Part shown: piece after piece, positions 1 through 64,000 of the stretch
Position numbering within the stretch: the first letter of the stretch is position 1
How the letters are laid out: every line of letters begins with the position of its first letter
Assembly (NCBI RefSeq): GCF_007747995.1
Contig: NZ_CP036276.1
Span: 2,099,001-2,163,000 of the forward strand
Length of the DNA stretch: 64,000 nt
Origin: Symmachiella dynata
Lineage (GTDB): Bacteria; Planctomycetota; Planctomycetia; Planctomycetales; Planctomycetaceae
Direction of reading: 5' to 3'
Notes under the pieces: model-generated
The model's input: only the letters and a program-made list of their open reading frames with translations
What the model was told of the DNA's origin: nothing
Databases searched by the model: none
Position numbers and translations under genes: made by a program

Positions 1-960
1 TTGATTGATCGCCGAGGAACTGCCGAACGCGAACAAGCAATCGCCCGACTCGATCCGAGCGGCTCCCGGCGGCGGCATCAGGCGTTCGCCGTTGTTGCGG
101 CGGATGCCGATGATCATCACGCCCATGGCGCGCAGATTGGTTTCGGTCAGTTGTTTTCCCACGTAGGGGCTGTCGTCGGCGACTTGAATATCGACCAGTT
201 CCAACTCCTGCCCCCGTTTGCCGGCGATTTCTAGAAAGTCCTCGACGTTGGGGCTGACCATAAATCTCGCCATCTTCAGCGCGCCTTGGCGATAGGGGCT
301 GACGACGCGATTGGCTCCTGCCTGTCGCATTTTGGCGGCTGCCTTATCGTCACTGGCACGAACCACTATTTGCAATTCCGGGGCCATCAATCGGGCAGTG
401 AGGCAGACGTAAATGTTGTCGGCGTCGGTTGGCAGTACCGTCGCTAGCGACTTGGCTCGATCGATTGCTGCCAATTGCAAAATTCCGTCATCGGTGGCGT
501 CGCCTACAACATAAGGCCAGTCTTTCGAATGGCACAGCGACACGACCCGTTCATCATTCGTATCAATCACCACAAACGCTTGGCCTTGTTCCTCCAGGTT
601 TTCGCAGATCGTATGCCCCATGCGGCCCATGCCGCAGACGATGAAGTGACCGTCCAGTTGATCGATTTTTTTCTGCATCCGACGCAATTCCCAAAATGAG
701 CGCATTTCCGCGCTGACCACCCATTGCCCCAACTGAAACGCACTGTACGTGAAAATACCCAGACACGTGACCAAATAGAACGTGACGAACAACTTGCCCT
801 CGTCGCTAAGAGGGTGGATTTCGTAGCCGACTGTCGTCACGGTCACGACCGTGTAGTAGACGCAATCGATCCAATCCCAGCCTTCGATCAACCGGAAACC
901 GATGATCCCCACGGTCGTCAGCACGAGCAACAACAGTATGATGATCAGGATCCGTCGCAT
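1..960 (-). CDS. Potassium channel with RCK (TrkA-N/TrkA-C) domains, 3' end outside the window
   Basis: The minus strand reads open from 960 to the window edge, so the C-terminus is missing. The visible 320 residues begin with a transmembrane helix, then a pore loop with the potassium selectivity filter TVGY (in TVTTVGYEI), then a second helix. A Rossmann RCK domain follows, with its nucleotide-binding glycine motif (VCGMGRMG) and the acidic end of the second strand (VVIDTND). A TrkA-C-like domain starts near residue 235. This order is that of two-helix potassium channels gated by a cytoplasmic RCK ring that binds nucleotide or ions. The ATG at 960 follows an in-frame stop 30 bases upstream; a TTG at 981 is the only earlier candidate. 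Family call is firm; ion direction and ligand cannot be read. Confidence 0.9.
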   Translation of the reverse strand, partial: MRRILIIILLLLVLTTVGIIGFRLIEGWDWIDCVYYTVVTVTTVGYEIHPLSDEGKLFVTFYLVTCLGIFTYSAFQLGQWVVSAEMRSFWELRRMQKKIDQLDGHFIVCGMGRMGHTICENLEEQGQAFVVIDTNDERVVSLCHSKDWPYVVGDATDDGILQLAAIDRAKSLATVLPTDADNIYVCLTARLMAPELQIVVRASDDKAAAKMRQAGANRVVSPYRQGALKMARFMVSPNVEDFLEIAGKRGQELELVDIQVADDSPYVGKQLTETNLRAMGVMIIGIRRNNGERLMPPPGAARIESGDCLFAFGSSSAINQ

Positions 961-1092
961 ACGATATTGATGCCAAGCCAATCCGTGTTAGAGACGCAAC
1001 CACTGGGGAGGTCGCGGTGCAATGCACTCAGGTCCCTGCTAATTCGATCTGTTTCGCAGACGGCAACATAACATGTTCGACCTGCCGCGCCA

Positions 1093-2508
1093 CTACAAAT
1101 TGAAGAGAAATTTGGAGAGCAAACTCACTGGCAGTTCGTCGCGAACCAGACGCATCGGCTTCCCGCTGTCGGCCAGTATCTGTTCCGCCGCCAAATATCC
1201 ACTGCGCACCGCACCTTCCATCGTGCTGGGCCATCCGGTCGCCGTCCAGTCTCCGGCGAGGTACAAACCCTCGATCGACGTTGCCGGTCTGGGGCGCAGC
1301 TTATCGACACCCGGCACCATGGAGAGTACCGCTTTGTGTTCCGTCACCAACCGGCCATGCTGCAAAGTGGCGCCCTCTGCCTGAGGAGTCAGGCTCGATA
1401 ATTCTTTGGCGATTTGATCGATCACCTCCGCTTGCGGACGTCCCGACAGTTCGTGGGAAGCACTGATCACCACTTGATAATAATGCCAACTCGCGTCGTC
1501 CCCTTCTTCGCCGGGAATCGGAACTTCTCCACGATAAAACACCCATTGGCTGAGCCGTCCCACGAGCACCGCATGCGGCAAATCCAATACGGCACGGTCG
1601 AACCACAAATGCACGCTCGAAATGGGGGCGGTTTCCAAAGCCGTGGCCGCCTGAAACTCAGCCCGCCCTCCAATCGCCGCCGGAAACAGCGGCGTGACAC
1701 GATCCTGCGGAACGGCCAGCACAATTCGATCCGCCTCGATCAACGTCTCGTCCCGCAGCCGCACGCCCACCGCCCGCTCTCCTTGCAACTCAATGGCCGC
1801 CACGCCGGTCTTCAGACGGACTGTTACGCCGAGTCGTGTAAACCACTCGGTCAGTTCGTCGCCGTATAGCCGATCGAGCGGGACCGCGGGAATTCGGACT
1901 TCCCAGCCGCTACGATTACCCACAAATCCATCGGCAAACACTTTGCGGGCTGAGGCGATGCCAATGCGGTCCAGCGATTCACTCAAAGCACTCACGAGCA
2001 CGACTTGCCAAAAATGATCGATGAGTTCGGCCGTCTGTCCGTGCGCCGGCAACCATTCGGCCATCGATTGCTCATCCTGTGCCGCAGCAGGCGACTTGAT
2101 GAGCGTCGTAAGGCCGCGCAACAGCTTTAGTTTCTGCCCGAACGAGAAATGCCGTAATCGCAGTAGAGCGGGTAGGAGATGCAGCGGAGCCGGCAGCGGG
2201 GCAGCGGCAAAGCGGCTGCGTTCTCCTTGGGGGCCGATAAACCATAATTCTCGTTGCGTGTGGATCAGGTGCGCGATGCGCAGCGTCTCGCAGAAGTGAT
2301 CGAAATTCGTACAACACCCCATCGAGACATGTTGGCAATTGTCGATCGGGCTTTCAGTGGTTGCGTCCACAAACGAACTTGCCCGCCCGCCCAGCCGTGG
2401 TCGGGATTCCAGCAGCGTGACGGAGTATCCCGCTTGCCCCAAGGCAGAGGCCGCCGCTAACCCGGCCAACCCGCCGCCCACGACTAACACCGTTGATTCA
2501 GATGCCAT
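1093..2508 (-). CDS. hpnE: Hydroxysqualene dehydroxylase, hopanoid biosynthesis FAD enzyme
   Basis: This 471-residue flavoprotein opens with the dinucleotide-binding motif VVGGGLAGLAAA and the downstream GGRASS box of the amine-oxidase/phytoene-desaturase fold. The stretch DNCQHVSMGCC around residue 57 is characteristic of HpnE. A second FAD-contact motif lies near the C-terminus (GLYLAGDWTATGWPSTMEGA). HpnE reduces hydroxysqualene to squalene in the HpnC-HpnD-HpnE route, feeding squalene-hopene cyclase. HpnC and HpnD are not in this window, so the gene is either split from its partners or they lie elsewhere. It is divergent from rpsD. Confidence 0.88.
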   Translation of the reverse strand: MASESTVLVVGGGLAGLAAASALGQAGYSVTLLESRPRLGGRASSFVDATTESPIDNCQHVSMGCCTNFDHFCETLRIAHLIHTQRELWFIGPQGERSRFAAAPLPAPLHLLPALLRLRHFSFGQKLKLLRGLTTLIKSPAAAQDEQSMAEWLPAHGQTAELIDHFWQVVLVSALSESLDRIGIASARKVFADGFVGNRSGWEVRIPAVPLDRLYGDELTEWFTRLGVTVRLKTGVAAIELQGERAVGVRLRDETLIEADRIVLAVPQDRVTPLFPAAIGGRAEFQAATALETAPISSVHLWFDRAVLDLPHAVLVGRLSQWVFYRGEVPIPGEEGDDASWHYYQVVISASHELSGRPQAEVIDQIAKELSSLTPQAEGATLQHGRLVTEHKAVLSMVPGVDKLRPRPATSIEGLYLAGDWTATGWPSTMEGAVRSGYLAAEQILADSGKPMRLVRDELPVSLLSKFLFNL

Positions 2509-2992
2509 GAATCCGCAAATTCCCCTTGGTTTCGCTACGAAACTGCTCTGAGGACGTTAGCACAACCCAGCGCGCGTATGAAGCGCTGCAAAGCACAATT
2601 TCCGTCGGTTTATCGAATGGAGAGTACAGGGGAATGGTCGTATGTCCTTTTCTGAGATAGTGTTATGGGGTCTTCAGTGCATCGTTGGTCCTTGTGACCC
2701 TCTCTGCGTTCGAAGATCTCTCAGAGGCGAATCTCTCCGCAAATTGTAGCGCAAAGCAAACATTCAGGCGAATCTTTGCTGGTCCGGTTGATTCGCGGTC
2801 GAGGCGTTTGTATAACACTTCTTTAGCATCGGGTTGACTGTCCGCGCACGGCTTCTGCGCGCGACGTCCCAGACGCGTGTCTAGCACGCGGGTCGAAATA
2901 CTGAAATACGGCAATTTCGGTGGCTGCACCCCGACCAGCCTCGCGCCACAACTGACATGAAGTAAAACTGACATGAAAAAGGTACGTTGAGT
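2509..2992. other. Divergent intergenic region between hpnE and rpsD
   Basis: This 484-base gap has no convincing gene. It holds a good plus-strand promoter (annotated separately) and about 170 bases of probable rpsD leader with GC-rich inverted segments, for example ACGCGTG with a near-complementary CACGCGGGT around 2868-2890. Confidence 0.5.
2788..2816 (+). promoter_or_regulatory. Sigma70-type promoter for rpsD
   Basis: TTGATT at 2788-2793 (4 of 6 consensus) and TATAAC at 2811-2816 (5 of 6) are separated by exactly 17 bases. The predicted transcript start near 2823 leaves about 170 untranslated bases before the rpsD ATG. Confidence 0.55.
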
Positions 2993-3601
2993 ATGGGTCA
3001 CTACACTGGACCGAAGGGACGCATTAACCGCCGTCTGGGTGGAATCATCTTTGAGGACGCCGGAGCGCGCAAGGCTTATGAAAATCGGGATTTCCCGCCC
3101 GGTATGCACCAACGCCGCCGGAAAGTGACCGACTACGGACTCGCGCTGACCGAAAAGCAAAAAATTAAATACTATTATGGCCTGCGGGACAAAAAACTGC
3201 GGAGCTACTTCGACAAGGCGAAGCACATCAAAGGGAACACGGGTGAAAACCTGATGGTTCTGTGCGAACGCCGCTTGGACAATGTCGTCCGTCGTGCCGG
3301 TTTCTGTGCGACACGGCCCCAAGCTCGTCAGGGAATCGTACACGGTCACTTTTGCGTGAACGGCAAAAAGCTCGATCGTCCCTCCTATCTGGTTCGTCCC
3401 GGCGACACGATCACGATTCGCAATCGGCCGAACCTCAAAAAACTGTACGCCGAATTGGCCGAAGCGCCCCGCCAAGAGGGAACTGGTTGGCTCAGTTTTG
3501 ATGTGAGCGGACTAGAAGCCCAAGTCGCGGCCCTGCCCACACCGGATGACGTGAGCTTGCCCATCGATCTCAACGTGGTTGTCGCGTTCCTCTCGCGGTA
3601 A
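2993..3601 (+). CDS. rpsD: 30S ribosomal protein S4
   Basis: The 202-residue product begins MGHYTGPKGRINRRLGG, the S4 N-terminal pattern in its cysteine-free (non-zinc) form. The central CERRLDNVVRRAGF and the S4 RNA-binding segment ARQGIVHGHFCVNGKKLDRPSY are clear. S4 is a primary 16S rRNA binder that nucleates the small subunit. The ATG at 2993 is preferred over a TTG two codons upstream because the purine-rich RBS (AAAAAGG, 2976-2982) is then 10 bases away rather than 4. S4 stands alone here, without the usual S13-S11-rpoA neighbours. A strong terminator follows. Confidence 0.97.
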   Translation: MGHYTGPKGRINRRLGGIIFEDAGARKAYENRDFPPGMHQRRRKVTDYGLALTEKQKIKYYYGLRDKKLRSYFDKAKHIKGNTGENLMVLCERRLDNVVRRAGFCATRPQARQGIVHGHFCVNGKKLDRPSYLVRPGDTITIRNRPNLKKLYAELAEAPRQEGTGWLSFDVSGLEAQVAALPTPDDVSLPIDLNVVVAFLSR

Positions 3602-3621
3602 CCCATCAAGCTGCAAACGAA

Positions 3622-3665
3622 AAAACCGCGGACCGATTCATTTCGGTCCGCGGTTTTCTTTTTGT
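3622..3665. terminator. Bidirectional rho-independent terminator between rpsD and the ceramidase-like gene
   Basis: A perfect stem of about 15 bp (ACCGCGGACCGA paired with TCGGTCCGCGGT, plus flanking A/T pairs) with a six-base loop is followed by a T-rich tract on the plus strand and preceded by an A-run that serves the minus strand. It lies between two convergent genes. Confidence 0.9.
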
Positions 3666-3680
3666 CACAGTCACAGTTGG

Positions 3681-4973
3681 TTATTTGGCCGAATCGGGAG
3701 CCGGCGACTGATTGACAAATTCCAGTGATTTGTCAATCAAGATTTCGCCGGTCTGTTCGCCCAAGGATGTCTCCGAAACATATTTGTAGCGATCAAAACT
3801 GCCGTAATCGACTTCGGTCAGAATATAACCAAAGGCATCGTTGGTCAGTCCGAATAGCAGGTTGTGTTTGCCCCGCATCTTGCGTTTCAGGAAAAAGCCG
3901 ATGTTGGGCAGTGCTTCGCCGGGGATTGTGAGAATCTGAGCGTCGCCGATATTCACCAGATTGATGCGGGACGTGATACTCTGGTCTTTGTTGTGTGGGT
4001 ATTTCAGCGGTGAGCCGGTAATGACCGCCCACATCAAGTCGGAGTCGACGGGAAACCGCACGTCGATGGCGTCGCAAAACAGTTGCGGGTCTTTTTGGAG
4101 CGGGGCATCCTGAACAATCCGCAGCGCTTCGTCCGCCATTAGGTGCCCGATGCGTAGACATTCTTCCCAGGTCCGTGAATCGTACCAATAACCGGTCAGG
4201 GGATCCTTGGGTTTGTTCAGATCACGATTGTCGGCCGTGATCATTCCCCCTTGTGCGCCATTCATAAACAGCGCCATCCCTCCGGTCTCCTTCTCCAACT
4301 TGTCGCACAACGGGCCGACTAAGTCGGGACTGAGTACGCCTTCGCTGTTGCCCAGCACCTCGGGGTGGATGGCGTAATTGACCAGCGTGGCGATCGTCTT
4401 ACCTTCAGGAGTGACCGCTTGGATCACGCTCATCCGCCGGTCGTAAAGATTGGGAGCGTAATAGTTGTAGGCAATTTTCCCTTTGGCTTCGCCGGTACCG
4501 ATTTTCAAATACGCCGGCTGCAGATTGTCGATGGCAGTGTTGATCGCCTGAGCGGCCTTGTTGCAGACGTCATCCATGAACTTCAAGTTGCCGGTATGTC
4601 CACCGGTCGGCAGCGGAAAGGCATAGCAATCCGGGCCGCTGTGCGTATGTGTCGAGCCGATCATGATATTCTGTGCATCGATGCGCGGAACCTGTTTGCG
4701 GACACGATCAGCCAGCACCGAGGGGAATCCCAACAGGTCCAAGCCGACCACCGCGACGGTCGTTTCCCCTTTGCGAAACACGATCGCCCGCGCCGTCAAT
4801 TCGCCTTGTTTTCCCGTTGCCGGTTTCGGAATGCCCATGCCGCCGGAAATCGGCAGGAGCGGATCGGGGGTAATGACCTGCATCCCGGTGCCGACTTCGA
4901 GGTCTGCGAAAGCAGCGGACGTTCCCAATACGATCGAAGAGAGCGCGCACATGGTAATCAAGAGTCGATTCAT
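3681..4973 (-). CDS. Secreted neutral/alkaline non-lysosomal ceramidase N-terminal-domain protein
   Basis: A 430-residue protein with a Sec signal peptide (about residues 1-23, ending SAAFA). The mature start VGTGMQVITPD and the motif IGSTHTHSGPD near residue 107 match the N-terminal catalytic domain of neutral ceramidases, where the histidines bind zinc. YAIHPEV and GAQGGM later in the protein fit the same fold. Length is well short of full ceramidases of 600 or more residues, so the C-terminal immunoglobulin-like domain is absent. Planctomycetes carry many such short homologues; the true substrate may be another amide or ester. The gene converges on rpsD. Confidence 0.82.
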   Translation of the reverse strand: MNRLLITMCALSSIVLGTSAAFADLEVGTGMQVITPDPLLPISGGMGIPKPATGKQGELTARAIVFRKGETTVAVVGLDLLGFPSVLADRVRKQVPRIDAQNIMIGSTHTHSGPDCYAFPLPTGGHTGNLKFMDDVCNKAAQAINTAIDNLQPAYLKIGTGEAKGKIAYNYYAPNLYDRRMSVIQAVTPEGKTIATLVNYAIHPEVLGNSEGVLSPDLVGPLCDKLEKETGGMALFMNGAQGGMITADNRDLNKPKDPLTGYWYDSRTWEECLRIGHLMADEALRIVQDAPLQKDPQLFCDAIDVRFPVDSDLMWAVITGSPLKYPHNKDQSITSRINLVNIGDAQILTIPGEALPNIGFFLKRKMRGKHNLLFGLTNDAFGYILTEVDYGSFDRYKYVSETSLGEQTGEILIDKSLEFVNQSPAPDSAK

Positions 4974-5291
4974 CAGAGGCTCCGTAAGAGGGGACCCGTT
5001 TTTTTAGAACTGCTGGAAATGGTGGTGAGAACCTCATCGATCACCAGCGGGCAATTTTAAACCGGCTGGATGCGCACGATGACGCTGCCACGGGCGGCAG
5101 CTCCGTCCGTGGCAGCTCTCAATCCTGGTTATGCGCGGCTATTGCTAATACGACAGCGCCGGGCGATTGCGTTTGTCGTTGCGTCGCAGGGAACACTCAT
5201 CCTTCAACCACACTGGCGGACAAGCCGCCAGTGGCACCCCACGCAATTGTGATATGACGTGAAGAGGTTAAGTGAACGTCAACTGCGGCGA
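4974..5291. other. Intergenic region with a dispersed palindromic repeat
   Basis: This gap of about 320 bases has no supported gene. It contains one copy of a hairpin repeat at 5211-5239 (see the repeat entry) and otherwise nothing recognisable. Confidence 0.5.
5211..5239. repeat. Dispersed palindrome, family C copy 1
   Basis: CACTGGCGG and CCGCCAGTG form a hairpin around ACAAG, followed by GCACCC. The same module recurs in either orientation at 31473-31503, 33520-33552 and 51610-51638, always outside conserved coding domains. Confidence 0.7.
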
Positions 5292-5651
5292 TTACTCTTC
5301 CCGTAACCATGCCCAAGCTTTGTCGATGTCGGCGGCATCGAAGTATTCGATTTTGGCCATCGTGAACGGCTTGCAGACCATCGCCATCCATTTTTCCCAA
5401 GACTTGTCGCCCACCAATGCAATCCGTTCCATGGCGGTGCAGTGTTTTGTGGCAAATTTGATGTCATCCCACAGTGCGTGCGTATCCCAACCATGGAAGT
5501 CGTGGAATTGAGACAGCAAGCGAATCTTGCCGTGGGCTTCCACTGCACGTTCTACGATCGGAACAAAGACCTTGTAGTCCTCGTCGTGCAGTTTTCCACT
5601 GAGTTGGAATGCTAAAATATTACTGTCGCTGGATTCAATTTCTGTAATCAT
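5292..5651 (-). CDS. SpoIIAA-like (STAS-fold) small protein
   Basis: The 119-residue product starts MITEIESSDSNILAFQLSGKLHDEDY, the typical opening of the SpoIIAA-like family (older name DUF3478), with the C-terminal FDAADIDKAWAWLRE also typical. These are small cytosolic proteins with a STAS-like fold and no established reaction. The ATG at 5651 is chosen over one eight codons upstream (5675) because GGAG lies at the right distance before it and the family normally begins here. The gene is divergent from the Rieske gene. Confidence 0.8.
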   Translation of the reverse strand: MITEIESSDSNILAFQLSGKLHDEDYKVFVPIVERAVEAHGKIRLLSQFHDFHGWDTHALWDDIKFATKHCTAMERIALVGDKSWEKWMAMVCKPFTMAKIEYFDAADIDKAWAWLREE

Positions 5652-5809
5652 GACTTTCTCCGTTTGATTCGTCACTTGATGAAAAACACAGCCTTGTTCC
5701 TTTGAGAAATATTACGCTGTCGAGCGGCAAAACTCCACCGGAATTGAATGGTCGCGGGCCGCTTGCTATGAATGGAGTTGCCCCTTCCTATTCCCTGAGA
5801 CCTAAGACG

Positions 5810-6118
5810 ATGTCTAACCGAATACGTGTCGCTGCTGTTGCCGATATCCCCCCGGGAACTGCTAAGGAGGTTCTTGCGGGCGAGCGGATTTTGGCAGTGT
5901 ATCATGTTGACGGCGAATTTTATGCGCTGGACGGCATCTGTCCCCATGCCGGCGGTCCATTGGGAGAAGGTACGCTGCAGGGAAACATCGTCACCTGCCC
6001 GTGGCATGGTTGGCAATTCGACGTCACCTCCGGCCAGCATTGCCTGAACGATCACCTAAAGCATCCTTGTTTTCCGGTGACTGTTGACGGAGGCGAAGTG
6101 TTCGTCGAATTGGGATGA
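5810..6118 (+). CDS. Rieske [2Fe-2S] ferredoxin-like protein
   Basis: A 102-residue protein with both cluster motifs: CPHAGG (Cys-x-His) and CPWHGW (Cys-x-x-His), spaced by 18 residues as in soluble Rieske ferredoxins and the NirD-type subunits. There is no transmembrane anchor and no partner oxygenase nearby, so it is probably a standalone cytosolic electron carrier. The ATG at 5810 gives the family's usual length; an earlier start at 5702 would add an unrelated 36-residue extension. Confidence 0.88.
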   Translation: MSNRIRVAAVADIPPGTAKEVLAGERILAVYHVDGEFYALDGICPHAGGPLGEGTLQGNIVTCPWHGWQFDVTSGQHCLNDHLKHPCFPVTVDGGEVFVELG

Positions 6119-6340
6119 GCGCGCGCCCGCAAAGTTTGCGCAGCTTTCCCTTGCTTTTCGCTAATTTCCGACAATCCGCTAAAACCGGTTTTCTCGTTAT
6201 CACCGTGCGGACCGCTAGCCGATATCACCCAAGCAGGTCACTGTACCAGGCTGGATTGAGATCGACCTGTCGGGCCTTTCCGGTCACGGCGTGCTTCGCC
6301 ATGCCCTTCAAACCATTGAAAATCGGGGTTTCCGGGAATT

Positions 6341-7003
6341 ATGGATATGAGAATTCAAAAATTACGTACTGTTTTTACTTTGGTGTTTCTGGCGAGCCTG
6401 ACGAGCATGGCCTCCGCCGGTGACGATTACTACGGATGCTCCAGCAATGAATGCTACCATCCGGGTGGTGCACGCCAAAAATACAAATTCGGCAAAAACT
6501 GGCCTCCCTACGCCCGTCCAGTGGGATGTAAAGAGCCATACATGCACAAATACCATCGCGCCCACTATTGGCCGTACCCGTATATGTGCGACGATCGTTC
6601 GGTGATCCGCCAAGTTGTCCAACAGCAATCCGACAACGGCTGGATGAATTACACCACGCTGTATGACTACCACTTTGATGCCTCCACGCAGGAGTTGAAT
6701 CAAGCGGGACGTCTGAAATTGCAGTGGATCGCACTCTACTCCCCAGAACGATATCGCACGGCTTATGTCGCTGCTTCACTCGATCCGCGGGACAGCGAAA
6801 TCCGCTTGGCCAACACGACCTCTTTGATTGCGACGATCTGCGGCTCGGAAGATGCGGCACCGCCGGTCATGCTGCGTCGTGCACAATCCATCGGAACGCC
6901 GGCCGAGGAAGTCTACTTGATTCGTGGTGCTTACCTGTTGAGCACACCGGCACCGCGATTGCCTTACCAAGCCTACGGAGCTGATGCCCCCGAGGCGGAA
7001 TAA
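6341..7003 (+). CDS. Hypothetical secreted protein rich in Tyr, His and Cys
   Basis: I do not recognise this 220-residue protein. It has a Sec signal peptide (hydrophobic core FTLVFLASL, probable cleavage after SAG). The mature N-terminal third is rich in Tyr, Pro, His and Cys (GCSSNECYHPGG, PYMHKYHRAHYWPYPYMC), which would suit metal binding or disulfides. The C-terminal two thirds look like a beta-rich domain. A second ATG at 6347 would shorten it by two residues. A strong terminator follows, so it is probably a single-gene unit. Confidence 0.7.
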   Translation: MDMRIQKLRTVFTLVFLASLTSMASAGDDYYGCSSNECYHPGGARQKYKFGKNWPPYARPVGCKEPYMHKYHRAHYWPYPYMCDDRSVIRQVVQQQSDNGWMNYTTLYDYHFDASTQELNQAGRLKLQWIALYSPERYRTAYVAASLDPRDSEIRLANTTSLIATICGSEDAAPPVMLRRAQSIGTPAEEVYLIRGAYLLSTPAPRLPYQAYGADAPEAE

Positions 7004-7036
7004 GGTCGACGGGCAGCGGTAGCAAGAAGTCATCAG

Positions 7037-7068
7037 AGACCGGGGCCGCGCGCGGTCCCGGTTTTTTT
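7037..7068 (+). terminator. Rho-independent terminator after the 6341-7003 gene
   Basis: The stem ACCGGG-GCC paired with GGT-CCCGGT around GCGCGC is followed directly by seven T residues. Confidence 0.85.
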
Positions 7069-7369
7069 GATGTTTCAAGCAGATCCCGACGGCAGTCGCG
7101 CGATTTTGCGTGTTACAGTTCAGTGAAGGCTCAAATTGCGCAGTGACGGCTTGCTTTCCGGCGGTTGATCGGGTGTAAGCCGCAAAATCGGCACAGTTCG
7201 ACTCCTTCGCCACAGTCACTGCAGTCCATCCACGACATGAGTGCGTCGCGGGCCAATCAGTCAACTTCAAGAAGAGTCGCCATTGTCCAAGCCGGTCGTA
7301 GGCCGGAGAGAACATGCGGTCACCGGGTGAGTTGACGATTTACACACATTGCCGCTCCAGGGGGGAGCC
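7069..7369. other. Intergenic region upstream of the AAA ATPase
   Basis: About 300 bases lie between the terminator and the ATPase start. Apart from the RBS just before 7370 I see nothing recognisable. Confidence 0.4.
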
Positions 7370-8881
7370 ATGATCGATCACCGCAGGAATCATCCGGAAA
7401 CACCCAGTTCTGAGTCCGAGACCACACCGCCTGAGCGTGCAGCCGGCGGCGCGATCACTGATTTGTACGGCGACCTCTTCGAAAAAAAATGGTCGATGCC
7501 CAAAGAGGTGAACGCGATTCCTCGCAGTGAGGCGTCCCCCACAGCTGCCTTGCCTGCGGGAGAAGGGATCCCGTCAATTCAACGTTGCGAAGCTCCCTCC
7601 GCGCCCCGATCCTTGGAAGAAACCGGATTGGCGTTGATGCAGGTCTGCGATTTGATTCTCAAGCAGCTCTACTTGCAAGGGGGGCTGTTGGGTCTGGATT
7701 TGGCCAAAGAGGCTCGCTTGCCATTCAATGTCGTCGATGAAGCTTTGCGGTTTCTCAAAGACGAAAAATGTATTGAAGTCGCCACAGGGGAATTGATTGG
7801 TCGTGTCTCCTATAAGTTTCATTTGACCGATCTGGGCCGCAACCGCGCCCGCGATGCATTCGAACAGTGCCGCTATATGGGGCCCGCGCCGGTGGCGTTG
7901 GAAGATTATGTTCGTCAATGCCATCGGCAATCCGTTGTAGGCATGACCTGCAACGCCACCGCTTTGATGGCTGCTTTTGAGAATATGATCATCCGTCCCA
8001 ATCTGATGCAGGAATTGGGTCCGGCGGTCTGCAGTGGACGCTCGATTTTCATCTATGGCCCTCCGGGTAACGGCAAAACGATGATCGCCAAGGGGCTAGG
8101 GAATTTTCTCAATTCCGGCGGCGGCGAAATCTATGTGCCGTATGCGATTCAAACAGAAAACAGCGTCATCACCGTGTTTGATCCGACGCTCCACGACGTG
8201 ACCGACAATGAAGATGATTTGGACGTAGAAGATTCAGACGAATCGATGCGCTTGCTCAATGAAAACACCGTCGACCGTCGCTGGCGCCGTGTGCGACGCC
8301 CTGTGGTGATCACCGGTGGTGAATTGACGCTCGAGATGCTTGATCTGAGATACAATTCGACCGCCAACTTTTATCAGGCACCGCTGCACATCAAAGCCAA
8401 TGGCGGCGTATTTTTGATCGACGACTTTGGCCGCCAAATCGTCAGCCCCCGCGATTTGCTCAATCGCTGGATTTTGCCGTTGGAAGAACGAGAAGATTAT
8501 TTAACGCTGACGACCGGCAAAAAATTCTCTGTGCCGTTTGAGCAGTTGATCATCTTTTCCACCAACTTAGATCCTCGGGAATTAGTTGACGAAGCGTTCT
8601 TGCGGCGGATTCGTCATAAGATCCAAATCGGTCCGCCTTCGCGGGAACTGTACACGGAGATTTTTGAGCTATCTTGCAAGCAGCGAGGTATCCCATTTGC
8701 CCAGCCCGCCGTGGATTACCTTTATCGCACGTTTTACGATGCCGGAAAGCCGCCCCGGTCGAGTGATCCGCGGGATTTGTTGGAGATTTGCCAATCGATC
8801 TGCCGATTCGAAGAGCAGGAAGTTGTGCTTTCCGAGGATCTCATCTCCGAGGCTGCGCAGCGGTTCTTCTGTCAGATCTAA
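7370..8881 (+). CDS. AAA+ ATPase with a winged-helix-like N-terminal region
   Basis: A 503-residue soluble protein. The first 75 residues are low-complexity. Residues of about 90-185 look like a winged helix (DEALRFLKDEKCIEVATG, FHLTDLGRNRARDAFEQCRYMGP). The AAA+ module carries Walker A GPPGNGKT near residue 229, Walker B FLIDDFGRQ near 348, a sensor-1 strand FSTNLDP and a basic RRIRHKI that may supply the arginine finger. The ATG at 7370 has the strong RBS GGGGGGAG; a TTG at 7349 is less likely. The TPR lipoprotein follows 154 bases downstream on the same strand, so the two may act together, perhaps in assembling an envelope complex. The exact target is unknown. Confidence 0.8.
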   Translation: MIDHRRNHPETPSSESETTPPERAAGGAITDLYGDLFEKKWSMPKEVNAIPRSEASPTAALPAGEGIPSIQRCEAPSAPRSLEETGLALMQVCDLILKQLYLQGGLLGLDLAKEARLPFNVVDEALRFLKDEKCIEVATGELIGRVSYKFHLTDLGRNRARDAFEQCRYMGPAPVALEDYVRQCHRQSVVGMTCNATALMAAFENMIIRPNLMQELGPAVCSGRSIFIYGPPGNGKTMIAKGLGNFLNSGGGEIYVPYAIQTENSVITVFDPTLHDVTDNEDDLDVEDSDESMRLLNENTVDRRWRRVRRPVVITGGELTLEMLDLRYNSTANFYQAPLHIKANGGVFLIDDFGRQIVSPRDLLNRWILPLEEREDYLTLTTGKKFSVPFEQLIIFSTNLDPRELVDEAFLRRIRHKIQIGPPSRELYTEIFELSCKQRGIPFAQPAVDYLYRTFYDAGKPPRSSDPRDLLEICQSICRFEEQEVVLSEDLISEAAQRFFCQI

Positions 8882-9035
8882 ACGTTGGGGAATTCCGTCG
8901 GCAATTCAAAAGCCGGGCCCCACAGCAGAGAACACTCCTCTCCCTTCAATATCATTTCCGCGGACTTATCTTTTTATGATGCAGCATCGTTGCGCGCTGA
9001 TGCGTAACGCCTATGCAGCACATGGAGGTGCCCCG

Positions 9036-9983
9036 ATGTCTCGTCCTTCTCAATTCCAAATTTGGTTGATGCTTGCTGCCGGATTGACGCTTTTCGTTCC
9101 AGGCTGCGCTAGTACTTCCAATACGGATGTGTCGATGAGCGACGCCGGTTGGATGTCCTCGCTGAAAAAGAAGTTTACGCCGAAAACGGAATACGCAAAG
9201 ATCATTCAGCCGACGCATACCGGCGAACCAAGTTCGCAGTTGTTCGTCGCCTATGGGAAACTTGAAGAGAGCCGCAAAAATGTGAACAAGGCTCACGATG
9301 CCTACTCCACTGCGCTGGCCAAAGATCCCCAGTCGTATGAGGCGATCCTCGGGTTGGCTCGATTGGAACAATTGGCCGGTCGGCCCGAAACGGCGGAACA
9401 AGGGTTCCTCAAAGCCCAAGCGATTGCGCCCGGATCGCCGGATGTCATGACCGCGCTGGGGCAATTTTATGCCGCTCAAAATCGTTGGGATGAAGCCATC
9501 GCCCTGCATCGCCAAGCGTTTCAGGTCGAACCCACCAATACCCAACTTCGCTACGGTTTGGCTCGCGTGCTAACACAGGCCGGTCGTGTTGACGAAGGCT
9601 TGGCCCAGTTCGAAGAGTCGCTGCACGATAACGTCGCCAACAGCACCGCCGCTGCGGAATACAACGTTGGCGTCATTCTGCACGAACAGGGCCGGTTTGT
9701 CGAAGCCGAGCAACATCTCCTCAAAGCCACCATTCACGACCCCAGCATGGAGCAGGCACAGGAATGGCTGGATGTGGTACGACGCGATAAGTCGCGACAA
9801 CAAGCCATTGCCGCCGCGAATTCTAATGCGGGACGCATTCAGCAAGCTTCTGCTCAGCAGCATATGCAACAGCCTGCGGCCTCAGGGGTCTCACCGGCAA
9901 GTCACACCGAATACTCTCAACAGCGACCGACCGCCAACATTCAAGGCGTGCAGCCGATCCAAGCCGGCAACCTGTCACGGTAG
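9036..9983 (+). CDS. TPR-repeat lipoprotein
   Basis: The 315-residue product has a lipoprotein signal ending LFVPGC (lipobox; Cys about 23). From about residue 65 to 250 it consists of tandem TPR motifs (for example AYSTALAKDPQSYEAILGLARLEQLAG, with the typical Ala/Gly and Pro spacing). The C-terminal 60 residues are Gln/Ser/Ala-rich and disordered. The ATG at 9036 follows GGAGG by seven bases. TPR lipoproteins usually scaffold envelope or pilus complexes. It follows the AAA ATPase and precedes an HDOD protein by 72 bases, suggesting a three-gene unit. Confidence 0.88.
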   Translation: MSRPSQFQIWLMLAAGLTLFVPGCASTSNTDVSMSDAGWMSSLKKKFTPKTEYAKIIQPTHTGEPSSQLFVAYGKLEESRKNVNKAHDAYSTALAKDPQSYEAILGLARLEQLAGRPETAEQGFLKAQAIAPGSPDVMTALGQFYAAQNRWDEAIALHRQAFQVEPTNTQLRYGLARVLTQAGRVDEGLAQFEESLHDNVANSTAAAEYNVGVILHEQGRFVEAEQHLLKATIHDPSMEQAQEWLDVVRRDKSRQQAIAAANSNAGRIQQASAQQHMQQPAASGVSPASHTEYSQQRPTANIQGVQPIQAGNLSR

Positions 9984-10055
9984 ACGGGCTCGGATCTGCC
10001 TGATGGATTCGCACAACAGAAAATCGACTTCGACGCGTTTAACGCGGCCTGCGGT

Positions 10056-10919
10056 ATGACTCCCATCAATACGACAGAACTGTTAAGGCAGGTGTGCGGC
10101 ACACAACCGCCGCCGACTCCCGAACCGGGGCTGCAGTTGTGTCTGGAGTTGGCCGCCGACGAGACCACCTCGCCCCGTTTCCTGGCTGACTCGCTCGCCG
10201 AGATACCGTCGCTGAGTCGACGCTTCCTTATCTTGGCCAATAGCTTGTTGCCCGCATCGGCCGCCGCGCACAATGTACAAGCGGCCTGTGCGACGATCGA
10301 ACCCGCACTCACGGCCGACGTCTTGTGGGTCTTGGCGCTGAGCGATGCCATGCAACAAACCGCAACGCGCAGCGGCCTTCGTTTGTGGAAGCATTCTCTG
10401 TTGACCGCTGCCATGGTACGTCACATTCAGCAACATCTGGTGAAGCCCCCCAGCGGGTCTGCTTGGGTGGCGGGAATGGCGCACGATATGGGACATCTCT
10501 TCCTGGATGGTCCGGCCACCGAGCAGGGCATCGACTGGCATGTCGAACATGATCGACTGCTGGATCAAGATTCGGGACCGCTGCCGCAGCGCAATCATTG
10601 CCTCCTCGGTGCTGGTCTATTGCGTCTGTGGAACGCTCCGCCAGCGATCGTCAGCGCAGCCCAATACCACCATCATCCGGCCGACGCAGAGACGCAATTC
10701 CGATCCCTGGTCGCGCTGGTTCGCGTGGCGGATCTCATCGCCGAACATGTCGATGCCGAACATCTCCGCGATGAATTCAATCTCGAACAATCCGCTGCTT
10801 GGCGAATTGTCGACGACACGTGCGGAATGAAATCGCAAAGCGTCGAACAACTTCTCGCCGACGTGCTCATTCCCGCCTCCCTGCAAGCGGACCGGCTGGC
10901 TGGATTGCTGGCCAAATAA
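10056..10919 (+). CDS. HDOD-domain protein
   Basis: A 287-residue soluble protein of the HDOD/HD superfamily. The segment VAGMAHDMGHLFLD (near residue 140-150) is the HD core, with further metal-ligand-like histidines (RNHCLLGAGLLRLW, AAQYHHHPADAE). HDOD proteins are signalling proteins tied to c-di-GMP and stress responses; many lack catalysis, but this one keeps the HD pair and so may be an active phosphohydrolase. Same strand as the TPR lipoprotein upstream. Confidence 0.82.
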   Translation: MTPINTTELLRQVCGTQPPPTPEPGLQLCLELAADETTSPRFLADSLAEIPSLSRRFLILANSLLPASAAAHNVQAACATIEPALTADVLWVLALSDAMQQTATRSGLRLWKHSLLTAAMVRHIQQHLVKPPSGSAWVAGMAHDMGHLFLDGPATEQGIDWHVEHDRLLDQDSGPLPQRNHCLLGAGLLRLWNAPPAIVSAAQYHHHPADAETQFRSLVALVRVADLIAEHVDAEHLRDEFNLEQSAAWRIVDDTCGMKSQSVEQLLADVLIPASLQADRLAGLLAK

Positions 10920-11027
10920 CCCGGCGGGTGTTGCAATCGCTCCTCAGGATCGCTGATTCTGCCGACAGTCGGTAGTGGGTCAGTTTGAACTATGAGCGTT
11001 CTTGAGAATCGGCGGCAGGGTTGACGA

Positions 11028-11258
11028 TCAACGTGTATCGCGTAATGTGGAGACAAGCTCTCTCATTAATTCGTTGGTTTCGGATTGCAATTGAATTTGC
11101 TCGCGGGTTAAGTCAATTATCTCCACATTCAGGTCCATTGCGCGCTGATTCGCATCAAGAAATTGTCGGGCCGACTGACTGCTACGGTACAGACGCCACA
11201 ACACCAATAGTAGAAGTGCAATCATGACTGCGAGGAGGATAAGTCGGGGGTTGTCCAA
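11028..11258 (-). CDS. Small membrane-anchored coiled-coil protein
   Basis: A 76-residue ORF with one N-terminal transmembrane helix (LILLAVMIALLLLVLWRLY) and a heptad-like helical tail (NVEIIDLTREQIQLQSETNELMREL). The start is TTG at 11258, supported by GGAG seven bases upstream. Family unknown. The composition is convincing for a real protein, but no homology is claimed. Confidence 0.6.
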   Translation of the reverse strand: MDNPRLILLAVMIALLLLVLWRLYRSSQSARQFLDANQRAMDLNVEIIDLTREQIQLQSETNELMRELVSTLRDTR

Positions 11259-11386
11259 TTAAACGCTCCATTCTTGACCAATGGAATAGTACCTGCAGCC
11301 CAAGGAGTATGCCATAACGCTTGAGCAAGCACAAACGCCCTTTGCGACGGATTAGCCACTTCCTTTGTCACCGCCCCATCCAGACA

Positions 11387-12346
11387 ATGTCCACGCCGCC
11401 CGACATCAAACATGCCGCTCAACTTCTCCGCGACGGAGGGCTGGTGGCGATCCCTACCGAAACCGTGTACGGCCTCGCCGCTCATGCGCTCGATCCGTTG
11501 GCCGTAGCGCGGGTCTTCGCCGCCAAGGGACGCCCGAAATTCGATCCCTTGATTGTGCACGTCCCTGAGCGTGCGGAGTTGGCCGATTTGGTTAGCGAGT
11601 TTCCCGCAACGGCTGTGAAATTGGCTGATCAGTTTTGGCCCGGCCCGCTGACGATGGTGTTGCCCAAACGGGACGTCGTCCCCGACATCGTCACCGCCGG
11701 GCTGTCATCCGTCGCCATCCGCATCCCCGACCACCCCGTCGCCCAAGCACTGCTCAAAGAAGCCGGCATCCCCTTAGCCGCTCCCAGCGCCAATCCATTC
11801 GGACGGCTCAGCCCCACCACAGCTGCGCATGTCCGCGAGCAACTCGGCGACGCAGTCGATTTCATTCTCGACGGCGGACCGTGTCGCGTCGGGGTCGAAT
11901 CCACCGTCGTGCAGATTACCGGCGATCAAGTACAACTCCTACGTCCCGGCGGCGTGACGTTGGAAGAATTAGAAGCCGTCGTCGGCAGCATCGTCATCCC
12001 GGCCCCCGACGCACACCCGTCATCCGCCGCCCAACCCTCGCCCGGCACGCTGCCGCAACATTATGCTCCCGGCACGCCGTTGATCCTAACGGTCGATGAT
12101 CAATCTCCGGCATCCGGCAAACGCACCGGTTTGCTCTGCCTGACCGCACCGGAAGACACTTCTGCATACATTGCCGTCGAAGAGCTCTCAAACACCGGCA
12201 ATCTCACCGAAGCCGCCGCCAACTTCTTCGCCGCGATGCGCCGCTTAGACGCCGCTGGATTAGACGTCATCGTCGCCCAACCGTTCCCCAACAAGGGCCT
12301 AGGCCGCGCCCTCAACGACCGCCTCACCCGCGCCGCAACAAAGTAA
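11387..12346 (+). CDS. tsaC: L-threonylcarbamoyladenylate synthase
   Basis: A 319-residue Sua5/YciO/YrdC family protein. It makes threonylcarbamoyl-AMP from Thr, bicarbonate and ATP, the first step of the t6A37 modification of ANN-decoding tRNAs. Visible motifs are IPTETVYGLAAHA, KGRPKFDPLIVHV, GPLTMVLPK and APSANPFGRLSPT. Length exceeds the minimal TsaC (about 190), so it is the long Sua5 form with a C-terminal domain starting near residue 205 (the segment LPQHYAPGTPL marks the linker). The ATG at 11387 starts right before the conserved domain. Confidence 0.93.
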   Translation: MSTPPDIKHAAQLLRDGGLVAIPTETVYGLAAHALDPLAVARVFAAKGRPKFDPLIVHVPERAELADLVSEFPATAVKLADQFWPGPLTMVLPKRDVVPDIVTAGLSSVAIRIPDHPVAQALLKEAGIPLAAPSANPFGRLSPTTAAHVREQLGDAVDFILDGGPCRVGVESTVVQITGDQVQLLRPGGVTLEELEAVVGSIVIPAPDAHPSSAAQPSPGTLPQHYAPGTPLILTVDDQSPASGKRTGLLCLTAPEDTSAYIAVEELSNTGNLTEAAANFFAAMRRLDAAGLDVIVAQPFPNKGLGRALNDRLTRAATK

Positions 12347-12385
12347 TCCCCCAATGGACCGCGATCAGCCGTTCACCAACATTCC

Positions 12386-12423
12386 CCCCTCTCCCCCTGG
12401 GAGAGGGGCCGGGGGTGAGGGCC
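12386..12423. repeat. GC-rich palindromic repeat, family D copy 1
   Basis: CCCCTCTCC and GGAGAGGGG form a hairpin, followed by CCGGGGGTGAGG. A near-identical copy is at 13189-13226, so the two bracket the 12448-13014 gene. This looks like the common bacterial CTCTCCC...GGGAGAGGG...GGTGAGGG intergenic element. Confidence 0.75.
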
Positions 12424-12447
12424 GCACAACCTTGAGCACCCCCACGT

Positions 12448-13014
12448 CTACTCGTCCCCACCCCCACCAAAGAAACCAAAGTACATCCCGCCGCCGGCTA
12501 CCAGAAAAACCAGCCCGATCAACGTCAGAGGGATCATCAAGACCGCTGAGGGAAAGCTGTGGTCGACGGAGAATGCCAACGCACCGTCCAGATTGACGCC
12601 CGGGTAGGGAATCGCGAATTGTTCCCGTTGGTTTTTCCCCAAGCCTTGCATGCCGTTCGTGACCACGCCGGTGAGCGCTTGGCGTTGCAAGATGGTCGCC
12701 AATTCCATTTCGTTTGCGGCGGCATCGGTGTAGGCAATGACCGGACGCGCCGGCCAGGCATTTTCAGGCGTCATCAACGGAATCCAGACCCGCCTCCATT
12801 TTCCGTTCTCCGAGGCTTCAATCACAAACTGTTCGCCGACCGTGAATTCACTGATCGAGAGGTGGGTATTGTTGGTACCGTCAGCAGCCCCTAATGCGCT
12901 GAGCGTAACCGGTTCCGGCTCACTAGTACCGCGCAGCGACAAATAGGAATTGAATCCCCCAAAAATTGTAGCTCCGAGTCCTATCAAGAGCAGAATTCGA
13001 CCGACAAACCTCAT
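12448..13014 (-). CDS. Hypothetical two-helix membrane protein
   Basis: A 188-residue protein with an N-terminal helix (ILLLIGLGATIFGGF), an exported-looking domain of about 120 residues and a C-terminal helix (AVLMIPLTLIGLVFLVAGGGMYFGFF) ending in Gly/Asp/Glu. I do not recognise the family. The ATG at 13014 has AAAGGGA upstream. The ORF stays open 30 codons further, into non-coding-like sequence, which I exclude. Confidence 0.65.
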   Translation of the reverse strand: MRFVGRILLLIGLGATIFGGFNSYLSLRGTSEPEPVTLSALGAADGTNNTHLSISEFTVGEQFVIEASENGKWRRVWIPLMTPENAWPARPVIAYTDAAANEMELATILQRQALTGVVTNGMQGLGKNQREQFAIPYPGVNLDGALAFSVDHSFPSAVLMIPLTLIGLVFLVAGGGMYFGFFGGGGDE

Positions 13015-13188
13015 GCGCCATCCCTTTTGTTGTGAGTGAAACTGGAAAGAAGTACGAGCGTCACATTGGCCCCTCATCACGTTATCCAAGATGCCCGCCG
13101 GCAAATCAAGAAGTTTTTCTGCAATTGCGCAATTCGAGGATCATCGGATCAATACACAACAACAGCAAAAAACATCCCCACCCAACGC

Positions 13189-13226
13189 TCTCCCTCTCCC
13201 TCTGGGAGAGGGCCGGGGTGAGGGGC
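13189..13226. repeat. GC-rich palindromic repeat, family D copy 2
   Basis: Second copy of the element at 12386-12423: CCCTCTCCC and GGGAGAGGG hairpin, then CCGGGGTGAGGGG. Confidence 0.75.
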
Positions 13227-13420
13227 GCGCTAAATTGGATTGACCCAGCAGCAGAGAACGACACCGGCATGCTCACGCGCGCCGCTGGCTAAGTGTGCAG
13301 ATGAACGCACAGTGCGACGGCGAAGCCGTCGGTTTGGGAGGGGATCTTGCGCCGCGCTAACTTCTCATGCAACATTACAACGGGTGGCAGCGATTGCCGA
13401 CGGCAATCGGTGTGCCGCAG

Positions 13421-13547
13421 GCACAAGACGCAGCAGTTTCAGCGGTCCCTAACAACGAGATTCTGCTTGTTTCAGAACGCGCAAAATGCGGCTGCTTGCG
13501 GGCTGCGCCCGCCGCGATAGCGGAGCTATCGCGGCTACCCTGAGGTT
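13421..13547. repeat. 127-bp direct repeat, copy 1
   Basis: Runs from GCACAAGACG to the GAGGTT near 13547 and includes the hairpin CGATAG-CGGAG-CTATCG. It matches 14830-14957 with only a few substitutions, in the same orientation, so the two copies bracket the gene at 13675-14709. Confidence 0.85.
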
Positions 13548-13674
13548 AGGGTGCTAACTCTGAGATATTTTCCAAACCTCTACGGTGAAGCCGTCGGTTT
13601 GGGAATGGATTGAATATGCGGGTGACGACGTGTCGCTGTTCTTGAGAGCAGGCAGAGAAGCGTTTCGGGACCAC

Positions 13675-14709
13675 TTAGGGTTTAGACTTCAATTTCGGAA
13701 GCGGTCTTTCCGGGCTTAAGAGGGGCGGCAGTGGTTCCCAGCTTGGGTTTCTGACGATGTAAAATTCTTTCAATTGTTGCCCAGGCGCCCCAGGTCTCTC
13801 TCTGAGTGGCGGCAATCGCGTTTTTTCGAGTCGTCCCTTAATGAACATTGACCGCCCATGATTGTTGGCTTCCCAGCCCGGTAAATTCTCCATGCCTTCG
13901 ACATCAAGTTCGCTATCTCTGTATTCAAACCACCAATTCCCGTTTCGACTCCACGCGCGTCCGCGAAGTTCGACGTCTCGCCCAATTTGATCCTTGAGGA
14001 ACACCAGCCGTGCGTCCCCTTTTAAAAATTCGTACACTTTACCCCCGATATCAGGTCCAGTAACCCCCAGCGTTTCGATGGTTTTTCCTTCCATGTGCAT
14101 CGGCCAAGGTTTTTCTTTCCTGACGATGATCTTCCATCCGTCTCCTACCATGACGGCTTTGCCGTTCTCCGATGTTGCTATTCCTTGAAGCAATACGTTT
14201 TCGCCAATAAACATTTCCGGAGTGAATGTGATGGGCGCTATTTTCTTGGCGGTGACGCCTACGACTTCTGTTCGGAAATAGTGGTTGGTCGTTTGGGCAA
14301 ATAGTTTCCCCATTCGCCTAGCTGCATTGGGAATCCCGACATAACCTCCCGTCTCGTAGACGTCCAGTTCGTATGTATGGCCATATTTCAGCTTGACGGG
14401 TTTATCGTCTTCTTCGGCTTCTGCGGGGTGCAAGTCAAAAGGACTTTCGATGGGGATCCGGAGATACTTCTGTGTATACTTACCATTGATCCACTGCACA
14501 CGTAGATTTTTCCCGCCTTCATAGCCTTTAAAGGGTCCCGCCACAATCACCCCTCGGACCTTCGCAAGTTTTCCCAATGGGACTTGCAACTTGCCCGTGA
14601 GTACAAACTCGCGTCCCAACTCACTGACGGGGACCTTCTGCGGTTCCGCGCCGCTGGTTACGTTCAGCGTGATGACAAACAAGACGAGACTTGCTGCGAG
14701 CGTTCTCAT
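13675..14709 (-). CDS. Hypothetical secreted protein
   Basis: A 344-residue protein with a Sec signal peptide (LAASLVLFVITLNVTSG, cleavage near residue 20). It appears to hold two related beta-rich halves: ELGREFVLTGKLQVPLG near the N-terminus and QIGRDVELRGRAWSRNG near residue 240 have similar shape. The C-terminus is Pro-rich. No known family is recognised. It is bracketed by a 127-bp direct repeat, which may mean it moved or was duplicated as a unit. Confidence 0.7.
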   Translation of the reverse strand: MRTLAASLVLFVITLNVTSGAEPQKVPVSELGREFVLTGKLQVPLGKLAKVRGVIVAGPFKGYEGGKNLRVQWINGKYTQKYLRIPIESPFDLHPAEAEEDDKPVKLKYGHTYELDVYETGGYVGIPNAARRMGKLFAQTTNHYFRTEVVGVTAKKIAPITFTPEMFIGENVLLQGIATSENGKAVMVGDGWKIIVRKEKPWPMHMEGKTIETLGVTGPDIGGKVYEFLKGDARLVFLKDQIGRDVELRGRAWSRNGNWWFEYRDSELDVEGMENLPGWEANNHGRSMFIKGRLEKTRLPPLRERPGAPGQQLKEFYIVRNPSWEPLPPLLSPERPLPKLKSKP

Positions 14710-15014
14710 GGGATTCCCTCATTTCGAGTAAACCGACAGAAGAAGTACCGGCAAGCGTTTATACGTTGGTGAGGGGAATCATGTCACAGAGATTTCACAG
14801 ATGTGATTCGGGTGGCACGGATTGTCGATGCACAAGACGCCGCAGTTTCAGCGGTCCCGAACAACGAGATTCTGCTTGTTTCAGAACGCGGTAATTGCGG
14901 CTTCTTGCGGGCTGCGCCCGCCCCGATAGCGGAGCTATCGCGGCCACCCTGAGGTTTGAGAGCTTTTCGCCAATTAACGACGGCGAAGCCGCCATATTGG
15001 GAGTGGCACTCACG
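14710..15014. other. Intergenic region holding repeat copy 2
   Basis: A 305-base gap without a supported gene. It contains the second 127-bp direct repeat and, at about 14978, another GACGGCGAAGCC palindrome near the lpdA stop. Confidence 0.5.
14830..14957. repeat. 127-bp direct repeat, copy 2
   Basis: Same orientation as copy 1 at 13421-13547, including the CGATAG/CTATCG hairpin and the TTCTGCTTGTTTCAGAACGCG segment. Confidence 0.85.
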
Positions 15015-16400
15015 TTACATATGCAGCGCGCGGCCATCGACCGCCAGCGACGCTTCTTTTACCGCTTCGGCCAACGTCGGGTGCGCGTGGCAGCAGCGGG
15101 CGAGGTCTTCGCTGCTGGCGCCGAATTCCATGGCCACTGCGGCTTCGGCGATCAAATCTCCGGCGTGCGGACCGATGATGTGTGCGCCTAAAATGCGATC
15201 GGTTTTTTCATCGGCCAGAATCTTCACGCGGCCGTCGGTGTGTCCGATTGCTCGCGCGCGGCCGTTGGCGATGAAGGGGAATTCCCCTTTGCGATAAGCA
15301 ATACCTGCTTCCTTAAGTTCATCCTCTGTCTGGCCAACTGAGGCGATTTCCGGGGCGGTATAGACGATGGCCGGAATCGTGTTGTAATTCACATGCCCGT
15401 AACCGTTGACGATCCCCTCGACGCAGGCGACGCCTTCCTCTTCGGCTTTATGTGCCAACATCGCTCCGCCGATCACATCGCCGACGGCATAGATCCCCTC
15501 AGCCGAAGTGGCGAGATGTTCATCGACAGGCACAAACCCGCGTTTGTCGGTCTCAATGCCGACTGATTCCAAACCCAACTCCGCCGTGTTCGGTTTGCGA
15601 CCCACAGCAACCAACACGCGGTCGCAGTGGATCGAATCGGCCCCGTCGATGTCGACCGTGCAACCTTTGCCGTCGGTCGTCACGCCGGTCACCTTGCAGC
15701 CGAGTTGGAAATTCAGTCCTTGTTTTTTGAAGATCTTCAGGGCTTCGGTGGCGATGGCGGAATCCATGCCGGGCAGAATGCGATCCAGATATTCCAAAAT
15801 CGTTACGCTGGCTCCCAGTCGTCGCCAGACGGTCGCCATTTCTAAACCAATCGCACCCGCGCCGATCACCACCAGATGCTCGGGGACTTCGCCATAGGTC
15901 AGTGCTTCGGTGCTGGTACCGATGCGGTCGCCGTCCAGTTCAATGCCCGGCAACGTCGCCGGCACGCTGCCGGTGGCAATGATGATTTTATCGGCCGTGA
16001 GTTCCGTCTCCCCCTCTTTGCCAGAAACGGTCACCTTGCCGGGAGCGGTGATACGGCCGTGCCCCAGGTAGCGGGTGATTTTGTTTTTCTTGAACAACGA
16101 ATCGATCCCGCCGGTCAGCGCGCGGACGACGCGATCCTTGTTTTTGAGCATCTTCCCCAGGTCCAATTGCACGCCGTCGACCATGATCCCGTGCGACGAC
16201 AGGTCCCCTTTGATCTCGGAGAATTGTTCGCTCGATTCCAACAGTGCCTTGCTGGGAATGCAGCCCACCCGCAGGCAAGTGCCGCCGAGCGCTTTATCGA
16301 GTTCAATGCAGGCGACGTCCAAGCCGAGTTGGGCAGCACGAATCGCCGCCACATATCCACCCGGCCCGCCGCCGATGATGATGAGGTTGTGTTTGGTCAT
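15015..16400 (-). CDS. lpdA: Dihydrolipoyl dehydrogenase (E3)
   Basis: A 461-residue flavoprotein that reoxidises the lipoyl arms of E2 subunits with NAD. It has the FAD motif IIGGGPGGYVAA, the redox disulfide GGTCLRVGCIPSK, a second Rossmann motif VVIGAGAIGLEMA, and the C-terminal catalytic HAHPTLAEA. The start is the ATG at 16400 (MTKHN); the frame stays open 54 codons upstream only because a heptamer tandem repeat lacks stops. The E2 subunit sucB lies about 7 kb away on the same strand; the E1 gene is not in the window. Confidence 0.96.
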   Translation of the reverse strand: MTKHNLIIIGGGPGGYVAAIRAAQLGLDVACIELDKALGGTCLRVGCIPSKALLESSEQFSEIKGDLSSHGIMVDGVQLDLGKMLKNKDRVVRALTGGIDSLFKKNKITRYLGHGRITAPGKVTVSGKEGETELTADKIIIATGSVPATLPGIELDGDRIGTSTEALTYGEVPEHLVVIGAGAIGLEMATVWRRLGASVTILEYLDRILPGMDSAIATEALKIFKKQGLNFQLGCKVTGVTTDGKGCTVDIDGADSIHCDRVLVAVGRKPNTAELGLESVGIETDKRGFVPVDEHLATSAEGIYAVGDVIGGAMLAHKAEEEGVACVEGIVNGYGHVNYNTIPAIVYTAPEIASVGQTEDELKEAGIAYRKGEFPFIANGRARAIGHTDGRVKILADEKTDRILGAHIIGPHAGDLIAEAAVAMEFGASSEDLARCCHAHPTLAEAVKEASLAVDGRALHM

Positions 16401-16410
16401 TTGTTCTTCA

Positions 16411-16529
16411 GTAGGCAGTTGGTAGTAGGCAGTAGACAGAGGGCAGTAGGCAGTAAAAAGTGGCCGGTGGCCGGTGGCCGGTGGCCGGTGGTCAGTGGCC
16501 AGTGGCCAGTGGCCAGTGGCCAGTGGTGG
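16411..16529. repeat. Heptamer minisatellite immediately upstream of lpdA
   Basis: Seventeen consecutive 7-bp units can be read in phase, starting GTAGGCA and grading to GTGGCCG (4 units) and GTGGCCA (4 units). It ends 11 bases before the lpdA start codon, so it lies in its 5' untranslated or promoter region. Confidence 0.9.
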
Positions 16530-16647
16530 GTGCATGATCGTCGAACGGCATCGGGGCGCCAACCCTACGGGCTAAGGTCTACAGCCTATTCCCTCAAGCC
16601 TGTCCGCTCACGCCTCACGCCTCCTGCTTCCCGTCTCACGGCTCACG

Positions 16648-18048
16648 TCAAACTAGCTGGCGGATTGGTTGCGGGGCGGTGATGATTTGTTCGACGTCTT
16701 TGGGGACGTTGGTGAGCAGGCGGACTTCGGCGATGTCGAATAGCGTGTGCATGACGGTCGCTAACACGTTTTTGCTGTTGATCGGATCAGAGGCGGGTGA
16801 GCTGGCGGTGCTGTCCGAACGGCCGACGACTTGGCCCATGTTTAAGCCGCCGCCAGCGAACGCCAGCGTGCAGAGATTGCCCCAATGGTCGCGGCCGCCA
16901 TGTTTGTTGATCCGCGGCGTGCGGCCGAATTCGCCCGTGATCACCAGCAGAATCTTTTCACTCAGGCCTCGCTGCGCGACATCTTCAATAAACGCCGAAG
17001 CTGCTTTGTCGACCGCCGGTGTGAGCGAACTCAACCCGTCGACCATCGTGAATTCCTTGCCGCCGCCATGCATGTCCCATCCGCCGCAGGTCACGGTGAC
17101 AAAACCACAACCCGCTTCACACAACCGTCGGGCCAACAACATCTGTTTGCCCAAGGCGACCGGTGAAAACTGAGTGGCATAACTGTTGCGCTTTTTGACC
17201 GCATCGGTGGGCTCGAATTTGCTGGTGTCGTAACGGGCGACGTTTTGCGGGTTTTCCTTCGACAAATCAAATGCATCCGCCACGCCGCGGGTCAGTACGT
17301 CGAACGCCTGTTGTTGAAATTGATTCGCCGATTCCACCACGCTGCCGGAATCAAATCGCCGCCGCAGCAGATCGAGTTGATTCAGCAACATCCGCCGATC
17401 ATCGAGCCGGTCCCCTTTGAGGCTCAGCCGCATATTGTCGATAATCTCGCCACCGGCACTGGGATCGAACGGTTTATAGACCGACGACAAACTGCCGGTT
17501 TGCGAAACGCGACCGATGTTGTGGTACAACTTTTTGTATTGGTCACCCACCGCGCTGGGCGTGACCAGCGCATTTTCCGGCATGCCGGTTTTCGGATTGG
17601 TCAATCCAGCGACGCGGGCATAGAGCGCTCCCATCATCGCCCCGGTCGAATTTCCCCCCGCCATCACATGCATCGCCGCCGGACCGTGGCTGGAGATACC
17701 GTGTCGATACGACCGCACGACCGCCATTTTGTCCGCCAGCGACGCCAATTGTGGAAAGGACCCGCCGAACGTCACGCCGGGCAGCGAGGTTTGGACTTCA
17801 CCCGTGATACTGCGGATTTCCTGCGGAGCGGTCATCTTGGGATCGAATGTCTCAAACTGACTCGGCCCCCCTTGCAGGTTCAGCACCACGACCGATTTGT
17901 CCCGCACCGCATGACCTTTTGCCGCCGCCTGGGCCTTGAGCGACAACAACGACGCCATCGACAACCCGCCGACAGCGGAGGTTCCGATTTGCAAAAACGT
18001 GCGCCGCGATCCTCCACGGCTGCGCGAATCACCAGAAATTGTGAGCAT
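16648..18048 (-). CDS. DUF1501 domain protein, Tat-exported
   Basis: A 466-residue protein beginning with a twin-arginine-like signal (SRRTFLQIG, then a hydrophobic stretch ending AQAAAKG). The body is DUF1501, a family related to sulfatases and alkaline phosphatases and greatly expanded in planctomycetes: VVVLNLQGGPSQFETFDPK, AVVRSYRHGISSHGPAAMHV, and near the C-terminus VITGEFGRTPRINKHGGRDHW. Function in the family is unproven; it is often paired with DUF1549/DUF1553 cytochromes, which are absent here. Confidence 0.92.
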   Translation of the reverse strand: MLTISGDSRSRGGSRRTFLQIGTSAVGGLSMASLLSLKAQAAAKGHAVRDKSVVVLNLQGGPSQFETFDPKMTAPQEIRSITGEVQTSLPGVTFGGSFPQLASLADKMAVVRSYRHGISSHGPAAMHVMAGGNSTGAMMGALYARVAGLTNPKTGMPENALVTPSAVGDQYKKLYHNIGRVSQTGSLSSVYKPFDPSAGGEIIDNMRLSLKGDRLDDRRMLLNQLDLLRRRFDSGSVVESANQFQQQAFDVLTRGVADAFDLSKENPQNVARYDTSKFEPTDAVKKRNSYATQFSPVALGKQMLLARRLCEAGCGFVTVTCGGWDMHGGGKEFTMVDGLSSLTPAVDKAASAFIEDVAQRGLSEKILLVITGEFGRTPRINKHGGRDHWGNLCTLAFAGGGLNMGQVVGRSDSTASSPASDPINSKNVLATVMHTLFDIAEVRLLTNVPKDVEQIITAPQPIRQLV

Positions 18049-18302
18049 ACCTCGACTCCCGAGGGGGTTTGAACGTTGGTCATAGGGAACGCAACAAATC
18101 GACGTTTGTTTATGTTACACGATTCGGCAGCGTTTGTCGCTATGGAATTGATAGAAAGGGGGGGCAACTGCTCAGCGGTTGGGGCCGTTCGTCACAAGAC
18201 GCCTTCTCTCAGTTTACGGGGACTTGCCACGGTGTTAATAAGGGGCAAGGCAGTGCGACAGATTGCCCCACCTTTCTATCATTGAAGCGACGGACACTCC
18301 AA

Positions 18303-18764
18303 ATGACGTCATTCACCGACGACGAAGTCCTTCAAATATTTGAGGATCTACCAAACCATCTGGGCTGTTCGCCTGCAGAACTTGATGATGCCGAACAGGC
18401 ATTCGGCGCCGTCTTTCCCCCAATTTATCGTCGACTCATGTTGCTCGATGAACGCCGCATGCTTTCGATAGGCTGGATACTTCCTGTCAGCAAGCTTAAA
18501 GTTTGGAAACACGATGCTGAACATCTTTTGACCGAAGATGAACACGAATTTCAACTTGAGCCCAATCACGTCGTCTTTGCATGGTACGAAATTTACTCGT
18601 TCTATTTTTTTACCGCCGGTGGGAAAGACGACGTCCCGGTATATCGATTCAACTATTATTCTGAAGAAGATAATTGGCACCCAGCCTTAGCGGCTTCTTC
18701 CATACGGGAGTTCCTCATTCAACGAATCCGATCGTATTTGAAGCTTAACTTTGCCGATCTTTAA
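18303..18764 (+). CDS. SUKH/SMI1-KNR4-like protein
   Basis: A 153-residue cytosolic protein. The early segment LDDAEQAFGAVFPPIYRRLMLLDE resembles the SUKH (SMI1/KNR4) signature in which a helix is followed by a P-x-x-Y-R/K turn. The C-terminal half has aromatic strands (YSFYFFTAGGKDDVPVYRFNYY). SUKH proteins often act as immunity proteins against contact-dependent toxins, but no toxin gene is adjacent. The match is moderate and by eye only. It is followed by repeat families A and B. Confidence 0.55.
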   Translation: MTSFTDDEVLQIFEDLPNHLGCSPAELDDAEQAFGAVFPPIYRRLMLLDERRMLSIGWILPVSKLKVWKHDAEHLLTEDEHEFQLEPNHVVFAWYEIYSFYFFTAGGKDDVPVYRFNYYSEEDNWHPALAASSIREFLIQRIRSYLKLNFADL

Positions 18765-18860
18765 ATATTGCCAGAATAACCTGACCGCCTAACGGCAGGC
18801 TGTCGTAGCATCTTGCAACTCCGCAACCCAGTTAATCCAAATCGGTCCGTCCGCAGCGTT

Positions 18861-18965
18861 CACCGTATTGGCCAAAGGCCAATATCCACCCTAGCCTGGG
18901 GCAACGTCCCAGGAATCGATAGCCACCCATACCAACGTTGGCCAACGGCCAACATCACCGGCTCA
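18861..18965. repeat. Dispersed repeat family A, copy 1
   Basis: A unit of about 105 bp built of three palindromes: TTGGCCAAAGGCCAA, CCTGGGGCAACGTCCCAGG and GTTGGCCAACGGCCAAC. Copies 2 and 3 are at 19881-19984 and 20769-20860. Confidence 0.85.
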
Positions 18966-18980
18966 TGCATTCATTCCGTG

Positions 18981-19150
18981 TTGTATTTGGCCTACAGCCA
19001 AAACCTTGTTTTCGCGCCTCTCCCCTGGGGCGAATGCCCCAGGCTAAGGTGTCGTAAGGCCTTCGGCCATTCGTTTGATGCGTGTTTGAGCATGAAGAAA
19101 CGCGTCCCTCCGCCAACCCTCAAGCCTGTCCCCTCAAGCCTCACGCCTCA
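18981..19150. repeat. Dispersed repeat family B, copy 1
   Basis: A unit with TTGGCCTACAGCCAA, a CCCCTGGGGC/GCCCCAGG hairpin, AAGGCCTTCGGCCATTCGTTTG and a tail of CAAGCCTG/CACGCCTC words. Related copies are at about 20880-20986 and 23262-23450; the tail words also occur at 16565-16645 and 53120-53183. Confidence 0.75.
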
Positions 19151-19152
19151 AT

Positions 19153-19797
19153 CTATGGGGCAATTGTGACAATAGAGTCGTCCCCGCCGACTGCGGCATC
19201 CAACTGACGGGTCATTGATGAAACGGAATCTAGCCTGCCGGGAACGTTTGCGTTGCCAAAGCAAAACACCTCAACGACGAACTGCTTATTCGCTTGCCGA
19301 TCGTAAGCTTCAGAACCCTCGTATGTGACGTCAGTTGAACATGCCGAGATTGATTCCAGCGGCTCAATGTGGGCTAGTTGTCTCAACCCGTTATTCGTGA
19401 CGCGCGTGGCTGTCAGGTTCAACCATTTCAAACTCGAACAATCGGAGAGGTTTGCCAACGTATCGTCGCCGATGGTGGTGCCTGAGAGGTCGATCGTATC
19501 CATGTCGCTCAAATCCAAGTGGGCGAGAATCTGTGCCAACTCTGTGTCCCCAATGCTTGGAGAATTGATCCGTATTTCGACGATTGAATTGAACCTGCCG
19601 AGGTGGCGATCATCGATAAAATTCCGCAAGAACTTTGGAGCACTACTCCGCAGTGTGACTTGTCCTCCGGCAGCGGTGATTTTTTCGATTGCGGAACGTT
19701 GCATCCAGGATTCCAGCACGAAGAAACCGAGGCAAATCAATAGCGTGGCAAACAACAACCTATAGCAAACCGACGAGTAGCGTTTTCGGTTAGTCAT
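19153..19797 (-). CDS. Leucine-rich-repeat membrane-anchored protein
   Basis: A 214-residue protein with an N-terminal membrane anchor (LLFATLLICLGFFVLESW) and about four leucine-rich repeats between residues 70 and 150 (LAHLDLSDMDTIDLSGTTIGDDTLANL, LKWLNLTATRVTNNGLRQL). Such short LRR proteins are common in planctomycetes, role unknown. The ATG at 19797 has GAAGGGA upstream; further upstream the frame runs into repeat A2 and is not protein-like. Confidence 0.75.
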   Translation of the reverse strand: MTNRKRYSSVCYRLLFATLLICLGFFVLESWMQRSAIEKITAAGGQVTLRSSAPKFLRNFIDDRHLGRFNSIVEIRINSPSIGDTELAQILAHLDLSDMDTIDLSGTTIGDDTLANLSDCSSLKWLNLTATRVTNNGLRQLAHIEPLESISACSTDVTYEGSEAYDRQANKQFVVEVFCFGNANVPGRLDSVSSMTRQLDAAVGGDDSIVTIAP

Positions 19798-19880
19798 CGG
19801 GGTGTCCCTTCGGGGCATCTCTCCGCAGTGGCAAGGTGAAGGCAAAAAACGCGTCAATTGCATCCAGTGATAGCATGATT

Positions 19881-19984
19881 CACCGTATTGGCCAAAGGCC
19901 AATATCCACCCTAGCCTGGGCAACGCCCCAGGAATCGGTAGGCACCAATACCAGCGTTGGCCAACGGCCAACATCACCGGCTCA
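19881..19984. repeat. Dispersed repeat family A, copy 2
   Basis: Nearly identical to 18861-18965 over about 104 bp and in the same orientation. It ends five bases from the stop of the next minus-strand gene. Confidence 0.85.
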
Positions 19985-19988
19985 ATCT

Positions 19989-20342
19989 TCAATCGGGCTC
20001 TCGGCGGGCAATGATCCCTATGGCCACGATCATTCCGACGGTGAAACCGGAAATGAAATTGCGGAGGTCATCGCCCGGTTGCCAAGGTGGTTGTACTGCA
20101 TAAGTGAAAAGTAAAATGGCCACAGAACCAGTAGCAAACGTACACAATAAACACGTCACAGTACCTCGCACAATTCGACGTACGTCTTTCCTTCGGGCCA
20201 ACAGAATAATGACAGCCAAAGTCAGCCCAAAGATCGCCGTGCTGATTTGACCAATCAGATACTTTGGATCGAACAGCCGGTACACGTCCGTGGCGACAGC
20301 GGCAGCGACTAAGACGCGCAGGAAAATATAGACATAGCGCAT
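19989..20342 (-). CDS. Hypothetical membrane protein
   Basis: A 117-residue protein with about four hydrophobic segments (FLRVLVAAAVATDVY, ISTAIFGLTLAVIILLA, VTCLLCTFATGSVAILLFTYAV, ISGFTVGMIVAIGIIA). Start taken at the ATG 20342 (MRYVYIF); an ATG four codons earlier is also possible. No family recognised. It lies 22 bases downstream of the zinc-ribbon gene, so the pair may be co-transcribed. Confidence 0.6.
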   Translation of the reverse strand: MRYVYIFLRVLVAAAVATDVYRLFDPKYLIGQISTAIFGLTLAVIILLARRKDVRRIVRGTVTCLLCTFATGSVAILLFTYAVQPPWQPGDDLRNFISGFTVGMIVAIGIIARREPD

Positions 20343-20364
20343 ATGGCTAGACACCCTCCCCGAA

Positions 20365-20721
20365 TCACGTCACCTCATGGCCACATCCTTTACAGCGAGA
20401 TTCGAGTCGGTTTGTCCACACACGATATGTGCCGCAGCGCCTACAACGACGATCCGGAGCCCAATGGGCCTGGCAATGGGCACACTCGCGCACATATCGC
20501 GTCCGCTTCACATTTTTCGCCAAACGCCCCAAGCAGATGGGGCAAGCGCCGCTACGTTTTCGTGCTGTGTGTTTGGAAACACCCGTGTTGCGCGATGGTC
20601 GTGCGGGCTGGATATCTAGATCGGCCCGGCGTCGGAGCCTGCGCGTCGCCAGCCGTTTCTCAAACCCGCTCGGCTTGTCTGGGCTGATCTGTTTGTGCTT
20701 ATTGGTGATGAGGTTGGCCAT
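20365..20721 (-). CDS. Small zinc-ribbon protein
   Basis: A 118-residue, Arg-rich protein. The C-terminal half has four CxxC knuckles (CPIC, CAHC, CRRC, CKGC), enough for two zinc ribbons; the N-terminal half is basic and probably disordered. This would suit RNA or DNA binding. No specific family is recognised. It is followed by a small membrane-protein gene. Confidence 0.6.
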   Translation of the reverse strand: MANLITNKHKQISPDKPSGFEKRLATRRLRRRADLDIQPARPSRNTGVSKHTARKRSGACPICLGRLAKNVKRTRYVRECAHCQAHWAPDRRCRRCGTYRVWTNRLESRCKGCGHEVT

Positions 20722-20768
20722 GTTTCGAATCCATCAAAACTAGAATGGCCCGACCGCATAGCGATAGG

Positions 20769-20860
20769 GGGGCCAATATCCACCCTAGCCTAACGGCAAC
20801 GCCCCAAGAATCGATAGGCACCCATAACAACGTTGGCCAACGGCCAACATTACCGGCTGA
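20769..20860. repeat. Dispersed repeat family A, copy 3
   Basis: A slightly truncated and diverged copy of 18861-18965: the first palindrome is reduced to GGCCAATATCC; the last, GTTGGCCAACGGCCAAC, is intact. Confidence 0.8.
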
Positions 20861-20879
20861 TTATTCTTGGCCATTTGTC

Positions 20880-20986
20880 GCGCTGTGTATTTGGCCTTCG
20901 GCCATTCGTTTGATGCGTGTTTGAATTTGAAGGAACGCGTCCACCCGCCAACCCTCAAGCCTGTCTCCTCAAGCCTCGCGCCTAAC
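20880..20986. repeat. Dispersed repeat family B, copy 2
   Basis: Shares TATTTGGCCTTCGGCCATTCG, the GATGCGTGTTTGA word and the CAAGCCTG/CGCCTAACGGCC tail with the B copies at 18981-19150 and 23262-23450; the central CCCCTGGGGC hairpin has been lost. Confidence 0.7.
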
Positions 20987-21061
20987 GGCCCCCCAGCACC
21001 AACTGTGCTGGGGCCTGGAGTACTTCCAGGTTTTGCTTCAAACAGTCAAACAAGTTGACTA

Positions 21062-22690
21062 TTAATTGCCGGTTCGGCTGGACAACGCGTTCTTAACTTT
21101 CTCTTTCACAGCTTCGAGGTTGAAACTTGCTCCCGGTTGCATGGGTGGGAATTCGAGGGCCGTTTGGGCCAGTTTGGCAACCTCCTGTTGAACGAAGACA
21201 AACCGCCAGAATTCGTATGTCCACCAATTGGCAGCGTACATCGAATCGCCGATGTTCATCTTTTCGAACGGATCGAGACGCAGGTTGAAGATCCCCGGCC
21301 AATCTAGTTTGACTTTCGGGCCGAACCACCCTTGAGGTTGATCGATGAAGACGTACTTGTAGTCGCCGATGCGGGCCGACGCGAGCGTCGATTCGGTGAA
21401 ATACCAGATCTCGTTGCGAGCCGACTTGCCACCGTTGGTCAGCATATCCAACTGGTTAAAACCGTCCAAATGGACTTTGTACTCCTTGCCGTTGAGTGTT
21501 TTCCCCTTTTTCAAGTCTGTGGCAATATCGCCTTCGTAACCGGCGGCGGCAACAAACGTTGGGAACCAGTCCAGACCGGAAATGACTCCGTTGATGACCT
21601 GATTCGGTTTCATCTTGTCCGGCCAGCGAATAACACAGGGGACGCGGAAGCCGCCCTCGGTGCCCATGCCCTTCCAGCCCTTAAAGGGTGTCGTGCCTCC
21701 GTCGGGCCAAGTGAATCCTTCGGTGCCGTTATCGGTGGTGACCACGACGATGGTATTGTCCGCAATTCCCATCTCTTCGAGTTGTTTCATCACACTGCCG
21801 ATCACATCGTCGAACTGAGCCATACCGGCTTCTTGGATGGTCCAGCCATTTTGTGAGTTTCGCATCTTTTCGTATTTCGGAGACAGGTGGGTTTTCACGT
21901 GCATCCGAGTCGGGTTGAGCCAGACAAAGAATGGCTTGTCTTCTTTTTGAGCCTTCTTCATAAAATTGACGGTATGATCGAGAATCACATCATCGACCGT
22001 TTCCATGTTCAGATCGATGCCTTCGATTGGATGAGGCGGGAGCGGACCTTTGTCAACGATCTTCTGTTTGCCGACTTTGCCCCAGCGTGGATCAACGGTC
22101 GTATTGTCTTGGTCTGTCGCAAAGCAGTGCAGGACATTCCGCGGACCAACTTTATTGAGTAGATCCTTCGGATAGTTGGGGTGAAAAGGGTCCTCCATCG
22201 CATCCAAGTGATAAAGGTAGCCGAAGAATTCGTCGAATCCATGCAGCGTGGGCAGGAATTCATTTCGGTCACCCAAGTGATTCTTGCCGAACTGGCCGGT
22301 GGCGTAGCCCAGTTCCTTGAGTGCAGTGGCAATCGTCGGCGCCTGAGCCGGCATGCCGATCGTGGCTCCCGCTTGGCCCACGGTTGTCAAACCGGTGCGG
22401 ATCGGCAATTCTCCCGTGATAAAGTTGGCTCGGCCGGCTGTGCAGCTTGCCTCAGCATAGTAATCGGTGAAGATCGCGCCTTGGCGTGCGAGCGTGTCGA
22501 TATTCGGAGTCCGCCCGGCCATCATCCCGCGATGATATGCGCCAATATTCCACATCCCAATATCATCACCCATGATGAAGACAATATTGGGCTTATCCGC
22601 CGCCTTTGCCTCGTTTCCATCCAAGGCGAAGGCAAGCACTGCCCCCAAGCCCATCAGCACCAACCCATGAATTTTGATACCGTTCAGCAT
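21062..22690 (-). CDS. Secreted arylsulfatase, cysteine type
   Basis: A 542-residue sulfatase. The signal peptide spans about residues 1-31. Metal ligands GDDIG (about 41-45) and the active-site motif CTAGR (Cys about 83) mark a type I sulfatase whose Cys is converted to formylglycine. Other hallmarks are GKNHLGD, TTDNGTEG and the C-terminal RLDPFEKMN. The ATG at 22690 is preferred over 22762: it has AAAGGA upstream and starts the signal peptide. Likely acts on sulfated polysaccharide or aryl sulfate in the periplasm. Maturation needs a formylglycine-generating enzyme; the SUMF1-like protein at 42068 lacks the usual Cys (see findings). Confidence 0.93.
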   Translation of the reverse strand: MLNGIKIHGLVLMGLGAVLAFALDGNEAKAADKPNIVFIMGDDIGMWNIGAYHRGMMAGRTPNIDTLARQGAIFTDYYAEASCTAGRANFITGELPIRTGLTTVGQAGATIGMPAQAPTIATALKELGYATGQFGKNHLGDRNEFLPTLHGFDEFFGYLYHLDAMEDPFHPNYPKDLLNKVGPRNVLHCFATDQDNTTVDPRWGKVGKQKIVDKGPLPPHPIEGIDLNMETVDDVILDHTVNFMKKAQKEDKPFFVWLNPTRMHVKTHLSPKYEKMRNSQNGWTIQEAGMAQFDDVIGSVMKQLEEMGIADNTIVVVTTDNGTEGFTWPDGGTTPFKGWKGMGTEGGFRVPCVIRWPDKMKPNQVINGVISGLDWFPTFVAAAGYEGDIATDLKKGKTLNGKEYKVHLDGFNQLDMLTNGGKSARNEIWYFTESTLASARIGDYKYVFIDQPQGWFGPKVKLDWPGIFNLRLDPFEKMNIGDSMYAANWWTYEFWRFVFVQQEVAKLAQTALEFPPMQPGASFNLEAVKEKVKNALSSRTGN

Positions 22691-23450
22691 TTCGAATTTC
22701 CTTTGCATCTCTAGGTGTAAATAATCTGTCTTCAAATTCTGCGGCTGAATCGTTGCATCCAATTTCGAGCGGCGACTATTCGATTGATCAGCCTCTTCTG
22801 CTTCTTAGACGGTCTCGATAGGTTGTAAGTTACTGTGTTGGCCTTTTCAACATTTTATTTTATGAATGACGCTTTTTATTTTTATGCATAAGCATGGTTC
22901 GATTTGTTTCTTGAGAAGTGAAATTGCCTTAGGGAATGTGTTTTCAAATTACGTTGTACAACTGCCATCCAGCGTCCCGGGAGGGCGAAGCTCCTGCTGA
23001 GCCGCATTGTGGCCTTTGGTACGGGAAAATGTGGTGATGTCCATGGCCGAGGCAAGCAATAGGGGGCATCGCGGCTCGGACGGAACCGCTGCCCTCCCAT
23101 TTTGAAAACACGCTCTCAAGGAACAGGGGACTTTCTTCGCATTCCGTTTCCGAGCGGTTCAACGTTATGACTCTGCGCCAGCAGGGGGAGTTCAGCCGCG
23201 CTGCGGTCATTTCAGAGGGCAACACCGCAAGAATTGGAAGCCGCAATTCCAGCGTTGGGCATTTGCCGCGCTGTGTATTTGGCCGACAGCCAAATCCAGG
23301 TTCACACGCCTCTCCCCTGGGGCGTTGCCCAAAGGTGTCGTAAGGCCTTTGGTCATACGTTTGGTGCGTGTTTGGGCGTGTAGGGACACGTCCGCCTGAC
23401 AACCCTACGGTCTAAAGTCTACAGCCTAAAGCCTGCGGCCAACGGCCGCG
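22691..23450. other. Long intergenic region with AT-rich and repeat segments
   Basis: This 760-base gap has no supported gene. Its first part (22830-22920) is AT-rich and may include the sulfatase promoter. At about 22975-23010 and 23060-23100 lie GGGAGGGCGAAGCTCCTGC-type repeat words, and repeat B3 fills 23262-23450. Confidence 0.55.
23262..23450. repeat. Dispersed repeat family B, copy 3
   Basis: Shares TATTTGGCC...AGCCAAA, CTCTCCCCTGGGGCG, GTGTCGTAAGGCC and GCGTGTTTG with B1, in the same order, but its tail differs. It abuts the 3' end of sucB. Confidence 0.7.
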
Positions 23451-24656
23451 TCACACCTCCAGCACCAACCGTGCCGGGTCCTCAATCACCTCTTTAATCC
23501 GCTTCAAAAAGCTGACCGCTTCACGGCCATCGACGATGCGGTGGTCGTAGGTCAGGGCGACGTACATCATGGGGCGGATGACGACTTCGCCGTTGACGGC
23601 GATTGGGCGATCGATGATGCCGTGCATGCCGAGCACGCCGCTTTGGGGCGGATTGACGATGGGCGTTGAGAGTAGCGAACCGTAGACGCCGCCGTTGGTG
23701 ATCGTGAACGTGCCGCCTTGCAGTTCCTCGATACCGATTTTATTTTCTTGCGCGCGGCGACCGAAATCGTTGATCGTTTTTTCGACTTCGGCAAAGCTCA
23801 TCCGCTCAGCATTGCGAAGCACCGGCACGATGAGTCCTTTACCACCACCCACGGCAATGCCAATGTCGTAGTAATTGTAGTACACCATCTCTTTGCCGCG
23901 GACCTGCGCATTGACCTGCGGAAATTCGTTCAAGGCGGCGACGGCTGCTTTGACGAAGAAGGACATGAAGCCCAGTTTGACGTCGTGCTTTTTGATAAAC
24001 GCGTCTTTGTACCGTGCGCGGGCATCTTTGACGGCCGACATGTCGATCTCGTTGAATGTCGTCAGCAGAGCGGCGTTTTGTTGGGCTTCGACAAGTCGTT
24101 CGGCAATGCGGCGACGGATGGGGCTCATCGGCACCGTTTTTTCCAACCGCCCGTTTTCTGAGGCGGCCGTCGAGGGAGTTTGCGATGACGATTGGGACGT
24201 GTCGGCAGCCCGCTGCACGTCTTCTTTGAGCAGACGTCCACCCGGACCGGTCGCTGTGACGTCGCTGGCAGCGATTCCGGTTTCGGCCATCATCCGCGCA
24301 GCTGCCGGCATGACGATTTGCTCTCCGGATGAGGCCGTTTTGGATTCGGTTTTTTTATCTGCTTTTGCCTTAGTTGCTCCTGCTTCAGCTTCTGCCGGTT
24401 CGCTACCGCCTGGATTCTCCCCTGGCTCCAATTGCCCGATGATCTCGCCGATCGCTGCTTCTTCACCTGCCCCTTTGGTGATTTTGGTAATAATGCCGCT
24501 CTCTGGTGCGGGAACGTCGAAGGTCGCCTTGTCCGTTTCGAGTCCGACCAGAGGTTGGTCCATTTCGATCCAGTCTCCTTCGGCGACGTGCCATTCGCCA
24601 ATGAAGACTTCGTTGATCGATTCCCCCACCGTGGGGACCTTAATATCAATAGACAT
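23451..24656 (-). CDS. sucB: 2-oxoglutarate dehydrogenase E2, dihydrolipoyl succinyltransferase
   Basis: A 401-residue E2 protein. Residues 1-75 are a lipoyl domain with the lipoyl-Lys motif ETDKATFDV. An Ala/Glu-rich linker follows, then a peripheral-subunit-binding domain near 115-150 ([31 protein letters not shown]) and the catalytic domain with the C-terminal active site [18 protein letters not shown]. It transfers succinyl groups from the lipoyl arm to CoA in the TCA cycle. The opening KVPTVGESI indicates the succinyl (SucB) rather than pyruvate type. E3 (lpdA) lies 7 kb away on the same strand; E1 is not seen. Confidence 0.94.
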
Positions 24657-24870
24657 CAGTATACGTGCCTTTTTGGTGTGTAGGTATCAGTCCGCGCTGC
24701 TCAATGCGCATTGTTGATGGATTGCTTGGCTTTGTCAAAGCTTGGCAAGCTTGTCGCGCCGAATTCACGGTCATATCATAGACCGGTCCAATCCCGCTTG
24801 TGGCAGTTTCGGCGGGGAGATACAAGGGGCTTGGCGACGAACCATGTAACTTTTCCGGAAACAGCGGCAA

Positions 24871-25134
24871 ATGCAATTTTTTAATATTCGCTGGGCTGTG
24901 ATTCTCTGTGTCGCTGCCGTCATGGTGGTGGCGGCCAGCAAATACGAGCCCTCACCAGCCTTCGCAGAGGATGCCACGCCCCCGGCCGAAGTTCGAAAAC
25001 CGGCCGACGCACCTGTTCCTCCCTCACCGGCGGTCGAGTCGAACAATCAGGTGTTCAAAATCACGCTGTCGGCCGTGTGCGGCGTCGGCGTCGCCTTGGC
25101 GGTTGGTTCATGGATCTTGTTTCGCAAACGATAA
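24871..25134 (+). CDS. Small secreted or membrane protein
   Basis: An 87-residue ORF with an N-terminal signal or anchor (WAVILCVAAVMVVAAS), a Pro/Ala-rich middle and a C-terminal helix (KITLSAVCGVGVALAVGSWILF) ending RKR, the pattern of a small bitopic protein. No family is recognised. It is divergent from sucB and sits just outside the left end of the IS110 element. Confidence 0.55.
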   Translation: MQFFNIRWAVILCVAAVMVVAASKYEPSPAFAEDATPPAEVRKPADAPVPPSPAVESNNQVFKITLSAVCGVGVALAVGSWILFRKR

Positions 25135-25224
25135 CACAGCCGTAGATGGGGATGAAAGCTCGTTGCTGTGATACAACCAAGTTTGATTTCACGCAACAAT
25201 TTGGTCCTATCAGGAGCAACGAGC

Positions 25225-26238
25225 ATGTCCAGTTTATCGTTTTTTGTCGGACTCGACTACCACCAGTCGTTCATTCAGGTCTGCGTGTTGGATCGCGAGG
25301 GCAATGTGTTGGCTAACCTCAAATCGCCGAACAGTGCGGAGCATGTCGCCTTACTGGTGCGCGGGGTGGTTCCCAAATCCGCACGGGTCTTCGTCGCCCT
25401 CGAAGCTTGTACCGGAGCAGCCAACTTTGCTGAAGAATTGGTCCGCCACACGGGTTGGTCCGTCGATCTGGCCCATGCCGGCTACGTCGCCAAACTCAAA
25501 CAAAGCCCCGACAAAACCGATTTCAGCGACGCGCGTTTGTTGGCAGACCTGGAACGTGTGGGGTACCTTCCGCGGGTCTGGATGCCACCGGAGTCGTTGC
25601 GGGATCTGCGGAGGCTGGTGCGGTATCGTCAACAGTTGGCCGCCGCGCGGCGAAACGTCAAGTTGCGGATCACGGCTCTGCTTCGCGAGGAACGTATCGT
25701 CGCAGAGCAACGCCGCTGGACCAAAGCGTGGCAGCACTGGCTGGCCGGGCTAGACGAAATCTCGCCTCAGATGCGGTGGGTGATGGACCAGCATCTAGAG
25801 GCGCTGCAGCGATTGGAACGGGAGATCCGCGCAGCCGAAGCACGTCTCTGCGCGGCGACCTGCGATGATGCGATCGTCCAAAAACTGTTGGAGATCAAAG
25901 GTGTGGGCTTGGTGACGGCTGTGACGTTGCGTGCGGAAATCGGCCGGTTCGACCGCTTTCGTACGGGGAAACAGTTGGCTCGTTTTTGCGGCATGACTCC
26001 GCGAAATGCCTCCAGCGGAAACCGCCAGGCGGACGCCGGTTTGATCAAGGCGGGGAATCCGGAATTGCGGCGTGTGATCATCGAGACCGCCCATCGCCTG
26101 GGCCGTTACGACCTGCGTCTGTCGAAGATGAACACGCGTTTGCGTCGACGCGGCAAGCCGGGCAGCGTGGTGGCGGCGGCGATCGGCAACCGTTGGATGC
26201 GTTGGTTGTACCATCAAATGAAAACCATTTCCGTTTAA
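25225..26238 (+). CDS. IS110-family transposase
   Basis: A 337-residue DEDD-type transposase. The N-terminal RuvC-like domain has VGLDYHQ (first Asp), ALEAC and KTDFSDARLLADL. The C-terminal Transposase_20 domain has LLEIKGVGLVTAVTLRAEIG, then RFCGMTPRNASSGNR and AGNPELRRVIIETAHRL with the presumed catalytic Ser region. Length is normal, so the gene looks intact. The ATG at 25225 has CAGGAG upstream. IS110 enzymes are recombinases guided by a structured bridge RNA encoded in the element's non-coding end. Confidence 0.95.
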   Translation: MSSLSFFVGLDYHQSFIQVCVLDREGNVLANLKSPNSAEHVALLVRGVVPKSARVFVALEACTGAANFAEELVRHTGWSVDLAHAGYVAKLKQSPDKTDFSDARLLADLERVGYLPRVWMPPESLRDLRRLVRYRQQLAAARRNVKLRITALLREERIVAEQRRWTKAWQHWLAGLDEISPQMRWVMDQHLEALQRLEREIRAAEARLCAATCDDAIVQKLLEIKGVGLVTAVTLRAEIGRFDRFRTGKQLARFCGMTPRNASSGNRQADAGLIKAGNPELRRVIIETAHRLGRYDLRLSKMNTRLRRRGKPGSVVAAAIGNRWMRWLYHQMKTISV

Positions 26239-26574
26239 GAAAGCGTTCGCCATGTCCAGACCTCAACTCCAGCTCAACAAACGAGGGTCGCCACGCCCGC
26301 CACGCCGTCCTCTCGACCTCCTGGTTGTGCAGGCCGAGACGACGGCGAGACGAACGAGGCTCATCGAACGTATAATGAAAAAGTGAATGCAAGTGACGAT
26401 TGTTGATGATGATTGCTAACCCGTGCTGATGCTGACTTGCTCGAGCCTGACCTGGGCCGGCGGCCGCCGTGTCGCTACGCTCGTCCTGTAGATGGGGCTG
26501 TCACATCACCTCGAAGCCACCCACTTGGGCTGGGAGAATTCCCTTGCTCGGATAGAAGAATGGGGACGCACGTC
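26239..26574 (+). other. Long 3' non-coding end of the IS110 element, candidate bridge RNA region
   Basis: About 340 bases without an ORF between the transposase stop and the right inverted repeat. Such a long downstream non-coding end is where IS1111-type elements encode their bridge RNA. No secondary structure was computed. Confidence 0.3.
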
Positions 26575-26615
26575 ATCACAGCATCGCCACTTGACAAGCA
26601 ACGAACTTTCATAGA

Positions 26616-26688
26616 AGGTCAGGCAGCCGCCTGACGCGAACCACGTTGGACGATCATTTTCACTTGCCGTCAGGCGGCTGTCTGACCT
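26616..26688. repeat. Large inverted repeat at the 3' end of the btuF-like gene
   Basis: Two 21-base arms (26616-26636 and 26668-26688), 20 of 21 complementary, around a 31-base loop. Each arm is itself partly palindromic (CAGGC/GCCTG). The right arm abuts the stop codon of the btuF-like gene; on its transcript the structure would lie directly 3' of the coding region, as an end or stabiliser hairpin. Confidence 0.8.
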
Positions 26689-27616
26689 ACGCGTCTTCGA
26701 GTTGTTGCCAACCGCTGCCGGCGTGGCCGAAATCGAATGTGTCTGGATGCAAAATCTCGGCGAATATCTCCGCCGATTCCACCAGCCGGGGACCGGGGCG
26801 ATTGAAATATTGGTTTCCGTCGGTCACATAAACGCGACCGTTTTGCACGGCTTGTAATTGCGACCATTGTGGTTTATCCGTGAGCACCGGCATTTCTTCA
26901 CGGGCGCGGGGGATATCGAAACCACAGGGCAGAATGGCGATCACCTCAGGATCGGCTTGGAAGAGTTCCTCCCATGTCATCCAGGGCGAATGCTCACCGG
27001 CTGTGCCAAACAGATTCGTGCCGCCGGCAATCGTCACTAACTCCGGCACCCAGTTTCCCGCCGCCATCAACGGGTCGATCCATTCGATGCAGGCGATGGT
27101 TGGTTTGTGCGGCAACGACGTCGTGCGGCTTTCCAGGTCCGCCAAACGCTGCTGCGCGCTGGCAATCAATTCCTCACCCTGCTGCGGTACATCGATCGCA
27201 GTCGCCACGGCGCGGATGTCGCTCCAAACATCTTTGAGCCAGTTCGGTTCCAAGGCGACAATATTTGGCTGCGACGAGACCATCTCACAGACAGCCGCCT
27301 CGACATCCTTGAGACTGACCGCGCAGACTTCGCATTGTGTCTGCGTGATGACAACGCTGGGTTGCAGTTCCTCCAGCATCTCGGGAAACACACGATACAC
27401 CGAAACCGCATCCCGCAGAATCGCCTTCACACGATCATCAATCTGCCGACTCGTGCCATTGACATCCAGTTTGGCTTCGCTGCAAGCGGGGAGCTGCTCG
27501 ACCGCGGGTGGATAATCGCATTCGTGCGAACGTCCGACCAACCGGTTCTCGCAACCCAGTGCCGCCACAATTTCCGTCGCACTGGCGATCAGTGAAATGA
27601 TGCGATGTTCAGGCAT
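26687..27616 (-). CDS. BtuF-like cobalamin-binding protein without a signal peptide
   Basis: A 309-residue protein of the periplasmic-binding (Peripla_BP_2) fold: RIISLIASATEIVAALGCENRLVGRSHECDYP, then VVITQTQCEVCAVS and VYVTDGNQYFNRPGPRLVESAE, as in BtuF and cytosolic 'cobalamin-binding' relatives. The ATG at 27616 gives no signal peptide, and the longer frame to 27709 adds none. It is 10 bases downstream of the hydrolase gene and last in the cobalamin-riboswitch gene run. It may bind corrinoid in the cytoplasm rather than deliver it to a BtuCD transporter, which is absent here. Confidence 0.8.
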   Translation of the reverse strand: MPEHRIISLIASATEIVAALGCENRLVGRSHECDYPPAVEQLPACSEAKLDVNGTSRQIDDRVKAILRDAVSVYRVFPEMLEELQPSVVITQTQCEVCAVSLKDVEAAVCEMVSSQPNIVALEPNWLKDVWSDIRAVATAIDVPQQGEELIASAQQRLADLESRTTSLPHKPTIACIEWIDPLMAAGNWVPELVTIAGGTNLFGTAGEHSPWMTWEELFQADPEVIAILPCGFDIPRAREEMPVLTDKPQWSQLQAVQNGRVYVTDGNQYFNRPGPRLVESAEIFAEILHPDTFDFGHAGSGWQQLEDA

Positions 27617-27626
27617 GATCAAGTTA

Positions 27627-28697
27627 TCACTTGGCGTTTGGTGGGGGATCATTTTTTGCTTGTTCGACAACACGAAGGATAGCATCGATGACGACGTCAG
27701 GCCGATCATTCTGGATGAAATGTCCGGCGTCCTCTAAGGTTTGGTGTTTTGACTGAGTCGACCGACTTGCGAGATCGCGTTGAAGCTTCTCCCAGATTTG
27801 GCTGATTTCCATGGGGTCAGCCTCGCCAGTCGTTTCCATTGGCTTTCCCGCACTGAGCACCTCGAGCGGGAGGTCGCCCCAAGGAATCGCCGCATCCGCG
27901 GTTTGCCGCATACTTGTCAGTAGTGCCGCCATTTCCTTTGCAACCGCAGTCAATTGAGAGTGCCGAGCGGAGAGTGCCGTCTGTGTGTTTCGGATTGATT
28001 TCGGAATGTTGCTGTCATCGTTTTCCTCATCGCTGTCCAACAGACGGACCAATCCGAATCGGGCGGTCTGGCTGAACAAATCCAGCATCTCCTGGACCTG
28101 CTCAAATTGCTCGCGCACGGCGGGTGGGAATGTTTCCCATTGCTCTTCGTGGGAGGAATCAACCAGCACAATCCCTTTCACCTCTTCGGGGTAGCGGTAC
28201 GAGAACATGCGAACGTGCACTCCACCAATTGAGTGGCCGACCAATACCAACGGTCCTGTGATTCCCCGTGCCTGCAACGCCGCATGCAGGTCTTGCACCA
28301 CAGCATCCGAGTCGCGTGGTGCCGGGGCTGGATCGCTCCAACCCAATCCCGCGCGGTCGTAGGTGATCACCTGTGTCGATTTAGCAACTTCCGCTGCAAC
28401 GTGGTGCCAACTGAGACTGAATTCGCCCAGACCAGCTTCGAAAATCACCGTCGGCGAGCCATGCCCCTGCACGTGCATATGAATCTGTCTGCCCTCGACG
28501 TCCACCAATTCGCCCGGTGGCGGATAGTCCGTTGCGATGCGTGCCAACGCAAATTGCTCGTACACAAACCCAGCGAACATCAACAGCGCAACAAACAGCA
28601 CTGTCAACGCGAGTCCCCACTTCGCCAGGCGCATTAAGCGACGAGGTTTCGGCTGCGCCGGCCCGCCGTGCGTGTCGTGTGGGGTGGGTTGTGTCAT
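27627..28697 (-). CDS. Membrane-anchored alpha/beta hydrolase
   Basis: A 356-residue protein with an N-terminal anchor (residues about 25-50, WGLALTVLFVALLMFAGFVY) and an alpha/beta hydrolase domain: oxyanion FEAGLGEFSLSW, nucleophile elbow GHSIGG, and C-terminal His in EDAGHFIQNDRP. Substrate is unknown. It is 125 bases downstream of the DUF6580 gene and 10 bases upstream of the btuF-like gene, so at least the last pair is co-transcribed. A role in corrinoid processing is possible only by context. Confidence 0.82.
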   Translation of the reverse strand: MTQPTPHDTHGGPAQPKPRRLMRLAKWGLALTVLFVALLMFAGFVYEQFALARIATDYPPPGELVDVEGRQIHMHVQGHGSPTVIFEAGLGEFSLSWHHVAAEVAKSTQVITYDRAGLGWSDPAPAPRDSDAVVQDLHAALQARGITGPLVLVGHSIGGVHVRMFSYRYPEEVKGIVLVDSSHEEQWETFPPAVREQFEQVQEMLDLFSQTARFGLVRLLDSDEENDDSNIPKSIRNTQTALSARHSQLTAVAKEMAALLTSMRQTADAAIPWGDLPLEVLSAGKPMETTGEADPMEISQIWEKLQRDLASRSTQSKHQTLEDAGHFIQNDRPDVVIDAILRVVEQAKNDPPPNAK

Positions 28698-28822
28698 GAA
28701 ACGCGCTATCGGCTAAAACGGGTCGTGACAAGCATGCTACCGGCGACGATTCTTAAGGTAAAGACGAACCGCCGCGGTGGCAATTGCCGGAAACATGCAA
28801 GACGCTTGAATGAATGGCGGTC

Positions 28823-29479
28823 CTAGTTTTCTTTGGAAAGCGTGTTAGCGGTCGGTTGCGTCAGGATCAGTTGAACCACCGCGAACGCCCCGAAAAACAG
28901 CGTGGTATAAAACGCATCACCGATGACCGTTGGACGTAAAAACGGTAAACCGGCGACGTAACATTGGATCAATCCGGCCAACGTATGCGGATACGTCGTG
29001 TACATCATCCACATGCCGAAATTTGTAATCAGATAAAATAACAACGATCCGCCCAGCGTTGCTATGCACAGGGGAAACCCACGGCCCGCCGCACGTTTCC
29101 AGGCCGGTTGCGGTTCGGATTCGGAATGCTCCCAATGAGCACGGACCCTATGCCCCAACAAAACGTACAGCACATAAGACCCGTAGACGAACGGGATGAC
29201 GCTGTGAAACGTGTAGGTCATCACATCACCTCGCATCAGTCCCCAAGTGATGTCGCTGAGCAGCATGGCGGAGAGTGGAACGGCAATCGCCCAACGCGAC
29301 CGGCTGAAATACACTCCGGTAAATAAGGCGATTCCCCCCACCGGCGTGAGGTTCCAAGGTTGGCCCAACCATCGCAACAGGGCGGGGAAAACGATGACCG
29401 CCGCCAGCAACCAATAGTTGATTTTGGCAGGGGTGTCGGATGATTCCCTGTGTGGATGACTATTTTGATCTGCGTTCAT
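28823..29479 (-). CDS. DUF6580-type integral membrane protein, candidate corrinoid transporter
   Basis: A 218-residue protein with about five or six transmembrane segments. The opening NYWLLAAVIVFPALLRWLGQPWNLTPVGGIALFTGVYF and the following SRWAIAVPLSAMLLSDITWGL have the feel of ECF-transporter S-components, and I recall this family as DUF6580, a putative transport protein. Its start codon overlaps the end of the upstream ATPase gene by four bases, so the two are translationally coupled. Placement behind a cobalamin riboswitch suggests corrinoid (or precursor) uptake. No ECF energising subunits are nearby. Confidence 0.7.
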   Translation of the reverse strand: MNADQNSHPHRESSDTPAKINYWLLAAVIVFPALLRWLGQPWNLTPVGGIALFTGVYFSRSRWAIAVPLSAMLLSDITWGLMRGDVMTYTFHSVIPFVYGSYVLYVLLGHRVRAHWEHSESEPQPAWKRAAGRGFPLCIATLGGSLLFYLITNFGMWMMYTTYPHTLAGLIQCYVAGLPFLRPTVIGDAFYTTLFFGAFAVVQLILTQPTANTLSKEN

Positions 29480-30141
29480 TGTGGGTTCAATTCACAAAAT
29501 AGAAAGTTGTCGCGGTCGATGACTTCGCCGCGTGAAAAACTAACGGGTTCTCGAAATAACGGACCGTCGAATACGAATGAGTGGAATTCCCCATTCTCTC
29601 CGCAGGGGTCGACACCCTCGGGGAGAGCATTCAGAAACTCGTCGTCGATGATTCGACCCGCAAAGGAGGCATCAAGTTTTCGTGGATCAACACACGTGGT
29701 GATGGCGCGGTAACCCAAATCAATAAATGTGCGGACAAGTTCGGGCGTCGATCGCTGCCACAAAGGGAAAAGACATTTCAAAGCATGCGCCGCTAACTGT
29801 CGCTCACGATACTCCTTGAGGTCTTGCAGAAAAATATCGCCAAAGGCAATGGTGTCGATTTCGCTTTGGACGGCTTCGTCCCAGGCATGTTCCATGGCGG
29901 ATTCATATTCGTCGTTGTCGGCCTGTGGCGAAATGGCGACTTCCATCAGTGGGATTTCCAGCGCAGCCGCCTGGCGGTGTAACAACTCGCGGCGGACACC
30001 ATGCATGCTGATGCGGTCGTATCCGGCGGTGATGGTCGTGATCAGTTTCACAACGTCCCATTCCCCGGCGGACTTCAGTTCGTGCAGCATCATCAAGCTA
30101 TCCTTGCCGCCGCTAAAACAGACGTAAATCGACACGGACAT
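29476..30141 (-). CDS. PP-loop ATPase of the diphthine-ammonia ligase family
   Basis: A 221-residue adenine-nucleotide alpha-hydrolase with the PP-loop SGGKDS at residues 10-15 and the family segments MHGVRRELLHRQAAALEIPL, IAFGDIFLQDLKEYRE and the C-terminal DPCGENGEFHSFVFDGPLF (GENGEFHT-like motif of Diphthami_syn_2). Archaeal and eukaryotic relatives amidate diphthine on EF-2. Bacteria have no diphthamide, so the substrate here must differ. It is coupled by a four-base overlap to the DUF6580 gene, under a cobalamin riboswitch, which suggests ATP-dependent amidation or activation of a corrinoid. Confidence 0.85.
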   Translation of the reverse strand: MSVSIYVCFSGGKDSLMMLHELKSAGEWDVVKLITTITAGYDRISMHGVRRELLHRQAAALEIPLMEVAISPQADNDEYESAMEHAWDEAVQSEIDTIAFGDIFLQDLKEYRERQLAAHALKCLFPLWQRSTPELVRTFIDLGYRAITTCVDPRKLDASFAGRIIDDEFLNALPEGVDPCGENGEFHSFVFDGPLFREPVSFSRGEVIDRDNFLFCELNPQ

Positions 30142-30173
30142 GAATTCAGTTCTCGTTGCAAGCTTTCAAGGCG

Positions 30174-30509
30174 TTACTCCGGCAGCGGGCCTTGTTCCTG
30201 CATCGCCAGCTTGTGCTTTGGACAGAGATAACCCGCAACCGGGCCGTTGTGTACATTCGGTGGCGGCACGACGTACCAGTGCTGGCATCGTGAACAATAC
30301 AGTGCCCGTTGCAGCGTCGCCCGGCCCGTGTCCGGATTGACGGCCGGGACCGGTTGCGGTGGGGCGGAAACATACTCGCCGGTTTCAGAGCAACGATAGA
30401 CAACATCGACCTGTTCGTCGGTGCGCGGTCCATCGGAACAGCCCGGTGCGAAGAGCATGGTTAGCGTAAACAATGGCAACATGACAGCCACGGATTTTAA
30501 GTGTGACAA
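30174..30509 (-). CDS. Small Cys-rich lipoprotein
   Basis: A 111-residue protein with a lipoprotein signal ending LFAPGC. The mature part contains YRCSETGEYV, YCSRCQHW and LCPKH, together a plausible zinc ribbon. The start is a TTG at 30509, chosen because AGGAGG lies five bases upstream; an internal ATG nine codons later is possible. It is second in the riboswitch-headed run, 32 bases before the PP-loop ATPase. Function unknown. Confidence 0.75.
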   Translation of the reverse strand: MSHLKSVAVMLPLFTLTMLFAPGCSDGPRTDEQVDVVYRCSETGEYVSAPPQPVPAVNPDTGRATLQRALYCSRCQHWYVVPPPNVHNGPVAGYLCPKHKLAMQEQGPLPE

Positions 30510-30610
30510 TACGACCTCCTGTCAGAAAAAATAGTGCAGGGAATAGCGAAGGACAAACCGCGCCGCCCAAGTGGCGCGCAGTTCTCTTTTTTCAGAGTTG
30601 GCCCGCTTCG

Positions 30611-31654
30611 CTATTCGCGGTCGTACAGCGCATCGTCGGGACCAATGAAACCAAGTTCATGGTCTTGATTGGCCTGAACATCGGCGGGCGAAAACCACAC
30701 CGGCAATTGAATGAAATCAGGCGTCTTCATATCCACATGCCCGTCCAAGAACGCTACGACGGCTGCGCCGTTATGCCGAAAGTGCGCCGAGGGCTGTGTC
30801 TTGCTCGGTGGCTCCAGCAACCAGTTCTCTAGAAATGTACCGGTGGGGTAGGTCCACGTGTTGTAAATCGCGCTGTCAGCAAATGCGATCGTTTGCGTCA
30901 TTTGTCGGACCGCATTGAACCGGTAGGCCATGGGCTCGGAGCTGACTGTGATCGTCGGCCAACTCCCATAATCGTAGTCCGTCCCTTTGCCGAGATAGTG
31001 CCCATTGTAGGCATACCCGCTGGCCATTTGCCCGAAACGAACCACGTCCACATGGGACTCATCGAAGTTGGGACATTGAAACACCGAGCGATTGGTTTCC
31101 AAATAGGGGCCCAATGTCGCGGTCTGAAATTCAAATTGTGTCTTAGGGTCGGGGTTCGCGAAATCAACCGTGCCGAACCAAAAATTCGTCGTCCCCCGCA
31201 CACTGGCTGCGCCGGTTTGATAGGCGATTTCCTGCGCATCATCGATGCGATAAGGCGGCATCATTTCGCCATAGACATCCGCATAATTATGCACCGCCAG
31301 CACCAGTTGTTTGAGGCGACTGCGACACTGCGTCCGCCGCGCCGCTTCACGGGCTTGCTGCACAGCCGGCAGCAGCAGCGCTACCAAAATTGCAATAATG
31401 GCAATCACCACCAGCAATTCAATCAGTGTAAAACCACGGCGTTGTTCGCTGGAACGCGGCACAGTCACAGCAGGGTGCCACTGGCGGCTTGTCCGCCAGT
31501 GCGTTGGACCGTTGTGGCAAGGTCGGAAGGCCTTGCCACCTTCCCGACCGCAGGTCTCCACAGTGCGGGGTCGGGAGACCCGCGCACAACCAAGCCGGGA
31601 AACCCGCGCACCACCAAGCTGGCAATCTTGATCAGAATTCTTCTTCAAACTCAT
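30611..31654 (-). CDS. DUF1559 pseudopilin-like protein with an abnormal leader
   Basis: A 347-residue protein of the DUF1559 family: type IV pilin-like N-terminus [34 protein letters not shown], then the family's beta-rich domain with C-terminal [16 protein letters not shown]. The pilin-like Gly is residue 74 if the ATG at 31654 is used, although prepilin leaders are usually 6-25 residues. Residues about 13-62 are translated repeat sequence. In-frame GTG codons at 31468 or 31462 would give leaders of 12 or 10 residues. It is the first gene after the cobalamin riboswitch. Confidence 0.88.
31473..31503. repeat. Dispersed palindrome, family C copy 2, inside the DUF1559 leader
   Basis: GGGTGCCACTGGCGGCTTG with CCGCCAGTG. 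A second hairpin (GGCAAGG/CCTTGCC, about 31516-31540) and GGTCGGGAGACC-like words follow up to about 31618. The block keeps the reading frame open. Confidence 0.8.
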
Positions 31655-31861
31655 GACAATACCTCGTTGTCAAACGTAGCCGCGCAGAGCGCGCAGCTTC
31701 ATCGCGAACGCCTTAAAACGAGGAAAAACAGCGGCGCAATTAGCCGAGACCTGGGGCGCGGAAATAATCCCGGATGGGGGGACGCGCAGCAGAATATCGT
31801 GCGTGGTCGCGGCGCAACGTCTTTTTCCTCGAAAGAGCCGTTCGCAAAAAAAACGACGACT

Positions 31862-32025
31862 GGGCAGGTCTTCTGGCTCTCGGATCGCACTACTGACTGC
31901 ACCTTCCCGCGGCATCCCGTGCCAACAGTGGTTTGTTGCAGCGTTCGTCCCCGATTACAGCGGCGGGACCGCAACGGATTTGCACCGTTTTCCCTATTCT
32001 TCTCCCGAACACCAAGTTACGAGAG
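31862..32025 (-). promoter_or_regulatory. Cobalamin (B12) riboswitch
   Basis: Read on the minus strand the conserved elements come in the right order: AGGGAAaACGGTGCAAATCCGT (31974-31996), GCGGTCCCGCCGCTGTAATC (31953-31972), CCACTG (31926-31931), GGGAAGG, and the B12 box GAGCCAGAAGACCTGC (31864-31879). These are the hallmarks of the adenosylcobalamin-type aptamer. The eight-U run at 31846-31853 just 3' of it may belong to a termination-type expression platform. It lies about 208 bases upstream of the DUF1559 start and is co-directional with the six-gene run down to 26687. Confidence 0.95.
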
Positions 32026-32195
32026 ACACCCAGGTCTTGTGGCACGTCCAGAGACCAACGCCTCCCAACGTGCGGAGTCCATCCTACCAATGCCAATTCG
32101 GTTGTCAATGGCTCGCCGAAACCGGCAGACCGGGTGGCTGGAGACATCGCACCAGCGATGCCCCCAGGTGATTGCGTAGTCATTGCGCACAGAAA

Positions 32196-32225
32196 CTGGG
32201 GGCGAAGCTAAAGCTTCGTCCCCAG
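32196..32225. repeat. Hairpin repeat 3' of the membrane-protein gene
   Basis: CTGGGGGCGAAGCT and AGCTTCGTCCCCAG form a 14-bp stem (one wobble) with an AA loop. It lies 30 bases beyond the stop of the 32256-33080 gene and may act as its transcription or mRNA end, though no T-run follows. Confidence 0.65.
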
Positions 32226-32255
32226 CCACCTTGACGTGTAAAAACCTGCGTGTGC

Positions 32256-33080
32256 TTAATGACTGGTCGACAATGGCGCTGCATGTGACAGCATCGGTGG
32301 TCGCGGCGTTCCGCGTGAATTGCGCCATAAAAACAACCCGCAAATCGCAAACGGAAGCATGGGAAACAAAATCCGTCCCAGCAGATGCCGGCTCGTCGCA
32401 AACGAAATCGTATCCGCCTCTGATTCCGCTGTAGACGCATTTGTCTGCCAGGGTGGAAAACCCATATCGGCGGAGAGTTGTCCGTTGCCCGGCTGCGTGG
32501 GTAAAGCCATATCCAATTGATACATAGCGGCAACCAATGTCACGATCAATCCGGCGGCCAACATCCACTTAGGGCCTCGTGCTGTACGTTGTGCCATCCA
32601 GCAGAGTAAGCAGGTCGTCAGCACGAACGGCGCCGCCGCCCACACATAGAATGCCGTTTCCATCAACAACAGCGTCGTCGCCGAGACCGTCGATTTGGTG
32701 AGTCCTTGCGGTCCTTCATTGAATTCCTCAAGCAACTCGGCCGTGCCCACAAACACCAACAGGCACAGTATCCAACTCAACACCAACATCGGCAACGGTG
32801 CGATGAGAAACGTCAAAATCGGATGACGTCCCAGCCACGTCCGTCGACGATATTCATCGCCCGCGGCTTGGGCCAACTGTTCCGGTTTCCCGATCCGCTC
32901 CACCGGAGCATCGGGTATCTTAGTCGCTTTCGTTTTTGTCGCGTCCATGACGTTCGTCTCCTCCTTGAGACATAGCGCGTGATCGAGCAGCTCATCCATA
33001 AGCCGCTCGGTATAAAGCCGCGGCAAGCCTTGCCGGGCGAGTTCTCGTTGTAGTTGGTTATGCCAATTCCGGTCGACCAT
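32256..33080 (-). CDS. Multi-pass membrane protein with an N-terminal HAAS-like region, paired with PadR
   Basis: A 274-residue protein. Residues 1-60 are a soluble helical segment (WHNQLQRELARQGLPRLYTERLMDELLDHALCLKEE) like the HAAS/DUF1700-type domains found next to PadR regulators. About four or five transmembrane helices follow (FLIAPLPMLVLSWILCLLVFV, FYVWAAAPFVLTTCLLCWM, MLAAGLIVTLVAAMYQ, ILFPMLPFAICGLFLW). The start ATG at 33080 overlaps the padR gene by 23 bases, so they form an operon. Its role may be sensing or membrane stress; substrate unknown. Confidence 0.72.
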   Translation of the reverse strand: MVDRNWHNQLQRELARQGLPRLYTERLMDELLDHALCLKEETNVMDATKTKATKIPDAPVERIGKPEQLAQAAGDEYRRRTWLGRHPILTFLIAPLPMLVLSWILCLLVFVGTAELLEEFNEGPQGLTKSTVSATTLLLMETAFYVWAAAPFVLTTCLLCWMAQRTARGPKWMLAAGLIVTLVAAMYQLDMALPTQPGNGQLSADMGFPPWQTNASTAESEADTISFATSRHLLGRILFPMLPFAICGLFLWRNSRGTPRPPMLSHAAPLSTSH

Positions 33081-33417
33081 GCGTCGCGCCCTCCAACACA
33101 CCGCCGATGGCTGCCACTATCCGCCGCCAATGTGCCTCAGAAGCCGCCATGCGTTTTTTGCCTGCAGCCGAGGTGCGATACGTCACCCGTTTGCGGCCTC
33201 CAACGACGCTCTTTTCGCAGGTCAGCAGCTTTTGCGCTTCCAGCTTATGCAGCAGTGGATAGATACAACCTTCGCCAAATTCCAAAACCTGGTCGGTCGA
33301 CTGTTTGATTTCCTGCACGATCTCATAACCGTACATACTCCGTCGCGACAACAGTCGCAAAATGAGTAGTTCCGGCACACCGTTGAGAAAGTCAGGATTG
33401 GTTCGTTTGCGTGTCAT
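33058..33417 (-). CDS. PadR-family transcriptional regulator
   Basis: A 119-residue winged-helix repressor. PELLILRLLSRRSMYGYEIVQEI is the PadR signature, followed by EFGEGCIYPLLHKLEAQKLL and the wing KRVTYRTSAAGKK. The ATG at 33417 fits the family; the frame extends upstream through non-coding repeat sequence. It overlaps the membrane-protein gene and probably represses its own operon. Confidence 0.92.
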   Translation of the reverse strand: MTRKRTNPDFLNGVPELLILRLLSRRSMYGYEIVQEIKQSTDQVLEFGEGCIYPLLHKLEAQKLLTCEKSVVGGRKRVTYRTSAAGKKRMAASEAHWRRIVAAIGGVLEGATHGRPELA

Positions 33418-33424
33418 GGCGGGG

Positions 33425-33453
33425 GTGATACCTTTTAGTTCGAGGTATGTCAA
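33425..33453 (-). promoter_or_regulatory. Promoter and possible operator of padR
   Basis: On the minus strand TTGACA (33448-33453) is followed after 17 bases by TATCAC (33425-33430). An ATACC/GGTAT inverted pair spans the spacer (33428-33447), a plausible PadR operator. The -10 ends only seven bases before the ATG, so the transcript would be leaderless or nearly so. Confidence 0.5.
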
Positions 33454-33519
33454 CCCGAAGCTTTCCCAAGAAATGTCAACGTTGTCCGAATGTCTTTCCA
33501 GCCGAACGTCACGCGCGCC

Positions 33520-33552
33520 GGGTGCCACTGGCGGCTTGCCCACCAGTGCTGG
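33520..33552. repeat. Dispersed palindrome, family C copy 3
   Basis: GGGTGCCACTGGCGGCTTG followed by CCCACCAGTG; it lies between padR and the divergent sigma-factor gene. Confidence 0.65.
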
Positions 33553-33649
33553 ATCACAGCCAATATACAAACCCCCGAGCACCCTGTTACCCAGAAGTTT
33601 TCCCAAACCCATTCACGCACCCCAAGCATCGGATGTTACAATACCCGGC

Positions 33650-34408
33650 ATGCACACCGAACACCCCAGTCCACCACCGGTCCCACAGCGTGCCGCGTTT
33701 GCTACAACGCGATGGAGTCTCGTATTGGCCGCTGGGCAACGTTCCTCACCCGCTGCCGACGATGCCCTGGCGACGTTGTGCCAAACCTATTGGTATCCCT
33801 TATATGCATTCGCGCGGCGCCGCGGTTGTGCCCCGGACGATGCGGCGGATTTGACGCAAGGCTTCTTCGTCAGTTTGATTGACAAAGGTTTTCTACGGAC
33901 CGCCGACCAACAGCGCGGCAGGTTTCGCTCGTTTTTGCTGACGGTTTTCAAACGGTTCTTGTCACACGAAAATGAGCGACAACAAACGCAGAAACGGGGT
34001 GGCGGACGGACACTGTTTTCAATCGATGTCGCCGTGGGGGAACAGCGGTACCAATACGAACCCACCGATGATTGGACCCCCGAAAAGATCTACGAACGTC
34101 GCTGGGCATTGACCCTGCTTGACGACGTGATGCTGCGTCTAGAGGCAGAATATCAACAGAAGGGCAAAGAGGACTTGTTCGCGCAGTGCAAAATCTATCT
34201 CACCGCCGGCACACGCGCCCCCGCGCATGCAGAGGTGGCCGACAAGTTATCCATGACCCCCGCCGCCATACGCGTCGCCGTGCATCGCCTGCGACAACGG
34301 TATAAGGAACTGCTCCAAGAAGCGGTCGCTCAAACCATCGGCCCAGAAGAATCCATCACCGAAGAAATCACCCGATTGCGCTTAGCGGTGCGTGGCGGTG
34401 GAGCATAA
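33650..34408 (+). CDS. ECF-like RNA polymerase sigma factor of the planctomycete kinase-linked type
   Basis: A 252-residue sigma factor. Region 2 is visible in LCQTYWYPLYAFARRRGCAPDDAADLTQGFFVSLIDK, and region 4 in ALTLLDDVML through HAEVADKLSMTPAAIRVAVHRLRQRYKELLQE. The opening FATTRWSLVLAAG is typical of the planctomycete sigma factors that accompany Ser/Thr kinases. The ATG at 33650 begins just before the conserved domain. The next conserved downstream gene is such a kinase at 35338, with a GxxExxY cassette in between. Confidence 0.9.
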   Translation: MHTEHPSPPPVPQRAAFATTRWSLVLAAGQRSSPAADDALATLCQTYWYPLYAFARRRGCAPDDAADLTQGFFVSLIDKGFLRTADQQRGRFRSFLLTVFKRFLSHENERQQTQKRGGGRTLFSIDVAVGEQRYQYEPTDDWTPEKIYERRWALTLLDDVMLRLEAEYQQKGKEDLFAQCKIYLTAGTRAPAHAEVADKLSMTPAAIRVAVHRLRQRYKELLQEAVAQTIGPEESITEEITRLRLAVRGGGA

Positions 34409-34526
34409 TAGTCTATTACGCCGAAGGCGTTTCACATCATAGCCCAGCGTCGCGAACGAAGTGAGCGCTCCCTGGGTAGAGTCTTTGCGTGATGCGAGAA
34501 TTCACGATCATAAAAAAAGAAAACGG
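34409..34526. repeat. Short palindromic repeats after the sigma gene
   Basis: ACGCCGAAGGCGT (about 34420-34432) and AGCCCAGCG...CGCTCCCTGGGT (about 34441-34478) resemble the intergenic 'TAGCCCAGGGTCGC...ACCCTGGGTA' element common in planctomycetes. Confidence 0.5.
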
Positions 34527-34670
34527 ACCACGAAATACGCGAAACACACGAAAGAAAAAAGAAGGAGTTAGATAAAGTCTGTACGTCTTAGGGTAGACTC
34601 ATGAATGCCTGAGTAATTTTTCTTATGGTTTTGGGTTTTTGATTTTCGTGTCTTTCGTTTATTTCGTGGT
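34527..34670. repeat. Terminally inverted element E1, upstream of GxxExxY
   Basis: A 144-bp element whose 27-base ends (34527-34553 and 34644-34670) are complementary at about 24 of 27 positions, consensus ACCACGAAA...ACACGAAA. Homologous elements lie at 35076-35210 and 40602-40739. Confidence 0.85.
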
Positions 34671-34689
34671 TCGTTTTTGGAGCAAACGA

Positions 34690-35067
34690 ATGATTGAGAT
34701 CATCTTTAAGGACGAGAGTTACCGTATCATGGGCGCCTGCTTCGGTGTCTATAAGGAAATGGGTTGCGGATTTCTCGAAGCGGTTTACCAGGAGTGTCTC
34801 GAACACGAGCTTACGATTCAAGAAATACCATTTCAGCCCCACGTGGCATTGGATTTGAATTACAAGGGGCGGCGTTTAACTCAATCCTATGTCCCCGATT
34901 TTGTGTGTTACAACCAGATCATTCTAGAAATCAAAGCTGTCTCCCGGTTGGGTAACGAACATCGTGCTCAAGTGATCAATTATTTAAAAGGGACGGGTTA
35001 TCGCTTGGGGTTACTCGTCAACTTCGGGCACACGCCCCAGTTGGAGTGGGAGCGGATTGTCCTTTGA
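34690..35067 (+). CDS. GxxExxY protein, PD-(D/E)xK nuclease-like
   Basis: A 125-residue protein. The name-giving motif is GFLEAVY near residue 26, followed by the PD-(D/E)xK core VPDFVCYNQIILEIKAV (Asp, Glu and Lys in place). GxxExxY proteins are predicted small nucleases of unknown role. The ATG at 34690 has GGAG eight bases upstream, and this RBS starts just after the right arm of element E1. The gene is bracketed by elements E1 and E2 and lies between a sigma factor and its kinase. Confidence 0.9.
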   Translation: MIEIIFKDESYRIMGACFGVYKEMGCGFLEAVYQECLEHELTIQEIPFQPHVALDLNYKGRRLTQSYVPDFVCYNQIILEIKAVSRLGNEHRAQVINYLKGTGYRLGLLVNFGHTPQLEWERIVL

Positions 35068-35075
35068 AGATAAAG

Positions 35076-35210
35076 AACCACGAAAAACACGAATGACACG
35101 AAAAAAACATAGGTTTTTCATGCAGACTTTTGTATTGATTCCAACGGAAACGCTGCAAGGCTTCGGTGTTTCTCAGCATCGTTTTCGTGTCTTTCGTTTC
35201 TTTCGTGGTT
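35076..35210. repeat. Terminally inverted element E2, downstream of GxxExxY
   Basis: A 135-bp element with 29-base inverted ends matching at 26 of 29 positions. Its interior (AACATAGGTTTTTCATGCAGACTTTTG, shortened here) is clearly related to that of the 40602-40739 copy. The left end lies nine bases after the GxxExxY stop. Confidence 0.85.
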
Positions 35211-35337
35211 CTTGAATTTCCTTTATGGTTTTAGGCGTAAACGGTCTCGCTGGTTTTTTTCTGTAACAATCACCCACAAAACCGCAAGTAAGGGGTGTCA
35301 ACCAGTGCGTAGTACCGATGTTTGAGGCGAAAAAATC

Positions 35338-37506
35338 ATGGCGACTCTTCCCCAATGCCCGACTTGCGGCTGTGAAATGGCCTTTGACTTTCCGTCGGGG
35401 CTCTGCCCCGATTGCCTTTTCGCAGCCGGGTTGAATGGTGACGATGAGAGTGACCACGACAATGCCAGTTCCGGCGAAGCGGGGCCGTTGGTTGTGAAGA
35501 CTCCACCAACGGGCGGCTTTGTTCCGCCGCTGCCGACCTTGTTGGCCAAGCATTTTCCACAATTGGAAATCCTCGCGCTGCTGGGGCAGGGGGGGATGGG
35601 AGCGGTTTATACGGCGCGGCAGAAAAAATTAGACCGACTCGTCGCCCTGAAAATCATCCGTCCCGAATCGGCCAACGACCCCGCCTTTGCCGAACGCTTC
35701 AATCGCGAAGCCCGCACGTTGGCTCGCCTCAGCCATCCCGGCATCGTCGCTGTGCATGACTTTGGTGAAGTCGTGATGTCGCAATCGGATCTCGGAGACG
35801 AAACGCCCCGCGCGTTGTATTATTTTGTGATGGAATACGTCGACGGTGCCAACCTGCGGCAATTGATCGCCGGTGGGGATCTTTCCCCGGTGCAATCCAT
35901 GGCCATCATTCCGCAGATCTGTGACGCACTGCAATTCGCGCATGAAGCCGGTGTGGTACATCGCGACATCAAACCGGAAAATATTCTTCTGGACCGCGGT
36001 GGCCGGGTGAAGATCGCCGACTTTGGTTTGGCAAAGCTCGCCTCCGGTTCGGAATTAGACTTTACGCTGACCGGCACGCACCAAGTGATGGGAACCCCGC
36101 TGTACATGGCCCCCGAACAGATGGAAGGTTCCAACACCGTCGATCATCGCGCCGACATTTATTCGCTCGGCGTGGTGTTCTATGAAATGCTCACCGGTCA
36201 TCTTCCCATGGGACAGTTCGATCCTCCCTCGCAGCAAATCGAAGTCGACGCGCGGTTGGACCAGGTCATTCTCCGCGCCCTGGCTCGTGAACCGCAGCGG
36301 CGCTACCAACACGCCGCTGAAATCAGCAACGACGTGAACATCATTCGCGGCATTTACAGTAGCGAAGCGCTGCAGAGTCTTCACGAAGTCGGCGGCGTCT
36401 GGCCGGGAGTCTCGACGATTTTTGAAGGCGCCGTTGGAAAAGTTACCGGCGGCATGCGACCGGGAGCGATTCGCCGTTTCTGCGCTGCCCCAGCGTCTCC
36501 CGGCATCGTGGCGGCGATTCTCAGCGTGTTCGGCTGCTTGATGATATTTGTCCCTTGGTCATTCGACACTCGGATCACGAACAGCCATGGACAGTATAGG
36601 TTTGGCTATGACAATCCGATCAGTATTATTGTGACGATTGTGTATTTCTTGCTAACATTGGTCATGGTCGTTGGGACCACTCCCCAAAAACGACCGTGGT
36701 GGCGACCATGGGGTATCGCTCTCACTGGCTCAGCCGCGCTCTGCTTCGTTTTGATGTATTATGCCGACGTCGTCGATCGCACTAGCGTTAGCTCAAGCGT
36801 CGGGTATCTTGTTGCTTTGGGGGTCAGCATGACCCTGATGTTCGTTGGAACCTGGGACCTGCGGTGTTGGCTGCACCGACCGCGTGTCGCCGGAAGCCGG
36901 AGTTCATTGCCGCAAATGATCAGTGCAGCCGGCGGTTCCCCACGTGCACCATTCCCCGCGACAATGTCCCCCGGCAGTTCACTCAGAAACACCGGCCGCG
37001 ACTGGGTGACGTTGACGCGGCAACAGGTCGAAACGGAATTGCTGCCCGACGTCTGCATGGTCTGCGGCGAGCCGGCGTTTGATCGCGTGAATGTAACGTT
37101 TACCGATTGTGGAATGAGCAAACCGTTTTACGATAACTGGTTTATGAGTACGGCACGCATGCGCATCCCTTGCTCAGTCTGTCCCAAACATCGCAGTCAT
37201 TGGCGGCGGTTGCTCAAAACGGCTATCGGGGGATTGATCGCGGGAGTGTTATTCTGTTTTATCATCGCTATCTGCCTAGCCGACGCCTATTGGAATGATC
37301 CAGACGTAGTCATCGGGGGAACTCTCTCGGTGAGCATTCTGTCTGCCGTTCTCTGGATCACTGCCATCGTCTATGTCGCTTGTACGCGTGTCAGTGCCGA
37401 ATCCATTACTGACGAACATATCAAACTCCAGCGCGTCTCCCCCGAGTTCGTGGCGGCGGTCTTGCAGAAATGGCCGGAGAACGCCTCCGCGTCTTCCACA
37501 GGTTGA
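35338..37506 (+). CDS. Membrane Ser/Thr protein kinase with an N-terminal zinc ribbon
   Basis: A 722-residue kinase. The N-terminus has a zinc ribbon (CPTCGCEM...LCPDC). The Hanks kinase domain spans about 75-345: GQGGMGAVY loop, catalytic Lys in VALKI (Lys 105), HRDIKPEN (about 208-215), DFG (about 228) and APE (about 258). All catalytic residues are present. C-terminal to it are about four transmembrane helices, a second Cys-rich segment (CMVCGEPAF...CSVCPKH) and two more helices. It is likely the partner of the sigma factor at 33650, from which the GxxExxY cassette separates it. Confidence 0.93.
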   Translation: MATLPQCPTCGCEMAFDFPSGLCPDCLFAAGLNGDDESDHDNASSGEAGPLVVKTPPTGGFVPPLPTLLAKHFPQLEILALLGQGGMGAVYTARQKKLDRLVALKIIRPESANDPAFAERFNREARTLARLSHPGIVAVHDFGEVVMSQSDLGDETPRALYYFVMEYVDGANLRQLIAGGDLSPVQSMAIIPQICDALQFAHEAGVVHRDIKPENILLDRGGRVKIADFGLAKLASGSELDFTLTGTHQVMGTPLYMAPEQMEGSNTVDHRADIYSLGVVFYEMLTGHLPMGQFDPPSQQIEVDARLDQVILRALAREPQRRYQHAAEISNDVNIIRGIYSSEALQSLHEVGGVWPGVSTIFEGAVGKVTGGMRPGAIRRFCAAPASPGIVAAILSVFGCLMIFVPWSFDTRITNSHGQYRFGYDNPISIIVTIVYFLLTLVMVVGTTPQKRPWWRPWGIALTGSAALCFVLMYYADVVDRTSVSSSVGYLVALGVSMTLMFVGTWDLRCWLHRPRVAGSRSSLPQMISAAGGSPRAPFPATMSPGSSLRNTGRDWVTLTRQQVETELLPDVCMVCGEPAFDRVNVTFTDCGMSKPFYDNWFMSTARMRIPCSVCPKHRSHWRRLLKTAIGGLIAGVLFCFIIAICLADAYWNDPDVVIGGTLSVSILSAVLWITAIVYVACTRVSAESITDEHIKLQRVSPEFVAAVLQKWPENASASSTG

Positions 37507-37572
37507 CGTCGACGGTCGCAAGACGTTTCAATGGCTGCCGTCACTTGTTCCCATCCCCAGACGAGCAGCCTC

Positions 37573-37983
37573 ATGTCCAAACTGGCCTTCGACCTCGAAA
37601 TCTATTCCTACCAAATCGATTTCGCGCAGCACGTCAGCAACATCGTCTATATCGAGTGGATGGAAATCGGACGGCTGCAATTGCTCAAGGCGATGGGCAT
37701 GCCGCTGGATAAAATCGCCGAGCAAGGCTTTCATCCGATCTTGGTCGAGACGCAAATCAGCTACAAAAAACCATTCTTTTTGGGCGAAGTCGTCCTCGGC
37801 CACGTGTGGGTCACCGAGCTTGCCAAAGTCTCGGTCTGGCTAGAGTTCAGCTTCGCCGACGAGCAAGGCGAAACCCGCGCCACCGGCCGTCAACGCGGCC
37901 TGTTCGTCGATTCAGCCACCAGCCGCCCGAAACGTTTAACCGCCGAGCAGATGTCGGTGTTTGAGCGGTTCCGCGATGGGTGA
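37573..37983 (+). CDS. Acyl-CoA thioesterase, YbgC/4-hydroxybenzoyl-CoA thioesterase family
   Basis: A 136-residue hotdog-fold protein. YSYQIDFAQHVSNIVYIEWMEIGRLQLLKAMG carries the family's catalytic Asp (in QIDFAQHV) and helix. The ATG at 37573 gives the normal YbgC length; an ATG at 37531 would add 14 residues. It hydrolyses acyl-CoA thioesters in the cytoplasm; substrate cannot be read. Confidence 0.88.
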   Translation: MSKLAFDLEIYSYQIDFAQHVSNIVYIEWMEIGRLQLLKAMGMPLDKIAEQGFHPILVETQISYKKPFFLGEVVLGHVWVTELAKVSVWLEFSFADEQGETRATGRQRGLFVDSATSRPKRLTAEQMSVFERFRDG

Positions 37984-38076
37984 TTTGGGTATTCGTCGTT
38001 AGCGGGCTGCAGCGAAAATTCAGTGGAATCCGAGCGCAGCATCGCTTACGATCACCATCGAAAGGGGATTAAAGTC

Positions 38077-40554
38077 ATGACACACGCAAGTCGCTCATTA
38101 GCTTTGGTGTTGGCTCTCTCACTAAACATTGGCTCGGACCTGCCGCTGACGGCAGCCGACGTAAAAAAAACTCACCTCCCCAGGACTGACGCGCTCGGTG
38201 ACCCGCTGCCCGAAGCGGCGCTACTGAGAATGGGAACAGTCCGTTTTCAACATGCCGCGAGCGTCATCGATATGGCGCTCTCTCCGGATGAAAAGGCTGT
38301 CGTCACCTTCGAAGACGACATCATCGTTTGGGATGCCGCCACGGGAAAGGAACGCTGGCGAAGTAACACCAGGCAATTTGGGTACTCGCTTCCACATGCC
38401 TCCTACGGCGTACGCGCCATCGCATTCGCCCGCGATGGTCAAACGTTCTATACGCCAGGCCGTCCGGACGACATCATCGCCTGGAATGTCTCATCTGGTG
38501 GTCATACGGTGATCACTTTGCAACCTGGATTTCCCGTTCCCCGTGACCATTTGGGGCGGGGTAATGCTCGGTCAATTGACATCGCTCCAGACAATCAAAA
38601 ATTCGCCGTCGGCAATCAATCTGGATTGTCGGTTTGCGACAAAACGGGCAAGGTTCTGTATCAGATTACCAATAATCCTGAAAATCCCATCAACGACATA
38701 AATAACGACCGTCTGCGTTTCGGCGGGGACTTCAGTTACGGCCGGTTTTCGCCCGACGGCAAACTGTTAGCGGTCGTGAACAGCGAATCGCCACAGCAAA
38801 TCCGACTGCACGAAGCCCAATCCGGTAAAGAACTGCGGCGAATTCCTCTGACCAATAACCTGGTCCGCTTTGACTTTTCACCCGACAGTAAGCAGATCGT
38901 CGTCACCGAACGAGACAGCGCTGTTCGTCTGTACGAAGTCGCCACCGGCAACAAAGTGTGGGACTACAAAATCGAATTAAAAAACAACGCGGAAAGTTAC
39001 ACTTGTGCCGTCGCTTTCAGCCCGGACGCCAAAACAATCGCCGTCTGCGCGCCAATCGGATCCGATGAAGACATTCACCTGCTGCACGCCGCCGATGGAA
39101 AACGCTTCGGCAAACCACTTGTGCACCAAAGCAAACCATGGGCCGTCGCCTTCACGGCGGATAGCACGACGTTATTCTCCTCCGGCTGGGACGGTAGGAT
39201 TCGCCGTTGGGATGTCGCTACACAAAAACAATTAACTCTGCCCGGTGCGCTCCGCGCAACAGGGGCCTCCGCTGCGTCACCTGACGGAAAATTAGTGGCG
39301 TTTCATGATGAAACGGGCACCGTGCATCTCCACAATGTCGCCGACGGGAGAGAAGTCCGGCAACTGAAGGTACCAGGATCGACTTTTTCGCAATTGGTTT
39401 TCTCGCCTGACAGTCGGCAATTAGCGGGGGCGGGAGTTGCGGGCGATCAATTGCAAACCACCGTCTGGGATCTGGCGGACGGTGCGGTGGTCCACCGCTG
39501 GGATTGGCCCGTCGGCCGCGATCCCCATACCAATTTCAGAGACCTGCGCTATTCGCCGGACGGGCAATTATTAGCGGCAGCCGTCTTCCGACAGGACTCA
39601 GCTTACTTTTGGAATCTGTCAACTGGTAAGCAGGTGGCCAAGCTCCCGCATCAAGAAATTTTCGGACTCTCATTCAGCCCCGACAATCGCACATTGGCGA
39701 CGGCTGGTTGGGATAGAGTCGTCCGTTTTTGGAACGCAGAAACCGGGGAAAACCTCCATGAATTCCATGTTAGTAAAATCGATCCCGACAACAATCAGTG
39801 GGATGTGTCGATGCATGCGGTCCGCTATTCGCCGCAAAACAAGTTATTGGCGACAGTGCATTTTAGCGGTCATGTCCATTTTTGGGACGTCGATAGTATG
39901 AAACTCGTTTCCCAGATTTATAATCGAGGTGGATTCAGCCAGGGCGGTTCTGGCTTTTCACCCGATGGACTATGGTATGCCACAGGTGACAAATCGGGGC
40001 GACTTAGATTATGGGACCCACTCACCGGGCAAATCGTCTGGGATCGTGGGCGGCATCAAGACGGCACGAAGGCCCGGGGATTCGGCGGCCATGGGGAAAC
40101 GCTGATCAGCAGTGGCGACGGCGTTTGTTACCTGTGGGATCTGGAACCGGCCGACCTTCCGCTCGACAAAACCCTCGACCAGTTGTGGGACGATCTAGCC
40201 GGCCAGGATAGCCCGGCGGCATATCGCGCCATCTGGGCCATGTCAAAACAACCGCAAGCCACGGTGGAACTGTTGGGCAAAAAACTGCTGGCCGTCGAGG
40301 AGGTCGTCGATATGAGTCGCGTCGGCCTGGACCTGCCGGATGAGGAAGCAAACCGCCGCAAACGTTTGAAGCGGCTCATGGTTACCAAGAAACCGGGGAT
40401 GGAAACCTTGCCCACCGTTCAACGCGCCATCTCCTTGCTGGTGCAAATCGGCACGCCCGAAGCGGTCGCGTTGGTCGAGAAACTCACCATCGCCAACAAC
40501 GAAGCCGTCAACCAATCCGCCAAACACGCGCTGTCACGGATCGAGAAACGCTAA
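38077..40554 (+). CDS. Secreted WD40-repeat protein
   Basis: An 825-residue protein with a signal peptide (SLALVLALSLNIGSDLPLTAA). From about residue 55 to 690 it consists of WD40-type blades, each with an SPD-like turn and a W-D/N-x-x-T/D-G strand (IIVWDAATGKE, ARFWN..., VWDLADGAVV, FWNAETGENL, LWDPLTGQIVWD). The last 130 residues are helical (TVELLGKKLLAVEEV, AISLLVQIGTPEAVALVEKL), with a HEAT-like look. Common in planctomycetes; role unknown, probably protein scaffolding in the periplasm. The ATG at 38077 precedes the signal peptide. Confidence 0.88.
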   Translation: MTHASRSLALVLALSLNIGSDLPLTAADVKKTHLPRTDALGDPLPEAALLRMGTVRFQHAASVIDMALSPDEKAVVTFEDDIIVWDAATGKERWRSNTRQFGYSLPHASYGVRAIAFARDGQTFYTPGRPDDIIAWNVSSGGHTVITLQPGFPVPRDHLGRGNARSIDIAPDNQKFAVGNQSGLSVCDKTGKVLYQITNNPENPINDINNDRLRFGGDFSYGRFSPDGKLLAVVNSESPQQIRLHEAQSGKELRRIPLTNNLVRFDFSPDSKQIVVTERDSAVRLYEVATGNKVWDYKIELKNNAESYTCAVAFSPDAKTIAVCAPIGSDEDIHLLHAADGKRFGKPLVHQSKPWAVAFTADSTTLFSSGWDGRIRRWDVATQKQLTLPGALRATGASAASPDGKLVAFHDETGTVHLHNVADGREVRQLKVPGSTFSQLVFSPDSRQLAGAGVAGDQLQTTVWDLADGAVVHRWDWPVGRDPHTNFRDLRYSPDGQLLAAAVFRQDSAYFWNLSTGKQVAKLPHQEIFGLSFSPDNRTLATAGWDRVVRFWNAETGENLHEFHVSKIDPDNNQWDVSMHAVRYSPQNKLLATVHFSGHVHFWDVDSMKLVSQIYNRGGFSQGGSGFSPDGLWYATGDKSGRLRLWDPLTGQIVWDRGRHQDGTKARGFGGHGETLISSGDGVCYLWDLEPADLPLDKTLDQLWDDLAGQDSPAAYRAIWAMSKQPQATVELLGKKLLAVEEVVDMSRVGLDLPDEEANRRKRLKRLMVTKKPGMETLPTVQRAISLLVQIGTPEAVALVEKLTIANNEAVNQSAKHALSRIEKR

Positions 40555-40925
40555 GTGCACACGTCCTAGCGTGACCTTCGGCTGCAATTAGAGAAAAATT
40601 AAACCACGAAAAACACAAAAGACACGAAAAAAGAACCTAAGTTTCTTATCCATACTTTTGATTTGAGAACTACATCCGAGCCGCAAGTCTTTGTCGGTAA
40701 TCTGATTTTATTTTCGTGTCTTTCGCTTCTTTCGTGGTTTGTCTTTTCGGGACAAACTCAAAATGCAAACTGGGCTACTCGCTAGAGAGTCGTCCCCGGG
40801 TGGCCCCGAAAGATTCTTTCGGGGCGGCGCAGTCGCAGGAGCCACCACATCGTGCTCTCCCGCGACTCTGAAAACTCTCCCACCGACTTCGTCGGCCCAG
40901 ATAGAATCTATCTGGGGCACCCGCA
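40555..40925. other. Intergenic region with element E3 and hairpins
   Basis: A 371-base gap with no gene. It holds the solo element E3 (40602-40739), then CCCCGAAAGATTCTTTCGGGG (about 40803-40824) and GCCCAGATAGAATCTATCTGGG (about 40894-40916), two strong hairpins near the 3' end of apbE. The second could end apbE transcripts. Confidence 0.6.
40602..40739. repeat. Terminally inverted element E3, solo copy
   Basis: A 138-bp element with 29-base ends (40602-40630 and 40711-40739), consensus AACCACGAAA...GACACGAAAA. Interior similar to that of element E2. No gene is attached. Confidence 0.85.
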
Positions 40926-41921
40926 TTATTCCCCCGCTGGAAATGCCTTCGAGGCATGCACGACCGGTTGGCCTTCTTCGAGCGTCACAACCAGCGCCGA
41001 TGTCCCGCACGTTTTTTCAATCAATGCCAACCCTCGCTCGACACCCAATACGCTCACCGCTGAGGCCAAGGCATCGGAGGTGATCCCATCGGCGGCGATC
41101 ACCGTCACGCTGCTCCGCTCGGTGAGGCCGTAACCGGTATTGCGGTCGATGATGTGCGAGTAACGTTGGCCGTCGATCTCTACAAATTGCCATGCATCAC
41201 CCGACGTCGCGATCCCTGCGTTTTTGAGCGTCACATAGCGGCTGGGCGGACCATCTCGTTTTTGCAGCGGAGCCATGCCGATCCGCCAGCCGTCTTTGTC
41301 CGGCGGTGGATCCCCAACGACGATATCGCCACCGGCGTCGATCAGCGCGCGGGACACGCCATGCTTCTTCAGTTCAAGGAGCGCTTGATCGGCGGCATAA
41401 CCCTTAGCGATTCCCCCCAGGTCAAGCCGCATATTCGGTTTAATCAGCCGCACTTTCGAACTCTGGGCATCAAGGACAATGGATTCGTAACCGACCGCCG
41501 CGCGAGCCTCAGTAAGTGCTTCCGCTGTGGGGAGTTGCTTTTTGCGGCGCGCTTTGCGCCACAGTTTGACCAGCGGTCCCACGGTTACGTCGAAAGCGCC
41601 GTCGGTTTCGCGAGAAACGCGTAACGAATGTTCCAGTACGACCTTGAGGTCCTTAGAAACCGGAATGTCGCGGTCACTTCCAGCTTGTGCGCAAAGTTGC
41701 ATTAACTCGCTGTCAGGGTCGTAATCGCTTAGAATGCGGTCCAGTTGCTTCATCCGCGCAAAAGCGGCTTGGGCGGCATGTTTTGCGGTATCATCGTCGG
41801 TCGCATATAATGAAATCTTGACCGGGATGCCCATACGGATACGTTGAAATTCGTACCGATGCCAAGTTTCCGGTGCGGTGGGATTGGCTGACAACAGAAC
41901 TGCACACAACAACGTCACCAA
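40926..41921 (-). CDS. apbE: FAD:protein FMN transferase, ApbE family
   Basis: A 331-residue ApbE protein. Visible motifs are [11 protein letters not shown], the [12 protein letters not shown] segment, [32 protein letters not shown] and the Mg-binding [11 protein letters not shown] near residue 245, then [15 protein letters not shown]. It attaches FMN covalently to Thr in flavoprotein subunits outside the membrane. A short N-terminal hydrophobic run ([11 protein letters not shown]) may be an export signal. It is divergent from the SUMF1 gene. Confidence 0.93.
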
Positions 41922-42067
41922 AATCTCACCTCGAGTCTGTCCGTTTTACGAAATTAGCCATCACTGTTGGAATCCGAATGAACCTACCTACCACACTATG
42001 CCGACTTGCCGGTCCACGGCAAGTCCACTGCTGCTCTCGCAATGTGAGCACGATTCGTCGCTGCCTG

Positions 42068-43129
42068 ATGAATGGACAATTCCCCTCGGTTTGCTCCTTG
42101 CTGATCGCTGCTGTTTTGGCCTTCAACGTTTTGACTGTCGCGGACGCCGCTGACAAAGAACCGGCCGCTGCGGATGCCAAAACCGAAAAGGAAATGAAAC
42201 CCTACAAACAAACGATCACCGGGACCGACGTCTCCTTCGAAATGCTGCCGATTCCCGGCGGAACCTTCACCATGGGCAGCCCCGAGGATGAAGCCGATCG
42301 GTATACAGACGAGGCTCCACAGCGAGAAGTGAAAATCGAACCGTTTTGGATGGGCAAATGCGAAGTCACCTGGGACGAATACGACATTTGGTCCTTCAGC
42401 CTGGATCAAAAAATCCGCAAGCTGCGTGGTGTCGAGCCGACGGAACAGGACAAAAAAGCGGATGCGGTGACGCGTCCCACGCCCCCTTATACCGACATGA
42501 CGTTCAGCATGGGGCACGATGGTTTCCCCGCGATCTGCATGACGCAATTGGCGGCGAAGACCTACTGCAAATGGCTCAGCCAAAAAACCGGTCATTATTA
42601 CCGACTGCCGACCGAAGCGGAGTGGGAATACGCCTGCCGCGCCGGGACGACCACAGCGTTTTCTTTTGGCGACGATCCTGGAAAAATCGGCGAGTACGCT
42701 TGGTATGCCGATAACAGTGACGACCAGTATCAAAAAGTCGGCAAGAAAAAACCAAATCCGTGGGGCCTGCACGATATGCACGGCAACGTCAACGAATGGG
42801 TGCTCGATCAATACCAGGAAACCTATCCGGCTCCCGACAAATCGGTTCAAGGACCGTTGCCTAGTCCCCTGGTTGTCGCGACCGAATTGTACCCCCGCGT
42901 GGTTCGCGGTGGTTCCTGGGAAGATGATCCGGCCGACCTCCGCTCTGCGACACGGCGCGGTTCTGAAGAAGAATGGAAGTATCAGGATCCACAAATCCCG
43001 CAAAGCGTCTGGTATCACACTGATGCGCTATTTGTCGGATTTCGCATCGTGCGACCGCTCCGCGTCCCCAGTGAGAAAGAACGTGCGGAATTAAAACTCG
43101 ATGCAAAAAAGGTCGTCAACCAGCGTTGA
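42068..43129 (+). CDS. Secreted SUMF1/formylglycine-generating-like protein lacking the usual Cys
   Basis: A 353-residue protein with a signal peptide ([19 protein letters not shown]). The FGE-sulfatase domain is clear: [75 protein letters not shown], and FVGFRIVR. The catalytic cysteines of true formylglycine-generating enzymes follow the RGGS motif; here that place reads [10 protein letters not shown]. It is therefore more likely a binding or other enzyme of the fold. The ATG at 42068 begins just before the signal peptide. Confidence 0.88.
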
Positions 43130-43274
43130 TGTTGCGGCTTGTCGGTGATTACCGGATACTATAAGGAAAATGCTTAGGCTGTTTTAGCGGATGATTCACC
43201 CCACAGTTCACCGCTCGCCGACGTAAAAACAACTGTCCATCCCTATTTCTTTGATGCCAAATGGAAGGCCGATT

Positions 43275-44630
43275 ATGTCCGAAAAGTCTAACGAATCCTC
43301 AACCAGGCGTGATTTTCTGAAGGCTTCGTCGGTCGTTGCCGCCGGCGCAGGCGTATTGGGTAACCTCAGCTTCTCATCGCAGGCATTTGCCGCGGGCGAC
43401 GACACCATTCGCGTGGGACTGATCGGTGCCGGCGGACGAGGACGCGGTGCCGCCACACAGGCGCTTTCCACCGAAGGCAACATCAAATTGGTGGCAATTG
43501 CCGATGCTTTCTCCGACCGACTGGAAGATGGTCTGGCGTACATCAATGGGCAAATGCAAAAGAACAAAACTCCCGAACGTGTGGATGTCGCTGAAGAGAA
43601 CAAGTTCGTCGGTTTCGATGCCTACCAGAAGGTACTGGACAGTGACGTCGATGTGGTAATCTTGGCGACCCCGCCGGGATTTCGTCCGATTCATTTCGAA
43701 GCGGCCGTCAATGCCGACAAGCATGTCTTCATGGAAAAACCGGTCGCCACCGACGCACCGGGCGTTCGCAAAGTCTTGGCAGCCGCCCAAGCCGCTAAGC
43801 AAAAGAACTTGGCCGTCGGTGTGGGATTGCAACGGCATCACCAAAAGCCGTATCTGGAATTGGTCGATCGCGTGCACAACGGCGCGATCGGAGACATCGT
43901 GGCCATGCGAGTCTACTGGAATGGCGGCGGCGTCTGGGATCCGCGCCGGACGCGCGAAGAATGCTCCGGTGAAATGGAGTACCAAATGCGAAACTGGTAC
44001 TACTACACCTGGCTGTGCGGCGACCACATCGTCGAACAGCACATCCACAACCTCGACGTCGGTAACTGGCTGATGAAAGCCAATCCCGCCACAGGAGAAG
44101 GTTATCCCGTCTCCGCGTCCGGCATGGGCGGACGGCAAGTTCGGACCGACAAAAAATACGGAGAAATCTTCGACCATCACGCGGTCGAATATGTGTACGA
44201 CAACGGCACGCGGATGTACAGCCAATGCCGGCACATGCCAGGTTGTCCCGGAAACGTCACCGAGCACGCGCACGGGACCAAAGGGGTTGTGCACCTGGGT
44301 GGCCGCGACTACTCCATTGAAGGTGAAAACAACACCAAATTCAAAGGCAAGTACCGCGATCCTTACCAAGTCGAACACGACCAATTGTTCGCCGCCATCC
44401 GCTCCGGCACGCCTTACAGCGAAGCTGAACGAGGCGCCTATTCGACGTTGACGGCCATCATCGGCCGCTTGGCGACTTATTCCGGGAAAGAGATCAAATG
44501 GAACCAAGCCCTCAATTCTGAGATCAGCTTGATGCCCGAGACTTATGCCTGGGATGCCGCCCCGCCAACGTTGCCCAACGAGCATGGCGAATACCAGATC
44601 GCGCATCCCGGTTTATCGAAAGTCGTCTAA
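43275..44630 (+). CDS. Gfo/Idh/MocA-family oxidoreductase, Tat-exported
   Basis: A 451-residue protein. The Tat signal STRRDFLKASSVVAAGAGVLG is followed by the NAD-binding motif VGLIGAGGRGRGAA, the family's EKPVATDAPG (Lys of the catalytic region) and a C-terminal domain typical of planctomycete Gfo/Idh/MocA proteins (MRVYWNGGGVWDPRRTREEC, NLDVGNWL). They oxidise or epimerise sugars. The ATG at 43275 is chosen over one eight codons earlier because it begins the Tat leader. A strong terminator follows. Confidence 0.92.
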   Translation: MSEKSNESSTRRDFLKASSVVAAGAGVLGNLSFSSQAFAAGDDTIRVGLIGAGGRGRGAATQALSTEGNIKLVAIADAFSDRLEDGLAYINGQMQKNKTPERVDVAEENKFVGFDAYQKVLDSDVDVVILATPPGFRPIHFEAAVNADKHVFMEKPVATDAPGVRKVLAAAQAAKQKNLAVGVGLQRHHQKPYLELVDRVHNGAIGDIVAMRVYWNGGGVWDPRRTREECSGEMEYQMRNWYYYTWLCGDHIVEQHIHNLDVGNWLMKANPATGEGYPVSASGMGGRQVRTDKKYGEIFDHHAVEYVYDNGTRMYSQCRHMPGCPGNVTEHAHGTKGVVHLGGRDYSIEGENNTKFKGKYRDPYQVEHDQLFAAIRSGTPYSEAERGAYSTLTAIIGRLATYSGKEIKWNQALNSEISLMPETYAWDAAPPTLPNEHGEYQIAHPGLSKVV

Positions 44631-44655
44631 CCCGCTGCTGCAATCGAATGATCCC

Positions 44656-44692
44656 TCCCCCCGGCATCCCAAGATGCCGGGGGGATTTTTTT
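44656..44692 (+). terminator. Rho-independent terminator after the Gfo/Idh/MocA gene
   Basis: TCCCCCCGGCATC paired with GATGCCGGGGGGA around CCAA, followed by a run of T residues. It ends at the convergent gene's stop. Confidence 0.88.
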
Positions 44693-47600
44693 ACGGCAAC
44701 TCAAAGGTCACATTGCCTCGCGCTTCGGCGGACAATGTCAAACCGGCCGTTCCCCCAAGTTGATCGAGCTTGAGCAGCAGCAGGTTCTTCCCCTGTTTCA
44801 ACTGCACGTCGACTTGGTCTTCACCCGGTTTCAGGCCGCGCGGTTCGGGGAACTCGTGGATCTTCTTTCCGTCTAACCAGACCTGAATTCCGTCGTTGGA
44901 ACCAATATTCAACCGCGCTGGCTGCGCGACCGCCGAATTCAGCACGACGGCGAAATAGTAGATGATGTTATCGTGCCGAACTTTGGCCCGCTCCGACAGC
45001 CGTGTCAGGTCAACCGCCGGCGCGCCGCCATTGTAGGCGCGGGTATTCGCATCGATCCACTGCACTTGCTTGCCGCCCAGCCCTTTGTATTTGGCGGCAC
45101 TATCAAACCGCCCCGGCTCTTTTTCGGGACCGTAAGCCGTGGTGCGGTGCTCCGGTTTATCATTCGCAAATGGACCCACGGCCCGAAATTGCTTCGCATA
45201 AACCTCCGCATCCCGTAGGCTGACCAAATACGCCAACAGATCGGCTGCATCTTGAGCGGTGACATTCTTCAATACCAACTCCGGCATCAGGGACGTTTTT
45301 TGTTCCACGTCTTCTTCGATGTCGTCGTTGTTGATCCGCAACAAGTTCCCTTCGATGGTTTTGAGCACCACCGCATCGTCCGACCGCTGTTGCACAAACC
45401 CGGCGAACACCTTACCCCGTTTTGTTTCCACGACGTGCGGAACATATTCCGGTGCGATGCCCGCGCTGGGGTTCATGATGGTTTCCAACAACGCCTTGCG
45501 TTCATATTTGCGGCCAATCAGACTCAAGTCGGGACCAATGTCGGCTCCCTGGTTGCGAACGCGATGACAACGGTTGCACGAGGCCGCGCCACTTCGCAAA
45601 AACACGCTCTTGCCCCGCTCTGCATCACCGGACAGCTTCAAAATATCGTCAGGTGTAAAGGATTGCCCCAACGTCTTGGGCCGCTGCGACTCCGGGACAA
45701 ATTTTTCATACAGCAACCGCACATTCACATCCGCATGCTGCACAGCCCCGTCGATAGTCCGCTGCGCAAGTTCTGGCGACAGCCGTTGCTTTTCCACCAA
45801 CGGCAGCAACATCACCGCTCCGCTCGAAGATTGCAGCAGCAAGTCGACCGCCTCAGTCTTCAACCCATCAGCCACCGACGCATCGGACAAGAAATCATCC
45901 AGTGAATCGGTCACCTGCAGCGCCACCAAGGCCCGCAAGGCGGCGTTTTGGATTTGTGCGTCATCCGATTTCAAATACTTCACAATCGCCGGCGCGGCAG
46001 CATCCAGCATCAGATTGGCCGCCACGGACATCGCTTTAATTTGAACCTGTTTGTCGGACGAATCAATCAGAGATACCACGTCGCCGCTGAAACCTTTCAG
46101 ACCCGCTGCGGCAATCACCATCAGCGCGTCGTTTTGCAACTGGGGATCACCCAGCGACGCCCGTAACCCGTCGGTGACTTCCGGCGACTTTTTAATTTCA
46201 ACCCACGGCCCGGAGAGCTTTCGCATCAAGGCTTCCAGCGCCAACCGTTTAACATCCGGCGAAGCCCCCTCTGCCGTGAGCACGCTAGCCACCGACTTGC
46301 CGGCCGCAGGTGTCGTCACGGTTTCCAGCGCCGACAACAAGGCCGCACGCGCCGCGGGAGTCACATCGGTCGTTTCCAATTTCGCCGCCAAATACTCCGT
46401 CGCATCCTCAGGACGCAAGATCCGCACCAGATTCACCAACCGCGGATCCACCCCCGCACCGGGCAGGTCGACGACGCGGCGAAACATCTCCTCTTCACGC
46501 CCCTTCGAAGCAATATGCAACGTCTCCAACAAATAACGATCGCCGCCGACATAACGATTAAAGAGATCGACCAGCGTATCAGTCGCGCGCTGCGACTTCA
46601 GATTTGGCAGCGACAATGCGATTTCTCGGATCACTTCCGGATTGTCGTCGTCAGCTGCATCCAGAATTTCATTTTCATATTCAGCCCCATGTCGACGCAA
46701 AATTCGCACCGCCAACGCGCGAAACTTAGGGTCGTTGGACATTAGTTTTTCCATGACGAAAAACCGCCCCTTGCCGCCGATGCGGTCCGAGACCCACAGC
46801 GCACGAGCCGCAAGCCGCGCATCTTTCCCGCCGACCAACTCTGCCAATTTCGGCACCGCCGCTTCGCCACTCTCCAGCAGCCGTTGCCGCGCCAGAAACG
46901 TCGTCGCATGATTCGGACTGCCCAATGCGACAATCGCATCCGCATCGTTGTCATACGGCCCCGGTTTTTCGTGGCGGACCAGTTTCTTGCCCTTCGGGGT
47001 GATGCGATAAATCCGGCCGCGGTTCGGGTCGTTATACGCATGTCCCCCCACGCCGCCGTCATACCAATCGGAAACAAACAACGCCCCGTCGGGAGCAACG
47101 CAAACATCATCGGGACGGAAATAATTGTCCGTGCTGGTGATCACATTTTCCGCGGTGACACCATAACCAATGCCCGATTTTTTCTCGGGTTTGTAGCTGC
47201 GGACCTCACGCGGTCCGGCGTCGCAATGAAAAATCGCGCCGTCATATTGCGGCCCGAATGCCGCGCCTTCGTAAAACGTCATCCCGCACGGCGAACCGAA
47301 ACCAGTGATCAACGCATACGGCACAAAGCCCGGTTTATCTGCCCGCCAGTGATGAATCGGATCAAAGCTGCCGTCAGGGTTACGAATATTCTCCGGTCGG
47401 CCAAACCAACCGTAATTGCCCCCTTCCAGAATCCAACAAATCCGCGTGCTCTTTAGCCCGTCGTTGTCGTTGTCGCTGCACCACACATTGCCGTACGAAT
47501 CGACCGCCAATTCAAACGGATTGCGAAAATTGACGGCAAAATCTTCCAACTGCGTGCCGTCTCCTTCACAACGAATCATCGCCCCCCATTGAAACTTAAT

Positions 47601-48218
47601 CTGCTTCCCATCCGGCCCCGTCACGTCAAACCCGGTGTCGCCTTGCGTCATATACAGCTTGTGATCCGGTCCAAACACCAAACTGTGCACACCATGATCG
47701 TGATTCTGTCCGCCAAAACCGGTGAGAAACAGCTTGCGCGGCCCATCCGGCTTGAGGTCGCCGTCGGCATCTTCGTAGACATAAATGTTCGGTGATTCGG
47801 GCACATAAATCTTGTCCCCCGCAACACAAACCCCCATGGCGCAATTCAGATCGGCCGTGAAAACGGTCATCTTATCCGCACGGCCGTCGCCGTCGGTGTC
47901 TTCCAGGACCTTGATCGTGTCGATCGGGGGATTCTTTTGAGCGCGGCGATAGTTCACCCCTTCGGTCACCCACACGCGTCCCTGTGTATCGACGTCGATC
48001 GTGATCGGGTTGGAGATCATCGGTTCCGTGGCAAACAACGTCGCCTCGAATCCATCCGCCACCGTAAACGACTTTACGGTTTCCTCAGCTGGCTGTTGTG
48101 CCACGACTGGAAGAGTGGCCAAGCCTAAGGCGATGCCAACTGCCGCTGCAACGGTCAGCGCGCAACGCGTGGCGTTTTTACGAAAAGAACAGACAGCGTG
48201 TGTCCTGGACGAGCACAT
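44691..48218 (-). CDS. PVC-type heme-binding CxxCH membrane-dehydrogenase-like protein
   Basis: A 1175-residue exported protein. After the signal peptide (about 18-40) a beta-propeller resembling glucose dehydrogenases spans about 50-430 (DVDTQGRVWVTEGVNYR, ILEGGNYGWFGRP, LFVSDWYDGG). HEAT-like helical repeats follow (about 450-840). The c-type heme motif CNRCH begins near residue 881, with a cytochrome domain around it (Met-ligand region MPELVLKNVT). The last 170 residues form a carbohydrate-binding-like beta domain. This is the PVC-type CxxCH architecture of planctomycetes; a periplasmic sugar or alcohol dehydrogenase is likely. Its first 15 codons belong to a duplicated segment also seen at 49398. 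Confidence 0.93.
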   Translation of the reverse strand: MCSSRTHAVCSFRKNATRCALTVAAAVGIALGLATLPVVAQQPAEETVKSFTVADGFEATLFATEPMISNPITIDVDTQGRVWVTEGVNYRRAQKNPPIDTIKVLEDTDGDGRADKMTVFTADLNCAMGVCVAGDKIYVPESPNIYVYEDADGDLKPDGPRKLFLTGFGGQNHDHGVHSLVFGPDHKLYMTQGDTGFDVTGPDGKQIKFQWGAMIRCEGDGTQLEDFAVNFRNPFELAVDSYGNVWCSDNDNDGLKSTRICWILEGGNYGWFGRPENIRNPDGSFDPIHHWRADKPGFVPYALITGFGSPCGMTFYEGAAFGPQYDGAIFHCDAGPREVRSYKPEKKSGIGYGVTAENVITSTDNYFRPDDVCVAPDGALFVSDWYDGGVGGHAYNDPNRGRIYRITPKGKKLVRHEKPGPYDNDADAIVALGSPNHATTFLARQRLLESGEAAVPKLAELVGGKDARLAARALWVSDRIGGKGRFFVMEKLMSNDPKFRALAVRILRRHGAEYENEILDAADDDNPEVIREIALSLPNLKSQRATDTLVDLFNRYVGGDRYLLETLHIASKGREEEMFRRVVDLPGAGVDPRLVNLVRILRPEDATEYLAAKLETTDVTPAARAALLSALETVTTPAAGKSVASVLTAEGASPDVKRLALEALMRKLSGPWVEIKKSPEVTDGLRASLGDPQLQNDALMVIAAAGLKGFSGDVVSLIDSSDKQVQIKAMSVAANLMLDAAAPAIVKYLKSDDAQIQNAALRALVALQVTDSLDDFLSDASVADGLKTEAVDLLLQSSSGAVMLLPLVEKQRLSPELAQRTIDGAVQHADVNVRLLYEKFVPESQRPKTLGQSFTPDDILKLSGDAERGKSVFLRSGAASCNRCHRVRNQGADIGPDLSLIGRKYERKALLETIMNPSAGIAPEYVPHVVETKRGKVFAGFVQQRSDDAVVLKTIEGNLLRINNDDIEEDVEQKTSLMPELVLKNVTAQDAADLLAYLVSLRDAEVYAKQFRAVGPFANDKPEHRTTAYGPEKEPGRFDSAAKYKGLGGKQVQWIDANTRAYNGGAPAVDLTRLSERAKVRHDNIIYYFAVVLNSAVAQPARLNIGSNDGIQVWLDGKKIHEFPEPRGLKPGEDQVDVQLKQGKNLLLLKLDQLGGTAGLTLSAEARGNVTFELP

Positions 48219-48290
48219 CTCGGAAGCTCCTTGTTGAATCTCTTATGACGATAACAAGGTTCCGATTCTCGGCGAAAAAATGCCGAATTG
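48161..48290. repeat. 5' segment duplicate, copy 1 (start of the PVC heme gene)
   Basis: Contains the start codon and upstream region of the heme-protein gene. It aligns with 49398-49527 over about 130 bp, with words such as GGCGTTTT, GCGTGTGTCC, CTTGTTGA, ATAACAAGGTT, GATTCTCGG and AATGCCGAATT shared in order. Confidence 0.85.
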
Positions 48291-48318
48291 CAACACGCCG
48301 ACGAAATGGGCCGTTCCG

Positions 48319-49302
48319 CTAATCAATTGCAACCGGTGTCACTATAAACAGCGTGACGGTGTTCTCCGGAGGTGCACTCTCGAGTTCCCCGTTCACCCAG
48401 CGAACCGCGGTCTTCACGTCAGGAAGCAGTGAATCCTCTTCTCCGCTTCCCGAACTCGCAATCAGGCTGACCACAAGAGTTTCTCCGAGGTTCATTTCAG
48501 CCTGTGTATTGACTGTACGCATCCACAGACGAGGGATCGACAAACCATTGACTTTCACCGAGTGCTTGAAGTCGAGGTGGCTAATCTCCGGGCAAAATTT
48601 AAGCTGGATTCTTCCCGTGTCGAGTAAACGCGGCATGACCTCGCAGCGAACGCCGAACGAACTCCACTCGACCGAGGTCCTATTGCCCTCTTGAGGAATC
48701 ATGATAGGAAACTTGCCGCCGCTCAGTGCCGTTGCTGGTTTTCCGGGGGCAGTGACAATTTCTGGCTCCGCGTGTATTAAAGTGATCTGGCCCGAGTCTT
48801 TTAGTCGCTGGATGACTTCCTCGGCATTCTTGTAAACAACATTCGTGGATAACGAGACAGCTGCAGCGGTGCGATTCTGCGGGCTGGCTGAAGAACCCAC
48901 CGGTTCCGCGGCCGCTTCAAATTCTGCGAATGCTTTGTTAGAGAGTTCAAGAATACTGCAGCGGCAAAGGATTTGATCAGGTTTTCCCGTCAGCCGTCGT
49001 AATTGTTTCGATCGATGCTGCAGCTCTGAAATCTGTCGCGCTAATTCGGCACGCTCCTGGATGACGCGTCGATTGATTTGCTCTGCTGCCTCTCGCAATC
49101 TCGCAGCTTCTTCGGCCATGCCCGCTGTTTCCAATTGTTCCGTCGCCACGCGGAGGTGATCCAAGGCCGACAGTGTACCGATATTTTCTTCGGCCGACTG
49201 CGGGATCCTCTGTGGCGACTGGGACCCTTGCGGTTCGTCACCGACAACTGTCGTCGCCAGGCACAGCGACAACGCGAAAAAGACAGCATAGCGAACAGAC
49301 AT
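48319..49302 (-). CDS. Secretin-like (type II/III secretion) domain protein
   Basis: A 327-residue protein with a signal peptide (YAVFFALSLCLATTVVG). Residues about 60-105 are a helical coiled region; from 150 to the end is a secretin-type beta domain: EIVTAPGKPATALSGGKFPI (the V-T-x-x-G-x-x-A and GG-x-FP signatures), then VRCEVMPRLLDTGRIQLKFCPEIS and NLGETLVVSLI. It lacks the full N-domains and pore motif of real secretins, as in many planctomycete paralogues, so a multimer at the outer membrane is only possible. Confidence 0.82.
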   Translation of the reverse strand: MSVRYAVFFALSLCLATTVVGDEPQGSQSPQRIPQSAEENIGTLSALDHLRVATEQLETAGMAEEAARLREAAEQINRRVIQERAELARQISELQHRSKQLRRLTGKPDQILCRCSILELSNKAFAEFEAAAEPVGSSASPQNRTAAAVSLSTNVVYKNAEEVIQRLKDSGQITLIHAEPEIVTAPGKPATALSGGKFPIMIPQEGNRTSVEWSSFGVRCEVMPRLLDTGRIQLKFCPEISHLDFKHSVKVNGLSIPRLWMRTVNTQAEMNLGETLVVSLIASSGSGEEDSLLPDVKTAVRWVNGELESAPPENTVTLFIVTPVAID

Positions 49303-49371
49303 CCTCGGACTCCTTTAGCTCGGATGGGGACGAGCGTATTATCGGAATCCGTTGAATCTGGTCAAGAAGAC

Positions 49372-49455
49372 TTAAAACAACGCCGCCACAAAGATCGTTC
49401 CACGCATGGCGTTTTCGTGAAAACAGCTGATGGCGTGTGTCCCGAACGAGCGCAT
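49372..49455 (-). pseudogene. Truncated relic of the PVC heme protein's N-terminus
   Basis: Read from the ATG at 49455, the frame encodes 27 residues beginning MRSFGTHAISCFHENAM, against MCSSRTHAVCSFRKNAT for the intact gene, then stops at 49372. It sits on the duplicated segment 49398-49527 and directly upstream of the secretin-like gene. Confidence 0.7.
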
Positions 49456-49527
49456 CTTGAAAGCACCTTGTTGATTACTCTCAGGTGATAACAAGGTTCT
49501 GATTCTCGGTAATAAAATGCCGAATTG
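49398..49527. repeat. 5' segment duplicate, copy 2
   Basis: The second copy of the 130-bp segment at 48161-48290, same orientation, diverged by roughly a fifth by eye. Confidence 0.85.
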
Positions 49528-49535
49528 GCTCGCGC

Positions 49536-49805
49536 CTAGCGGAGGTGTGGGTTGGCTTTCAAGAATCCGGGGTGCTTCTTCAGGAATTCTTTCCGGTGGG
49601 GGTTGTTCTTAAACCCTTCGATCGATTTCTGGCGCATCTCTTCCTGATACATACGATCGGATCGGTACTTACCCAAGACAGCTCGCCTAGCTGCATGCTT
49701 CGCCTGGTACCCAAGCATCTCATCTTGCTGAGTGACCAGGGAAATCACTAAGAATCCAGCAATCACAAACCCTGCTACCAAACGAGGATTGATGGATTGT
49801 TGCAT
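49536..49805 (-). CDS. Small membrane-anchored protein
   Basis: An 89-residue protein with a transmembrane helix (VAGFVIAGFLVISLV) near the N-terminus and a basic helical tail (RRAVLGKYRSDRMYQEEMRQ, NPHRKEFLKKHPGF). Start at the ATG 49805; the frame stays open 18 codons upstream. Family unknown. Confidence 0.6.
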   Translation of the reverse strand: MQQSINPRLVAGFVIAGFLVISLVTQQDEMLGYQAKHAARRAVLGKYRSDRMYQEEMRQKSIEGFKNNPHRKEFLKKHPGFLKANPHLR

Positions 49806-50114
49806 AAGATCACCATGCAGACCCGAAGAGGAATCAAGAACGGTCCAATGGGACCGCAACCGCCCAGGCTGTAAGTCAACGAAGCGCCTTAGACTGCCAC
49901 AGCTAACGCTGCGCGAGGCGGAGCGGCAGGAACAGACTGGAATAGATACAGTGCTCTAATTGAACTCTAGCACACATTCTGGGGTGGTGCGTTGTTTACC
50001 GCGGTCATGATTCCGTGGTACCCGGAGCGAATTAAGCGTATATTATGATCTGCCAAGACGGTTACAAATTAGCATGCGGTAACGTTGGTTTTGCCCTAGC
50101 GCCGGGATTTTCTT
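49806..50114. other. Divergent intergenic region
   Basis: About 310 bases between two divergent hypothetical genes. No repeats or RNA genes recognised. Confidence 0.4.
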
Positions 50115-51578
50115 ATGGACCGTGGACGACGTGAGCCCCGCAGATCACTTCCGCTCTGGCCTTTCATAGTCGCTGCTGTTCTTGCGATTGTGGCAGTGGT
50201 CATCGTGCATGTCGTGCTCGTGCGACGGCAGGATGGCGTCGATTTTTTCGATCATTACGTGGCTGAGACCGAGTTGCCCGACGGATCGATTCTGACGCTC
50301 CGCGCGGTGACATTTGGCGATCACCATGAATTGCCACTGAATCAGCCGAAGACGGGCCTTATGGGGTTTGGCAGAGGGGGCAGGGGTGTGCCGGAGTTCT
50401 TGGAACGCGAGACCCCACCCAGTTCCGTGGTACTCTGGTTTTCGCGGCGTGACGGACAATCTGGCAAGACGATGGACTTTCGCTGGTGGAAGAGGTGTTC
50501 TGTCGTGGATGCCCACGGATGGAACATCAAGGATCGTGATGCTACTCAAGAGTGCTACTCCTTAGATGCAAATGGGGGTTTCTCCGGAAGTACCCAATGG
50601 GGTGGGGACCGTCGTCTGATGGACACTTTCAGAACTGGGGAATATGACATCGGCATTGTGAGCACCAGGTTGCCGAGTTTTCGACCCAGTGGAAAGACCT
50701 TCGCCTTGAAGGTCCACAACGTGGACGGGAAAGTTGTCGCGGAGTTTGACGTTCCTTGGCCGGGAGCGGCGACGTTGCCTGTTTGGGAGCCCGAAACATT
50801 ACCGGCCACAAAGTCGGTCGGCAACCTAAAAGTCACGCTCAAGGCTTTAACTGTGGAGGAAGACCGTTCCCAAACCTCGGATCGTTACGGGCTTCACGCG
50901 CGGGCTGATTTTGAATTTAGCGGCATGACCGCAGGCGCGGAGTGGCATTTGGATGACGTGCGTCTCGAAGATGCGCTTGGAAACGCCAGCGATGATTACG
51001 ACTGTATCCTTTCTCCGTTGGATTCGGCCTGGAAAGTAGTCGCGTTGATATCACGCAACGAGGATGCGCCGTTGCTTGCGAGCGAAACTTGGCACGTCGG
51101 CAAAATCCAACTGCCTGCGGACGGTACGAAGAGTGATTTAAAATTATCCGATTCGATTGGGGGCGTTCCGATCTTTGTCAAATCAATTGGCGGTCCCGGA
51201 GAGGTTACCTATGTCGAATCGGTGTCAGGAACGGGAGACGAAATTGGCGGTTTTGCATTCGCTGGACCTAGTGAAATCGAAAATTTCAGTGTCCGTATGA
51301 AGTACAACGGCAGCACTTGTCGACGGACAGTCAAAAGCAAGGTGCCGCACTTGTTCCTCGACAATTTACACCTCAAGCCGTTTCAAAGTTTGCGCATACA
51401 AGCCGTTGACGATGCGGGGAAAATGGTTGATGGAAGAGTCTGTGTGTGCAACGACGAGGCTTTCTGGGTTTTCTCCCCTCCACCGGGAAGCAAGTCCATC
51501 GATCTGAAAGTCATCGTTACGCAACAGCGCGAAGTCGAGTTTATCGCTGCGCCGCAGTTGGTGACAGAAGAAGAATAG
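50115..51578 (+). CDS. Hypothetical membrane-anchored beta-rich protein
   Basis: A 487-residue protein with an N-terminal signal anchor (WPFIVAAVLAIVAVVIVHVVLV). The rest is beta-rich, without recognised motifs; it may comprise several Ig-like domains (VGNLKVTLKALTVEE, ALKVHNVDGKVVAEFDV). It starts at the ATG 50115 directly after TTCTT, with no clear RBS. Function unknown. Confidence 0.7.
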   Translation: MDRGRREPRRSLPLWPFIVAAVLAIVAVVIVHVVLVRRQDGVDFFDHYVAETELPDGSILTLRAVTFGDHHELPLNQPKTGLMGFGRGGRGVPEFLERETPPSSVVLWFSRRDGQSGKTMDFRWWKRCSVVDAHGWNIKDRDATQECYSLDANGGFSGSTQWGGDRRLMDTFRTGEYDIGIVSTRLPSFRPSGKTFALKVHNVDGKVVAEFDVPWPGAATLPVWEPETLPATKSVGNLKVTLKALTVEEDRSQTSDRYGLHARADFEFSGMTAGAEWHLDDVRLEDALGNASDDYDCILSPLDSAWKVVALISRNEDAPLLASETWHVGKIQLPADGTKSDLKLSDSIGGVPIFVKSIGGPGEVTYVESVSGTGDEIGGFAFAGPSEIENFSVRMKYNGSTCRRTVKSKVPHLFLDNLHLKPFQSLRIQAVDDAGKMVDGRVCVCNDEAFWVFSPPPGSKSIDLKVIVTQQREVEFIAAPQLVTEEE

Positions 51579-51609
51579 GGGAGCCTGGCGGTCAGTGGCA
51601 GCCGGCGCC

Positions 51610-51638
51610 GGGTGCCACTGCCGGCTTGTCCAGCAGTA
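51610..51638. repeat. Dispersed palindrome, family C copy 4
   Basis: GGGTGCCACTGCCGGCTTGTCCAGCAGT, a diverged copy of the family C hairpin, lying between two convergent genes. Confidence 0.55.
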
Positions 51639-51694
51639 CTTCGGGGGGCTAGGCTGTTGGAAGGGCCAGCTGATGTTGAATCGCACTGAACACG

Positions 51695-52120
51695 TCACTC
51701 TTCTTCAACAGGCGGAATGTTTAAGATTTTTAATTGGCTCTCTAGAGCATGATCGATGATTTCGATCGCTTTTTGAGGATCATCGGTCGATTCCCATCTT
51801 CCGTATCGAACGTCCCGTCCTTTCTCTCGATGCACGCCCCATTGATCACCCGGATTTTGCGGAAAGCTAATACTAAATTCTCCTGTCAAATGAAAACAAC
51901 AATAAACGCCGAGTCCACTGCGATTAGCCTCAAATCCGTACTTTGAAGTCGGTTCCTCCCGACCTAAAAACAACATCAGATTTAATAGCGACCAACTCGC
52001 AACAACGATGTCCGCATATCGTTTTCCTGCCAGGCTGTCGACAACTTGTTTTGCCGGGCGCAACCTTGGGTCATTTGCCAAATCAGGATCATTTGCGCAA
52101 TCTTTTAACCAACAAACCAT
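51695..52120 (-). CDS. Hypothetical cytosolic protein
   Basis: A 141-residue protein of unknown family with a balanced composition (no membrane helix; GFEANRSGLGVYCCFHLTGEFSISFP is beta-rich, EKAIEIIDHAL helical). It appears real from its length and codon balance but no homology is claimed. Confidence 0.5.
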   Translation of the reverse strand: MVCWLKDCANDPDLANDPRLRPAKQVVDSLAGKRYADIVVASWSLLNLMLFLGREEPTSKYGFEANRSGLGVYCCFHLTGEFSISFPQNPGDQWGVHREKGRDVRYGRWESTDDPQKAIEIIDHALESQLKILNIPPVEEE

Positions 52121-52253
52121 CTCACACTCCCAACTTTCCGCCCCCTAAAGCTGCCGCTTTGCCGCAGCAGTGGGAACGTAGGTTGACCTTCAAGTGATCA
52201 AAAAACGTTCCTTAACTCACACCACTTCCCCTCAACATGTTTGCAGTGGTGTT

Positions 52254-53036
52254 TCATTTTCCAGACCTCCCCGCCGGATCCTGACGGTAATAATCACTCA
52301 ACAACCCATACAACTCCGGTTGCCGCTTCCGCATCGCCTTCGAGCGTTCGAAGAAACACTCTGTTGCTACGGCAAAAAATTCCTGGGCATTTGTCGCAGC
52401 GTATGGATCCAATAACGTCGGTCGACCGTGGCGTAGGTCGTGGTGTAATTCTGCTTGGGCTTGTCGGGTGATCTGCTGCCACCGCTGTTGTTGGGCTTTG
52501 CCGGCCAGTGGCGGCATGCCGTCGACGACGCCGTCTAGCATATCCAACTGATGCGCGAATTCATGAAACACCACGTTGCGTCCATCCCGGGAATTTTGTC
52601 CCCCTTCCAGAGCATTACTCCACGACAAAATCACCGGACCCCGCAACCACGCTTCTCCATGCCGCGCCGAGGGGCCTTCGCGGACCACGCCGTCGGGGCC
52701 GACGGAACGATCGGGGACCACGTAATCGCCGGGGTAGACCAAAATTGTCCGCACCCGGTCGAACATCCCCTCGGGCAACTCCAGCGCCAACAAACAGGCA
52801 TTGGCGGCGATGGTGACTTGGATCTCGTCGGACATCTTCAAGCCGTTGCAGCCTTCCCAATCCTTCTCGGCAATGAACACCCGCAAGTCGTCGCGCAATT
52901 TCGCTTGTTGCTGCGGCATGAGTTTTGAGAAAAACGCGGCATTGCGGTGCAGGAGTTCTTCCCACACATCCGGAAACGGTTCCGCACACAATTTGCGGCG
53001 ACGCCGATTACGCCACCAAGATCCAATGAGCAACAT
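52254..53036 (-). CDS. mtfA: M90 family zinc peptidase, MtfA-like
   Basis: A 260-residue protein with the zinc site HEFAHQLD (near residue 155), the downstream Glu in NAQEFFAVATECFFER, and the family's N-terminal segments (FPDVWEELLHRNAAFFSKL, DEIQVTIAANACLLALEL). E. coli MtfA binds the repressor Mlc and has aminopeptidase activity. The PTS partner is not seen here. Its promoter region contains a G-tract (53066-53074). Confidence 0.92.
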   Translation of the reverse strand: MLLIGSWWRNRRRRKLCAEPFPDVWEELLHRNAAFFSKLMPQQQAKLRDDLRVFIAEKDWEGCNGLKMSDEIQVTIAANACLLALELPEGMFDRVRTILVYPGDYVVPDRSVGPDGVVREGPSARHGEAWLRGPVILSWSNALEGGQNSRDGRNVVFHEFAHQLDMLDGVVDGMPPLAGKAQQQRWQQITRQAQAELHHDLRHGRPTLLDPYAATNAQEFFAVATECFFERSKAMRKRQPELYGLLSDYYRQDPAGRSGK

Positions 53037-53065
53037 AGTTTTAAGATAAGGCCTGTTTTGAGAGA

Positions 53066-53195
53066 GGGGGGGGGAACCGTTTCACGCTATGCCATCTTAC
53101 GTCCTAGTTCGATCCGGGCAAGGCGTGAGGCGTGAGGCGCGCTCTCCTTCCTCAGGCCTGAAGCCTGTCGCCTCAAGCCTTCTCCCCCCCCCCCC
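53066..53195. repeat. Long homopolymer tracts between mtfA and lptF/G
   Basis: A nine-G tract (53066-53074) and a twelve-C tract (53184-53195) lie in the divergent 270-base region. They are mutually complementary and flank GCGTGAGGC/AAGCCT tail words of repeat family B. Confidence 0.75.
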
Positions 53196-53303
53196 TTGAT
53201 ATTGACGTTCCGTCGGTATTTGTAGTAACCAATGCACCACAACGGCGTTATTAGCTGCCTCGTTTCCGCGATGGGTTCTCACCGCACCACGACTTGAACA
53301 TCC

Positions 53304-54431
53304 ATGTCCACATTTGATCGCTACATTTTACGCCGTTTTTGGCATGTGTTCGTCGTCAGTTTCATCGCGATGATGGGGCTGTACATCGTGATCGATGCGT
53401 TCAACAACATCGATAACTTCTTCAACGAAGGGGATTCAGGAACGCTGGGCGTGATGGGGACCATGGCTCGGTTTTATCTCTTTCGTTCCAGTATGTTTTT
53501 CGACACCATTGGCGGAATCGTTTCGGTGACGGCTGTCACCGTGGTTCTGTCTTTGATCTTACGACATGGCGAATTGAATCCCGTGCTGTCGGCGGGGATT
53601 CCCACCTATCGTCTGCTATTCCCCTTGTTGTGGGGCATGGTGATGGTGTCGGCGATCATGGTGATCAATAAAGAACTGATCATTCCCCGCATCGCCGATG
53701 AGTTGCAGATCGAAGCTGGGAAATCGGGTGACGAAGACGAACCGGTGGAACCGGTGTGGGACTTTGCCACGATGGTCCAAATCTCGGGGGATCGGCTTTA
53801 CCCGGCACGCAATGCAATGACGAAGCCGGACTTTGTGTTGCCGACACCGGAATTCGTCGATAACCCGACCGCTCTGTCCGGCTCAGAAGCGATCTTCGTG
53901 CCCGCTGATGAAAACCACTCACGCTCCGGTTGGCTGATTAAAGAGGCTGAACCGTCGTTTGACGAATTGAAATTGACACTGAAGAAGGCTGGCCGCGCGA
54001 CCATCACACGCGGATCCGCAGCCGATGAAATCTTTATCGCCACGGAGATTGATTTTGACCGTCTGTATCGCCCGGATAAAACCGTTGATTTCATCTCCAC
54101 ACCGGAGCTGATTCGCAGAATCAAAAGTCCGGCCTACGATGTGCTCTCGGTCCGTGAAAATAGCCTGTATCTGCATCAACGTTTTACGCAGCCGATCCTC
54201 AACATCTTATTGTTGTTCCTAATCTTGCCACTCATTGTTCGCCGCGAAGCCCGTGGGCTGGTTGTGAGCATGTGCCTGTCGGGATTGATGCAAGGCGTCG
54301 TTTTTGGAACCGCCCAGGCCTGTTTGTGGTTGGCCGGCATCGAAGTCATTGGACCGGATCTGGCTGCCTGGGGTCCGGTCATCGTCACCGGCGGTCTCGC
54401 CACTTGGTGCTGGCCAATGCTCCGTACCTAG
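53304..54431 (+). CDS. LptF/LptG (YjgP/YjgQ) family permease
   Basis: A 375-residue protein. MSTFDRYILRRFWHVFVVSF is the typical start; three N-terminal helices are followed by a periplasmic beta-jellyroll (about 135-285) and three C-terminal helices (ILNILLLFLILPLIV, GLMQGVVFGTAQACLWLAG, WGPVIVTGGLATWCWP). It is the membrane subunit of the lipopolysaccharide transporter LptB2FG. Only one such gene is seen here. F versus G cannot be settled by eye. Confidence 0.9.
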   Translation: MSTFDRYILRRFWHVFVVSFIAMMGLYIVIDAFNNIDNFFNEGDSGTLGVMGTMARFYLFRSSMFFDTIGGIVSVTAVTVVLSLILRHGELNPVLSAGIPTYRLLFPLLWGMVMVSAIMVINKELIIPRIADELQIEAGKSGDEDEPVEPVWDFATMVQISGDRLYPARNAMTKPDFVLPTPEFVDNPTALSGSEAIFVPADENHSRSGWLIKEAEPSFDELKLTLKKAGRATITRGSAADEIFIATEIDFDRLYRPDKTVDFISTPELIRRIKSPAYDVLSVRENSLYLHQRFTQPILNILLLFLILPLIVRREARGLVVSMCLSGLMQGVVFGTAQACLWLAGIEVIGPDLAAWGPVIVTGGLATWCWPMLRT

Positions 54432-54701
54432 AGGCGGGTTGTTTATCCGCTGTAGCGCGAGATTTGATTTTCCCAGCGGATTCAACCTCTGCTGTAATGG
54501 GGGGCGGGACTGCTTTGCCGCTACTTGTTTGAGGCGTTGACATCGCCTGGCAGCTCAGTTGACCACCTTCTGGCATTCCAGTAGCATTTCAGGCAGCGAT
54601 TTTTCTGCCTGCACTTCAAAAGGTTTTAATGTCCCGCTCTGCTGCCTCACTGGTTCGGTCTTTCCACTGCCGCCACGCGCCGACTCTCTGAATCAACGAA
54701 T

Positions 54702-55358
54702 ATGACATCCGACAACCCATCCGGTCGCGCCCCATCCCTTAAAAACGTCGCCTACGGCCAACTGAAACAGTTGATCTTAGAGGGAGGAGTTGAGCCCGGC
54801 ACGGTCTTGTCGGTCCGGCAGTTGGCCGATCAGCTGAAGATGAGCAAGACGCCCGTTCAAGCCGCTTTGGAACGGATGGAAGCAGAGGATCTGGTCACGT
54901 TCGCTCCGCAGCAAGGCGTGCTTGTCCGCCATGTGTCGATTGAGGACATCGCCAACCATTTTGAAATCCGCACGGCGCTGGAATCGTTCATTGTGGAACG
55001 TCTAGCCGGTGGTCTCACGGACGAGCAAACCCTGCGTTTGAAGGCCAATTTAACTGCGCAGCATGAACTGGCTCAATCGGGAGACGTGCTGGGTTGCGTC
55101 AAAAACGACACGGATTTTCATTTGCTGCTGTGTGAATTCCATGGGAATCAAGAATTCGCCAAAGTGATGCACCGACTCCGCGACCGCGTCTTTCAGGTGG
55201 TCTTTCGCATCGTCAAGCAGTTTCCCAACCGCATTACGGAAACGTATGAGGAACACCACGAGATTGCGACAGCCATCTTCGATGGCAATGGCGAACTTGC
55301 CGCTCAGCAGTTGGTTGTCCATTTGCAAAATGGATTGAAGCAGTTTATCCCGGCCTGA
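54702..55358 (+). CDS. GntR-family transcriptional regulator, FCD type
   Basis: A 218-residue regulator. The N-terminal winged helix is visible in LKQLILEGGVEPGTVLSVRQLADQLKMSKTPVQAALERMEAEDLVTF; the FCD effector domain begins IRTALESFIVERLAGG, with metal-ligand candidates DTDFHLLLCE and YEEHHEIATAI. The start ATG at 54702 follows no clear RBS. The target is unknown; no metabolic gene is adjacent. Confidence 0.9.
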   Translation: MTSDNPSGRAPSLKNVAYGQLKQLILEGGVEPGTVLSVRQLADQLKMSKTPVQAALERMEAEDLVTFAPQQGVLVRHVSIEDIANHFEIRTALESFIVERLAGGLTDEQTLRLKANLTAQHELAQSGDVLGCVKNDTDFHLLLCEFHGNQEFAKVMHRLRDRVFQVVFRIVKQFPNRITETYEEHHEIATAIFDGNGELAAQQLVVHLQNGLKQFIPA

Positions 55359-55415
55359 TCATTCAGCCACAGGCAACTGTCGCTGTTGCAAGATCACAAA
55401 GCGTCCGCGGGAAGC

Positions 55416-56180
55416 TTACGGCTTCTTGGGGGCGGCATCGTCCGACGGGCGGTAGATCCATTCCGGATGGCCGTCTGGTTTGATCTCACCTTCGTCTTGG
55501 TCCAGTTCATCGCCGGGGCGGGTATATTCTTGAATGATCGTGCGGCGGTCGATGCGGTCGTCGCCTACTTTGATGTAGCCGTTGGAAAACCCAGACATAA
55601 AAATCCTAAAGAAGTCAGTCTTGGGGTCCACACCCCGCCAGATGGCAACGCCATAGGTCGATTGTTCCAGTTTGGCATCCGCGTCGGTCAATTCCGGGAT
55701 CGCACCAACGATCTCAACGGAATTCTTATACCTGTTGCTGCCGGTCCGCCCCTCGCGGCGATTGATGGCGGCTTGTGCTACGGGAATAATTTCGTCGAAG
55801 TAGACGTGCTGTACACCGTTGTCTTTGGTGACCAATTCGAATTCCGGAACGAACTTGGGACGTTTTCCGTCAGGACCAACCGGCGGCAGACTCCCTTTGA
55901 TTTGCCGATTGACCACGCGATACGGCAGGTACCAAATCAGTTCCCGCTGAGTCTTGCCGGTCTTTGGGTCCGGAATATCGACCCAAATCATCCGCACCGA
56001 TTTGTAGTAGACTTCCATGGCCCAGATATCGGGTTGCCGCGATCGTTCTTCGCCGGTCACCGTGGGCCGCACTCTGGTTTCCACACCTGGCGGAGCAGCG
56101 GGGGCCGATTCCGCATGGGCGATCATCAAGATTGCTGCACAGGCTGCTGGCAGAACTCGACCTATAGCGATGCGTGACAT
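55416..56180 (-). CDS. Hypothetical secreted protein
   Basis: A 254-residue protein with a signal peptide (VLPAACAAILMIAHAESAPA). The body includes WAMEVYYKSVRMIWVDIPDPKTGKTQRELIWYLPYRVVN and ends in DDAAPKKP. This resembles a planctomycete-specific exported family of unknown role. The ATG at 56180 is chosen; the frame to 56315 upstream is not protein-like. Confidence 0.68.
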   Translation of the reverse strand: MSRIAIGRVLPAACAAILMIAHAESAPAAPPGVETRVRPTVTGEERSRQPDIWAMEVYYKSVRMIWVDIPDPKTGKTQRELIWYLPYRVVNRQIKGSLPPVGPDGKRPKFVPEFELVTKDNGVQHVYFDEIIPVAQAAINRREGRTGSNRYKNSVEIVGAIPELTDADAKLEQSTYGVAIWRGVDPKTDFFRIFMSGFSNGYIKVGDDRIDRRTIIQEYTRPGDELDQDEGEIKPDGHPEWIYRPSDDAAPKKP

Positions 56181-56608
56181 CCACGTAGCTCCAAAGCAAT
56201 TTTGTCTATCAACCCAATCATCGGCCGAGACCACAAAGTCCCGGGAAAACGCAACCGATTCGCGTGAAAAACTCAGTCTCCACCGAAACTCCACTATATC
56301 ACCCCGGAAAAGCACAGGTCAAGACGCGCGTTTTGCAAAGTCTGTGCAAGAGGCTCCCTCACCGTGATCCTGGCCGATTGTCGGGAATAGAACGGCTGAC
56401 CGGTCACCCACAGGGGACTTTCTGGTTTCGTGGCGACGGAATTGGTCCGCGGTACGATATCTCGCCCGCTGCGGATCATGCCCGCTGCAGTGGGTTCGTC
56501 TTGCGGTTTATGGTAACGACAACATTGGCGGTGATCAGTATTTTTGTATAGTCTCCACAATTCCACAGTCAGCAGTCAATTTCTATCCTCGCGAATTGTC
56601 TTGGATTT

Positions 56609-57007
56609 ATGATTTTCCACCGTTACCGAACCTGGATCCGGATCGTATTGATCGTCTATTGGTCGGCACTGTTTCTTGGGACACATGTCCCGACCGTTCC
56701 CGCAGGGGTTGCAAAAGTTTCCGATAAACTGCTGCATTACCTTGCCTATGGCGGACTCGCTTTTTTGCTGGCGCTGGACCAAAACGCGCGCGGTTCGCTG
56801 ACGTGGCGGCGTCGAGGCCAAATTTTTGCCGTCGTGGCCGTTTATGCGGCACTGGATGAGTTATTGCAAATCCCGGTGGGACGGACGGCAGATGTCCACG
56901 ATTGGGTGGCCGACATTCTCGGGGCCCTCTGCGGACTGGGCGGGCATTTGTTGTTTTGCTGGGGAATTTGCCGTATTTTTGGAAAGGCGTCGACAGAAGA
57001 CTGTTGA
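56609..57007 (+). CDS. VanZ-like membrane protein
   Basis: A 132-residue protein with four helices. The conserved pattern is SDKLLHYLAYGGLAFLLAL and DELLQIPVGRTADVHDWVADILGALCG, as in VanZ family members. Role uncertain (some give teicoplanin resistance). It converges on the sigma-54-type activator. Confidence 0.87.
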   Translation: MIFHRYRTWIRIVLIVYWSALFLGTHVPTVPAGVAKVSDKLLHYLAYGGLAFLLALDQNARGSLTWRRRGQIFAVVAVYAALDELLQIPVGRTADVHDWVADILGALCGLGGHLLFCWGICRIFGKASTEDC

Positions 57008-57032
57008 ATCCTAGCATCGATGCGATCGCCGC

Positions 57033-58091
57033 TTATTCCAGCCCGTAGTCGGTGATTTTTTTGTGCAGGGTATTGCGATTGATCCCCAACCGCGTGGCGG
57101 CCTTGGTTTGTACTCCACGACACGAGTGCAGGACCTGTTTGATCAATTCCCGTTCGACGAGCGAAACAATCTGTTCGTGCATGTCGGTCGCTTCTTCGCT
57201 CGCGCGTTGCATGCCCAGTTCAACCAACTCGGTGCAGAGCATGCCGGGGTCTTTGACCGCTTGGCGATGCAATCGAGCCGGTGCCAAGCCGCGGACGTGC
57301 CGCGGGAACAATTCCGGCATCAGCTTGTCCCCTTCGCACAGCACAATCGCCCGCTCCATGTAGTTTTGCAGCTCGCGGACATTGCCGGGCCAGGCATACT
57401 CCATCAGGAGTTTTAATGCTTCAGGTGACATCGTCGGTGGAGTACGGCCGTCTGCTTCGGAATAGCGACCGATGAAATAGTCCGCCAACAACGGCACATC
57501 TTCTACCCGCTCACGCAGTGGAGGAAGATCGATCGGCAGCACGTTGAGACGATAATACAAGTCCTCGCGAAATCGGCCCGCTTCGATTTCATCGAGCAGA
57601 TCCCGATTCGTGGCGGCGACAACGCGGCAATCGACACGAATCGTCCGCGAATCGCCTACGCGTTCAAATTCTTGTTCCTGCAAAACACGGAGCAATTTGA
57701 CTTGCAGCTTGTAGCTGACGGAATTGACTTCATCGAGAAAAACGGTGCCGCCATGAGCTGCCTCGAAGCGGCCGGTACGATTTTCGTGTGCGCTGGTAAA
57801 GGCTCCTTTGACGTGGCCAAACAGTTCGCTTTCCAACAGGCTTTCGCTCAGCGCCCCGCAATTCACACGAACAAACGGGCCAGTCGCACGGCCGCTCAAC
57901 TCGTGCAACGCCCGGGCAATCAGCTCCTTGCCGGTGCCGGTTTCACCGGTGAGCAATACGGTGGCCGAACTCGGTGCAACCTGACGGGTCATACGGTAGA
58001 CCGCTTGCATGACATCGCTGGCGCCGACACAGCCCTCGAACATCGAAGGCTGGCCATCCGTTTGGGCCGAGGTTGACGGTGAAGCGACCAT
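57033..58091 (-). CDS. Sigma-54-type AAA+ activator without receiver domain, with GAFTSA variant
   Basis: A 352-residue enhancer-binding-type protein. AAA+ core: Walker A GETGTGKE (about 49), GAFTSA in place of the sigma-54-contacting GAFTGA loop, Walker B GGTVFLDEV, and an arginine-finger region FREDLYYRLNVLPI. The C-terminus is a Fis-type HTH (KAATRLGINRNTLHKKI). There is no N-terminal receiver, PAS or GAF domain, so it must be controlled otherwise. Start at the ATG 58091. Confidence 0.92.
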   Translation of the reverse strand: MVASPSTSAQTDGQPSMFEGCVGASDVMQAVYRMTRQVAPSSATVLLTGETGTGKELIARALHELSGRATGPFVRVNCGALSESLLESELFGHVKGAFTSAHENRTGRFEAAHGGTVFLDEVNSVSYKLQVKLLRVLQEQEFERVGDSRTIRVDCRVVAATNRDLLDEIEAGRFREDLYYRLNVLPIDLPPLRERVEDVPLLADYFIGRYSEADGRTPPTMSPEALKLLMEYAWPGNVRELQNYMERAIVLCEGDKLMPELFPRHVRGLAPARLHRQAVKDPGMLCTELVELGMQRASEEATDMHEQIVSLVERELIKQVLHSCRGVQTKAATRLGINRNTLHKKITDYGLE

Positions 58092-58528
58092 TTTTTAGTT
58101 GGCGACCTTCAAGGGGATGCCTGGCAAATTCGTGAGGGTGAACCGAATGGGTGCGGGCGTGCACTAATTATTAGCACGCTGCCGGTCCGAAGTGAAGGCG
58201 AATGCAGCCTTTGCCCGGTTTTTTCTCGAAAGTTGCTCTCCGGGTTCACTAAAACTTAACAGGTGCCTGTTTGTTGTGCATTCCTGCTGTCGGTTAGCTT
58301 GGTATGCGCGCATTTTGGGCGATTTAAGATGGGTGGGGATGGCTGTCTAGCGCGCAACCGTTCGCTAGAAAAATGAGCATCGCGCCAAATGAGTTGGACA
58401 GTTCCCTCAAATTCAGCGGAGAAGCCGTCGCCCAGCTGTCAGCTTTGGGGGGCTTCACTGCGCAATGGGAGCGCACCGGGTGGCAAGAGAATCGCTTCGC
58501 TAATGTCACTTACAGACGAGTGGGGCGA
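58092..58528. other. Intergenic region upstream of the activator gene
   Basis: This 437-base gap has no supported gene, repeat or RNA that I recognise. Confidence 0.4.
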
Positions 58529-60817
58529 TTAAGGTTGGATCAATTCCAAAGCGGGTTGCTCTTGGAATTCTTGCAACCGCTCACCCACGAGACGGGAATT
58601 GGGTCGCAGCGAACCGATCACAGCTCCGACAGCAGTATGCAGCGCCGGGTCACCGGGGGTTTCCCACATTTCGTGGATCTGAGCAATCTGTTCATTGCTG
58701 ACAACGAGCCCGTGACGTTGAATGTGGAAGGCCAACTGAATGGCGGCTGTGGCTCGTAGGCGCGTCTCGACGCCCTCATCAAGCAATAGCTCGGCCATCT
58801 TCTGTTGGGCTTCCCGCGAGGCAATCGTGCCCAAAGCGAGCAAGCAGTTCTCGGTGAGCGGAACATTGTGGGCCGCCACCAAAAGCGAGGGGACCGCCGC
58901 TTGCAGGTCGTAAATCTTCGTCCGCTGCCCTTCGGCAATGTGGGCCAGCCAATACGAAGCCACTTCGGCTTGGATAGCCCGCTGTTCTTCGTTGAGCGGC
59001 GGAGCCGTCAAGTTTTTCAAAAACGGCGTCAATTGCGCCTGCAGCCCTTGGGTTGTTCCGGTGAGACCGAAGTAGGTGACCAGCGGGTTGTCCTCGACAT
59101 AGCGGTGCATACGACCTGCGAATTCTTCCGGCCCATATAAAACGATCGGAATGGAGGCAGTCCGCGAATCCGCACGGAAGTTTGTCAGTGTCGAGCTCAG
59201 GGGCCATTTGACGGTCGAGGGGTGAATGAAGACGAGTTCGACATCCGCATTTTCGGAGGCGAAACGAAAACCTTCGCGACCCGTGGAACGTAGATGGGGA
59301 ACGTAGCCCAATTCATTGAGAAATCCGGACATTTGCGAGGCCCGATCCGAATTGGGATCGATCACCAAGGCCACCGGCTTGCCCTGTCCGGTCAAGGCCC
59401 GTGACAAGATGCCGATCACGCGATCCACGCCTGGGAATTTGGCTTGTGGGTCGAGTTGCATCACCGTTCCCGCTGCGGCGAATTGCACGCGTGTGTCGGG
59501 GTAATTCAACGCAGCCAAGACGGGCGAACGACCGGCGTCGGCCGAACGGACCATTCGCAAGGTTCCAATTTGTCCCAGAACCCGCAAGGCGGCGACCGCG
59601 TTGGCAATTTGGCCCCCTTTGAGAGCTTCCGACAAGACGTCAGCGACGACATCTTCGCCGGCGACCAATGACAAGTCATGTGCTGTACCGGGACCGGTCG
59701 GCAGCGGCTTGTCCCAGCCGGCCAACATTCCATCGGCGGCGAGTGTCATACTCAAAAATAAGACTTGAATGTCCCGCCGTTCCGGGGATAAAGCCAGGGC
59801 TTGGCGGGCAAATTTGCTTCCCACGATGTTCGACGCGACACGGGGCGGAACTTTCACTAAGACGACCGATTCCGCTTCCCGTTTCCAGACCCACAGCGAG
59901 ACGTTTCCGTCATCGTCGACCAGCCAGTCATATTTGTGCTGGTAATGCAAACGGGCCAAGCGATTCAATTCCGTGACGACGCTTTCCACAGGGGATTCCG
60001 CCAAACGACCGGCGTCCATCTTCACGATGCGGGCAATCGCGTCGCGTGCGGCAGCTTTCACACCAGCGGGGACCTTCGGGGAATTGGCGAAATACCACAG
60101 ATGGTTCAACGTCTCGCGGCTACCGACATGGCCCAGGACCGAAATCAATCCAGCACGGATGTCGTCGTCCGGCATATCCAAAGCGGCGACCAAAGGGGCC
60201 TCGGCACGGTGCCCCAAGAGCACCAAGATATGCAGAATGTTGCGTTCCTCTTCGGGCGTCGGACTGTGCTGCAGCATGTTGAGCAGCGGCACGATGATGG
60301 CTTGTCCACCATTTTTCAATTCATGCTCTGCGAGCAGTCGCTGCTCATTCGTGCCGCCTAAGTCAGCGACCAATTGTTGGATGCGCACGGGATCACTGGT
60401 ACGCTCCGCCATCAATCGGTTCACGTCCTCCAGCAAATCGCTGGAGACCGGTTGTAATTCCTTGATATTGGCCAGCTTCATGAATTCAGCCGGACCGTAC
60501 TTCAATCGCAGATCCAACAGCGTCTGAGCATCGGGCTTCAGCTCCATCAATTGGTCCAGATACAGCCGCGCCAAGCGGGGGCGGGCCAGATCGACCATCA
60601 GCACGGCCGCTTCGAACAAGTCCGGAGCGGTCTCGGGCTGCAGCGGAAGTGGCGAGGTTTTGAGCAAATCTTCTCGCCGTTTCGCTTCGGCTGCTGCCGC
60701 TGCGTCCGCATCCACTGGAGATGCATCCTGAGCGATCAGGCTTCCCAGAAGAAGGCCGAACGAAAGCATCAGCAAGACGAGGGTGCCGACAAACCGGCGT
60801 GACACGTTGGCCATCAA
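58529..60817 (-). CDS. Secreted HEAT-repeat protein with an embedded pseudo-receiver domain
   Basis: A 762-residue protein with a signal or anchor (VGTLVLLMLSFGLLLGSLIAQ). Residues about 140-270 and 620-750 are HEAT-like repeats (LLNMLQHSPTPEEERNILHILVLLG, DDIRAGLISVLGHVGSRETL). Around 480-590 lies a CheY-like segment, VALVIDPNSDRASQMSGFLNELGYVPHL ... VELVFIHPSTVKWPLSS, in which the place of the phosphoacceptor Asp is taken by His. No enzyme is implied; a scaffold is likely. Confidence 0.78.
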   Translation of the reverse strand: MMANVSRRFVGTLVLLMLSFGLLLGSLIAQDASPVDADAAAAAEAKRREDLLKTSPLPLQPETAPDLFEAAVLMVDLARPRLARLYLDQLMELKPDAQTLLDLRLKYGPAEFMKLANIKELQPVSSDLLEDVNRLMAERTSDPVRIQQLVADLGGTNEQRLLAEHELKNGGQAIIVPLLNMLQHSPTPEEERNILHILVLLGHRAEAPLVAALDMPDDDIRAGLISVLGHVGSRETLNHLWYFANSPKVPAGVKAAARDAIARIVKMDAGRLAESPVESVVTELNRLARLHYQHKYDWLVDDDGNVSLWVWKREAESVVLVKVPPRVASNIVGSKFARQALALSPERRDIQVLFLSMTLAADGMLAGWDKPLPTGPGTAHDLSLVAGEDVVADVLSEALKGGQIANAVAALRVLGQIGTLRMVRSADAGRSPVLAALNYPDTRVQFAAAGTVMQLDPQAKFPGVDRVIGILSRALTGQGKPVALVIDPNSDRASQMSGFLNELGYVPHLRSTGREGFRFASENADVELVFIHPSTVKWPLSSTLTNFRADSRTASIPIVLYGPEEFAGRMHRYVEDNPLVTYFGLTGTTQGLQAQLTPFLKNLTAPPLNEEQRAIQAEVASYWLAHIAEGQRTKIYDLQAAVPSLLVAAHNVPLTENCLLALGTIASREAQQKMAELLLDEGVETRLRATAAIQLAFHIQRHGLVVSNEQIAQIHEMWETPGDPALHTAVGAVIGSLRPNSRLVGERLQEFQEQPALELIQP

Positions 60818-61321
60818 CTCAACTCCGACAATCTTCTGCGTGGACGGTCAAACTGCAAGGCGTGAACTCAATTCACGAAACACGGGAACCGACATTCGGC
60901 CACTCCGCGAAACGTTGCCTCATCCAACCGAAGAAATCATTTCGGTAACATCAGGGGGGCAGTGTGTGCTCTAATCCGACTGCCTACGCTCCCATGGGGA
61001 GAAGAGACGATCGGAAATCAATCATCATATTTTGAGATACCATTGCTATGGTAAAGTGTTTTACGAGTAGATAACAATCATTTTTTCCCTATTACAGGAA
61101 AATCGAACGACTTGGCCTGTTACTCAAGCCTCGAATTCGCACTTTGACTACTTGTTGCGTTTTCGCATCATCCCAAAAGTGATTGGGACACTGCATCCGG
61201 TTGTGTCGAAAGTGGCGACACGACCGCTGGCGACGAATGGTCTCGATTTAGCGGATATTTACAGCCATTTGGCCGTAAGTCCTCTGAAATCCAGTAATTG
61301 ACTTCAATTCGACAGGGTTCG
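60818..61321. other. Intergenic region upstream of the HEAT gene
   Basis: This 500-base gap has no supported gene. It includes a perfect TACCAT-TGCT-ATGGTA hairpin (61038-61053) in an AT-rich stretch (61020-61090) that could be a promoter or operator for the HEAT-repeat gene. Confidence 0.45.
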
Positions 61322-62599
61322 TTACGATTCAATCATTTCGTTCGCCACCAGGTCCTCATACGTCTCGCGACGACGAATTATGCGGTGTGTGCCGCCGCTG
61401 ACCATCACCTCAGCCCCTCGGGGCCGGGAGTTGTAATTGCTGCTCATCGTGGTGCCATAAGCCCCGGCACTGAACGTGCAGATCAAGTCGCCGCGCGACG
61501 TTTCCGGCAGCCAACGGGCTTTGGCCAGGACGTCTCCTGACTCGCAAACAGGCCCCACTACGTCGACTGGCTCGCAGCCGGGGATTTCGCCTTCATAGTC
61601 GTCCGGAGCTTCCACAGCCGGCTTGACGGGCCAAATCCGGTGAAATGCGTCATACATCGCCGGGCGGACCAAATCGTTCATCGCCGCGTCTTGGATCACG
61701 AACAGCTTGCCCCCTTCACGTTTCGTAAACGTCACGCTGCTGATTAGCACACCAGCGTTGCCGCAGATGAACCGTCCCGGTTCCAGTGCCAAACGGCATC
61801 CCGCTTCGCGAATCGCTGGAACGATCACGTCGGCAAATGCCTTGGCGGGTGGGGCTTCGTTTTGCTTGTAGTTGATGCCAAACCCGCCGCCGAGGTTGAT
61901 CCAATTCGTGTCATGGCCGGCCGCTCGAAATTCGTTGACGATTTCGACACCCTTTTTCACGGCCATGGCATAAGGCTCGGTGGTCAAAATCGGCGAACCC
62001 AGGTGCATATGGATCCCCACTAATGACAAACGCCCGTCGGCCAACACCTTAGCCGCTAGCTCGCTGGCCCGCTCGATGTCGATGCCGAACTTGTTCCCCT
62101 TCTTGCCGGTGGTTGTTTTGGCATGTGTCTTTGCGTCGATATTCGGATTCAAACGCAGTGCCACCGGAGCCACGACGCCCATGTCGCCTGCGACGGCAGC
62201 GATCGCGTCGAGTTCCGCTTCGCTTTCGACGTTGAACATCAAGATGTTCGATTCCAGGCCAAAACGAATCTCTGCATCGGTTTTGCCCACCCCGGCAAAG
62301 GCGACGCGCGTCGTATCGCCGCCCGCCTGTTGGACGCGATACAGTTCCCCGCCGGAAACAACGTCAAAACTGCTGCCTGCCTCGTTCATGAGCTTGAGGA
62401 TGCTCAGATTAGAATTCGCCTTCACCGAATAGCAAATCACCGGTTCCGCGTCGGCAAATGCGATTTGGATTTCCCGCAGGTTCGACAGCAACGCATTCTG
62501 GGAATAGACCCACAGCGGCGTCCCAAACTCAGCCGCTAGATCAGCGATCCGCACCTCTTCACAAAACAGTTCGCCGTCGCGATATTCAAAATGGTCCAT
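61322..62599 (-). CDS. lysA: Diaminopimelate decarboxylase
   Basis: A 425-residue fold-III PLP enzyme that makes lysine from meso-diaminopimelate. PLP-Lys motif [38 protein letters not shown], and the C-terminal [12 protein letters not shown] are all present. The gene is 81 bases downstream of asd on the same strand, consistent with a lysine-pathway operon. Confidence 0.96.
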
Positions 62600-62680
62600 G
62601 ATGTCCCGCTAGAAAAAAATGATGTCCCGCTCGCAAGATAGCGCAAACGGGTCTGGAAACCAGCTAAAAAACAGGCGACG

Positions 62681-63706
62681 TTATTTCGTGCCGGCTTTGG
62701 AAAACCGGTGGGCGGCGATCAATTCGGCGATCTGAATCGCATTCGTAGCGGCCCCTTTGCGGAGGTTGTCGCTCACGCACCAAAAGCTGAGCCCGTTCTC
62801 ATGCGAAATATCGCGGCGGATACGTCCCACAAAGACTTCGTCCTGATCGGTGCAGTTCGAGGGGAGCGGATATTGTCCGGTGGCGAGATCGTCGTTCACA
62901 ACGATTCCCGGGAATTTCGCGAACAACTCCCGCGCTTCGGTGGGGGAAATAGGCCGCTCAGTCTCGACCGTAATCGATTCGCTATGGCAATTGGCGACCG
63001 GAATCCGCACGCAGGTGGGATTGATTTGGATCGACTCGTCCCCCAGGATTTTGCGGGTTTCGTAGACCATTTTCAGCTCTTCGCTGGTATAACCATCCGA
63101 CTTTTCGCTGCCAATCTGCGGAATGGCATTGAAGGCGATTGGGTGGGCGAAGGCCTGATAGGCGTAGTCGTCGCCTTCGAGGTGCGCCTTGGAACCGGCT
63201 ACCAAATCGAGGCTTCCCTGTGTGCCGGCACCGCTGACCGCTTGATACGTGCTGACAATCACGCGGCGGATGGGGGAGGCATCGTGCAGGGCTTTGAGGG
63301 CGACCACCATTTGTGTTGTGGAGCAATTCGGGCTGGCAATAATCCCCGTCGCATCCAGTGCCGCTTGCGGATTGACTTCGGGAATCACCAGCGCCACAGC
63401 GGGATCCATCCGCCAATAACCCGACTCGTCAATTACAGTCGCGCCTGCTTTGACCGCCGAAGGCAGGTATTCGGCCGCGATGTCGTCCGGCGTGCTGGCG
63501 ATCACGAGGTCGCAACCATCGAAACAATCATGCGTGAGTTCTTCGATCGTGTGCTGGCCGCCATTGAACGTCAACGTTTTCCCCGCGCTCCGCGCCGAGG
63601 CGAGGAACTTATAGCTTTTCGCGGGAAATTCACGTTCTTCCAACAGACGCAGCATAATCCGGCCTACAGCACCGGTCACACCGATTAAGGCCACCTTTTC
63701 AAACAC
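62681..63706 (-). CDS. asd: Aspartate-semialdehyde dehydrogenase
   Basis: A 341-residue protein with the NADP-binding start VALIGVTGAVGRIMLRLLEE, active-site Cys in SPNCSTTQMVVAL, and HPIAFNAIPQIG and RIPVANCHSESI near the C-terminus. It reduces aspartyl phosphate to the semialdehyde shared by lysine, threonine and methionine synthesis. The ATG at 63706 begins the Rossmann motif, as usual. Upstream of lysA. Confidence 0.96.
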   Translation of the reverse strand: MFEKVALIGVTGAVGRIMLRLLEEREFPAKSYKFLASARSAGKTLTFNGGQHTIEELTHDCFDGCDLVIASTPDDIAAEYLPSAVKAGATVIDESGYWRMDPAVALVIPEVNPQAALDATGIIASPNCSTTQMVVALKALHDASPIRRVIVSTYQAVSGAGTQGSLDLVAGSKAHLEGDDYAYQAFAHPIAFNAIPQIGSEKSDGYTSEELKMVYETRKILGDESIQINPTCVRIPVANCHSESITVETERPISPTEARELFAKFPGIVVNDDLATGQYPLPSNCTDQDEVFVGRIRRDISHENGLSFWCVSDNLRKGAATNAIQIAELIAAHRFSKAGTK

Positions 63707-64000
63707 GATTGAATACTCCTGAAAATTGTGCGGCAGTGGGAATCAGTGCCCACAGCCTCAAACTCAACGAAAGAAACGTCCTAACAATCCCGCTCGATGT
63801 GCGCACGACTTCCACGATTGCCACAGACGTCGCTGGGGAATTGCGTGCAAGTAAGCACAAACGTGCGGGATTCGATACTATATCGCGATTCGGGTGGTGG
63901 ATTCAATCATCGGCGGCGCGGGAGACGCTATCGGGGTTTTTGGTCACGAAGCTCCTTGGCAACATTGTCTAGCGTTGGCATAAGCCGGGACTTCGAGATA
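63707..64000. other. Upstream region of asd at the window edge
   Basis: The last 294 bases hold no supported gene. A plus-strand ORF (63709-63972) has no protein-like features. Confidence 0.4.

Follow-up and report, generated by a model that had tools for sequence, protein, structure and literature searches.

The window analysed here, a stretch of 64,000 nt from Symmachiella dynata (NZ_CP036276.1, 2,099,001–2,163,000, forward strand; the genome is a single contig of 7.77 Mb), carries a cobalamin riboswitch followed on the same strand by six genes. Features are listed in Table 1; coordinates are positions in the window. All six ORFs are present on the minus strand in the order reported by a first-pass annotation of this DNA, and the four-base overlap it described between the DUF71 and DUF6580 genes (29476–29479) is real. 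The ten-base gap it placed ahead of the BtuF-like gene (27617–27626) holds if that gene starts at 27616, but an in-frame start at 27709 is possible. Judging by spacing and conserved order, the six genes are probably transcribed as one unit.

Table 1. Features of the riboswitch-headed module, in the direction of transcription
Feature	Position	Strand	Evidence
Promoter-like TTGACA-16-TAGGAT	32081..32108	(-)	upstream of aptamer; consensus scan 10/12, no proof of function
Cobalamin riboswitch aptamer RF00174	31846..32048	(-)	113.6 bits, E 1e-27
DUF1559 pseudopilin-like protein, riboswitch-linked subfamily	30611..31654	(-)	PF07596 + PF07963
Small Cys-rich predicted lipoprotein, motif YCxxCxxW...PP...CP	30174..30509	(-)	no Pfam match
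PP-loop ATPase of family DUF71/Diphthami_syn_2, placed in the DUF71-B12 type by its context	29476..30141	(-)	PF01902 114.6 bits
DUF6580 membrane protein, proposed BtuM-like B12 importer	28823..29479	(-)	PF20221 161 bits
Alpha/beta hydrolase	27627..28697	(-)	PF00561
BtuF-like protein	26687..27616 (longest ORF to 27709)	(-)	PF01497 81 bits

That a complete B12 aptamer heads the module, as had been claimed, is borne out by the Infernal search suggested at the time: RF00174 matches at 32048–31846 (minus strand) over the full model, 1–189, with 113.6 bits against a gathering score of 31.5 (Infernal/Rfam), and this is the only match in a whole-genome search of S. dynata. The aptamer is present as described, but starts 23 nt past the end coordinate originally assigned to the module. 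Promoter-like sites overall numbered four, against 3.3 expected in shuffles—no excess—and folding of the leader RNA gave a stability no greater than that of shuffles. A TctB-like gene upstream (32256–33101) has a Pfam match below its cut-off.

The comparison sample comprised 79 related genomes, in which the window's genome is G000 and its congeners are G001 and G002. RF00174 was searched in these with stricter filters, at which weak matches are lost; 74 genomes gave a match and five gave none, the match in G016 lying below the gathering score. All but one of the resulting 109 riboswitches (108) fall within the retrieved loci, that of G016 being classified by coordinates alone. An intrinsic terminator right behind the aptamer was considered as a general feature and rejected: a run of at least five Ts close to where the aptamer ends was seen for 5 of 108 riboswitches (control, 1.4%), and three of these belong to S. 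dynata and its two congeners. In one alignment (A4), which was retrieved by means of a motif, residue conservation is skewed at that motif.

The most constant target of these riboswitches is DUF1559, a point that the first-pass annotation missed. It is the first gene after 66 of 109 riboswitches, 'first' meaning the first recognised by the profiles used, with intervening unrecognised genes possible; as a control, the 1.7 kb upstream of the riboswitch, taken on both strands, contain a DUF1559 gene in 8 of 105 cases. It alternates with the TonB receptor. Among the 74 riboswitch-bearing genomes, 62 have DUF1559 behind a riboswitch, 12 have a TonB receptor there, one has both and one neither (p 3.4e-11; here, as in all our gene-presence tables, relatedness of the genomes is ignored). 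In 50 of the 62, no TonB receptor exceeds the cut-off anywhere, and a search of the S. dynata genome gave 0 PF00593 matches at E ≤0.001. The best reading of riboswitch-linked DUF1559 is that it takes the place of BtuB on the cell surface.

Might DUF1559 instead have no part in uptake, and be a surface or pilus protein—for attachment, say, or sensing—that is merely regulated by B12? The S. dynata protein (PF07596, 53.6 bits) bears a prepilin motif (PF07963, 33.8 bits) and belongs to a large paralog family, with 66 matches in this genome, and the riboswitch-linked copies do not form a single clade. In a tree of 65 of the 66 linked copies (one, without the trimming motif, was dropped) together with 28 paralogs of S. 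dynata, taken from 30 loci, 46 copies including that of S. dynata form one clade free of those paralogs, and 19 fall outside it. Near-perfect exclusion is hard to square with a bystander, however, as is an operon position identical to that of the TonB receptor in Acidobacteria. In four genomes, moreover, riboswitch and DUF1559 are followed by a DUF4465 protein, the family of the cobalamin-binding protein BtuJ, according to PMC12751083. We regard the bystander role as unlikely, though of the alternatives it survives best. AlphaFold, applied to DUF1559 with three sequences, gave a pLDDT of 36.8 and no usable model, and no outer-membrane pore for the module was identified.

DUF6580 occurs in 67 of the 79 genomes (77 PF20221 match rows; removal of the second piece of a frame in G078 leaves 76 loci), and its distribution complements that of the FecCD permeases. 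The strong group of FecCD matches scores >250 bits on PF01032, a profile that includes siderophore permeases too. Strong FecCD is present in 11 of the 12 genomes without DUF6580, and is missing from 64 of the 67 with it ([[3,64],[11,1]], p 4.6e-10, relatedness ignored). A second sample, for which 195 genomes of the phylum were drawn, behaves similarly: FecCD at E ≤1e-30 was found in 5 of 22 genomes with DUF6580 and 142 of 173 without (p 3.9e-8, relatedness again ignored). G152, G198 and G207, which belong to other classes, have both. Within ~8 kb downstream of a riboswitch, a strong FecCD gene is found only in G051, G058 and G073. S. dynata itself has two weak, neighbouring PF01032 matches (43.2 and 28.8 bits; genome 848–850 kb); the description of the module as one 'without BtuB or BtuCD' is thus true of the whole genome at the thresholds used.

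The surroundings of DUF6580 point to B12 as well. Of its 76 loci, 28 lie <6 kb downstream of a same-strand riboswitch, where chance predicts ~0.0006 per locus; 31 have no riboswitch, BtuF-like, DUF71 or DUF4430 gene nearby. In G034 the riboswitch is followed by DUF6580, CobT, CobS and a phosphatase, and in G062 by DUF6580 and MetE. Outside the sample we considered the best 80 of at least 583 candidate loci. From loci with non-planctomycete titles, 115 neighbouring ORFs were picked mechanically and 114 were aligned and scanned; the matches listed comprise 15 DUF71 proteins, 12 TonB receptors, 11 PduO-type adenosyltransferases, 7 DUF4430, 5 BtuF and 2 CobA/CobO, the largest other family among them being GatB, with 5.

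The AF2 model of DUF6580 (pLDDT 87.8) has as its top Foldseek match in the PDB BtuM with bound cyanocobalamin (8c7p; probability 1.00, TM 0.58/0.68, E 0.013). No PDB match reaches E ≤0.001, and the second-ranked is a chain of CcmABCD. Like BtuM—a solitary proteobacterial B12 transporter, as PMC6072759 describes it—DUF6580 is a small membrane protein with the fold of an S-component, adjoins TonB receptors in some loci, and occurs mostly in genomes without strong FecCD. The two differ in that DUF6580 shows no sequence match to any PDB chain (two profiles, no chain at E ≤10, in a set presumed to include the BtuM entries), often has a BtuF-like protein and DUF71 as partners, and has no invariant counterpart of Cys80, which is essential in Thiobacillus denitrificans BtuM: its best cysteine column, Cys173, is occupied in 63 of 81 sequences. 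Together, the FecCD complementarity, the fold and the B12-related neighbours uphold the earlier proposal of a corrinoid uptake module in which DUF6580 replaces the usual transporter; very probably, DUF6580 imports B12 in the manner of BtuM.

A different idea is that DUF6580 works not solo but with an EcfT/ATPase module encoded elsewhere in the genome. The modelled fold would suit this, and S. dynata does have one CbiQ/EcfT match; but that match, at 6.29 Mb, is a long way from the module (2.13 Mb), and 29 of the 67 DUF6580 genomes have none. The CbiQ profile gave a match in our E. coli control as well, an organism without an ECF module according to PMC6072759. A partnership of this kind seems to us somewhat less likely still than a DUF1559 uninvolved in uptake.

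The first-pass annotation held the module to be specific to planctomycetes. Its inner-membrane core is not: among the matches listed, DUF71 and DUF6580, often with a BtuF-like gene, lie under cobalamin riboswitches in Acidobacteria, Rokubacteria, Verrucomicrobia and Proteobacteria. RF00174 was found in 9 of 10 loci scanned with Rfam, these having been picked from the best 80 of at least 583 for the presence of DUF71 (10/10) and BtuF. In four of six tested loci from other phyla, a TonB receptor or plug protein is encoded between the riboswitch and the DUF71–DUF6580 pair; in the remaining two (L231 and L243), the gene ahead of DUF71 is not a TonB receptor. The surface layer and the inner-membrane layer exchange independently, it appears, since DUF1559 stands behind the riboswitch in every one of the 11 genomes that have FecCD but not DUF6580, and 11 of the 12 genomes with a TonB receptor there have DUF6580.

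In the retrieved loci, 24 ORFs are homologous to the Cys-rich lipoprotein, and 21 of these have a riboswitch upstream. DUF71 clusters with B12 transport genes, the criterion for its B12 subgroup, and is found in 27 of the 79 genomes, all 27 with DUF6580. The hydrolase, which had been thought to carry one of the module's steps, is an insertion within the genus and outside the conserved module: among 116 loci it lies inside the module only in S. dynata and one congener (G001), not in the other (G002), and in three further loci a homologue lies >2.5 kb from the riboswitch or DUF6580. A B12-related role for it was rejected on these grounds.

The earlier suggestion of corrinoid remodelling fares poorly too. 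In such a scheme DUF71 would supply CbiB by acting as an amidohydrolase in the way of CbiZ, and the hydrolase would perform a further step. The constant company of DUF71 and DUF6580 would agree with salvage, as would CobT and CobS beside DUF6580 in G034, but CbiB is found in only 2 of the 79 genomes, neither with DUF71, and S. dynata has no match to it, which argues against remodelling; the hydrolase, as noted, is confined to two modules. We consider this improbable. The scheme is close both to the first-pass idea and to that of de Crecy-Lagard 2012 (PMC3541065). In the DUF71-B12 salvage clusters treated there, DUF71 likewise adjoins B12 transport genes, but these are BtuCDF, or CbiB is present; here it is DUF6580, and no CbiB. 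Import of another tetrapyrrole or of cobalt, with B12 as signal only, is very improbable: B12 is only a candidate substrate and some S-components take other ligands, yet DUF6580 replaces FecCD permeases and its neighbours are B12 genes, CobT, CobS and MetE in planctomycetes and, in other phyla, those for TonB receptors and corrinoid adenosyltransferases.

What the annotation did not remark upon is that the BtuF-like protein is probably made without a signal peptide. Its start at 27616 (MPEHRIISL) corresponds to residue 32 of the longest ORF; the optional 31-residue N-terminal extension overlaps the hydrolase gene, and would give a leader whose hydrophobicity comes close to that of the weakest true BtuF leader. 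Most homologues in DUF6580 genomes have a short N-terminus, the frame opening ≤11 residues before the first strand in 20 of 31, that of G002 included. The protein may serve to accept corrinoid in the cytoplasm.

These genes speak to the question of how B12, which does not fit through ordinary porins, enters bacteria that have neither BtuB nor BtuCD. Unless we are mistaken, and we put the chances of being right at about 0.7, they form a B12-repressed operon for B12 import. The host would be a B12-dependent planctomycete (its genome encodes MetH) in which scarcity of B12 permits expression through the riboswitch. DUF1559, with its prepilin-type anchor and outward-facing domain, would occupy the position held in other genomes by the TonB-dependent receptor BtuB and, with the lipoprotein, capture corrinoid outside the cell or in the envelope; DUF6580 would take the corrinoid through the inner membrane with no ABC permease involved; and the BtuF-like protein, joined in some lineages by DUF71, would receive and retain it in the cytoplasm, such trapping being what, we propose, drives net uptake. 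Whether this amounts to a TonB-independent route of planctomycetes, with a DUF1559 pseudopilin for BtuB, a BtuM-like DUF6580 and a cytoplasmic BtuF-like acceptor, we judge to be finely balanced.

With the BtuB–BtuCDF system such a pathway would share riboswitch control, a BtuF-related protein and the overall task; it differs in that S. dynata has no TonB receptor or strong FecCD permease match and its BtuF-like protein probably no signal peptide. The BtuG, BtuH and BtuJ proteins of Bacteroides, as presented in PMC12751083, are extracellular B12-capture proteins encoded in B12-regulated operons, the role proposed here for DUF1559; they work with BtuB, whereas DUF1559 is pseudopilin-like and mostly found without a TonB receptor. 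Two concrete candidates emerge: one is DUF6580, whose B12-related neighbours span several phyla, and the other is a defined subfamily of DUF1559. A DUF1559 protein in place of a TonB-dependent receptor would be the larger surprise. In Planctopirus limnophila, according to PMC10632474, no group of paralogs is larger than that of the DUF1559 proteins, which number 68, have no assigned function and include two that are essential; if our reading is true, a member of that family acquires a physiological function, and the riboswitch offers a testable entry point to the family. The literature searched, with subscription journals and preprints outside it, contained no mention of DUF6580 and nothing on either family in B12 uptake.

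DUF4430, which we take to be a transcobalamin-like domain, is not encoded in the window's module. A DUF4430 protein does precede the second DUF6580 gene of S. dynata, and invites comparison with the transcobalamin-like beta-grasp proteins described in PMC1796856.

A complete cobalamin riboswitch heads the module, as the first-pass annotation had proposed: it scores 113.6 bits against a gathering threshold of 31.5, and it is the one such match found in the whole of the single 7,767,809-base contig of Symmachiella dynata (C1, of which the window is 2099001-2163000). All six genes are present, with the families first assigned to them, and the operon layout is confirmed; both tight junctions are correct, the second given a BtuF-like start at 27616. 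BtuB and BtuCD are missing, as claimed: in profile searches of this genome no TonB receptor matched, and PF01032 gave only weak matches (43.2 and 28.8 bits, adjacent genes at 848-850 kb), the strong FecCD group in the same search exceeding 250. The organism uses B12, because it carries a B12-dependent methionine synthase. Its combination of parts makes the module a novel variant among B12 uptake systems.

Features of the module and related loci in Symmachiella dynata
Feature	Position	Strand	Remark
Cobalamin riboswitch	32048-31846	-	full-length match to Rfam model
DUF1559 gene		-	prepilin motif (Pfam)
Small Cys-rich protein		-	without Pfam hit
DUF71 gene		-	PF01902
DUF6580 gene		-	PF20221
Alpha/beta hydrolase gene		-	Pfam
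BtuF-like gene		-	PF01497
IS110-family transposase	25168-26238	+	immediately downstream of module, opposite strand
Second DUF6580 gene	L062:6019-7040 (about 1,612,500-1,613,530 in genome)		4-nt overlap with DUF4430 gene
MerR-type regulator, B12-binding domains	L311:1420-2310 (~1.604 Mb in genome)		~9 kb from second DUF6580 gene

DUF6580 is, with a probability of roughly 85%, a corrinoid importer resembling BtuM. Its AlphaFold model (pLDDT 87.8, 81-sequence alignment) is predicted to have the BtuM fold: the top PDB match is 8c7p, BtuM with cyanocobalamin (probability 1.00, query TM 0.58, target TM 0.68, E 0.013), followed by a CcmABCD chain (TM 0.29) and an ECF-PanT entry, with more S-component entries at ranks 7, 11 and 17. 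No match in this search was as good as E 0.001, and comparison with PDB chains by sequence detected no relationship. BtuM has an invariant cysteine, whereas DUF6580 has no equivalent (best Cys column 63/81); its near-fixed residues in the 81 sequences are Arg36, Asn43, Asp76, Tyr99, Asn153 and Trp157, the last two falling inside the motif used for sequence retrieval. By sequence DUF6580 is no member of the BtuM family, but the two probably work alike. CbiQ/EcfT has no match in 29 of the 67 DUF6580 genomes, which means that an ECF module cannot be the general rule; S. dynata has one match, at 6.29 Mb.

DUF6580 takes the place of the FecCD permease. Among 79 relatives, S. dynata included, 67 have DUF6580 and 14 have strong FecCD matches (>250 bits; next-best match 52 bits). 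FecCD occurs in 3 genomes with DUF6580 and is absent from 64; among those without DUF6580 it occurs in 11 and is absent from one (Fisher p 4.6e-10, kinship of genomes not removed). That one, G012, is 79% complete. The three with both (G003, G052, G072) carry FecCD as tandem pairs, which appear to be of siderophore type. PF01032 does not tell B12 and siderophore permeases apart: a strong FecCD gene follows a riboswitch within about 8 kb only in G051, G058 and G073. In a draw of 195 genomes from the phylum (at least 18 overlapping the first set; FecCD cut-off E up to 1e-30), FecCD was present in 5 of 22 genomes with DUF6580 versus 142 of 173 without (p 3.9e-8, kinship not removed). Three of those five (G152, G198, G207) belong to classes other than that of S. 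dynata and speak against an exclusion without exceptions. The first-pass proposal that DUF6580 replaces the usual transporter is supported by this complementarity, the fold and the neighbours.

Those neighbours are B12 genes. Among the relatives, 28 of 76 DUF6580 loci have a same-strand riboswitch less than 6 kb upstream; one genome (G034) has the order riboswitch, DUF6580, CobT, CobS, phosphatase, and another (G062) riboswitch, DUF6580, MetE. A group of related genes adjoins DUF6580 in 8 planctomycete loci, and one of its members overlaps the second DUF6580 gene of S. dynata; all four members put to Pfam are DUF4430. Against this, 31 of the 76 loci have no riboswitch, BtuF-like gene, DUF71 or DUF4430 nearby, six of them on stretches shorter than 8.1 kb. 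A search across species, each represented by one genome, gave 80 named DUF6580 loci as the best of 583 candidates. Their hosts are Acidobacteria, Bacteroidota, Lysobacter, Thermomonas, Omnitrophota, members of the candidate phyla radiation and others; 18 of the 80 contain DUF71 and 16 a BtuF-like gene. The 114 neighbour ORFs at those of the 80 with non-planctomycete titles include 15 DUF71, 12 TonB receptors, 11 PduO-type corrinoid adenosyltransferases, 7 DUF4430, 5 BtuF and 2 CobA/CobO, the biggest family outside the B12 list being GatB (5). The candidate-phyla-radiation genomes (Levybacteria, Woesebacteria, Woykebacteria and Roizmanbacteria; L241, L251, L262, L278, L296, L303) are unexpected hosts for a vitamin importer.

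The BtuF-like protein is probably cytoplasmic. Of 31 homologues with a recognisable first strand in DUF6580 genomes, the open frame extends no more than 11 residues ahead of it in 20, including that of congener G002 (MSSHRVISLIASATE); the other 11 have longer frames, mostly of low hydrophobicity. Separate BtuF proteins at seven loci of Acidobacterial type carry a hydrophobic leader, whose hydropathy over 14 residues peaks at 1.9-3.1. The S. dynata ORF and that of congener G001 have an alternative start 31 residues upstream, inside the hydrolase gene (hydropathy 1.6 and 1.9); this extended leader is near or level with the weakest BtuF leaders, and the case for the S. dynata protein therefore depends on its relatives. 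A cytoplasmic acceptor would trap B12, in agreement with the proposal, made for BtuM in PMC6072759, of facilitated diffusion combined with trapping.

The hydrolase, earlier thought to carry a step, lies within the module only in S. dynata and G001, and we reject it as a member. DUF71 occurs in 27 of the 79 genomes, always with DUF6580, and CbiB in two, neither with DUF71; the CbiZ-like role considered for the B12 type of DUF71 in PMC3541065 therefore finds no partner in these genomes.

DUF1559 is the main riboswitch target. When 109 riboswitches from the 79 genomes were sorted by first recognised downstream gene (profiles from window proteins plus FecCD and TonB matches), 66 had DUF1559 directly downstream, its end within 1.7 kb, and a 67th at 2.2 kb. 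TonB receptors came first after 11 (12 with G016, from coordinates), DUF6580 after 8, FecCD after 2, DUF71 after 1 and none of the profiled genes after 19, one of these cut by a contig end. Upstream within 1.7 kb, on either strand, DUF1559 occurred at 8 of 105. Among 74 riboswitch-bearing genomes, 62 have the DUF1559 arrangement, 12 the TonB one, one both (G044, on two separate riboswitches) and one neither (G014, where only 82 bases separate the riboswitch from the end of a contig); p for this distribution is 3.4e-11. Fifty of the 62 have no TonB receptor above cut-off. The DUF1559 arrangement is found in every one of the 11 FecCD genomes that lack DUF6580, and 11 of the 12 TonB genomes carry DUF6580. 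Outer and inner parts thus exchange independently, which would put DUF1559 in the outer layer. The window's order of riboswitch, DUF1559, lipoprotein, DUF71 and DUF6580 compares with riboswitch, TonB receptor, DUF71 and DUF6580 in two Acidobacterial loci (L230, L232), Rhizobium (L291) and, with just the plug domain, Blastocatellia (L257); L231 and L243 have a different protein ahead of DUF71 (TSP3 repeats; no Pfam hit). It seems fairly likely that DUF1559 stands in for BtuB as a functional surface replacement, less so that it acts in the actual passage of B12; this part, if shown, would be new in kind.

DUF1559 is a large family, described in PMC10632474 and PMC2754498 only as of unknown or solute-binding function. 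S. dynata has 66 PF07596 matches; its riboswitch-linked copy is a divergent one, scoring 52.7 bits over positions 1-102. A tree built from 65 riboswitch-linked copies plus 28 S. dynata paralogs places 46 of the former, the window's included, in one paralog-free clade (support 1.0); the 19 elsewhere therefore reflect either repeated recruitment or a different function. A DUF4465 protein follows the riboswitch-linked DUF1559 in G002, G057, G060 and G077 (Pfam assignment covers four of five cluster members; the fifth is in G062, L135); BtuJ, a Bacteroides cobalamin binder, belongs to the DUF4465 family (PMC12751083). Such DUF4465 proteins (L125, L141, L145, L152) match PEP-CTERM over cut-off in two cases and slightly below in one. 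A single genus (G058, G062, G073) has 4-7 cobalamin riboswitches per genome, many ahead of genes outside the profiles used (L129, L134, L135, L190, L191, L200, L201, L208, L211, L216).
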